Origin: Acidobacteriota bacterium
GTDB taxonomy: Bacteria; Acidobacteriota; Terriglobia; Acidiferrales; UBA7541
Direction of reading: 5' to 3'
NCBI GenBank assembly: GCA_003223215.1
Contig: QHYH01000147.1
Coordinates: 1-33,408 of the forward strand
Length of the DNA: 33,408 nt
Made by a program: the position numbers and the translations under genes. The number at the start of each line of letters is the position of its first letter. Positions within the stretch are counted from its first letter, which is position 1. The notes below the pieces were generated by a model. The model did not search any database and was not told where the DNA came from. It saw only the letters and a program-made list of their open reading frames with translations. Below are positions 1 to 33,408 of the stretch, one piece after another.

Positions 1-33
1 CGAAATATCCTCATTTTGTTCATCGCTGTCCAT
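1..33 (-). CDS. Start of an unidentified gene running off the left edge
   Basis: Only the first 11 codons are inside the window, an acidic N-terminus (M-D-S-D-E-Q-N-E-D-I-S) with no stop before the edge. The ATG at 33-31 is preceded on the minus strand by a purine-rich GGAAGAG at a normal ribosome-binding distance, which is the main support. It would lie downstream of, and on the same strand as, the secreted protein at 226-639. No function can be assigned from 11 residues. Confidence 0.4.
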   Translation of the reverse strand, partial: MDSDEQNEDIS

Positions 34-225
34 GTGCGCTCTTCCCACATGAGACTTCTTGGATTGCCCGGCGTGGGCGTCAGGACGCCTGATCGCGCCG
101 TTCCTGCTTGTTCCAAAATACTGCCAAGGGATTTTGCAATGCACGCAGGGTGAGGCGTCCAGGCTGTGGCAGCGGGGGCTGCTGTTACCTGAACGCCACC
201 CAGCGCGGGCTGATGCGTAAACGGG

Positions 226-639
226 TTAGTTGCTTCCGGAAGAGGAAGAGGCCGCGCCCTTCTTGGGAGTTGCGGCCAGAAGAGCCTCGGTGCTAGGCAC
301 CGAAAGAGTGTAGGCGTAGTTTGCTGTTTCAATGCGACTGAGGAAATGCTGATCACCCACGGTCGCAAAGGCGAGCTTGGCTTTGTCATGAGGAGTGCCT
401 TCCGCATCAGTGGCAAACAGAACGACACCGACATGATTTTCCATGCTGCTGAGTAGCAGGATTCTGGAGTCCCAATCGTTGAGACGCGAGATTTTGTATT
501 CGCCTGCCGGAAACGTCTGACCGGCGGCTACGAACTGAAAGGGGATCTTCACTACGACTAGGGCCTGGGCCTTCGCGGGGATGGTGAGGCCAGCGACGCC
601 AACCAGGACCAAAAGCAGACGCACGAGTAGCTTTTTCAC
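226..639 (-). CDS. Small secreted protein of unknown function
   Basis: This 137-aa protein starts at a GTG with a good AAAGGAG site 6-7 bases upstream. Residues 1-25 are a classical Sec signal peptide: KK, then a Leu/Val-rich core, then an Ala-x-Ala cleavage site. The mature part begins with a run like V-K-I-P-F-Q-F-V-A-A-G-Q-T-F-P-A-G-E-Y, a pattern I recognise from abundant small exported proteins of Acidobacteria whose role is unknown. It is probably a compact beta-rich domain. The C-terminus is a low-complexity Ser/Ala/Gly tail. It has no Cys and no visible catalytic motif. It stands alone, with about 780 bases of non-coding DNA upstream. Confidence 0.8.
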   Translation of the reverse strand: MKKLLVRLLLVLVGVAGLTIPAKAQALVVVKIPFQFVAAGQTFPAGEYKISRLNDWDSRILLLSSMENHVGVVLFATDAEGTPHDKAKLAFATVGDQHFLSRIETANYAYTLSVPSTEALLAATPKKGAASSSSGSN

Positions 640-1421
640 GGTTTCTCCTTTGCACGTTTCGGTGTCGTTGCGGGGTAAACGACGCTTCGGAGGCTGAGGA
701 TTCCTCGGGCGGCGCTACGAACCACTCTTGCAACAATCTTCCGCAAAACGCTTACAACCGGTAAGACGCCCTCGTAGACGAAAAGTTTCGCCGACTCCAT
801 ATGAAAAGAATCGAGATGACCTATGAAATCTTTGAATGTAAATTTTTTCGCGGGAGTGCAACATTCTCGAGGTAAGCGGCATCGCGCTGCGCCGCAAAAC
901 TGTCGCAATCGGCGAGGAGAGGACAAAGCGGCGGCAAGTCGCTGCACTCCAAAATGAAGATGCCACCCTAAAGGGTGTCATCCGTCGCGGATGACCAGAA
1001 ACGCGGAAGTAAATCCGTGTTGCGTTCCGAAAACCCTTTTTGGGCTTGCGGCAGCCGCGGGAGCGTTTGTTCGATCTTGCGGATAGTTCGTTGAAGTCGT
1101 CGAAGCTGGTGTCAATAGAACCGCTCGTTCACTTACTTGACCCAAATTCGCTCTTTAAGGTTTCTTGGTTTGCTCACCCGCAGGGCGGCGGGATGAACAC
1201 CGGGACACCGTTCTTCCGGCACGCCGCCGTAGCAATGCGGCCAGGGCCATCCCCAGGCGCGGAACGAACGGGGACCGAACGGGGAGAGCTACCGGGATTT
1301 TCGGCCCTTTGTTTGATATACTGATAGGGCATTCAGACGAGGCTTTAGTTCTACAGCCTCACCAACCGTGCGAAAGCAACGGTGGTAGTCGCCAGACGAT
1401 GCGCCCAAGGAAAGGGAAACG
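640..1421. other. 780-base intergenic stretch, two tandem hairpins
   Basis: No convincing gene is seen here. The open frames on both strands have irregular composition and lack ribosome sites. The stretch contains a tandem hairpin pair at 964-994. A TATACT at 1317-1322, about 100 bases before the next start, could be a -10 box for the small genes that follow, but no good -35 accompanies it. A short AT-rich patch at 835-850 may belong to the promoter of the secreted-protein gene on the minus strand. Confidence 0.5.
964..994. repeat. Two tandem perfect hairpins
   Basis: CACCC-TAAA-GGGTG (964-977) is followed directly by TCATCCG-TCG-CGGATGA (978-994). Both stems are perfect and abut one another. 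No U-tract follows on either strand, so this is not a standard intrinsic terminator. It could be a regulatory or repeat element. Confidence 0.4.
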
Positions 1422-1616
1422 ATGAAAAACAAGACCAAATCCGTGCTGTACCATCCGTCGCGTAATGAAGTGGGTTATACCTGCGATGAACTCGCTAAAA
1501 TGTTCACGGCTGCGATTAAAAGAATGTCGCCCAAGGAAAAGGCGCAGCTAAGAGTCGAGCTTCGGAAAACATTCGACACGCCTTCGCAGCCGGAACCGGA
1601 TTTGTGGATGAACTGA
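1422..1616 (+). CDS. Small hypothetical protein, accessory region
   Basis: This is a 64-aa basic protein. The ATG is preceded by AAGGAAAGGGAAACG, a good ribosome site. The middle of the protein (residues about 18-50) looks helical and charged (C-D-E-L-A-K-M-F, then S-P-K-E-K-A-Q-L-R-V-E-L-R-K). This is typical of small proteins carried by integrated elements, but I do not recognise the family. It is the first of a tight co-oriented group of very small genes ending at 2414, just before a tRNA-Glu fragment, so it is probably mobile-element cargo or remnant. Confidence 0.5.
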   Translation: MKNKTKSVLYHPSRNEVGYTCDELAKMFTAAIKRMSPKEKAQLRVELRKTFDTPSQPEPDLWMN

Positions 1617-1636
1617 GGAGACCGCAGAGGGGAGCG

Positions 1637-1843
1637 ATGCGAGATCAAACATACATCGAGGCGATGTGGATTATGTTTCTACGAGCACCTGGACGACCGA
1701 CGGCACCGGGCGAAGTGCTGGACCTGGGCGAGATCGGTGCGACGAAAACCAAGGACTGGGAAAGGCTGACGCCGTATTCCCCCGGCTGTGAGAATTTGGG
1801 GTGTGAAGTTCGACAACGAACATCCGCTGCTGGCTTTTGTTGA
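1637..1843 (+). CDS. Doubtful small ORF in accessory gene group
   Basis: This 68-aa frame starts at an ATG with AGAGGGGA 4 bases upstream, 20 bases after the previous gene. A stretch around residues 25-50 reads like real protein (G-E-V-L-D-L-G-E-I-G-A-T-K-T-K-D-W-E-R-L). The last 20 residues look poor, whereas another frame there reads V-K-F-D-N-E-H-P-L-L-A-F-V-E before a stop. The gene may therefore be frameshifted near its 3' end. No function can be assigned. Confidence 0.3.
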   Translation: MRDQTYIEAMWIMFLRAPGRPTAPGEVLDLGEIGATKTKDWERLTPYSPGCENLGCEVRQRTSAAGFC

Positions 1844-2203
1844 ATGACCTGGAGGAACCGGAGAAGCCACCAGATTTTTGGTAACAAAATGATGTTCCCG
1901 ATCATCAATGCAGAAGACTGGACTTGTCCGTGTGGACGAAGACGGGAAGTGCTCGGAGAACCAGGGAAACGCCAGTTACGATGTGTTGTGTGTGAGGGGT
2001 ATGGCGGACCCTTCCTAACGAAACAGGATCGTGCATGGCTGGCAAGCATCAACGTGTTGCTGGCTCCGCCTGGGAGAATGCAGGAACTCATCGAGATAGC
2101 ACGACAACGCAGCCTGACATCGGATGAGAAACAGGAATTGCAAATCCTGTTCACGAGGCTTGCCCAACAAGATGTTCAGGTTCTGCGTGATGAGGGCTTG
2201 TGA
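1844..2203 (+). CDS. Small zinc-ribbon-like protein, accessory region
   Basis: The frame is 119 aa from the ATG at 1844. A start at 1889 or 1892 (M-M-F-P-I-I-N-A-E-D-W) is equally possible, because neither start has a strong ribosome site. The protein has a C-P-C-G ... C-V-V-C arrangement about 16 residues apart, consistent with a small zinc ribbon. A helical charged C-terminal half follows (S-D-E-K-Q-E-L-Q-I-L-F). The stop is 1 base before the next start. It is likely a DNA- or protein-binding accessory protein of an integrated element, and the family was not recognised. Confidence 0.5.
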   Translation: MTWRNRRSHQIFGNKMMFPIINAEDWTCPCGRRREVLGEPGKRQLRCVVCEGYGGPFLTKQDRAWLASINVLLAPPGRMQELIEIARQRSLTSDEKQELQILFTRLAQQDVQVLRDEGL

Positions 2204-2204
2204 A

Positions 2205-2414
2205 ATGCATTGCCTACGGTCGAACGGCACCGAAAGGAAATGGTTCAGGACCCGCGAAGCTGCTGAAAAATTCGCCGCTGATCCCAAGAATCATCCGGTT
2301 TATCTCGGAGATGTAGCGCATGTGTCCGGTAAGTGTGGTTTCTGGCATCTCTCCAGGCCGGAGCGGTTGTTCCCTGAATGGGAGACGTTGGAAGAAAATG
2401 CGACCGTAAACTGA
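2205..2414 (+). CDS. Small phage-like hypothetical protein
   Basis: This 69-aa protein is read from the ATG at 2205, one base after the preceding stop and with GAGGG about 8 bases upstream. Longer starts at 2124 or 2169 would overlap the upstream gene. It begins M-H-C-L-R-S and contains an R-T-R-E-A-A-E-K-F-A segment, then G-K-C-G-F-W-H-L-S near the end. That layout (basic strand, helix, Cys then W/H) resembles small proteins common in phages and integrated elements. The His/Cys positions suggest metal binding, but this is not proven. Confidence 0.5.
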   Translation: MHCLRSNGTERKWFRTREAAEKFAADPKNHPVYLGDVAHVSGKCGFWHLSRPERLFPEWETLEENATVN

Positions 2415-2500
2415 TGCCAAAACTTCTGAAACCTGACACCACGACCAGGAGACCCGCCTGCGTCATTCTCTAGGCGTTACACGGAGGGGATCGGGGAACC

Positions 2501-2599
2501 GTGCTACGTATTTTCCATGACTGGACAATTACGCCCGTTAAAACGCTCGTAAAGGTCACGGCGACTGGCTGGGAGATTGAGGAATTTGCAAGAAAGTAA
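2501..2599 (+). CDS. Very small ORF or gene remnant beside putative att site
   Basis: This is a 32-codon GTG-initiated frame with CGGAGGGG about 10 bases upstream, ending G-W-E-I-E-E-F-A-R-K. The in-frame stop upstream is at 2471. The good ribosome site is the only support. It may be a leftover of a larger gene of the element. No function can be inferred. Confidence 0.2.
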   Translation: MLRIFHDWTITPVKTLVKVTATGWEIEEFARK

Positions 2600-2613
2600 A
2601 ACAGGCTACGTCT

Positions 2614-2635
2614 AGTTGCACCCAAGTTGCACCCA
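2614..2635 (+). repeat. 11-bp perfect tandem repeat next to tRNA fragment
   Basis: AGTTGCACCCA occurs twice in direct succession (2614-2624 and 2625-2635), 90 bases before the tRNA-Glu 3' fragment. Short direct repeats beside a tRNA 3' end are commonly recombinase arm-type sites. That role is an inference here. Confidence 0.6.
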
Positions 2636-2724
2636 GACCTATCGTTTGGCTCCGTTTGCGACCGTTGTTTTTGCTTGGTAAATCGTTGATTTTTCGAGTT
2701 TCCGGCGTTTTAGAACAGGTCGTT

Positions 2725-2773
2725 CAGCCCTCTCAAGGCTAAAATCAGGGTTCGAATCCCGGTATCGCTGCCA
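2725..2773 (+). other. 3' half of a tRNA-Glu(CTC), probable attachment site
   Basis: The sequence folds as the 3' part of a tRNA. The anticodon stem is AGCC/GGCT (2726-2729 with 2737-2740) around loop CTCTCAA, with U33 in place and anticodon CTC. It is followed by a 4-5 nt variable region, a T-arm with loop TTCGAAT (2751-2757), the 3' acceptor strand TATCGCT, discriminator G and an encoded CCA (2771-2773). G73 fits tRNA-Glu. The matching 5' acceptor strand (AGCGATA) and a D-arm are absent upstream, so this is a fragment, not a working gene. Such duplicated 3' ends mark the far end of elements integrated in tRNA genes. The intact tRNA-Glu would be expected outside the window. Confidence 0.7.
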
Positions 2774-3031
2774 AATCTTTTCAAGCACCATTCAGGATTC
2801 CCGTCAGAATCGGCTAAGACCATAAAATCATTGGACTTACGCAGCTATCTTGTCATCGGCGCGCGGTCTCAAGTTTGTCTCCTAACGAGCGGCGCTCACT
2901 CTGGAACGGATCGCTAAGCGATGGACGAGGAAAGCGACCGTTTGACCGACATCCTTGTGAAGCCGTGCCCTCCGTCTTAACGATTCAGACACTCCCCGGG
3001 CATTTTGTCCGCGTGCCACGGGAGTCTCCTC

Positions 3032-3037
3032 TATACT
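3032..3037 (+). promoter_or_regulatory. Possible -10 box for the membrane protein gene
   Basis: TATACT lies 20 bases before the ATG at 3058. No clear -35 is present at 16-18 bases. If it is used, the transcript would have only about 14 leader bases and no Shine-Dalgarno sequence, since the bases before the ATG are AAAAACCACC. Confidence 0.3.
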
Positions 3038-3057
3038 TTTCCTATCGAAAAACCACC

Positions 3058-4806
3058 ATGTTCCAGCACCTTGATATCGTGATTTCTTTTGTCGTCCTCA
3101 TCCTCCTCGCCAGCCTGTTCATCACGGCGGCCACGCAGGTTGTCGTCAGCCTGCTAGGCCTGCGCGGTGCCAATTTGCGGCGCGGCCTACTGGACCTAAT
3201 CGAAACCGCCTATCCGGATCAGGAAGCCAGACGCTGGGCAAAGGAAATTGCCCGCAGAGTCTTGCGTCACCCCACGATTTCTGACTCGATCTTTTCGCGC
3301 TTTCGCCTTCGTGCGGACCGGATCCCCTTCATTGCGCCGGAGACCGCAGGGAAACTGCAAGGCGCCAGCGCCGCAATTCCCCTGTTGCCGTGGATCATGG
3401 GTGGGGTTGCAGGCTTTTTCATCACTCCAATCGTAGTGGCGATTGCCAAGCGCCTGTTCTCCGCAGCTATTTGCCAATATTCGGACTTTCTGGCTGGCTA
3501 CGTTTCAGCGATCAATTTCTGCACCCATCCCTGGCGCACCGGGGCGCTCGCAGGAGCGATTCTTGGCGGGCTGCTCAGCCGTTGGCGCCTGGCCACTTCG
3601 GTCCGTGTCGATGAGCTGCTCGCCGTCCTCGAAAAGCTCGCCGAACCGCTTCCCGGAACCCTGCCCGATGCTGCCCAGCGCGCAATGCTCACGATCGCGT
3701 GGAGGGAGCCGACCGCTGGCGCGAGGCCAGAAGCGGAGCAAGCGGCTCGGCCTGTCCACTCGAGGCCCTATTTCGATGAGGGCATCGCCTCGCTGCCGAG
3801 TGAAGGTCTCTCCCCGGCGACTGCGGATTTCGAGGAAGGCATCGTTCGCCACGCGGAGCCGGTCGAAACGGAGGGAAGAATCGCCGTTGCGGTGGAAAAC
3901 TCGACAGTGCAAACGAAGGAACCCGAGCCGGAATCCATTCCTGCCACGGAAGGATTGACCGAGGTCTCTACTCCGTCCGAGCCGCGCTTGGAAGGCGTGC
4001 GGGCCTGGTTCGATCACGTCATGGACAGGGCTTCGCAGCGCTTTACTCTGCAAGCACGCCTTGTAACGGTGGTGCTCTCTTGTATCTTCGTCTTTGCCGG
4101 GCGCTTTGACGCCGTTTGGCTGTTGCGGTCGATGTCCCAAAGAGCCGAATTGCGCGCCGGACTGGCCGCCACCGCGGAAGGGCTTGACAAGCACGCGGAG
4201 CAATTCTCCCGGTCAAAGCCAGGCGCTCGCACCGTTGTGCCCGACGTCTATCGCAAGGCCATGGTCTCCATTTTGCGCACCATTCCCGGCGTCCCTGAAG
4301 GGAGCGACGCAAGACCTCCGGTAAAGCACAGAGCACGGGCGAAAGATCGAGAAAAAGCCGCCGCCACCCCGGCTCCCACCGAAGACAGTGTCACCGCCGG
4401 CGCGAAATCCAAAGCGATGCACGAGCTCGAAACTGCGCCGGGATTTGCCAGCCGAGAGGACGCCGAGTCTTGGCTGCGCAAGACCTTGGATGGAAATCCC
4501 GCACGCGAGAGCCTGGCTGTCGCCTACCAGCAAGAGGTGAACGCCGAGCTGGTCAGCGATTCCGACAAGCTCATTGACGAGTCCGCTTCGCTGAGGAGCG
4601 AACTCACGCGCTCGGAGTTCAAGCTCTTCCACGACGGACAAGCCGGGCCGCTGTCCCCGAGCGAACTAGCAAGCCTTTTGGTCACCGTAGCATTTCTGAG
4701 CCTGGGCGCGGCGTTTTGCTACAACACGCTTAAGAAACTCGCGAGCCTCCGCCCGCAATTGGCAATCAGCCAAGATCTCGAGCGCAACCACGGGAAGCCG
4801 GCCTAG
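3058..4806 (+). CDS. Hypothetical multi-pass membrane protein
   Basis: This 582-aa protein of unknown family starts at 3058, because the upstream in-frame extension has non-coding character and no ribosome site. Hydrophobic segments are at about residues 6-34, 105-130, 160-176, a central one (V-V-L-S-C-I-F-V-F-A-G) near 340, and a final one near 550. Between the third and central segments lies a long Pro/Glu-rich, low-complexity linker. After the central segment there is a soluble helical region containing a Lys/Ala/Pro-rich stretch. The layout suggests a membrane anchor holding two cytoplasmic or periplasmic segments. It is not co-transcribed with an obvious partner. It sits directly after the tRNA-Glu fragment, so it is probably the first resident chromosomal gene after the element. 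Confidence 0.75.
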   Translation: MFQHLDIVISFVVLILLASLFITAATQVVVSLLGLRGANLRRGLLDLIETAYPDQEARRWAKEIARRVLRHPTISDSIFSRFRLRADRIPFIAPETAGKLQGASAAIPLLPWIMGGVAGFFITPIVVAIAKRLFSAAICQYSDFLAGYVSAINFCTHPWRTGALAGAILGGLLSRWRLATSVRVDELLAVLEKLAEPLPGTLPDAAQRAMLTIAWREPTAGARPEAEQAARPVHSRPYFDEGIASLPSEGLSPATADFEEGIVRHAEPVETEGRIAVAVENSTVQTKEPEPESIPATEGLTEVSTPSEPRLEGVRAWFDHVMDRASQRFTLQARLVTVVLSCIFVFAGRFDAVWLLRSMSQRAELRAGLAATAEGLDKHAEQFSRSKPGARTVVPDVYRKAMVSILRTIPGVPEGSDARPPVKHRARAKDREKAAATPAPTEDSVTAGAKSKAMHELETAPGFASREDAESWLRKTLDGNPARESLAVAYQQEVNAELVSDSDKLIDESASLRSELTRSEFKLFHDGQAGPLSPSELASLLVTVAFLSLGAAFCYNTLKKLASLRPQLAISQDLERNHGKPA

Positions 4807-5222
4807 GAAATCCCCAGCGAAAATTGTCGTGACGTGAATCGCCGGCGATATGGAACGCTTGACAGAAAAGCGGGGCGGGTCGAGGCTTATCCGCAAATCC
4901 ACCTCGAAATTCGCCGTACGGCAGACCATGCCCAGTGCGTGCGAAGTGACCGCTGCGGCAGCAGCAACCCGATAACGTCCCTGCTTTCCACTCTGTCTTT
5001 TTGCGGGGCGTGGCAGGAGCAACGCCATGCCCCTGGTGTTGAACGGTAGTTTTGCGCTGCCAAATTGGTCGATCCTTCCCGCGTTTTTCCACAGCCGTTG
5101 ACGTTTCTTCCATCCATTGCATCAGGTCTTTCGATTGACGCTTGCAACGCGCCCGCGATACGCTATTGCGCTCGCCAGTGTTCGGACCTGAGCGTGAGCC
5201 CGATTCCAATTTGAGGAGCTTC
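4807..5222 (+). promoter_or_regulatory. Intergenic region with glnA promoter
   Basis: No gene is seen in these 416 bases. A sigma-70-like promoter is visible: TTGACG (5135-5140), an 18-base spacer, then TACGCT (5159-5164). This would give a leader of roughly 50 bases before the glnA start at 5223. The -35 is a strong match and the -10 only moderate. I see no clear sigma-54 GG-N10-GC element. Confidence 0.45.
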
Positions 5223-6653
5223 ATGTCGAACGAACTTCGCAATTTCCTAGCCCTTTCTTACGATGAGCTGGAGCAATTGAATCTGAAGGCCAAAGAACAG
5301 CGCAAAAATCGCGTGGCCGCGCACAAAATCCAGGAAGAGCGCCTCAAGTACCTCACCGACGAAAAACGCATTAAAGCCGTCACCGTTTTGTTCAGCGACC
5401 TCGAAGGCCGCCTGCACATGCTCGACTATGACAAGAAGTTCCTCATCAAGAGCTGGGACAACTTGACCTTCGACGGTTCCTCCATTCGCGGCTTCACCGC
5501 GCAGCGCGAAAGCGATCTTCGCCTAGCCATGGATTGGGGCTCTTTCTACTGGCCTCCTGCGGACGTATTCGGCTCCGGCAAAGTTCTGGTCTTCGGGCAT
5601 GTCATCGACAAGGATGGGACGCCCTACACCGCGGACATTCGCGGCGTCCTCAAGGGCTACGCCGACGGGCTGTTCGACAAGAAGGGCTACACGCTCAACG
5701 CCGCCAATGAAATCGAGGGCTTCCTCTTCGCCGGCCCCAACGCCGAGCGCCGCTATCACGAAACCGGCAAATTCGAATACGTCAACACCGGCGGCTACTA
5801 CCACTCGCTTCCCGGCGACCCTTTGCGCACCTTCATCGACGCCACGGCCGAGGTTCAGCGCGCCATGGGCTTCCAGAACGAAAAGGATCATCCCGAAGTC
5901 GCGCCCTCGCAATTCGAAATCAACTACGGCTACGGCGAAGTGGTGCAAGCCGCCGACCAGATTCAACTTTACAAATTAGTTTGCCGCCAAGTCGCCACCA
6001 ATATGGGCTTCACCGCCAGCTTCCTTCCCAAACCCATCGTTGGCGTCAATGGCAGTGGCATGCACACCAACGTTTCCGTCAGCAAAGATGGCAAAAATCT
6101 TTTCTGGGATCCCGAAGGTGAGGAAAAGCTGAGCCCGTTTGGCTGGGACTTTGTCGACCGTATTCTCACCCACGGCAACGACATGTGCTTGCTCATCAAT
6201 TCGAGCGTCAACGCCTACCGCCGCCTCGACCCGCACTTCGAAGCACCCAATCAGCTCAACGCTTCTCCTACCAACCGTGGCGCGATGGTGCGCATCCCCA
6301 TCGGCAACGAACGCAGTATGCGCACCGAAGTGCGTGCAGTCGCTCCCGACTCCAATCCCTACCTGGTGATGTACGCGATCTTCAAGTCTGGCTTGGACGG
6401 CGAAATCGCCCAGATCAAGAATCTGCGATCCGCCCAGCGCTACTTGCCGGACAACATCTACACCGCGATCGAAAATTTCGAAAAGGCCGAATGGACCACG
6501 GCGCTCCTTGGCGCCGACGTGAAGGCCCGCTACGTTGAACTCAAGCGCACCGCCGCGGATCGCTGCCCGCGGTCACTCGGCACCATCGTGAAAGCGCAAG
6601 AGGTTCAGTTCCACCACGAGGTCTACAACCAGTTCCTCTGGAACCTGTTCTAG
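5223..6653 (+). CDS. glnA: Glutamine synthetase, type I
   Basis: The 476-aa enzyme makes glutamine from glutamate, ammonia and ATP in the cytoplasm and is the main ammonium assimilation step. The start at 5223 follows GAGGAG by 4 bases. A 27-residue upstream extension in frame is rejected, because it overlaps the promoter. GS signatures are all present: D-G-S-S-I-R-G-F (84-91), the metal-ligand segment N-E-I-E-G-F-L-F (162-169), H-P-E-V-A-P-S-Q-F-E-I-N (223-234), N-G-S-G-M-H (276-281) and N-R-G-A-M-V-R-I-P (351-359). The canonical adenylylation loop N-L-Y-D-L-P is not present. After K-N-L the sequence is R-S-A-Q-R-Y-L-P-D-N. Control by GlnE-type adenylylation is therefore doubtful. It is monocistronic, followed by a hairpin and a broken zinc-ribbon gene. 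Confidence 0.95.
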   Translation: MSNELRNFLALSYDELEQLNLKAKEQRKNRVAAHKIQEERLKYLTDEKRIKAVTVLFSDLEGRLHMLDYDKKFLIKSWDNLTFDGSSIRGFTAQRESDLRLAMDWGSFYWPPADVFGSGKVLVFGHVIDKDGTPYTADIRGVLKGYADGLFDKKGYTLNAANEIEGFLFAGPNAERRYHETGKFEYVNTGGYYHSLPGDPLRTFIDATAEVQRAMGFQNEKDHPEVAPSQFEINYGYGEVVQAADQIQLYKLVCRQVATNMGFTASFLPKPIVGVNGSGMHTNVSVSKDGKNLFWDPEGEEKLSPFGWDFVDRILTHGNDMCLLINSSVNAYRRLDPHFEAPNQLNASPTNRGAMVRIPIGNERSMRTEVRAVAPDSNPYLVMYAIFKSGLDGEIAQIKNLRSAQRYLPDNIYTAIENFEKAEWTTALLGADVKARYVELKRTAADRCPRSLGTIVKAQEVQFHHEVYNQFLWNLF

Positions 6654-6677
6654 CACCCTTCCTTGTTGCGAATTGGC

Positions 6678-6700
6678 GGGGCACGATAGGATCGTCCCCC
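6678..6700 (+). terminator. Putative glnA terminator hairpin
   Basis: GGGG-c-ACGAT / ATCGT-c-CCCC around an AGG loop gives nine pairs with one C-C mismatch, 25 bases after the glnA stop. There is no U-tract, so it may be a weak or Rho-assisted terminator. Confidence 0.4.
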
Positions 6701-6723
6701 AGGGAAACCCGCTGCGCCCACCC

Positions 6724-6977
6724 ATGAGGGAACAAAAACCACAACCCGTGGCGGTGTGCACTCGCTGCGGAGCCGTTTCCTACTCCCCGGAGATGATGAA
6801 TGGCCAATGCTCTCAGGTGATTGTGGGCAAGCGCTGCCCGACGTGATTGGCAGCGCGGGAAACAAAGCCGAATGGGAGGCCTGCCCCGGCTGTCTGGCTA
6901 CCGGACCCGCAAATGAGAAACCGTGCGGGCAATGCTGCGGAGTCGGCTGGGTGTATGTCCGCAACCGCAAGCAATGA
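6724..6977 (+). pseudogene. Zinc-ribbon protein gene with a frameshift
   Basis: From the ATG at 6724, 40 codons read as a zinc-binding protein: V-C-T-R-C-G-A-V, then N-G-Q-C and K-R-C-P. They end at a TGA at 6844. The -1 frame continues with matching character to 6977: W-E-A-C-P-G-C-L, then P-C-G-Q-C-C-G-V-G-W-V and a basic end R-N-R-K-Q. Joined with a shift near 6840-6870, the two parts form an approximately 84-aa protein with two or more Cys pairs. The original frame after the TGA has no such Cys pattern. The simplest reading is a one-base deletion, in the genome or in the assembly. No strong slippery heptamer is visible. The function is unknown, probably a small regulatory or redox zinc ribbon. 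Confidence 0.5.
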
Positions 6978-7188
6978 GGGAACTGACAGGTTGGCCTTTT
7001 TCGCACTTCGAGCTGCCTATTCTCTCCGTTTTCCTCCATCGTTCTTTGGAGCTTGCAAGGCAGCGAAAAGAATTTCGGGCACGCAACCCCGATATTTCTT
7101 GCAGGTCCAGAGGAGTTAGGCCGCGAAATTGCGTCCTGAAGGCCTCGGTCTGAACTTTACTCCTGACTCCTGCGTCCCTACGACGGCC

Positions 7189-8892
7189 TTAGCGACTCCC
7201 GAACCTGCGCGTGGCGGTGATGCCCTTGGCTTCGGTGATGGAGAGGGTGGCGCCGGCGGCTGCGCCGGGGAGGCGGTCGAGCTGGCCGCTCGGCCAGCGA
7301 ACTTCGATGGAGTCGGCTTTGTCGCGCTGGCCCAGGCCAAACGTGAGGACCAGTTCGCTCGCGGAAAGATAGCTCGAGCCGCTGTGCAGCGTCTTGGTTT
7401 GCGTGTCTCCGTCGGCGGTGAGCTTCACGACGGCGCCAATGCCGTCGCGGTTGGATTTCGTGCCGATAAGCTTGATGCGGAGACTGCGATTCGATGCTGC
7501 AGGGCCCTGCGCTTCGTTGCGGAACAAGTACACGGGGCCGCCGTTGGCCGAGAGCAGCAAATCCAGACGGCCGTCATTGTTAATATCCGCGTAGGCCGCG
7601 CCGCGACCGACGCGCGGAGAGGCGAACGCCGCGCCCATGGAGTTTGTCACTTCCACGAACTTTCCTTTGCCCACGTTGCGGAACAGGTGCGGCGCCATGG
7701 CGTAGGTGACGTTGGCCTGCACCTTCTGGATGTCGGCGTCAATGTGGCCGTTGGCGATGAAAACGTCCGGCCAACCGTCGAGGTCGTAGTCAAAAAAGAA
7801 GCATCCGAAGCCCAGGGTGAGCAGCGAGGCGCGGCCGATTTCCGAGCGCGGCGCTTCGTCGACAAAGAGCCCCTTGCCTTCGTTGTGGTAGAGCGAAACC
7901 ATCTGGTTCGAGAAATTGGTGATGAGCACGCTGGAGTAGCCGGAATGATCGTAGTCGGCGGAGTCCACGCCCATGCCCGCGCGCGCCACGCCGTCTTCGC
8001 TGAAGGCCACGCCGGCCACGACGGCTCTTTCGCTGAAGGTGCCGTTGCCGTTGTTGCGATAGAGCTTGTTGGGCTGTGTGTCGTTGGAGAACAGAAGGTC
8101 GGGCCAGCCGTCGTTGTCGTAATCGAGCACGGCCACACCGAGAGTCTTCGAAGTGGCGTCGCCGAGACCGGCTTTTTGCGTCACGTCTTCAAACGTGCCG
8201 TTGCCGCGGTTGTGCCAGAGCCGCACGGCCGTGCCTTTGTACGATTCCGGCGTGCAATACGATTTGCTCTTGCCGTCGAGCGTGCAATAGAGATCCGTCT
8301 CGGGCGTCCACTGGACGTAATTGCCAACCACGAGATCCAAGTGGCCGTCTTTGTCATAATCCACCCAGGCGGCGCTGGTGCTGAATCCTTTCGGGGCTTG
8401 CAATCCCGCTTTTTGCGTCACGTCGGCGAAGGTGCCGTTGCCATTGTTGTGAAACAGATGATTTTGCCCGTAGGCAGTGACGAACAGGTCGTCATTGCCG
8501 TCGTTATCGTAATCGCCGACGGCCACGCCCATGCCATAGAGCTCGATGTCCAAACCGGCTTTTCGCGTCGCGTCGGTGAACGTGCCGTCGTGATTGTTGT
8601 GATAGAGCTTAGGAGTTGAATGCTTGCGAAGGTGGCCGGGCCAGTCCATGCCGTTGACGAGAAAAATGTCCGGCCAGCCGTCGTCGTCGTAGTCGATGAA
8701 GGCCACGCCGGGGCCCATGGTTTCCGGGAGATATTTTGTGCCGAAGGCGCCGTTGTTGTGGAGGAAATGGATTCCGGCCTGTGGCGTGACGTCGCGGAAT
8801 TGAATAGCGGAGGTTTCGGGCGCAGCGCCAACACCGGTTTTCACAACCAAGGCAAGTCCAACCGCAAGTGCGGCGAACGGACGTTTCACCAT
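7189..8892 (-). CDS. CRTAC1-type FG-GAP/VCBS repeat protein with ASPIC/UnbV domain, Sec-exported
   Basis: This is a 567-aa exported protein. Residues 1-23 are a Sec signal peptide. The body is a seven-bladed beta-propeller of FG-GAP/VCBS repeats, each with a calcium-binding-like D-Y-D-x-D-G-x-x-D motif at about 67, 127, 178, 257, 313 (degenerate), 368 and 437. Residues about 478-550 are the C-terminal ASPIC/UnbV domain (N-R-D-G-I-G-A ... G-S-S-Y-L-S ... V-R-W-P-S-G). A cysteine pair at 203 and 213 lies in a loop between repeats (L-Y-C ... S-Y-C-T-P-E). It begins 9 bases after the stop of the AhpD-like selenoprotein candidate and is probably co-transcribed with it. A paralogue lies at 12849-14558. 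The family has no established bacterial function. Extracellular or periplasmic protein binding is the likely role. Confidence 0.9.
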   Translation of the reverse strand: MVKRPFAALAVGLALVVKTGVGAAPETSAIQFRDVTPQAGIHFLHNNGAFGTKYLPETMGPGVAFIDYDDDGWPDIFLVNGMDWPGHLRKHSTPKLYHNNHDGTFTDATRKAGLDIELYGMGVAVGDYDNDGNDDLFVTAYGQNHLFHNNGNGTFADVTQKAGLQAPKGFSTSAAWVDYDKDGHLDLVVGNYVQWTPETDLYCTLDGKSKSYCTPESYKGTAVRLWHNRGNGTFEDVTQKAGLGDATSKTLGVAVLDYDNDGWPDLLFSNDTQPNKLYRNNGNGTFSERAVVAGVAFSEDGVARAGMGVDSADYDHSGYSSVLITNFSNQMVSLYHNEGKGLFVDEAPRSEIGRASLLTLGFGCFFFDYDLDGWPDVFIANGHIDADIQKVQANVTYAMAPHLFRNVGKGKFVEVTNSMGAAFASPRVGRGAAYADINNDGRLDLLLSANGGPVYLFRNEAQGPAASNRSLRIKLIGTKSNRDGIGAVVKLTADGDTQTKTLHSGSSYLSASELVLTFGLGQRDKADSIEVRWPSGQLDRLPGAAAGATLSITEAKGITATRRFGSR

Positions 8893-8901
8893 GCCCCCGT
8901 T

Positions 8902-9468
8902 TCAGTCGCGGCCGACGCCGAGGGCGTCGGCGACGCGATTGATGTAGTTGAACCAGGACGCAATCAGGGTAATTTGCAGGATGCCACGGTCGTCAAAGCC
9001 TGCCGCGCGCAGCCGCGAGTGATCTTCCAGACTGCATTTTGTGGCGTCCTTGGTCAGTTTCACGACGTAATCGAGCATCGTGCGGTCCTGCTCGGTGATG
9101 GGCGCCGTGCGGTAATCCTTCTTCAGCGCTTCCACCATGTCCTCATTTAGAGTGACGCGACGCAGAAACTCTGCGTGGGAGACGATTCAATAGTGGCAAC
9201 GGTTCGTGACCGACACCATGGTCGCAATCATTTCGTGCTGATGCCGTCGGAGCGGCAAGTCCGGAGACATCAGAGCGCCAAACGTGCTGAAAGCGTGAAA
9301 GAGCGCTTCGGGAATCAGCGTGTGGCTCGCCACAATGCCCGCAGTCTCGCCGTTGTTCACGGGTTGGACCGGCGTGGCATACTCGGTGGGGTAGAGTTTT
9401 CGTTGGGACTCGATGGCGTTCTTAACGCATCCGTCATCTTCCATTCGCACAGTCTGAATCCAGGTCAT
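8902..9468 (-). CDS. AhpD/carboxymuconolactone-decarboxylase-family peroxidase-related protein, probable selenoprotein (in-frame TGA)
   Basis: This is one 188-codon frame. It starts at an ATG after TGAGGAAAA, is interrupted only by TGA at 9189-9187 and ends at 8902. Both sides of the TGA match the 'peroxidase-related enzyme' branch of the AhpD fold. Upstream are [13 protein letters not shown] and N-R-C-H-Y. Downstream are [24 protein letters not shown] and [12 protein letters not shown]. In the family the active site is C-x-x-C-x-x-x-H. Here it is C91-H-Y-[TGA]94-I-V-S-H98, so the TGA replaces exactly the second catalytic Cys. A SECIS-like hairpin follows. The protein probably reduces peroxides or acts as a thiol/selenol oxidoreductase. 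A plain nonsense mutation is the alternative. The 78-aa downstream piece alone would lack the active site. Confidence 0.8.
9160..9176 (-). promoter_or_regulatory. Candidate bacterial SECIS hairpin
   Basis: On the mRNA, ACGCAG-AGUUU-CUGCGU forms a perfect 6-bp stem (7 bp if the closing A-U is counted). It starts 10 nt after the UGA and lies within the coding sequence, as bacterial SECIS elements do. The apical loop has a G in its first two positions, and the 17-nt size and the distance resemble the E. coli fdhF minihelix. I could not run a SECIS search. Confidence 0.6.
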
Positions 9469-9639
9469 TTTTCCTCACAGTCTGATCAGAATTCCAGCCA
9501 ACTGGCGGAACTTGCCGCGCAAACAAGCCGGCGCAAAGAAAAAGCCATTCCTCAGGGGCGAAAAGCCCGATGGATGCTGACGTTCATGTAAGGTTCGCCC
9601 CCCGGTTGCCACCCCGGACTCATTTAGGGCTTTGGCGCC

Positions 9640-9653
9640 GGGGCTCGAGCCCC
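9640..9653. repeat. GC-rich perfect palindrome downstream of the cytochrome gene
   Basis: GGGGCTCGAGCCCC lies about 30 bases past the cytochrome stop. As RNA it folds into GGGGC-UCGA-GCCCC and may act in termination, though no U-tract follows. The 9545-9600 region nearby holds another short GGGC/GCCC hairpin. The palindrome TCTGATCAGA at 9481-9490 is just upstream of the selenoprotein start. Confidence 0.35.
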
Positions 9654-9685
9654 CGCCCGCTAGGCAACCCTGACCAAGACCACCG

Positions 9686-12610
9686 CTAGTTGCCGCCGGG
9701 ATTCGCGTTTTCTGATACAGCGACCTTCTCGGCTGCCTTTACCTTCGCGGCTTTTGCTGCGGATACTTTTGCTGACGGCGGCTTTTTCTGCGGAGCTGCG
9801 GTCAGCGCGACATTGTCGTGTTCGTGAATCGCCTGGCGCTCGTTGTTGTCTTCGGGATGCAGCTCGCGGTAAGGGCCGGTGATGGCCTGTGCCGCTTCAT
9901 CGGCTTTAAACCGCAGGTAGCGCGCCTTGTGCTCTTCGGCTTTGCTTTCCTCCCCCAGGCCCGCGTAGCAAAGCATCAAATTGTAGTGCGCCTGCAAATC
10001 TTCGGGATCGATGGTCAGCGTTTTTTCGAATTCGGCAACGGCGTCGGCGTAGCGTTTTTCAAGGAAGAGCACGCGGCCAAGTTCGTTGTGGACGACGCGG
10101 TCGCGCGGGAATTGCTCAACGACAATCCTGAAGTATGCGATGGCGCCGTCGTAGTCGCCGTCTTCACGGAGGGCTTTCGCATAGAAGAAATTCGTGCGCG
10201 CCAGCTTTGCGTTGATAGCCAAGGATTTTTCCAGCGCTCGGCGCGCGCCCGCGGTGTCGCCTTCCTGCAAAAGCACGCGGCCGATGTTGGTCCAGCCGTC
10301 GGGATTCTGGGGGTCGGCCACGGTGATTTCTTCGAAAGCGGCGGCGGCGCCTTTCAGATCGCCCTGCAGAAAGAGACCGATGCCGTAATCATTCCAGCGA
10401 GTCCATTCTTCCCTGACGCTGACCGTCATCGGCTGTGGCGCTGGCGCATTGCGCGGGAGAACGCGCACGGTCTTGGTGTCCTCGGCAAGGACGGTGATGG
10501 GAAGATCGGGAATCGCTTTTATATTGCCGGACACGTTCGAAGTGTCCCCAGTGAACACGAATTGACGGTCGTCGTAATCCGGCGTAGTTCTCTGTTCCGT
10601 GGAAGAGGTGAGTTTGGTTTCCGGAACTTCGACGCCGGCAAAAGAAAACTGTGTGTTGTACCAACTGAACTTGCGGTAGTTCAGTTTTGCGTGCAGCGTG
10701 ATTTTGGCCCCGCAATTTTCGGGAACATGCAAATGATAGTGCGCGGTATCCGCCGCGCCCGGAGGGATCAGGTGCACGTAAACGACCGAGCGCGTTGCCC
10801 ACGCATTGCGCTTGTTGATGACACGGCCGTGTCCGTCGATTTGCAACGAACGATAAAAATGCGCGCCCCGGTCGACGGGGCCCTTCCCGTTGTCCTCAAC
10901 TTGGCCGCTCCAGAAAACGGTTTCGCCCCTATCGTCGGCGGCTTTGAGCTCGAGCCAAACGTCAAAGGCATCAACGGTGCCGCCGGGAAAGAAATGGCCG
11001 ACACCGCGGGTTCGAACGACTACGTCGACGCGAACGTCATCGCCGCGGCGGACCGCGGCATCCGTGCGATCGATCGGAGCGGTAACCGCGCGGCCTTCAC
11101 CTGCCTCACCCTTTGGCAGGGCGGCCTCCGATTCTTCCCCCACGGCGAAGGTGGTGGAGAGTTCCTGCTTACCCAGCTCGTTGCGGGCCGGTGCGCTCCG
11201 TTCTTTTTTGGCGGGCGAGAGCGCGAAGATGTCCACACTCAACTGATTGGCCTGCAGGAATTTTCGAGTGGCGTCGAGCTGCGTTTGGTCTTCGTTGGCG
11301 GCAGGCACGGCGGTGTTCGCGCCCGGGAAACGATGTGAATGCACGTAACCCTTGACGTTGCCATCGTCGTTTGAACGAACCAGCGGCATATGGCAATCCG
11401 CGCAATTGCTCGGCGACTTCGGATAGTAAAAGGAACGCGCGCCCTGGCCGGAAACTCCGCTGGCCTGCCAGTTGTCGTACTCATTGAAGCCGCGAATCCA
11501 GCGGTAATGGTTGACCGGCACATCCAGGTGGACTTTGTGGCAGGAGGAACAAAATTCCGCCGCTTGCAAGCGCATAAAGGGCTTGAGGAACGTGCGGCGG
11601 TGAGGCTCGGGATTCAAGCGCACGACAAAGTCGTGCAGGGTCCGGATCACGGGATTTTCGCTTGCAGCCAGCTCGTGCAACTTGGGATATTCGAGAAAGA
11701 AGTCGCCTTGGCCCATGGTGCTCTTCACTTCCACGATGCTGTGACACATCAAGCAGCCCAAGCCCGCGCGGGCTTCGGGACGATTCACAATTTTCCTGAT
11801 GGGCGTGTCGAACAACCCGCTGTAGAGCAGCGCGGGATCGTGGCAGCCGGCGCACCACTTCGAGGGCTTTACGCCGGCGACGTCCTGCATGTATTCGATA
11901 CTCTTGCGATACCACTGATTGTTGAAGGACGAGAAGTGGTGCATCGAACTGTTCCACTGGGCGTAAATGTCCGCGTGGCAACGCTGGCAGGCGTCCGATT
12001 TCATGAAATATTGCGAGGGTATGTTGACGTCGTGAACGGTCTGCGCGGAACTGGGAAAGAATTTTCCTGAAGCACCGTCGCCTTCGCGATCCATGGAGGC
12101 GGGCGCCATCGGCGGATTGATGATGCGATTGGGGCGCGCGTCCCTCCAGCCAACTTCGCGGGTCCACCACAAGACGGCCGAGATGGCCAAGGCCAGAATC
12201 GCGAGAGAGGAGAATCGAAGGGCGCGAATCACGTTGCTCGGCCCCAGCCATCCTTTGGAATTGAGCCAGGAGGCCGCGAGCAAGAGCACGCCGAGAATGC
12301 AAAGAACGATGTGGGCGTACAGCCAATTCCAGAGACGAAGGGGCGTGCCGATTTTGAGCAACGCGATGCCGAGAAGAGTTCCGGCAGCAAGAAGAAGCCA
12401 GCCCAGGCGGGCGAGGTTCGATGCGCCGCGAAGCAAGGGAACGAAAAAAGCGACCAGCAACAGAAAAGCGAGGACTCCGACGGCAACGTGGAGGAGATCG
12501 ACAACCGCGTAGCTGATGGTGGCGGACGGAAATCCATACAAATACGCGGCGCTGGCGGCGAGGAAAACCAAAAACCGGTACAACCAGCGCTCACATGACT
12601 CAATGCGCAT
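9686..12610 (-). CDS. Membrane-anchored pentaheme cytochrome c with TPR domain
   Basis: This 974-aa protein has three parts. Residues about 10-150 contain five hydrophobic membrane segments. Residues about 190-410 carry five C-x-x-C-H heme sites at 208, 253, 286, 354 and 403. The first sits in a cytochrome c554-like context (D-A-C-Q-R-C-H-A-D-I-Y-A-Q-W). A beta-rich middle domain (about 490-690) follows, then three or four TPRs (about 735-880, e.g. A-A-A-A-F-E-E-I and A-V-A-E-F-E-K-T-L). The C-terminus is Lys/Ala-rich. The heme domain should face the periplasm and move electrons, with the TPRs binding a partner. It lies between two CRTAC1 genes and upstream of the selenoprotein candidate, all on the same strand. 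No haem lyase or quinol-binding NrfH-type domain is seen. Its terminal acceptor or substrate is unknown. Confidence 0.9.
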   Translation of the reverse strand: MRIESCERWLYRFLVFLAASAAYLYGFPSATISYAVVDLLHVAVGVLAFLLLVAFFVPLLRGASNLARLGWLLLAAGTLLGIALLKIGTPLRLWNWLYAHIVLCILGVLLLAASWLNSKGWLGPSNVIRALRFSSLAILALAISAVLWWTREVGWRDARPNRIINPPMAPASMDREGDGASGKFFPSSAQTVHDVNIPSQYFMKSDACQRCHADIYAQWNSSMHHFSSFNNQWYRKSIEYMQDVAGVKPSKWCAGCHDPALLYSGLFDTPIRKIVNRPEARAGLGCLMCHSIVEVKSTMGQGDFFLEYPKLHELAASENPVIRTLHDFVVRLNPEPHRRTFLKPFMRLQAAEFCSSCHKVHLDVPVNHYRWIRGFNEYDNWQASGVSGQGARSFYYPKSPSNCADCHMPLVRSNDDGNVKGYVHSHRFPGANTAVPAANEDQTQLDATRKFLQANQLSVDIFALSPAKKERSAPARNELGKQELSTTFAVGEESEAALPKGEAGEGRAVTAPIDRTDAAVRRGDDVRVDVVVRTRGVGHFFPGGTVDAFDVWLELKAADDRGETVFWSGQVEDNGKGPVDRGAHFYRSLQIDGHGRVINKRNAWATRSVVYVHLIPPGAADTAHYHLHVPENCGAKITLHAKLNYRKFSWYNTQFSFAGVEVPETKLTSSTEQRTTPDYDDRQFVFTGDTSNVSGNIKAIPDLPITVLAEDTKTVRVLPRNAPAPQPMTVSVREEWTRWNDYGIGLFLQGDLKGAAAAFEEITVADPQNPDGWTNIGRVLLQEGDTAGARRALEKSLAINAKLARTNFFYAKALREDGDYDGAIAYFRIVVEQFPRDRVVHNELGRVLFLEKRYADAVAEFEKTLTIDPEDLQAHYNLMLCYAGLGEESKAEEHKARYLRFKADEAAQAITGPYRELHPEDNNERQAIHEHDNVALTAAPQKKPPSAKVSAAKAAKVKAAEKVAVSENANPGGN

Positions 12611-12848
12611 CGCAGGCCCCTTCCGACCGGCTGGGCACCAGAAAAAAAGCGACCGGATGGCTGAGATCCATCCGGCCGCGATTCAGTTTGGGGTGCCCCG
12701 AAGCGAGCCAAGGTCTGGCCAAGCTGGAGGCGATGGTGCTAGTGAGCATGTTTATAATTTTGCGGCGCGAAATAGGCAATACTGCGAAACCACTAGAAAC
12801 GCGGAAATCATCCGAAACAATAAGACTAGCGGCAATAATAGAAAACCA

Positions 12849-14558
12849 TTAGGCATGGTAAAGCGGCTCTATCCCCTTTCCTTCCAGACACTTGTAGGCC
12901 CTTTGCGCGCGAAGGTTTTTGTATTCTTCCGTGCGGCCGCTTGGCCAGTTGATGACCACGCGGTCGATTTTGTCGCGCTCGGCGAGGCCCGCGGTCACCG
13001 GGAGTTCGGATTGTGAAAGATAGCTCGAGCCGCCACGCACCATGCGCGACTGGTGAAGGTCTCCGGCGAAAATGTCTACGGTCGTGCCGATGGCATCGCG
13101 ATTGGACTGCGTGCCTTGCAATTCGAAGCGGATGCTGTGGTTGCCGGCCAACTGCTCGTTGCGAAACAGGACGGCAGGGCCGTTGTTGGTGGTCAGCAAA
13201 ATGTCCAAATCGCCGTCGCGATCGAGGTCGCCGTAAGCCAGCCCGCGGCCGACACGGGGCTGGTCGAAGCCTCCGCCCGCTTCGGCGGCCACGTCGCGGA
13301 ATTTTCCGTGCCCTTCGTTTAAAAAAAGCTGAGGCGGCTGAGCGTAGCCTACGTTTCCGCGAATGTTCCTGACGGTCTCATCGATGTGTCCGTTGGCCAC
13401 GGCTAAGTCAAGAGCACCGTCCAGGTCGACATCAAGGAACATGCACCCGAAGCCGAGAGTCGTTCGCGACGGCGCGCCGACTCCCGAAGCAATGGAAACG
13501 TCGTCGAAGACGCCCGGGGCGCCTGCGCGGTAGAGGCCGATCATTTCGTTGTCGAAATTGGTGATGGCGATTCCGGGCTTGCCGGAGTTGTCGAAGTCTC
13601 CCACGTCGATGCCCATGCCGGCGCGCGCTTTTCCTTCGGTGCTGAAGGCGAGCCCGGCCTCGATGGCGACGTCCTTGAATTTTCCGTTGCGGAGGTTGCG
13701 GTAGAGCTTGTTGGGCTGCGTGTCGTTTGCGACGAGGAGATCGGGCCAGCCGTCCCGGTCGTAATCCAGCATGGCCACGCCCAGGGACTTCGAACTGCTG
13801 TCGAACACGCCGCTGGTGGCGGTAACGTCCTCGAAGGTGCCGTTGCCGCGATTGTGAAACAACCAGCAGGTATCGCCGCGATAGGCTTCCGGCGTGCAAT
13901 ACGACTTGTGCGTGCCATCGAGACTGCAAAACACGTCGTTTTCCGGAGACCAGCGAACGTAATTGCAGACGAAGAGATCGAGGAACCCGTCGCGGTCGTA
14001 ATCAAACCACAACGCGGAGGTGCTGAGGCCCTGGCGACCAAACAGCCCGCTCGTGCGGGTGGCCTCGACGAAGGCTCCTTTGCCGGTGTTGCGAAAGAGG
14101 CGGCTTTGGCCGACGCAAGTGATGAAAATGTCGGGGAAGCCATCGTTGTTGTAATCGCCGACGGCCACGCCCATTCCGTACATCTCGACGTCAAGCCCCG
14201 CGCTTTTGGTGACATCGGTAAAAGTGCCGTTGCGATTGTTGCGGTAGAGACGCAGGGTCGCGCGCCGGCGCTTGTGGCCGGGCCAGTCCATGCCATTGAT
14301 GAGCAGAATGTCCTGCCAGCCGTCGGCGTCGTAATCCAGAAACGCGCAACCCGAGCCGAGCGTCTCCGGAAGCAGCTTGCCGCCGTAGGAGCCGGAGTTG
14401 TGCTGGAACCGGATTCCGGCCCGCGTCGTAACATCGGTGAAGCGAAATCCTGGGTTGGAAGACGAGCCAGCCCACGCCCAACGTGGAAAGCTTCTGGCAG
14501 CCAGGCCCGCGGTCAATGGCGAAAAAAGCGCGGAGAAAAGAAAATCCCTGCGGTTCAA
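12849..14558 (-). CDS. CRTAC1-type FG-GAP/VCBS repeat protein with ASPIC/UnbV domain, Tat-exported
   Basis: This is a 569-aa paralogue of the protein at 7189-8892. It starts at a TTG overlapping the response regulator stop by 4 bases (TTGA), so translation is probably coupled. The N-terminus M-N-R-R-D-F-L-F-S-A is a Tat signal, with a hydrophobic stretch and a cleavage region near residue 30. The propeller has repeats with D-Y-D-A-D-G-W-Q-D (about 75) and related motifs through the chain. The cysteine pair V-F-C-S-L-D-G ... S-Y-C-T-P-E is conserved between the paralogues. The C-terminal ASPIC/UnbV domain ends with V-I-N-W-P-S-G. Tat export implies folding, perhaps with a cofactor or metal, before translocation. 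The link to the two-component genes suggests it is either their target or a sensor accessory. Confidence 0.88.
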   Translation of the reverse strand: MNRRDFLFSALFSPLTAGLAARSFPRWAWAGSSSNPGFRFTDVTTRAGIRFQHNSGSYGGKLLPETLGSGCAFLDYDADGWQDILLINGMDWPGHKRRRATLRLYRNNRNGTFTDVTKSAGLDVEMYGMGVAVGDYNNDGFPDIFITCVGQSRLFRNTGKGAFVEATRTSGLFGRQGLSTSALWFDYDRDGFLDLFVCNYVRWSPENDVFCSLDGTHKSYCTPEAYRGDTCWLFHNRGNGTFEDVTATSGVFDSSSKSLGVAMLDYDRDGWPDLLVANDTQPNKLYRNLRNGKFKDVAIEAGLAFSTEGKARAGMGIDVGDFDNSGKPGIAITNFDNEMIGLYRAGAPGVFDDVSIASGVGAPSRTTLGFGCMFLDVDLDGALDLAVANGHIDETVRNIRGNVGYAQPPQLFLNEGHGKFRDVAAEAGGGFDQPRVGRGLAYGDLDRDGDLDILLTTNNGPAVLFRNEQLAGNHSIRFELQGTQSNRDAIGTTVDIFAGDLHQSRMVRGGSSYLSQSELPVTAGLAERDKIDRVVINWPSGRTEEYKNLRAQRAYKCLEGKGIEPLYHA

Positions 14559-15184
14559 GGAAGATTCACCAGACCATTACGAATCGCGTAAACGACCAGC
14601 TCCGCGGTTTTGTGAATGCCCAGCGTGTCCATGATGTTGGCGCGATGCACGGCGACGGTATTCACACTGAGATTTAAGTCCGACGCAATCTCTTTGTTGG
14701 ATTTTCCCGCGACGATGTGCTGGAGAATCTCCAGCTCGCGGGGCGTCAAACCGCCCCCGCGTTCGCCTTTGAGCGCGTCTTTGCGCGACACTTGCGGGTC
14801 GAGAACGGTCATCCCCGAGGCGATGCTCTTTACCGCGCTCACCAGGTCGAGATCCACGGCATTTTTCAACACGTAACCGCGCGCGCCGGCCTCGAGGGCC
14901 TGGCTGACCAGCGTTTCTTCGGAGTGCATACTGAGCATTAGAATTCCCGCTTCCGGATAGGCTTCCAGTATTTTGCGGGTGGCTTCGATGCCGCTCAATT
15001 CGGGCATGGCACAATCCATCACGATGACGCGTGGACGCAGGTCGGTGGCTATGCGCACCGCTTCTTCGCCGTCGCTCGCTTCCGCGACCACGGAGATTGC
15101 CGGGTCGTCTTCCAACATGCGACGGAACCCGCGTCGGACCAGCGCATGATCGTCGGCCAGCAAAACCGTTATCTTATGCGGCAT
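14555..15184 (-). CDS. NarL/FixJ-family response regulator
   Basis: The 209-aa protein has a receiver domain (residues 1-120) with the acidic pocket D11-D12, phospho-acceptor D57 in V-M-D-C-A-M-P, and the conserved Lys in G-Y-V-L-K-N. It has a C-terminal LuxR-type helix-turn-helix (about 140-205) with L-T-P-R-E-L-E-I-L, N-K-E-I-A and S-V-N-T-V-A-V-H-R. Its start overlaps the histidine kinase end by 11 bases and its stop overlaps the Tat-CRTAC1 start by 4 bases. It is almost certainly the kinase partner and probably controls this operon or the redox genes downstream. Its DNA target is not known. Confidence 0.95.
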   Translation of the reverse strand: MPHKITVLLADDHALVRRGFRRMLEDDPAISVVAEASDGEEAVRIATDLRPRVIVMDCAMPELSGIEATRKILEAYPEAGILMLSMHSEETLVSQALEAGARGYVLKNAVDLDLVSAVKSIASGMTVLDPQVSRKDALKGERGGGLTPRELEILQHIVAGKSNKEIASDLNLSVNTVAVHRANIMDTLGIHKTAELVVYAIRNGLVNLP

Positions 15185-16517
15185 GACTTTCCACTTTCTC
15201 GCGGGGAATCTCGAGACGCACTTGCGTGCCGCCTTGGGTTCGCGGAGTGATGGCCAGCTTTCCGCCGATCAGCTCGGCGCGTTCGCGCATGGCCACCAAT
15301 CCAATTCCCCGCTGCAGTTTCTCGGCAACAAATCCGGACCCGTGATCTTCAACTTCGAGTTCCAGGGAATTCGCCAAATATTTCAAGCGGACCCAGGCGT
15401 CGCGCGCGCCCGAGTGGCGGCTCACATTATTCAGCGCCTCCTGAAGCACGCGATAGATGTGCACGCCGGCGCGCGGCTCCACGGGAAACGGGTTGCCGCT
15501 CTTTTCGTAGTGCAACTCGATGCCCGCTTGCCTGCCCACCCTGGGAATATACCAGTCCAGCGTGCTTTCGAGACCGGCTTCCTCCAGCAAAACGGGGTGG
15601 AGCGCTTGCGAGAGCGTCCTGATGTTATTCAAGGTGGCTTGCGCGATTTCCTGCACCTCTTTCAGATCGCCGTGAAGAGGCGTTCCCTCCCCCACTTGCT
15701 TGCCCGCGCGGCGCAGCATCGATCCAACGGCGGTGAGCACCTGACCGAATTCATCGTGAAGCTCGCGGGAAATATGTCGCAAAGTGGATTCCTGTGCGGA
15801 AATAAGTTTTTGCGCCAGGTCGCTGCGCTGCTCGGAAAGATCCGCGAGGCGCGCAAAAAGCTGGCGATTGCTGCGAATGAGGTACAAGCTGGTCAACACG
15901 ATGGCAATGAGCGTGGCGGCGAGAAAGAGGTAAAGCTGGCGCTGTACCCCATCATAGATTTTCGCAATGCTGGCGGCAGCCTGCTCTTCGCCCTCGTTGT
16001 TTTCGACAAGCAGGCGAGAAACCGCGGTGCTGAGTGCTTGTTCACGCGCCTGGAGCGTCAAGCGAATCTGTTCGCGCGCCTGCGCTTCTTTGCCGCTCTC
16101 GGCAAGGGCGAACATGCGGTTGACGGCGTCCCAGAACTGCGCGACCGATTGCGTGAGATATTTCCTCTGGTCCGCCGTGCGGCTGGCGACGGCCAAGCCC
16201 TCTTCGATTTTGAGCGCGGTGTCCAAGTCCTGCCGGATGCGTTCGAATTGCGCGGTCCACGCCGTCAGGGGATAGCGCTCGGTGGTATCCAGCATGTCTC
16301 GCATGGCCAGCGCGACCGAATTGAGATCGTTCTGAATGCGCAGCAACTGCAGCGAATCCTTGCGGTTGCGATCCACCATCTCACTCTGAAGCTTGCGCAG
16401 ACCGGTGAGCTGCACACTGATGTAGGACGCGTAAGCCAACACGGCAGCCAGGGTAATGACCAGGCCGAAAAGAAGGCGATTTGTGGGTGAACGCTGCGAA
16501 AAGGCGGCCTTTTGCAC
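15174..16517 (-). CDS. Membrane sensor histidine kinase (HisKA_3 type)
   Basis: The 447-aa kinase starts at a GTG. Membrane segments at about 14-34 and 195-214 flank a periplasmic helical domain of about 160 residues, like a four-helix-bundle or CHASE3 sensor. A short coiled linker follows. The HisKA_3 dimerisation box has phospho-acceptor His254 in R-E-L-H-D-E-F-G-Q. The HATPase domain shows the N-box L-Q-E-A-L-N-N-V-S-R-H and the G-boxes D-H-G-S-G-F and G-I-G-L-V-A-M-R-E-R. This is the NarX/DegS-type kinase layout that pairs with NarL-type regulators. The gene is first in the minus-strand block with the regulator, CRTAC1 proteins, cytochrome and selenoprotein candidate. The helical sensor domain does not reveal its ligand. 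Confidence 0.94.
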   Translation of the reverse strand: MQKAAFSQRSPTNRLLFGLVITLAAVLAYASYISVQLTGLRKLQSEMVDRNRKDSLQLLRIQNDLNSVALAMRDMLDTTERYPLTAWTAQFERIRQDLDTALKIEEGLAVASRTADQRKYLTQSVAQFWDAVNRMFALAESGKEAQAREQIRLTLQAREQALSTAVSRLLVENNEGEEQAAASIAKIYDGVQRQLYLFLAATLIAIVLTSLYLIRSNRQLFARLADLSEQRSDLAQKLISAQESTLRHISRELHDEFGQVLTAVGSMLRRAGKQVGEGTPLHGDLKEVQEIAQATLNNIRTLSQALHPVLLEEAGLESTLDWYIPRVGRQAGIELHYEKSGNPFPVEPRAGVHIYRVLQEALNNVSRHSGARDAWVRLKYLANSLELEVEDHGSGFVAEKLQRGIGLVAMRERAELIGGKLAITPRTQGGTQVRLEIPREKVESHAA

Positions 16518-16583
16518 GAGCTAAGGATACCTCAGGCGATAGCTCGTTTTCGCAGCAACAAACAAGAGCATGAGCCAACCAAA

Positions 16584-17771
16584 TCAGCCGCGGGTTCCCG
16601 GGCGGAGAAGGCCGATGACGGTCAACATCGCGACGCAGCCGGCGAGAGGCACGAGCAGCCCGATCCTCAGGCTCTCGGAGTACCGGGAAACGACACCGAC
16701 AAGCGGGGGCATGAGCGCGCTGCCCAGGGCAGCAAGGGCAAACATGACTCCGCCCACTTTTCGCGCGCGCGTCCCGTACCACTTCGAAAGCCATGCAATC
16801 AAGATAGGAAAAATGCTGGCCAGGCCGAGTCCTGCCAGAAAAGCGCCGCCAAACAAGGTCACGGGAGAATGGCCTGCAAGAAAGATGGTCTCCCCCGTGG
16901 CCGCCAGCAACAATCCGCCAAAGGCCACAGTCACTTCCTTCCAATGGAGAAGAATGGCCGCGGCGGCTCCGCGCCCGCCGAGTAGCCCGGCAAAGAAAAA
17001 CATCGGGGCGAGCGCCCAGGCGTTGCTGGCCCAGGCAGTGGCGCGTTGCGCGTGCGTGGGGGCCCAGTAGGAAGTTCCGACCTCTGTGCCGACATACACG
17101 AAAAACAAAGTCCCGAGCAATATCGCGGCGCCGGTTCCCGCCATTTCCTCCTTCGCTTCTCCCGACGAGGCATTCTCTTCCTGCGGGGGATTGCCGAAGG
17201 GCATGCGCAAAAGCCCAAGGGCAAGAACAACGCCCAGAACTCCGACTACGTTCAGGAGAAGGCTGACATGCGACGTGCGCATCGCCAGCATGGCGAGAGG
17301 CGAGGAGGAAATCGCTCCCGCGCCCCAGGCCAGATTCATGACGCTGAGGGCCGAAGCGCGGCGCGTTCCGTACGATTCTCCCACCCATAAATTCGTTCCC
17401 GGGGTAGCAAAGCCGTAGCCCAGGCCGTAGAGGCAGCTCGCCGCAAGGGCCAGCACAAAGGTGGGGGCATTCAGCAGAGCAAAGCCAAGCCCCAGCAAGG
17501 TGATCCCCAGCGTAATGGCAGGCTTGAATCCTTTTGCGGAAATGAGCGCGCTCGAAGCGAGAACGCCGATGAAGGAGCCCGAAAACTGCACAAGCGAGAA
17601 AAGCCCGGCGCGGCTGTCGTTCAATCCCCACTTGGCCATGAACATGGGGAGAATCGGGCCAATAAGCGATATCACAATCCCGTTGATCACAAAGCCCGCG
17701 CACAGCAGATAGAAAATCACGCTCTGCGAAGACGGCGAGGCCGCGGCCCCGGTTTGCGTTTTGCAAGACAT
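16584..17771 (-). CDS. MFS transporter
   Basis: The 395-aa protein has about twelve hydrophobic segments with a hydrophilic loop near the middle (about residues 200-215, Glu-rich). The sequence begins after an N-terminal soluble tail with V-I-F-Y-L-L-C-A-G-F. A segment G-L-G-Y-G-F-A-T-P-G-T-N lies at the fourth/fifth helices. The overall look is that of the FucP-like sugar/proton symporter branch of MFS, but the substrate cannot be read from the sequence. It starts 68 bases from, and divergent to, a Gfo/Idh/MocA dehydrogenase, so the pair may serve uptake and oxidation of a sugar or inositol. No ribosome site is obvious before the ATG. Confidence 0.85.
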   Translation of the reverse strand: MSCKTQTGAAASPSSQSVIFYLLCAGFVINGIVISLIGPILPMFMAKWGLNDSRAGLFSLVQFSGSFIGVLASSALISAKGFKPAITLGITLLGLGFALLNAPTFVLALAASCLYGLGYGFATPGTNLWVGESYGTRRASALSVMNLAWGAGAISSSPLAMLAMRTSHVSLLLNVVGVLGVVLALGLLRMPFGNPPQEENASSGEAKEEMAGTGAAILLGTLFFVYVGTEVGTSYWAPTHAQRATAWASNAWALAPMFFFAGLLGGRGAAAAILLHWKEVTVAFGGLLLAATGETIFLAGHSPVTLFGGAFLAGLGLASIFPILIAWLSKWYGTRARKVGGVMFALAALGSALMPPLVGVVSRYSESLRIGLLVPLAGCVAMLTVIGLLRPGTRG

Positions 17772-17839
17772 CGTGGCATTTTGCCGGAGCCAAACCGTTC
17801 GCGCAATGACAGGGATGGCCGTGCAGGTCTTTGCAACAG

Positions 17840-18886
17840 ATGGAAATGATTGAAGTTGGGCTTATCGGGTACGGTCTCGCGGGCCGGGCGTTTCACGCGC
17901 CGGTGATCCGCGCCGTGCCGAGGATGCATCTGGCCGCGATTTTCGAACGCACGGGCAACGAAGCGGCCGAGAAATATCCGGACGTCCGCACGGTGCGCAG
18001 CCTGGACGAGTTGCTCGGGATCCGGGAGATCCGCCTCGTGGTGATCGCCACACCCAACGACACCCACTATTCCCTGGCGCGACAATGCCTTGCAGCAGGG
18101 CGCGATGTGGTGGTGGATAAGCCGTTTACCACGACACTGGATGAAGCGCGATCGCTCGTGGAATTGGCGGAGAAGGCCGGGCGGCTGATCACCGTCTATC
18201 AAAACCGGCGGTATGACGGGGATTTTCAAGCGATTCGGAAGCTGGTGGCGGACGGTACGCTGGGACGCATCGTGCGATTCGAAACGAATTACGACCGCTA
18301 TCGCCCGCAACTGAAGCCCGGAGCTTGGCGTGAGACGTCACGGGCAGGCAGCGGGATTCTCTTCGACATTGCGCCGCACTTGATCGATCATGCCCTGGTT
18401 TTGTTTGGACTACCGGAAGCGGTAACCGCCGACATCCGCATCGAGCGTGAACAGGCGTTGGCCGACGATGCGTTCGACATCATGTTCCACTATCCGCGTA
18501 GCATGCGGGCGGTGCTGCGTTCGAGCATTCTCGCCGTCGCGCCGCGGCCGCGCTTTGTTTTGCATGGAACGCAAGGCAGCCTGGTCAAACAAATGTTTGA
18601 CCCGCAGGAAAACAATCTGCGGCATGGGAACATTCCGAGCAATGGGCCGTGGGGGGCGGAGCCGGGAGAACATTGGGGCGTGCTCACGGTTCCGGAGGGC
18701 AACCAGTTTGTCGAGAGGCGCATTCCTTCCGCGGGCTGCGATTACCGCGATTATTACGCGAATGTACGCGACCACCTGCTCGGGAAAGCGCCCCTCGCGG
18801 TCACGCCGGCTTGGGCGATAAACGTGATGCGTCTGCTCGAAATGGCGCGGGAGAGCAGCGAGAAGGCGTCGACGATCTCCTGGTAA
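17840..18886 (+). CDS. Gfo/Idh/MocA family NAD(P)-dependent oxidoreductase, scyllo-inositol-dehydrogenase-like
   Basis: The protein is 348 aa from the ATG at 17840. ATG 17846 is an alternative, and TTG 17831 is less likely. The N-terminal Rossmann fold has G-L-I-G-Y-G-L-A-G-R-A-F-H-A-P. The signature segment T-P-N-D-T-H-Y-S-L-A and V-V-D-K-P-F-T-T-T holds the catalytic Lys. The C-terminal substrate domain contains N-R-R-Y-D-G-D-F, W-R-E ... G-S-G-I-L-F-D-I-A-P-H-L-I-D-H and G-T-Q-G-S-L-V-K. This pattern is close to E. coli YdgJ and B. subtilis IolW, which oxidise scyllo-inositol with NADP. The exact substrate is inferred. The divergent MFS gene may supply it. Confidence 0.88.
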   Translation: MEMIEVGLIGYGLAGRAFHAPVIRAVPRMHLAAIFERTGNEAAEKYPDVRTVRSLDELLGIREIRLVVIATPNDTHYSLARQCLAAGRDVVVDKPFTTTLDEARSLVELAEKAGRLITVYQNRRYDGDFQAIRKLVADGTLGRIVRFETNYDRYRPQLKPGAWRETSRAGSGILFDIAPHLIDHALVLFGLPEAVTADIRIEREQALADDAFDIMFHYPRSMRAVLRSSILAVAPRPRFVLHGTQGSLVKQMFDPQENNLRHGNIPSNGPWGAEPGEHWGVLTVPEGNQFVERRIPSAGCDYRDYYANVRDHLLGKAPLAVTPAWAINVMRLLEMARESSEKASTISW

Positions 18887-18927
18887 CAGAGGAGCTCAGC
18901 CCGGTCTGTCTAGCGCTCGATGTCGGA

Positions 18928-18944
18928 GCCTGCCTGCGGCAGGC
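18928..18944. terminator. Hairpin between convergent genes, probable bidirectional terminator
   Basis: GCCTGCC-TGC-GGCAGGC is a perfect stem between the stop of the dehydrogenase (+) and the end of the small secreted protein gene (-). It is extended by AGCC...GGGCT and followed by TAAAACT on the plus strand. It may also belong to a dispersed intergenic repeat family. Confidence 0.45.
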
Positions 18945-18986
18945 GGGCTAAAACTCGGACGATCTTAGGAGCATGCCAGACGGTTT

Positions 18987-19385
18987 CTAATGGACGGTTA
19001 AAGTGACGTCGAATTTTGCATTGCAATGATCTGAGGGATCATCGGCGATGATTTTCGAGACCGTGCCGCTCTTGATCGTGAACTCGAGTGGTTTCTTGGG
19101 CATACTTGGCAGGCCGGTCATGCGGGCCTTGCCGTCGCTGTTGGTGCCCACTTCGAGCTCCGTTTTTCGCTTGCTGAGGAATCCGTACTTTATCAGGACG
19201 TGGATCTTGGCGTTATAGATCGGCTTGTCCGAACCGTCCTTCACGGTGAAGTCCGCGCTGCATGAGCCGAGACCGCCGTCCACGACGGGAATCTGGGGCG
19301 ATTGGGAGGCGAGTAAGCCTCCGCAGAAGAAAAGAAGATGTGCCGAGCAGAGAAAACGAAGGGACCGAACCTGGCCGAACCACAT
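18987..19385 (-). CDS. Small secreted hypothetical protein
   Basis: The 132-aa protein has a Sec signal peptide at residues about 1-27 (basic start R-S-L-R, then a hydrophobic F-L-C-S-A-H-L-L-F-F-C-G-G-L-L-A). The mature part reads as a single beta-sandwich domain (A-D-F-T-V-K-D-G-S-D-K-P-I-Y-N-A-K-I-H-V) with two cysteines, one near residue 42 and one near the C-terminus, that could form a disulfide. A carboxypeptidase-regulatory-like or transthyretin-like fold is plausible, because of the D-G-K-A-R-M-T-G-L turn typical of such repeats. It is alone between convergent and divergent neighbours. No function is assigned. Confidence 0.7.
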   Translation of the reverse strand: MWFGQVRSLRFLCSAHLLFFCGGLLASQSPQIPVVDGGLGSCSADFTVKDGSDKPIYNAKIHVLIKYGFLSKRKTELEVGTNSDGKARMTGLPSMPKKPLEFTIKSGTVSKIIADDPSDHCNAKFDVTLTVH

Positions 19386-19497
19386 TTTTGCTGTGCCTCC
19401 TTCACAAAAACCCTACGCCTGCCGAGCCGGGGCTGCAACGCCGCGCTGCGGGAAACTTTTCCCGTGTAGCCTTTTCGGCAACCCGCTCGCGTTCGCG

Positions 19498-19503
19498 TAT
19501 AAT
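19498..19503 (+). promoter_or_regulatory. Consensus -10 box upstream of rpe
   Basis: A perfect TATAAT lies 23 bases before the rpe ATG. A -35 is only weakly matched (TCGGCA at 19475-19480, 17-base spacing). It would give a leader of about 16 bases containing the AGGAGAG ribosome site. Confidence 0.5.
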
Positions 19504-19526
19504 CAGCGCTGCCAGGAGAGCCGCTT

Positions 19527-20207
19527 ATGACCATTGAACTGGCCCCGTCGATACTCTCCGCGAACTTCGCGCGGCTCGCCGACGACGCTAAAGCCGCGCT
19601 CGAAGGCGGTGGCACGGTGCTGCACCTGGACGTTATGGATGGTCACTTCGTGCCGAACATCACGATTGGCCCGCCGGTCGTGGCTTCTCTGCGCAAAGCG
19701 CTTCCCGACGCCGTTTTCGACTGCCACCTGATGATCGAGAATCCCGACGGCTACATTCCCGCGTTTGCAGACGCTGGCGCGAATTGGATCTCCGTGCACC
19801 AGGAAGCATGCGTTCACCTGCACCGCACACTGCAACTGATCGAATCGCACGGCTGCCAGCCGGCGGTGGTCATCAATCCGGCCACGCCCGTGCACACGCT
19901 GGACGAAGTACTGGACATGGTGCACCACGTTCTGGTGATGAGCGTGAATCCGGGCTTTGGCTCACAGACATTCATCCATGGGTCGCTCAATAAAATTAAG
20001 ACGCTTGCCGAAGTGCGGGAATCGCTGGGGCTGTCGTTCCGCATCGAAGTGGATGGCGGCGTGGCGCTTGATACGGTAAGCGACATCGTGCACGCCGGCG
20101 CCGAGTTGCTTGTTGCAGGAAACGCCGTTTTCGGGCGCGGCGACATTCGCGAAAATGCGAAGAGACTCCTGGGCGCGGCTCGCGCGGCCATGCTTACGCG
20201 CGCCTGA
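19527..20207 (+). CDS. rpe: Ribulose-phosphate 3-epimerase
   Basis: The 226-aa cytoplasmic enzyme interconverts ribulose 5-phosphate and xylulose 5-phosphate. The TIM-barrel landmarks are all there: A-P-S-I-L-S-A-N-F, the metal site H-L-D-V-M-D-G-H-F-V-P-N, D-C-H-L-M-I, the M-S-V-N-P-G-F-G-S-Q loop and E-V-D-G-G-V, then G-N-A-V-F-G near the end. The start is backed by CCAGGAGAG. It is the one non-oxidative pentose-phosphate enzyme missing from the large minus-strand sugar-phosphate cluster 2.6 kb away, so the two loci together complete the pathway. It is transcribed on its own, convergent with the DUF899 gene. Confidence 0.96.
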   Translation: MTIELAPSILSANFARLADDAKAALEGGGTVLHLDVMDGHFVPNITIGPPVVASLRKALPDAVFDCHLMIENPDGYIPAFADAGANWISVHQEACVHLHRTLQLIESHGCQPAVVINPATPVHTLDEVLDMVHHVLVMSVNPGFGSQTFIHGSLNKIKTLAEVRESLGLSFRIEVDGGVALDTVSDIVHAGAELLVAGNAVFGRGDIRENAKRLLGAARAAMLTRA

Positions 20208-20289
20208 AACCGTTCCGACTTCAAATCTCAAGCCAATCGTCGGGGAGGGTTGGACTTCTCGGTGCTCCCCGGCAATCCTGCCAGGCGAT

Positions 20290-20321
20290 CCGCTCCTGCC
20301 TGATGGCCTATTTAGGAGCGG
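20290..20321. terminator. Inverted repeat between convergent rpe and DUF899 genes
   Basis: CCGCTCCT (20290-20297) and AGGAGCGG (20314-20321) form an 8-bp stem with a 16-base loop. The repeat overlaps the DUF899 stop codon. It could be a shared terminator. No U-tract is present. Confidence 0.35.
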
Positions 20322-21109
20322 CTAGAGCAGCAGTTATGCCCTGCTGCGGCGGATTTGGTTGATTCGGCTGTGTCGGCGAAATAGTTGCTCTCGTAGCGAT
20401 CGTGATGGCGGACCCAAGCCATGGGATGCGGCTTTTGATCCTGTTCGTCGCGGCCCTTGGGCGCCAGATCGAGCCAGTTGTAGACGCCCATCACGGACTC
20501 CAGTCCACGTCCGTAGGTGGAATACGTATGAAAGATGTTGCCGTCGGCATCCTTGTGAAAGACGCTGGCGCCGGGCGCTTCTTCTCTGGGGAAAAACTGG
20601 ACTTTGTAGTTGTAATACATTTTTTGCGAAGCCACTTCGTCCTTGGTGAAGGAAACGTTGTAATCGCGGTTGAAATCGCTGCCAAAAGACGAATACCACT
20701 TGAAGCGCCAGCCCATGCGGTTCTTGAAAGCTTCCATCTGCGAAAGCGGCGCCCGAGAAACCGCCACCAACGTCACGTCGCGGTTCGCGAGATGGGTGAC
20801 GCTAGGGCCGATGTGATCGCCCACAATCGAGCAGCTCGGGCAGCCGGCTTCCCAGTCCGGACCGAACATGAAGTGGTAGATCATGAGCTGGCTGCGGCCG
20901 TCGAAAAGCTCGGCCAACGTTTTCTTCCCGTTTGGCGAATCGAAGACGTAGTTCTTTTCGACCCTGACCCAGGGAAGTTTGCGCCGCTCGGCGGCAAGCG
21001 CGTCGCGGTCGCGTGTGAGTTTCTTTTCTTTGGCGAGCAGTTCCTTGCGCGCCGCGAGCCATTGCTCTTGCGAAACGATTTTTGGACCCTGGACAGTTGC
21101 CGTGTTCAT
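20312..21109 (-). CDS. DUF899 thioredoxin-fold protein
   Basis: The 265-aa protein is of the DUF899 family, a thioredoxin-like fold. Features seen are a charged helical N-terminus (W-L-A-A-R-K-E-L-L-A-K-E-K), then L-P-W-V-R-V-E-K-N-Y-V-F and M-I-Y-H-F-M-F-G-P-D-W. The redox-type motif G-C-P-S-C-S follows at about residues 123-128, and later H-K-D-A-D-G-N-I-F-H-T-Y-S-T-Y-G-R-G. The C-terminus has an unusual vicinal cysteine pair N-C-C-S. The ATG overlaps the stop of a 52-aa peptide gene by 3 bases (ATGA), indicating coupled translation. The family is common beside ArsR/SRPBCC/DinB genes. The enzymatic role is not established, and a thiol-disulfide role is inferred from C-x-x-C. Confidence 0.88.
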   Translation of the reverse strand: MNTATVQGPKIVSQEQWLAARKELLAKEKKLTRDRDALAAERRKLPWVRVEKNYVFDSPNGKKTLAELFDGRSQLMIYHFMFGPDWEAGCPSCSIVGDHIGPSVTHLANRDVTLVAVSRAPLSQMEAFKNRMGWRFKWYSSFGSDFNRDYNVSFTKDEVASQKMYYNYKVQFFPREEAPGASVFHKDADGNIFHTYSTYGRGLESVMGVYNWLDLAPKGRDEQDQKPHPMAWVRHHDRYESNYFADTAESTKSAAAGHNCCSSRS

Positions 21110-21264
21110 TTCGAGTTCTCCTTTGCCTTGGGGATTCGAACTTCAGAGACTTTTCCGGACGGCTTCTTGTCATGAGACAGTTTGCCAGCGACTGCGGCTA
21201 CGCATCCGGTGGAGACGATTCCGGTAAAGAGCAGCGCGACAGCAGTGATACATTCAGGACACAC
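21106..21264 (-). CDS. 52-aa membrane peptide with CPEC motif, coupled to DUF899
   Basis: This small gene starts at a GTG with GGAGAAGGAACCT upstream. The product begins M-C-P-E-C-I-T-A-V, followed by a hydrophobic helix (residues 6-27, with a further Cys at 21) and a basic tail rich in Lys. Its stop codon overlaps the start of the DUF899 gene (ATGA), so the two are translationally coupled. The C-x-x-C at the very N-terminus suggests redox or metal binding next to the membrane. It may anchor or feed electrons to the DUF899 thioredoxin-fold protein. That role is inference. Confidence 0.6.
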   Translation of the reverse strand: MCPECITAVALLFTGIVSTGCVAAVAGKLSHDKKPSGKVSEVRIPKAKENSK

Positions 21265-21345
21265 AGGTTCCTTCTCCCGTCAAAAATAGGCGAATAGCTG
21301 CAGTTTGCGGAGATCGCGCAGCATGCTGCCCCGCATAAACGCCGC

Positions 21346-21867
21346 TCAGGCCGATTGTGCTTTTTGCGCGAAGAGCGGTAGTTCATCGGCGCTCGGCCCC
21401 CAGCTTGCCGGGACGGCGACGTGGAGCAGACGCAGATAGACGCTGAATTGGCCGCGATGCTGATACCAGTGGCTAAACATGACGTCGCGCAGGAACTCGC
21501 CGCGCGGCTGTGCCAGGACTTCATGCCCCTTGCTGACCATGCGCCAGGTTTCTCTCATGCGGGCATCATCGAGCCGAGGCAGCAAGTCGCGAACAGCGGA
21601 GATACTTTCGTCAAAGGTCTTGAGGATTTCCTCGCGGCTGGCAGGTTGCGGAAAGTTGGCAAATTCAGGCGCTTGTGCGGGATTGTTTTGCACGAAGCGA
21701 ATTGCGCCGCCGGCGATGAAGGCGAGATGGTAGGCGAGTTGCCCGGCCGACATGGATTTTTCATGAGGTTTCCAGGTGAGCTTATCCTCCGGCAGGCGCT
21801 CGAGAAATCGCTGGGTGATGGGAGCCTGGGTTTCAAACTCCGCGAGCATGGACTGAGCGATGGTCAT
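21346..21867 (-). CDS. DinB-family protein
   Basis: The 173-aa protein starts from the second of two close ATGs. The second one has AAGGAG at a good 7-8 base distance, whereas the first (21873) almost touches it. It is a four-helix-bundle DinB/YfiT-type domain. Metal-ligand candidates are the His in Q-L-A-Y-H-L-A-F and the two in S-H-W-Y-Q-H-R-G-Q, which fit the three-His site of the superfamily. Such proteins are often damage-inducible or thiol-transferase-like (bacillithiol/mycothiol S-transferases), but the substrate is not shown here. It follows the SRPBCC gene by about 50 bases in the same operon. Confidence 0.88.
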   Translation of the reverse strand: MTIAQSMLAEFETQAPITQRFLERLPEDKLTWKPHEKSMSAGQLAYHLAFIAGGAIRFVQNNPAQAPEFANFPQPASREEILKTFDESISAVRDLLPRLDDARMRETWRMVSKGHEVLAQPRGEFLRDVMFSHWYQHRGQFSVYLRLLHVAVPASWGPSADELPLFAQKAQSA

Positions 21868-21914
21868 GGCCATTCTCCTTTGGTTGTCAAAAACAACGGT
21901 GTGAGACGGAAGCC

Positions 21915-22388
21915 TTATTGAATGGCCGCGGATTTAGAGCGGCCGGTCTCCGCGCGCTTGCGAACGTTTTCGTGAATGTAAGCCCAGCCTTTGACAACGC
22001 CGGCCTTGTGCTCGTCGGTAATCAAACCGAAACCGGCGTGCCGGAACTTGATGATGGTGACGCCGTTCTCCTCGCTGAGGCGATATTGAACGTTGTTGGC
22101 GACCGGGTAGGACATGAAAAGCGGGCCGGCAATTTCCAGCAAGGTCGGCGTCTTGATAGCCTGCACGACACCCCAGAAATGGCCGTTGCCGTCGCCGAGG
22201 TCGCGGAACCAGCGGCCTCCGGGCCAGGATTCGAGCTTCATGGGCATGGAGGTTCCGTCGGGCGTTTCGTTGTGCGGCCCGAGCTGCTCGAGCAGCGCCT
22301 TGAAGGTCCGATCGAGGGACGCGCGGACGCGGATTTCCTCGTTCACTGACAACGACAGGCTTTCAATTCCCGGCAGGGTCAGGGTCAT
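21915..22388 (-). CDS. SRPBCC (AHSA1-like) domain protein
   Basis: The 157-aa protein starts at the ATG at 22388, preceded by AAAGGAGAATAAAC. A 39-residue upstream extension in frame overlaps the ArsR gene and is rejected. The sequence shows the START/Bet v1-like layout: an opening strand E-E-I-R-V-R-A-S-L-D-R-T-F-K-A-L, the W-P-G-G-R-W-F-R-D-L-G loop, strands with L-L-E-I-A-G-P-L-F, and a long C-terminal helix (G-W-A-Y-I-H-E-N-V-R-K-R). It probably binds a hydrophobic ligand. ArsR regulator plus SRPBCC pairs are common, and here the ArsR stop is only 2 bases upstream of the start, so they form an operon. Confidence 0.88.
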   Translation of the reverse strand: MTLTLPGIESLSLSVNEEIRVRASLDRTFKALLEQLGPHNETPDGTSMPMKLESWPGGRWFRDLGDGNGHFWGVVQAIKTPTLLEIAGPLFMSYPVANNVQYRLSEENGVTIIKFRHAGFGLITDEHKAGVVKGWAYIHENVRKRAETGRSKSAAIQ

Positions 22389-22390
22389 GT

Positions 22391-22753
22391 TTATTCTCCT
22401 TTGTAAATTGGATCGGATTCCGGGCCGTCGTCCTCTTTTGCTTCGGCCCGCTTCTTGATGCGGCTCAATTGATGACGCCAGAAGCGCTCGAAGGTGCTTG
22501 TCCATTCGTAGAGCGGCCGGATGGCTTCCGCGTTGGTGCGATAGAGCATGCGGCGGCCGTCGCGGCGCACGTTGACGAGACCGGTTTGGCGGAGCACGCG
22601 AAGGTGCTTCGAGACCGAAGGCTGCTCGAGGTTCAGGCTGTCCACGATGTCCCCGACCGGGCGCTCCTGAAGCGCAAGAAAATTGAGAATCTCTCGCCGA
22701 CGTGGCTCGGCGACGGCGTTGAACGCGTCGGAAGTGGTGGCGGCTCTAGGCAC
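22391..22753 (-). CDS. ArsR-family winged-helix repressor
   Basis: The 120-aa protein starts at a GTG at 22753. The winged helix-turn-helix is clear: A-E-P-R-R-R-E-I-L-N-F-L, V-G-D-I-V-D-S-L, then recognition helix Q-P-S-V-S-K-H-L-R-V-L and wing V-N-V-R-R-D-G-R-R-M-L-Y-R. No ELCVCD metal-binding motif is present, so it is not a classical arsenic or zinc sensor. It is of the metal-free subgroup that accompanies SRPBCC genes. It is first in the operon. The promoter has a palindrome between -35 and -10, which is the likely autoregulatory operator. The start codon lies 7 bases after the -10, so the mRNA is probably leaderless. Confidence 0.93.
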   Translation of the reverse strand: MPRAATTSDAFNAVAEPRRREILNFLALQERPVGDIVDSLNLEQPSVSKHLRVLRQTGLVNVRRDGRRMLYRTNAEAIRPLYEWTSTFERFWRHQLSRIKKRAEAKEDDGPESDPIYKGE

Positions 22754-22760
22754 GCTTGCG

Positions 22761-22790
22761 ATAATACATTCCCATATAGGAATACGTCAA
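22761..22790 (-). promoter_or_regulatory. Strong promoter with operator palindrome for the ArsR operon
   Basis: On the minus strand TTGACG (22790-22785), an 18-base spacer and TATTAT (22766-22761) form a near-consensus sigma-70 promoter. Between them lies the inverted repeat ATTCC-N6-GGAAT (22768-22783), with palindromic ATAT at its centre. A repressor bound there would block RNA polymerase. The GTG start is 7 bases after the -10, predicting a leaderless transcript. Confidence 0.7.
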
Positions 22791-22831
22791 GCGAAAATTG
22801 CGCCCTGCGTCTGGGAGTCGTGATTTGCGGC

Positions 22832-23911
22832 TTAAGCGACGGTAACTTCCGGACTTAGGTAAACGTCCTGGATGGCGTTCAGGAGCTGGATGCCTTCTTT
22901 CATGGGTCGCTGGAACGCCTTGCGGCCGGAGATGAGGCCGGTGCCGCCGGCGCGCTTATTGATGACCGCCGTGGCCACGGCTTCCTCGAAATCGCTCGCT
23001 CCGGAAGCGCCGCCGCTATTGATCAGACCCGCGCGGCCCATGTAGCAATTGGCGACCTGATAGCGGCAGAGATCGATAGGGTGATCGCTGGTCAGGTCGG
23101 AATACATGCGCTTGTCGAATTTGCCGTAGCTTGCGCCGTTGGAATTGAGCGCCAGGTACCCGCCGTTATTTTCTGGAAGTTTCTGCTTAATGATATCCGC
23201 CTCGATGGTGACGCCGAGATGGTTGGCCTGCCCCGTGAGATCGGCGGAAAGGTGATAGTCCTTATCCTTCTTGAAGGCGCTGTTGCGCAGATAGCACCAC
23301 AGGACGGTAGCCATGCCAAGTTCGTGGGCGTGCGCAAAAGCCTGAGAAATCTCCACAATTTGCCGCGTACTTTGCTCCGACCCGAAATAAATCGTCGCAC
23401 CGACAGCAGCGGCGCCCATGTCATAGGCTTGCTGCACGGTGCCGAACAGCACCTGGTCGAAGCGGTTCGGAAAAGTCAGCAGCTCGTTGTGATTGATCTT
23501 CACGATAAAAGGAATCTTGTGCGCATATTTGCGGGCCACCGAGCCAAGCACGCCGAAGGTTGAAGCAACGGCATTGCAACCGCCTTCCTTGGCCAGTTTG
23601 ACGATGTTCTCCCCGTCAAAGTAATCCGGATTCTTGGCGAAGCTGGCGCCTGCGGAATGCTCGATGCCCTGGTCCACGGGCAGGATGGAAAGATACCCGG
23701 TGCCGCTAAGGCGTCCGCCTCCGAACATTCGCTGAAGATTGCTAAGGACCCGAACATTGCGGTCGGAAGCCGCGTACACGCGATCGACAAAATCCGGGCC
23801 GGGAAGATTCAGCCGCTCTTTGGGGATTTTGGGCGATTTGAACCCCAGCAGCGAATCGGTCTTTGCCCCCAGATAGGTTTCAATTTTCCCGAGACTTACG
23901 GTGGTGGCCAT
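22832..23911 (-). CDS. fbaB: Class I fructose-bisphosphate aldolase (FbaB/DhnA type)
   Basis: The 359-aa enzyme reversibly splits fructose 1,6-bisphosphate to dihydroxyacetone phosphate and glyceraldehyde 3-phosphate. It follows E. coli FbaB closely through its length: [19 protein letters not shown], the [10 protein letters not shown] segment, [23 protein letters not shown] and the phosphate-binding [13 protein letters not shown]. The start has AAGGAGCACGTC upstream. It is last in the eight-gene sugar-phosphate run and 14 bases after pgl. It connects the pathway triose phosphates back to hexose phosphates, fitting a cyclic pentose-phosphate flux. Confidence 0.97.
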
Positions 23912-23925
23912 GACGTGCTCCTTCT

Positions 23926-24690
23926 CTACTCCCGAATTCCCTTTGATAGCATGCTTCCGGCGGCGGTGTCCACCAGCCAGACTAATTTCCCGTCCTTCGG
24001 CTGAAGCAATTGCGCCGGCAACTGCTCCGGTTCATACGGGCCTTCCAGAACACCCTTCAACGCCAGCGCCTTGTCCCCGCCAGTCACCATGAACAGGATC
24101 TCCGAGGCAGCGCATGCGGCCGGGGCGGTTAGCGTAATGCGCTCGGTGAATAATTTCCCGACCCAGTTGTGAACGGCGATACGTCCATCTGCGTGCAACG
24201 CTTTCGTTCCGGGAAAGAGAGAAAGGGTATGGCCTTCATTACCCATCCCCGCAAGCAGCAGGTCGAAGCGCGGAAGCTCGCCGGCCTTCAGCTTGAAATA
24301 CTTGACGAGCGCTTCTTCGTATTCGTGCGCCGCCCGCTCGGCATCCGGATATTCGCCCTTGATGCGCGTGACCTGGTTGGCATGGAGCGGAACTTTGGAG
24401 AGCATCATTTCGGAGGCCATACGGAAATTGCTGTCCGGATGGCTGGGACCGACGTGGCGTTCATCGCCGAAAAACACCTGCGTTTTACCCCAGGGCACTT
24501 GCTCGCGCAGCGCTGGATCGCTGGCTAGCAATTCGTAGAGCGCTTTTGGCGTCGAGCCGCCCGCGAGCACGACGCGAAAGGCGTTTCGCTGACGCACCGC
24601 TGCCGCAGCGGCTTCGACGAACTCTTCCGCGGCGCGTTTGGCGATGGACGCGGCATCCGCCAGGATTCGAATTTCTCGTTCCCGATGCAT
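23926..24690 (-). CDS. pgl: 6-phosphogluconolactonase
   Basis: The 254-aa DevB-type enzyme hydrolyses 6-phosphogluconolactone to 6-phosphogluconate, the second oxidative pentose-phosphate step. Landmarks are [27 protein letters not shown], and [17 protein letters not shown]. The usual G-M-G-x-D-G-H-T is varied to N-E-G-H-T. The C-terminal strand-helix part has M-V-T-G-G-D-K-A. It starts 5 bases after the zwf stop, with AAGGAA inside the junction, so it is co-translated with zwf. Confidence 0.95.
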
Positions 24691-24695
24691 TTCCT

Positions 24696-26282
24696 TCAGG
24701 TTACGATTCCGGTTTTTTCTGGAGTGGCCGGAGGGGCGATTCTCCCGCGTTTGTCGAGTTCTTCCTCACCAATGCGCCGCCAGGCGCGGCCGTCTTTTTG
24801 GAGCAGTTCATCCGCTTCGATGGGGCCCCAGGACCCCGCTGCGTAATTCGGAAACCCCCGCGCCGGCAGCGCGTGCCAGACGTCCAGGATAGGTTGGATC
24901 ACGCTCCAGCCCGCTTCGACCATGTCCGCGCGCTGAAACAGCGTGGCGTCGCCGGCCATGCAGTCGCGCAGCAGCCGCTCGTAGCCGGTACTGTGCTCCA
25001 TTCCAAAATAAGTGCTGTAGTCGAAATCCATGTTCACGAGCCCAAGTTTCATGATCGAGCCTGGAACTTTTGCGCCAAAGCCCAGCGAAATCCCTTCTTC
25101 CGGCTGAATGTGAATGACCAGGCGGTTGGTTTCGAGGTTGCGGACGCTGGTATTCCGAAAGAGCACGAAAGGCGTTCGGCGAAATTGAATTACGATTTCC
25201 GTTACGCGCCGCGCCAGACGCTTGCCGGTGCGCAGGTAGAAGGGCACGCCTGCCCACCGCCAGTTGTCGATGAGCAGTTTCAAGGCGACAAAGGTTTCGG
25301 TGTTGGAATCGAGGGCAACGGCGGGTTCGCTGCCGTAACCCGGAACACGCTGGCCCTCAACTATGCCGCTTCCATACTGCCCGCGCACCGTGTTGGTGAG
25401 CACTTCCTCGGGGGTCAACGGCTGAATGGCATGGAGTACTTCCGCTTGCTTGTTGCGAACTTCGTCGGCGTCGAAGGAAATGGGCGGCTCCATGGCGGTC
25501 ATCGTCAACAGTTGAAAGAGATGATTAGGCACCATGTCGCGGAGCGCGCCGGCGGTTTCGTAGAATCCGCCGCGATGCTCGACGCCGACCGTTTCCGCCG
25601 CGGTGATTTGCACGTGGTCCACGTAGTTGCGGTTCCAAAGCGGCTCGATGATGTTGTTGGAAAAGCGGAAAACCATGACGTTCTGCACGGTCTCTTTACC
25701 GAGATAGTGATCGATGCGATAAATCTGCTTTTCTGTCAGGACCTGCCTCAGATCCTGGTTGAGCTGCTTCGCGGAAGCCAAGTCGTGGCCAAAAGGCTTT
25801 TCGACGACGACGCGCGCCCAGTGGCCGTCTTCTTCCTTCGACAAACAACACAAAGCCAGCATCTTGGCGATCGTCGAGAAAAACCGCGGGGCCACGGCGA
25901 GATAAAAAAGGCGATTCCCTGCCGTGTGGTACTTCCGGTCGGCTTCGGCGATCTGCTGTTCGAGACGTTGGTAAGCGTCCGCGTCCTGAAAATCGCCTTT
26001 GACGTAGTAGGTGCGCTGACACATCCAATCCAGCAGCTGCGGGGCGATCGGCGAGACAGCAAACTTGGGAATCTCCTGCATGAGGTTTTTTCGAAAGCTT
26101 TCTGTGGTGAAATCGTCGGCGGAAAATCCGACGACCGCGAATTGCTCAGGAAGAAGTTTTTCCTCAGCAAGGTTGCACAGAGCGGGTATCAGTTTCCGCT
26201 TGGTGAGGTCACCGGCGGCGCCGCAAATGGTCATCACGCAAGGCGCGGCCGTTGAATTCGTCTCTGAATGATCGTAGTTCAT
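24696..26282 (-). CDS. zwf: Glucose-6-phosphate 1-dehydrogenase
   Basis: The 528-aa enzyme oxidises glucose 6-phosphate with NAD(P). The start at ATG 26282 (M-N-Y-D-H-S-E-T) is chosen because the longer frame upstream overlaps gnd and lacks the right character. Landmarks are the nucleotide fold [11 protein letters not shown] (where most homologues have G-A-S-G-D-L-T), [10 protein letters not shown], and the catalytic signature R-I-D-H-Y-L-G-K-E with the active-site His/Lys. R-T-G-K-R and the family's C-terminal [11 protein letters not shown] follow. It lies 49 bases after gnd and 5 bases before pgl, in the order gnd-zwf-pgl. Confidence 0.97.
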
Positions 26283-26331
26283 TGCTTTCGAATCCCTGTG
26301 CTCGGGCGACGAGTCGCGCTCACGGCTTCTG

Positions 26332-27348
26332 CTAGCCGGCTTTCTTTTCGATGTGCCCGCCAAATTGAAAGCGCATCGCGGACAGCACCTTGGCCGCAAA
26401 ATCATCTTCGCCGCGAGAGGTGAAGCGCTGGTACAACGAAGCACTAAGAACGGGAGCCGGCGCTGTCGACTCAATGGCCGCAAGAAGCGTCCAGCGTCCC
26501 TCGCCGGAATCCGAAACGCGGCCGGAAAAACGTTCGAGCGTGGGCTGCTCCAGCAAGGAAATCGCGGTGAGATCGAGCAGCCAGGAAGCAACCACGCTGC
26601 CGCGCCGCCAGACTTCCGCAATGTCCGCGAGATTGAAATCGTACTGGTAATGCTCCGGGTGCCGCAGCGGTGTGGTTTCCGCATCGGTTTCGCGATGGGA
26701 TTTGCCGGCGTTGGCGTGTTGCAAAATGTTCAGCCCCTCGGCGTAAGCGGCCATCAAGCCGTATTCGATGCCGTTGTGAACCATCTTCACAAAATGGCCG
26801 GCGCCCGAGGGACCGCAGTGCAAGTAGCCTTCTTCGGCTGTGCCGCCAATTTTCTCGCGGCCGGGAGTGCGCGGCACGTCGCCGCGGCCCGGTGCGAGTG
26901 TCTTGAAGATGGGATCGAGGCGTTTCACCACGGCCGTTTCTCCACCGATCATCTGGCAATATCCGCGCTCGAGTCCCCAGACGCCGCCGCTGGTGCCCAC
27001 GTCACAGTAATGAATGCCTTTTGCGGAGAGCTCTCGCGCGCGGCGAATATCGTCGATGTAATAGGAATTTCCGCCGTCAATCACGACATCGTCTTTATCG
27101 AGCTTGCCAACCAGGTCGTGCAGCGTGCCGTCAACTACGGCTGCCGGAACCATCAGCCATACCGCGCGCGGCTTTTGCAATTTGCTGACAAAATCATCGA
27201 CTGAGTTGGCGCCCGTTGCGCCTTCCGCAGAAAGCTGTTTCACCGAATCGGCGCTGCGGTCGTACACCACGCACTTGTGGCCGGCCTTCTCGAGGCGCCG
27301 GACCATGTTGGCGCCCATCCTGCCGAGCCCGATCATCCCCAGCTGCAT
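26332..27348 (-). CDS. gnd: 6-phosphogluconate dehydrogenase, short (decarboxylating) type
   Basis: The 338-aa enzyme converts 6-phosphogluconate to ribulose 5-phosphate and CO2. The start at ATG 27348 has GAGGAGCACAACG upstream. An ORF starting 9 codons earlier is less likely. Landmarks are [18 protein letters not shown], the [15 protein letters not shown] loop and the catalytic-Lys segment [16 protein letters not shown]. The protein is about 130 residues shorter than E. coli Gnd and matches the short GndA/YqeC-type class, which is often NAD-preferring. It sits 44 bases after pgi. Confidence 0.95.
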
Positions 27349-27392
27349 CGTTGTGCTCCTCGCCAATCGGCGCAAAAAATTCGTCCAGTGTG

Positions 27393-29108
27393 TCAGGCAA
27401 CCGCTTTTCGCGCGGCTTTGGATAGCGTGCCAAGCGCCGACTTCAAATTTCTCCTGAGATGGACACGCAACGCGCGACGGCCGCGTTCTGCGAGGACGGC
27501 AAAGTCGCCGCAGGCCTGGGCCGCCTTGACCACGCCAAAGGTGTACTTCTGCCCGGGAATCGGCAAGTCCTTGGCGTCGTCGCAGGTGATCTGCAGGAAC
27601 ACGCCGCTATTGGGTCCGCCTTTGTAGGCCTGTCCCGTCGAGTGAAGAAACCGCGGGCCAAAGCCGAGAACCGTGGCGACCTTTTTCCTGTCGCGCACGG
27701 CGTGCCGGATGGTCTGTAGCGCCCGCTCATTCTCCGCATTCATCGGGATATAGCCAAGCAGGGCAAAGTAATCGCCGGCGCTGAGACGGCAAAGATGCCT
27801 CTTCAAGACGGCAGCGACATTCAAGCCGCCGTGAATGGCTGCCACGTTTTTCTCGTCGGCAAAAAACTGAATACCGCTGGCCTCAAAGAAAGGCACTTCG
27901 AAAGGCAGCTTGCCCTTACCCTCGTATTCGGTGGTGAGCTTGCGCGTTTCCACCTTGCTGGCTTCGACGTCCGGCTGATTGAAAGGGTTGATTCCGATGA
28001 TGGAGCCGGCGACGGCCGTGGCGATCTCCCAGCGGAAAAATTCCTGCGCGAGGCTGTAGACCTCTTCGACGCTGATGCTCACGACGGGGTGCCCCGCTTT
28101 TTCAAGGGTCAGCACCGCCGTGTCCTGGGCCCTGCTGGGTTTCGTGGCCAGGCGCAGATAGACAAACACGCGGTCGCCGCCATAAACGGAAGGTCTTGCG
28201 ACGCGCTCGCGATCCACGGGGATGATGCCCTTGCCCGCTTTTCCTGTGGATTCAGCGATGAGTTGTTCGAGCCATGCGCCCAGATCGTAGATTCCCGGCG
28301 AAGCGATGATGGTGAGTTTGTCGCGTCCGTGGATCGCGGCCACGCCAAGAATCGTTCCCAAGATCACGCCGGGATTGTCGCGCACCGCGGAAGTTGGGCC
28401 GCAGGCGGAAACCATTTCCTTCGCAGTGAGCAGAAACCTTTCCACGTCCAGGCCCATGATCGCCGCGGGCACCATGCCGAAATTCGAGAGCGCCGAATAG
28501 CGCCCCGCGATGCTTGGCACTCCGAAGAAAATCTCGCGGAACTTGTCGGCTATGGCGACTTCCTGCAGGTGCGAGCCGGGATCGGTGATCGCCACGAAGC
28601 GATTCCCCGCCTCTTTCTCCCCGACTTTTGCTTTCACGCGCTCGAAGAAGTATTGTTTGTAAATGTTGGGTTCAAGCGTGCTGCCCGATTTGCTCGAGAC
28701 GATGCAAAGCGTGCTTTTCAGATCCAATTTGCGTTCCATCGCTCTGATTTGGACCGGATCGGTGGAATCAAGCACATGAAGTTCGGGAAAACCCTTGATC
28801 TTGTCGAAGGTCATACGAAGAACCTCCGGGCAAAGGCTGGACCCGCCCATCCCAAGCAGCAAAGCATTCTTAAAACGCGCCGCTTTCACGTCTTCGGCAA
28901 TGCGCTTGAACGCGGCCACGTGCGAAAGCTGCTGTTCCACGATGTGCAACCACCCCAGCCAACGACTTTCGTCGCTTCGCGTCCAAAGGGACGCGTCTTT
29001 CTTCCAAAGGCGTGCGACTTTATGGTTTTTCCGCCAATCCTCCAGCGATACGGCCACTGCATTTGCGAGATCTTCCGGTAGTGTGCAGGTCTGTTTGTTC
29101 ACGCTCAC
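27393..29108 (-). CDS. pgi: Glucose-6-phosphate isomerase, Tal-Pgi fusion-type isomerase half
   Basis: The 571-aa protein starts at a GTG whose bases overlap the transaldolase stop (GTGA). SIS-domain phosphate-binding motifs are seen at G-M-G-G-S-S (86-91) and [10 protein letters not shown] (138-147). The later N-P-F-N-Q-P-D-V-E segment is typical of PGI. It resembles the isomerase half of bifunctional transaldolase/PGI proteins rather than a classic stand-alone Pgi, with an added N-terminal helical part. It interconverts glucose 6-phosphate and fructose 6-phosphate. Placement directly after tal with a 4-base overlap suggests coupled translation and possibly a physical complex. The C-terminal third (about 400-560) carries [12 protein letters not shown]. 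Confidence 0.93.
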
Positions 29109-30274
29109 GCGCGGGCTCCCGCGGTTTTCCCCACGGCGTCCAGCAGCGTTTTAAAAGCGTCGGAAAAGAGCTTTACGCCGTCCGCAAGCAGTTTGTCGGT
29201 CACCTCTTTCATCGAGATTCCCGCCTTGGCGAGATCGGCCATGGTTTTCGCCGCGCCCTCGACATTCTCGGTAAGGCTGGGACGCAACCGGCCATGGTCG
29301 CGGAAAGCATCGAGAGTTGCCGGCGGGATGGTGTCCACGGTGTCTGCGCCAATCAGCTCTTCGACGTAGAGCACGTCGCGGAACTTGGGATTCTTCGTGC
29401 TCGTGCTGGCCCACAGCAGCCGCTGCGTTTGCGCACCCTTCGATGCCAGAGCTTGCCAGCGTGCTCCGCCAAAAAGCTCCTGGTATTTCTTGTACGTGTG
29501 CCGGGCGTTGGCGATCGCCACTTTGCCTCGCAAGCTTTCCAGCAAAGCCTTTTGTCCGGCGTCGACACCGGCCTTTAGCTTTTCATCAATGATGCTGTCA
29601 ACAAGCGTGTCAATGCGGCTCACAAAGAAGCTCGCCACGCTGGCAATGTGGCTGACGTCCTGGCCCTTCTTGACCCGCGCTTCGAGCGCGGAAAGAAAAG
29701 CTTCCGCCACTTGTTCGTACGCGGACTGAGCAAAGAGCAGTGTGATGTTGATATTAAGACCATCTTCCAAGCATTGCCGGATCGCGGGAAGGCCTTCCGG
29801 CGTGCCGGGAATCTTGATCATTACGTTCGGGCGGTTCACGCCCTTCCACAGGCGGTGCGCTTCCGCGATGGTCGCTTTGGTGTCGTACCCTAGAAAAGGC
29901 GAAACCTCAAGGCTGACGTAACCGTCGCGTCGGTTGGTTTCCGTATACACCGGCTTGAAGATGTCGCACGCATCTTGAATGTCACGGAAGGCAATCTTCT
30001 CGAACAAACCATTGGCATCGAGTTTCTTTGCCTCGGGCGAGTTCAAAATGTCGGCGTAAAGATTGCTACCCGTGATGGCCTTTTCGAAAATGGTGGGGTT
30101 CGAAGTCATTCCGCGCAAGCCGTCGTTATCGATATATTTCTTTAATTGCCCGCTGGTGAGCAGGTCTCGACGGACGTAGTCCATCCAAGGAGACTGGCGA
30201 TAGGCCAGCAAGCCCTTGAGCGGATTTGTGCCTTCTCCCTTGGCGATGTTTGGCAGAGTGGTCGTTGTCGTCAT
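29105..30274 (-). CDS. tal: Transaldolase
   Basis: The 389-aa protein starts at ATG 30274 after GAAGGAGAACGATT. It transfers a dihydroxyacetone unit between sugar phosphates in the non-oxidative branch. Signature segments are G-M-T-S-N-P-T-I-F-E-K-A-I (55-67) and V-M-I-K-I-P-G-T-P-E-G with Schiff-base Lys154, followed by N-I-N-I-T-L-L-F-A. The length and layout match the long (type 2) transaldolases and the transaldolase half of Tal-Pgi fusions. The N-terminus has a run of Thr. Its stop overlaps the pgi start. Confidence 0.95.
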   Translation of the reverse strand: MTTTTTLPNIAKGEGTNPLKGLLAYRQSPWMDYVRRDLLTSGQLKKYIDNDGLRGMTSNPTIFEKAITGSNLYADILNSPEAKKLDANGLFEKIAFRDIQDACDIFKPVYTETNRRDGYVSLEVSPFLGYDTKATIAEAHRLWKGVNRPNVMIKIPGTPEGLPAIRQCLEDGLNINITLLFAQSAYEQVAEAFLSALEARVKKGQDVSHIASVASFFVSRIDTLVDSIIDEKLKAGVDAGQKALLESLRGKVAIANARHTYKKYQELFGGARWQALASKGAQTQRLLWASTSTKNPKFRDVLYVEELIGADTVDTIPPATLDAFRDHGRLRPSLTENVEGAAKTMADLAKAGISMKEVTDKLLADGVKLFSDAFKTLLDAVGKTAGARA

Positions 30275-30357
30275 AATCGTTCTCCTTCGCCTTGAAAAAC
30301 ACCTCAAACTTCATTTTACGCCTTGGCAGGCGGGCGTGTTCCACGCTTCTAGTATCC

Positions 30358-30828
30358 CTATACTTTCATCTTTGCGCTCGCCCCAAATTTGTCCTCGAGC
30401 GCCTTGATTTTTCCAAGGCGCCGCACATGCCTTTCTTCTTGGCTGAATTTCGCTCCCAGGAACGCCTTCACCAAATCCTCGGCAAGCTTCACGCCAACGA
30501 CGCGAGACCCCAGCACCAGCACGTTGATGTTGTCGTGCTCCACGCCCTGATGCGCCGAATAGGTGTCGTGACACATGCCGGCGCGAATACCCATGACTTT
30601 ATTCGCCGCAACGCTCGCTCCCACGCCGCTTCCGCAAATCAACACGCCGCGCTCGGCTTTGCCGTCGAGTATGGCCCGGCCCACGGCTTCTGCAAAATCC
30701 GGATAGTCGGAGGGATTCTCGTTGAACGCCCCCACGTCCAGCACTTCGTGGCCGAGAGAGCGCAGGAGATCGCCCATCGCGACCTTGAGAGCAAAGCCTG
30801 CGTGATCCGACCCAATCACGAGCTTCAT
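30358..30828 (-). CDS. rpiB: Ribose 5-phosphate isomerase B
   Basis: The 156-aa enzyme interconverts ribose 5-phosphate and ribulose 5-phosphate. The start at ATG 30828 gives [16 protein letters not shown] 15-residue extension overlaps tkt. Other landmarks are [20 protein letters not shown] with the catalytic Cys, [11 protein letters not shown] and N-V-L-V-L-G-S-R. It lies 7 bases after the tkt stop and 83 bases before tal. Its ribosome site is weak (GTGAGCCCCCG), so it may rely on coupling with tkt. Confidence 0.96.
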
Positions 30829-30835
30829 CGGGGGC

Positions 30836-32902
30836 TCACTTCCCCAAGACTTCCCGGGCAGCGGCAACCACATGGTCCGCGGCGAAACCGAATTTCTTCA
30901 ACACATCCTTTAACGGAGCCGAGGCACCGAAACTGTGCATACCGACCATTTTTCCTTTCGCGCCGACGTACCGCTCCCAGCCAAATGTCGACCCCATCTC
31001 AACCGAAACCCGCGCCGTTACATTTTGCGGGAGCACGTTCGCCTTGTAAGCCGCATCTTGCTGTTCGAAAAGCTCCCAGCAAGGCATGCTCACAACCCTG
31101 GCCTTGAGGCCTTCGGCTTTGAGCTTTTCGTAAGCATCTACGCAAAGTGACAGCTCGCTCCCGCTGGCCATCAAAATCACGTCGGGTTTCCCGCCCGCGG
31201 CGTCCGCCAGAACATAAGCTCCTCTCCCAACGCCGGAAGCCGGCGCATATTTGGTGCGATCGAGCGTGGGCACCGCCTGCCGCGTCAGCACCAGACTCGA
31301 CGGTCCGTGCTTGTGCTTGAGGATCAGTTTGTACGCTTCCACGACTTCATTGGCGTCGCCCGGACGCAGAGTCATCATGTTCGGCACCGCACGCAAAGAC
31401 GCCAGTTGCTCGACGGGCTGATGCGTGGGCCCGTCCTCACCGAGCCCAATCGAGTCGTGCGTGAAAATGTAGATCGCGGGAATTTCCATCAGTGCGCCCA
31501 GGCGCATGCTCGGGCGCATGTAATCGCTGAAATTGAAAAACGTCGCGCTGAAGCTGCGCAGCTTAGACAACGTCATCCCGTTGACGATCGCGCCCATGGC
31601 GTGCTCGCGCACGCCAAAGTGAATGTTGCGCCCGCGATATTCGTTGGGATAGAACTCTCCCGCGCCGTCAAACGTCAGATTGGTTTTGTTCGATTTCGCC
31701 AGGTCCGCGGAACCGCCGATAAGCCACGGAATGTTTTTTGCCAGTACGTTCAGCGTCTTCCCCGAGGACTCCCGCGTCGCGATGCCTTTCGGATCCGCGG
31801 CAAAACTCGGCAGGTCCCTGTCCCAGCCATCGGGCAATTCCCCACTGAGCATGCGCTCGATTTGATCTGCCGCGTGCGGAAACTGCTTCTTGTACTCTGC
31901 AAACCTCGTTCGCCACGCCGCATGCCCCTGCGCGCCGCGCTTGCCCACGCCGTTTCTGAACTGATCGTAGACGCCGTCCGGAACCAGAAACTTCGCGTCT
32001 TCCGGCCAGCCGTAATTTCTCTTCACCAGTTTGACTTCCGCTTCGCCCAACGGCTCACCATGCGCTTCGTAAGAGTCTTGCTTGTGCGGCGAGCCGTAGC
32101 CGATGTGGCTGTTGACAATGATGAGCGTTGGCCGATCGTTGGTTTGGAGGAAGTTTTCATACGCGCGCCCGAGCATCTCGAGATCGTTCGCATCGGTGAC
32201 GTGCGCGACGTTCCATCCGTAGCCCGCAAAGCGCGTTGCTACGTCTTCGCTGAACGACCACTCGGCAGGCCCGTCCAGCGTCACGCGGTTGTTGTCGTAA
32301 ACCCAGCAAAGATTCGAAAGCTTCAGATGGCCCGCCAGTGAAGCCGCTTCGCATGACACGCCTTCCATCAAATCGCCGTCTCCGCAGACCGCGTACACCT
32401 TGAAATCGAAAATGGCAAAGCCTGGCTTGTTGTAATTCTCTCCCAGCCACTTGCTGGCGATGGCCATGCCCACGCTGTTTCCTGCGCCTTGACCCAACGG
32501 CCCAGTCGTGGTTTCCACGCCGGTCGTAAGATGCGATTCCGGATGCCCCGGCGTTCTGCTGTCGATTTGCCGGAACCGCTTGATCTCTTCCATGGGAACG
32601 GAGAGATCATTGGTCACTTCGCCCTTTGCATTCACCTGCCGCACGCCGGCCAAATGCAATGTCGCGTATAAAAGCATGGATGCATGTCCCGCCGAAAGCA
32701 CAAAGCGGTCGCGGTTTGGCCACGTGGGATCCGCAGGGTCATAACGCAGGTAGTGCTGCCATAGGGAATAAACTACCGGCGCAAGCCCCATTGGCGCGCC
32801 GGGATGCCCCGAGTTTGCCTGCTGGACCGCGTCGATCGCCAGAGTGCGAATGGTATTGATGCTCAGCAGATCGACGTCCACTTGACTCTTCGCCTGACTC
32901 AC
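30836..32902 (-). CDS. tkt: Transketolase
   Basis: The 688-aa thiamine diphosphate enzyme moves two-carbon units between sugar phosphates. It starts at a GTG with AGGAGCGAAA upstream. Landmarks are the substrate His in S-G-H-P-G-A-P-M-G (about 31-39), the ThDP motif G-D-G-D-L-M-E-G-V with the closing V-Y-D-N-N, then the pyrimidine-domain segments [10 protein letters not shown] and [16 protein letters not shown]. The length is normal for bacterial Tkt (about 660-690). It is the first gene of the eight-gene run, so the promoter should lie in the 500 bases upstream. Confidence 0.97.
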
Positions 32903-33408
32903 TTTCGCTCCTGTCGCGGGCAGAAGGACACCCGCAGTTCACAACCGCTATTTTAGATGCCCCAACAGGTGGGGCAGGTGAGGAATTTTACGACAAAATC
33001 GTTGGCCTTGCTCGATTGGAGCGCAAGGTTCTTGGTATCTGACCGGCAAGACGACAACCATATTCCCTGGTTCCAAAGAGAGGAACTTTCCCCTTGCAGG
33101 CAACATGCGCTTAACGCCCGTGACTCGCATGGGGCTGCAAGGAATGCAAATCCTGACTGAAACGGACCCCGAGTCCATCATGAGTTTTGGCTTGGGGACG
33201 CGAGGAAAAAGGAGAGCCCTGCCACTCGAGCTGGCGGTGCGGCTCGAGAGCGACCAGGAGCGATGACCTGGTGAGCGCCTTAATTTCACCCCAGGGTAGA
33301 TTTGTCCTGGGATTTAAGACCATAAGACTTAAACAATTGTAGTTTGTACTGGACTTTTCTGTTCCCCTCCTATATGCTCACGGCGAAATGCATCCTGAGA
33401 AAGTCGAT
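32903..33408. other. Intergenic stretch at the right edge
   Basis: No gene is supported in these 506 bases. Next to tkt on the minus strand a TAAAAT may be a -10, without a good -35. At the far right on the plus strand TATATG (33371-33376) precedes an ATG at 33388, opening M-H-P-E-K-V-D to the window edge. It has no ribosome site and cannot be judged as a gene. Confidence 0.4.
32958..32976. repeat. Hairpin in the tkt upstream region
   Basis: TGCCCC-AACAGGT-GGGGCA is a perfect 6-bp stem 56 bases before the tkt start. It could be a leader structure or operator for the sugar-phosphate operon. No partner gene identifies it. Confidence 0.3.

Follow-up and report, generated by a model that had tools for sequence, protein, structure and literature searches.

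An AhpD-like gene of an acidobacterial genome with an in-frame UGA predicted to encode selenocysteine in a CxxU active site

AhpD-like selenoproteins (TIGR01926/COG2128) have been described from marine DNA and from some genomes. According to the parts of the published reports cited here, 27 AhpD-like CXXU selenoproteins (COG2128) were found in Sargasso Sea DNA (PMC1088965, 2005), and 299 'AhpD-like 1' proteins (COG2128) were found in ocean samples (PMC2398784, 2008). A 2006 report lists two AhpD-like (COG2128) selenoproteins, and for the Acidobacteria it gives four selenoproteins of three families (PMC1794560, in part). In the excerpted sections of a 2026 review, the 'AhpD-like protein, TIGR01926, CxxU' is tabulated as a known selenoprotein family, with MCB9421940.1 as the listed example, and AhpD-like genes are said to adjoin Prx-like ones (PMC13188914). 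The active site of AhpD comprises a five-residue relay, which in PA0269 of P. aeruginosa consists of Glu36, Cys48, Tyr50, Cys51, and His55 (PMC3141380, in part).

The gene studied here lies in a window of 33,408 nucleotides, the whole stretch of DNA that was analysed, from an Acidobacteriota bacterium (contig QHYH01000147.1). It resembles the described proteins in its HMM family, in the CxxU motif with selenocysteine (Sec) predicted at the second position, in a SECIS element downstream, and in the existence of cysteine homologues. Because the product passes the TIGR01926 model, listed as CxxU in the excerpted review (PMC13188914), the gene belongs to a described selenoprotein family. The initial annotation had hinted that a peroxidase-related selenoprotein between a pentaheme cytochrome and a CRTAC1 gene was not known to be described. 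The family turned out to be known from that review. The flanks are as the annotation said, with five CxxCH motifs counted by eye in the cytochrome and FG-GAP and UnbV_ASPIC domains in the CRTAC1-like proteins. For the acidobacterial clade, its frozen SECIS and its neighbours, no description was found in the open-licence literature, a body that leaves most subscription journals outside. The lineage, the frozen SECIS, the cysteine copy, and two recurrent neighbourhoods are apparently new. Taken as a whole, the locus is very likely to encode a TIGR01926 selenoenzyme, with reduction of a peroxide or a disulfide by Sec94 and Cys91 as its probable chemistry.

Reading frame, family and active site

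The frame starts with an ATG at 9468 and contains one internal TGA, at codon 94 (Table 1). Under genetic code table 11 it yields only a 93-residue open reading frame, 9468-9187. The Pfam CMD match covers residues 57-114, and the match to TIGR01926 ('peroxidase-related enzyme') covers residues 52-185 with 108.8 bits against a cut-off of 81.8. Both span the TGA, so the two halves form one protein. Mean identity to the window protein is 0.705 before the TGA (residues 1-93) and 0.796 after it (residues 95-188). Thus the frame itself and its relatives bear out what had been claimed of an otherwise complete 188-codon frame with family similarity on both sides of the TGA. An in-frame stop could by itself point to a sequencing error or a decaying pseudogene, but the identical TGA recurs in many separate assemblies, which disfavours a base error, and the protein is conserved on either side of it. 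Both explanations were rejected on these grounds, and their probability is negligible. With the TGA recurring in relatives, the frame is more than chance.

Table 1. Features of the predicted selenoprotein gene and its cluster in the window
Feature	Position	Strand	Basis
Gene of the predicted selenoprotein, AhpD-like peroxidase-related enzyme	8902..9468	-	188 codons plus stop TGA (8904-8902)
In-frame TGA, codon 94, predicted to be read as selenocysteine	9187..9189	-	TGA in 87/87 distinct orthologs
Codon of Cys91, first CxxU residue, probable resolving cysteine	9196..9198	-	Invariant in 30 sequences
Codon of Glu79, putative proton-relay glutamate	9232..9234	-	Invariant; spacing as in PMC3141380 (in part)
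Codon of Tyr93, relay position (His132 in M. tuberculosis AhpD, Tyr50 in PA0269)	9190..9192	-	At least 90% conserved; relay literature in part
Codon of His98, putative proton-relay histidine	9175..9177	-	Invariant; PMC3141380 (in part)
Predicted SECIS hairpin with a GUU apical loop (9169-9167) on a 7-bp stem	9160..9176	-	17 nt past UGA; synonymous freezing, pairing, fold
Upstream pentaheme cytochrome with TPR, 974 aa	9686..12610	-	Cytochrome_C554, TPR; five CxxCH by eye
Downstream CRTAC1-like protein (FG-GAP, UnbV_ASPIC), 9 nt past the stop	7189..8892	-	Pfam domains
Second CRTAC1-like protein of the cluster	12849..14558	-	Pfam; relatives' clusters
LuxR-type response regulator of the cluster	14555..15184	-	Pfam; relatives' clusters
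Histidine kinase of the cluster	15174..16517	-	Pfam; relatives' clusters

The AhpD core domain model TIGR00778 is also passed, with 36.7 bits against a cut-off of 27.8. The scores stay under the cut-offs of AhpD proper (TIGR00777, 19.6 bits against 191.95), of AhpD_rel_CFYUT (NF041238, 55.4 against 175), and of the GroundWater_YciW (seleno)protein (NF053654, 31.9 against 310). NF041238, a model 357 positions long, describes a related AhpD-type domain with CFYUT in place of the CHYUI of the window protein. The sequence traits that mark the CxxU form of TIGR01926 were found, namely a conserved TGA in place of the second CxxC cysteine, the Sec machinery, cysteine homologues, and a predicted SECIS.

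The predicted structure has a mean pLDDT of 94.0. Its best solved match is 2prr (Z 22.4, rmsd 2.4, 175 aligned), followed by 2oyo (Z 21.9), 6k40 (21.8), 2pfx (21.3), and 3c1l (21.2). These five share the fold over 170-175 residues. The solved peroxidase-related AhpD proteins match the window protein by sequence profile at 2.1e-21 or better, whereas identity to them is only 25-28%. In the alignments, 2pfx, 3c1l, and 6k40 have a cysteine at the Sec position. M. tuberculosis AhpD (1gu9) is less similar, with a Z of 12.2 and 10% identity.

The proposed alignment of C91-H-Y-U94-I-V-S-H98 with the AhpD CxxC site placed C91, U94, and H98 correctly. The relay of PA0269 has the same spacing as E79, C91, Y93, U94, and H98 of the window protein (PMC3141380, in part), and all of 30 diverse sequences with the TGA share E79, C91, U94, and H98.

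Decoding of the in-frame UGA

Some match to the window protein (E up to 0.001) occurs in 75 of the 95 genomes of its order. Among the 36 order matches that have at least 66% identity and cover codon 94, 35 contain exactly one TGA, and that of G079 contains a TGA and a TAA. Codon 94 is TGA in all 30 loci fetched from the order, and likewise in 80/80 named public loci, which are the best 80 of 307 relatives, overlap with the order genomes, and were found with patterns that sat away from codon 94. The titles of these best 80 name Acidobacteriota, Planctomycetota, Gemmatimonadota, KSB1, and Latescibacterota, and in one record Betaproteobacteria; the nearest are MAGs titled Acidobacteria gp2, with Candidatus Acidiferrum MAGs among the next. 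After duplicates were removed from 113 genes, the alignment held 87 distinct orthologs, whose record titles name several phyla, and every one has TGA at codon 94. Two TGA-bearing loci had been left out beforehand, one with its frame lost after codon 146 (L049) and one with a gap of N (L050). Across the phylum, matches at 1e-20 or better were found in 88 of 396 genomes drawn, and the majority are thus without a close copy. Of the 30 phylum matches with at least 275 bits, 29 have one TGA (at codon 94 in all 13 that were checked), and the remaining one, in G108, has none. The site is retained in distant TGA-bearing homologues with 27-45% identity to the window protein. As had been expected of a Sec position, residue 94 is not random in homologues: it is TGA in the orthologs and Cys in the lone close TGA-free relative.

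The codons of the predicted hairpin are nearly frozen. In the 87 distinct genes, codon 98 is CAC (87), codon 99 GCA (84) or GCG (3), codon 100 GAG (87), codon 101 TTT (87), and codon 102 CTG (86) or TTG (1). The synonymous entropy of codons 98-102 averages 0.06 bits, compared with 1.38 across 85 conserved degenerate positions elsewhere and with 0.71 in the lowest five-position window outside this stretch. The flanking codons are free to vary (Ser97 1.98 bits, Arg104 2.29 bits). Thirteen further loci repeat codons 98-102, with TTC at codon 101 of L176 as the single exception. Six of the seven hairpin pairs are present in every one of 83 distinct ortholog segments, and the outermost pair is present in 77 of them. 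Among 16 divergent segments that bear the TGA, each pair is present in 11 to 15. The fraction of paired cells is 0.85 in register and still reaches 0.72, its highest value off register, when the partners are shifted by -2. The GUU loop lies 17 nt past the UGA, and the folding energy of the 39-nt stretch is -9.5 kcal/mol. Limits given for bacterial SECIS elements are a loop of 3-9 nt with G in the first two positions, a stem of 4-16 bp, a distance of 16-37 nt from the UGA, and an energy of -7.5 kcal/mol or lower (PMC13188914, in part), and the window hairpin falls within all of those quoted. By itself this energy does not stand out (z -1.26; 26 of 200 shuffles do as well), nor is the covariation among 10 divergent sequences significant (74 of 500 shuffles reach it). 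Because these two are each weak alone, the SECIS assignment rests on the synonymous freezing. A pattern of TGA, nine nucleotides, and the hairpin occurs 41 times in 40 of the 95 order genomes, every time inside a family match. The reversed control gave no occurrence in the 95 genomes, and a narrow pattern that required a Cys codon ahead of the same peptide also matched in none of them.

The window genome (8.80 Mb, 279 contigs, 97.65% complete) was searched for selA, selB, selD, and tRNA-Sec, on whose presence the selenoprotein claim hung, and all four were found: SelA with 567.9 bits, SelB with 354.1, SelD with 351.4, and a tRNA-Sec with 65.4 bits and, by ARAGORN, the anticodon TCA. The SelD gene (L146, G000:C89:13265-14227, minus strand) has one in-frame TGA as well and is probably a selenoprotein gene too. 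The presence of tRNA-Sec was judged by matches below 1e-10. By this measure it is found in 31 of the 35 order genomes whose match has one TGA and 66% identity or more. The other four (G009, G019, G022, and G028, 63-86% complete) gave no match below 1e-10, probably because of gaps. G056, which is 97% complete and has a distant TGA-bearing homologue, also gave no tRNA-Sec match below 1e-10. The 79 of 95 genomes above the RF01852 cut-off of 47 bits overstate the occurrence of tRNA-Sec, because weak matches are not tRNA-Sec and were rejected; ARAGORN identifies the two top matches in G108, at 47.1 bits (just above the cut-off) and 45.8 bits, as tRNA-Ser and tRNA-Cys. Two strong tRNA-Sec matches occur in some relatives (G014:C465:6472-6566 and 6731-6825; G033:C2:1115713 and 1112064; G291:C10 and C4), and these genomes may carry more than a single selC copy each.

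The frame alone is silent on which residue is inserted, and a normal or suppressor tRNA might read through UGA94, inserting for instance Trp. This is very improbable. General reassignment of UGA was rejected because the gene's own stop codon is TGA. The frozen hairpin and the complete Sec machinery also speak against readthrough, as does the presence of Cys, not Trp, in the close TGA-free relative and in 17 more distant TGA-free homologues. On the comparative record, TGA94 almost certainly encodes selenocysteine. UGA94 would be decoded by tRNA-Sec and SelB, directed by the hairpin just downstream, and the second UGA, at the gene end, would terminate translation. The initial reading of a selenoprotein with a CxxU active site is thus supported, at the level of sequence, by the machinery, the conserved TGA, the frozen hairpin, and the cysteine relative.

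Cysteine forms and predicted chemistry

The close TGA-free relative is the full-length locus L160 of G108, a genome that is 99% complete. It has TGC (Cys) at codon 94 and Thr in place of Cys91, and its hairpin stretch is altered. No SelA match was found in G108, and the other three genomes in the same search each have one. G403, of the same family as G108, has a tRNA-Sec. The tree, which was used only to place the cysteine copy and contains very long outgroup branches and possibly some false joins, puts it in a group of 97 with support 99/100, the remaining 96 rows being Sec forms, on a long branch beside L166 (92/95). Most likely Sec gave way to Cys in a lineage from which the Sec machinery disappeared; this is one case, on a long branch.

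Position 94 is Cys in every one of the 18 TGA-free homologues that were examined, and 13 of them are without Cys91. In comparison, Cys91 is present in 87/87 Sec forms. Position 94 therefore carries the core residue, and Cys91 goes with selenium. Among the 13 are two distant paralogues in the window genome itself (L064 and L065, in C173 and C66), Cys-94 forms with NSYC and SNYC, L064 being described from the one of its two AhpD domains that was inspected.

In the proposed mechanism, Sec94 would replace the second cysteine of the AhpD CxxC motif, with Cys91 as its resolving partner and with Glu79, Tyr93, and His98 as a proton relay. We infer Sec94 to be the reactive residue: its selenol would be oxidised, form a selenenylsulfide with Cys91, and be reset by a cellular thiol reductant. 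Reduction of a peroxide or a disulfide is the chemistry assigned with moderate confidence, and chemistry, substrate, and reductant are all what we infer. The substrates of AhpD-type enzymes vary, which counts against the assignment.

The product, though a true selenoprotein, could instead be an adaptor that passes electrons, serving a partner peroxidase as its disulfide reductase in the way that AhpD serves AhpC, and not be a peroxidase itself. The CxxU pair would fit disulfide exchange, AhpD completes the AhpC/AhpD system, and the related PA0269 is described as only a weak peroxidase (PMC3141380, in part), but no peroxiredoxin was found by Pfam among the eight window proteins and four neighbour-family proteins scanned. 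The adaptor role is tentatively plausible. The selenol might also serve another reaction of the fold, such as reductive dehalogenation as in the debrominase Bmp8 (6ohi, 6ohj). Bmp8 comes next among the fold matches (Z 19.1), but identity to it is only 14% across 172 aligned residues and it scores below the peroxidase-related entries; this role is improbable. Direct reduction of a peroxide or disulfide by Sec94 and Cys91 remains the preferred reading.

Gene neighbourhood and lineage

In the window an MFS transporter, the histidine kinase, the response regulator, a CRTAC1-like gene, the cytochrome, the predicted selenoprotein gene, and another CRTAC1-like gene follow each other on one strand. 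The region 22832-32902 holds what we take, from translations read by eye, to be a pentose-phosphate/sugar-phosphate cluster. Among the named loci, which are the best 80 of 307, a same-strand cytochrome upstream together with CRTAC1 downstream occurs in 21, and the entire window cluster is retained in L066, L067, and L068. Another 24 of these best 80 have an amino-acid permease directly upstream on the same strand, with titles from Acidobacteriota, Gemmatimonadota, Planctomycetota, and Latescibacterota. All three permeases scanned with Pfam are AA_permease_2, and the nearest solved chains include the consensus-mutated light chain of the Xc- system, LAT1/2, and the bacterial 6f2g. In 35 of the same 80 neither arrangement is found within 1 kb, and three of these have a CRTAC1-like gene upstream. 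Thirteen of these best 80 have a related gene within five genes, mostly just downstream; the lone scanned example of that neighbour, in L121 (10675-13191), has AMP-binding, PP-binding, and acyltransferase domains. Genomes G005, G003, and G002 belong to a different family within the order; in them a pair of AhpD-type genes, both with a TGA, adjoin on opposite strands (L053, L055, and L057), with two hairpin types.

A speculative and rather unlikely extension is that the clade is dedicated to selenium, has moved between phyla with its SECIS intact, and forms with a LAT/SLC7-type permease a module that would import and reduce an amino-acid-like disulfide or another thiol compound, and that in the lineage of the window it joined the pentaheme-cytochrome/CRTAC1 cluster. 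The recurrent permease and cytochrome neighbours offer two routes toward the substrate. The near-identical 17 nt of the SECIS in loci titled from several phyla make it a good natural substrate for the study of SelB recognition. The cysteine copy of G108 shows what changed once selenium was, most likely, abandoned: Cys91 is gone as well. The locus and its relatives, mostly soil acidobacterial MAGs, add a large Sec-retaining branch to a family that ordinary gene calling would truncate.
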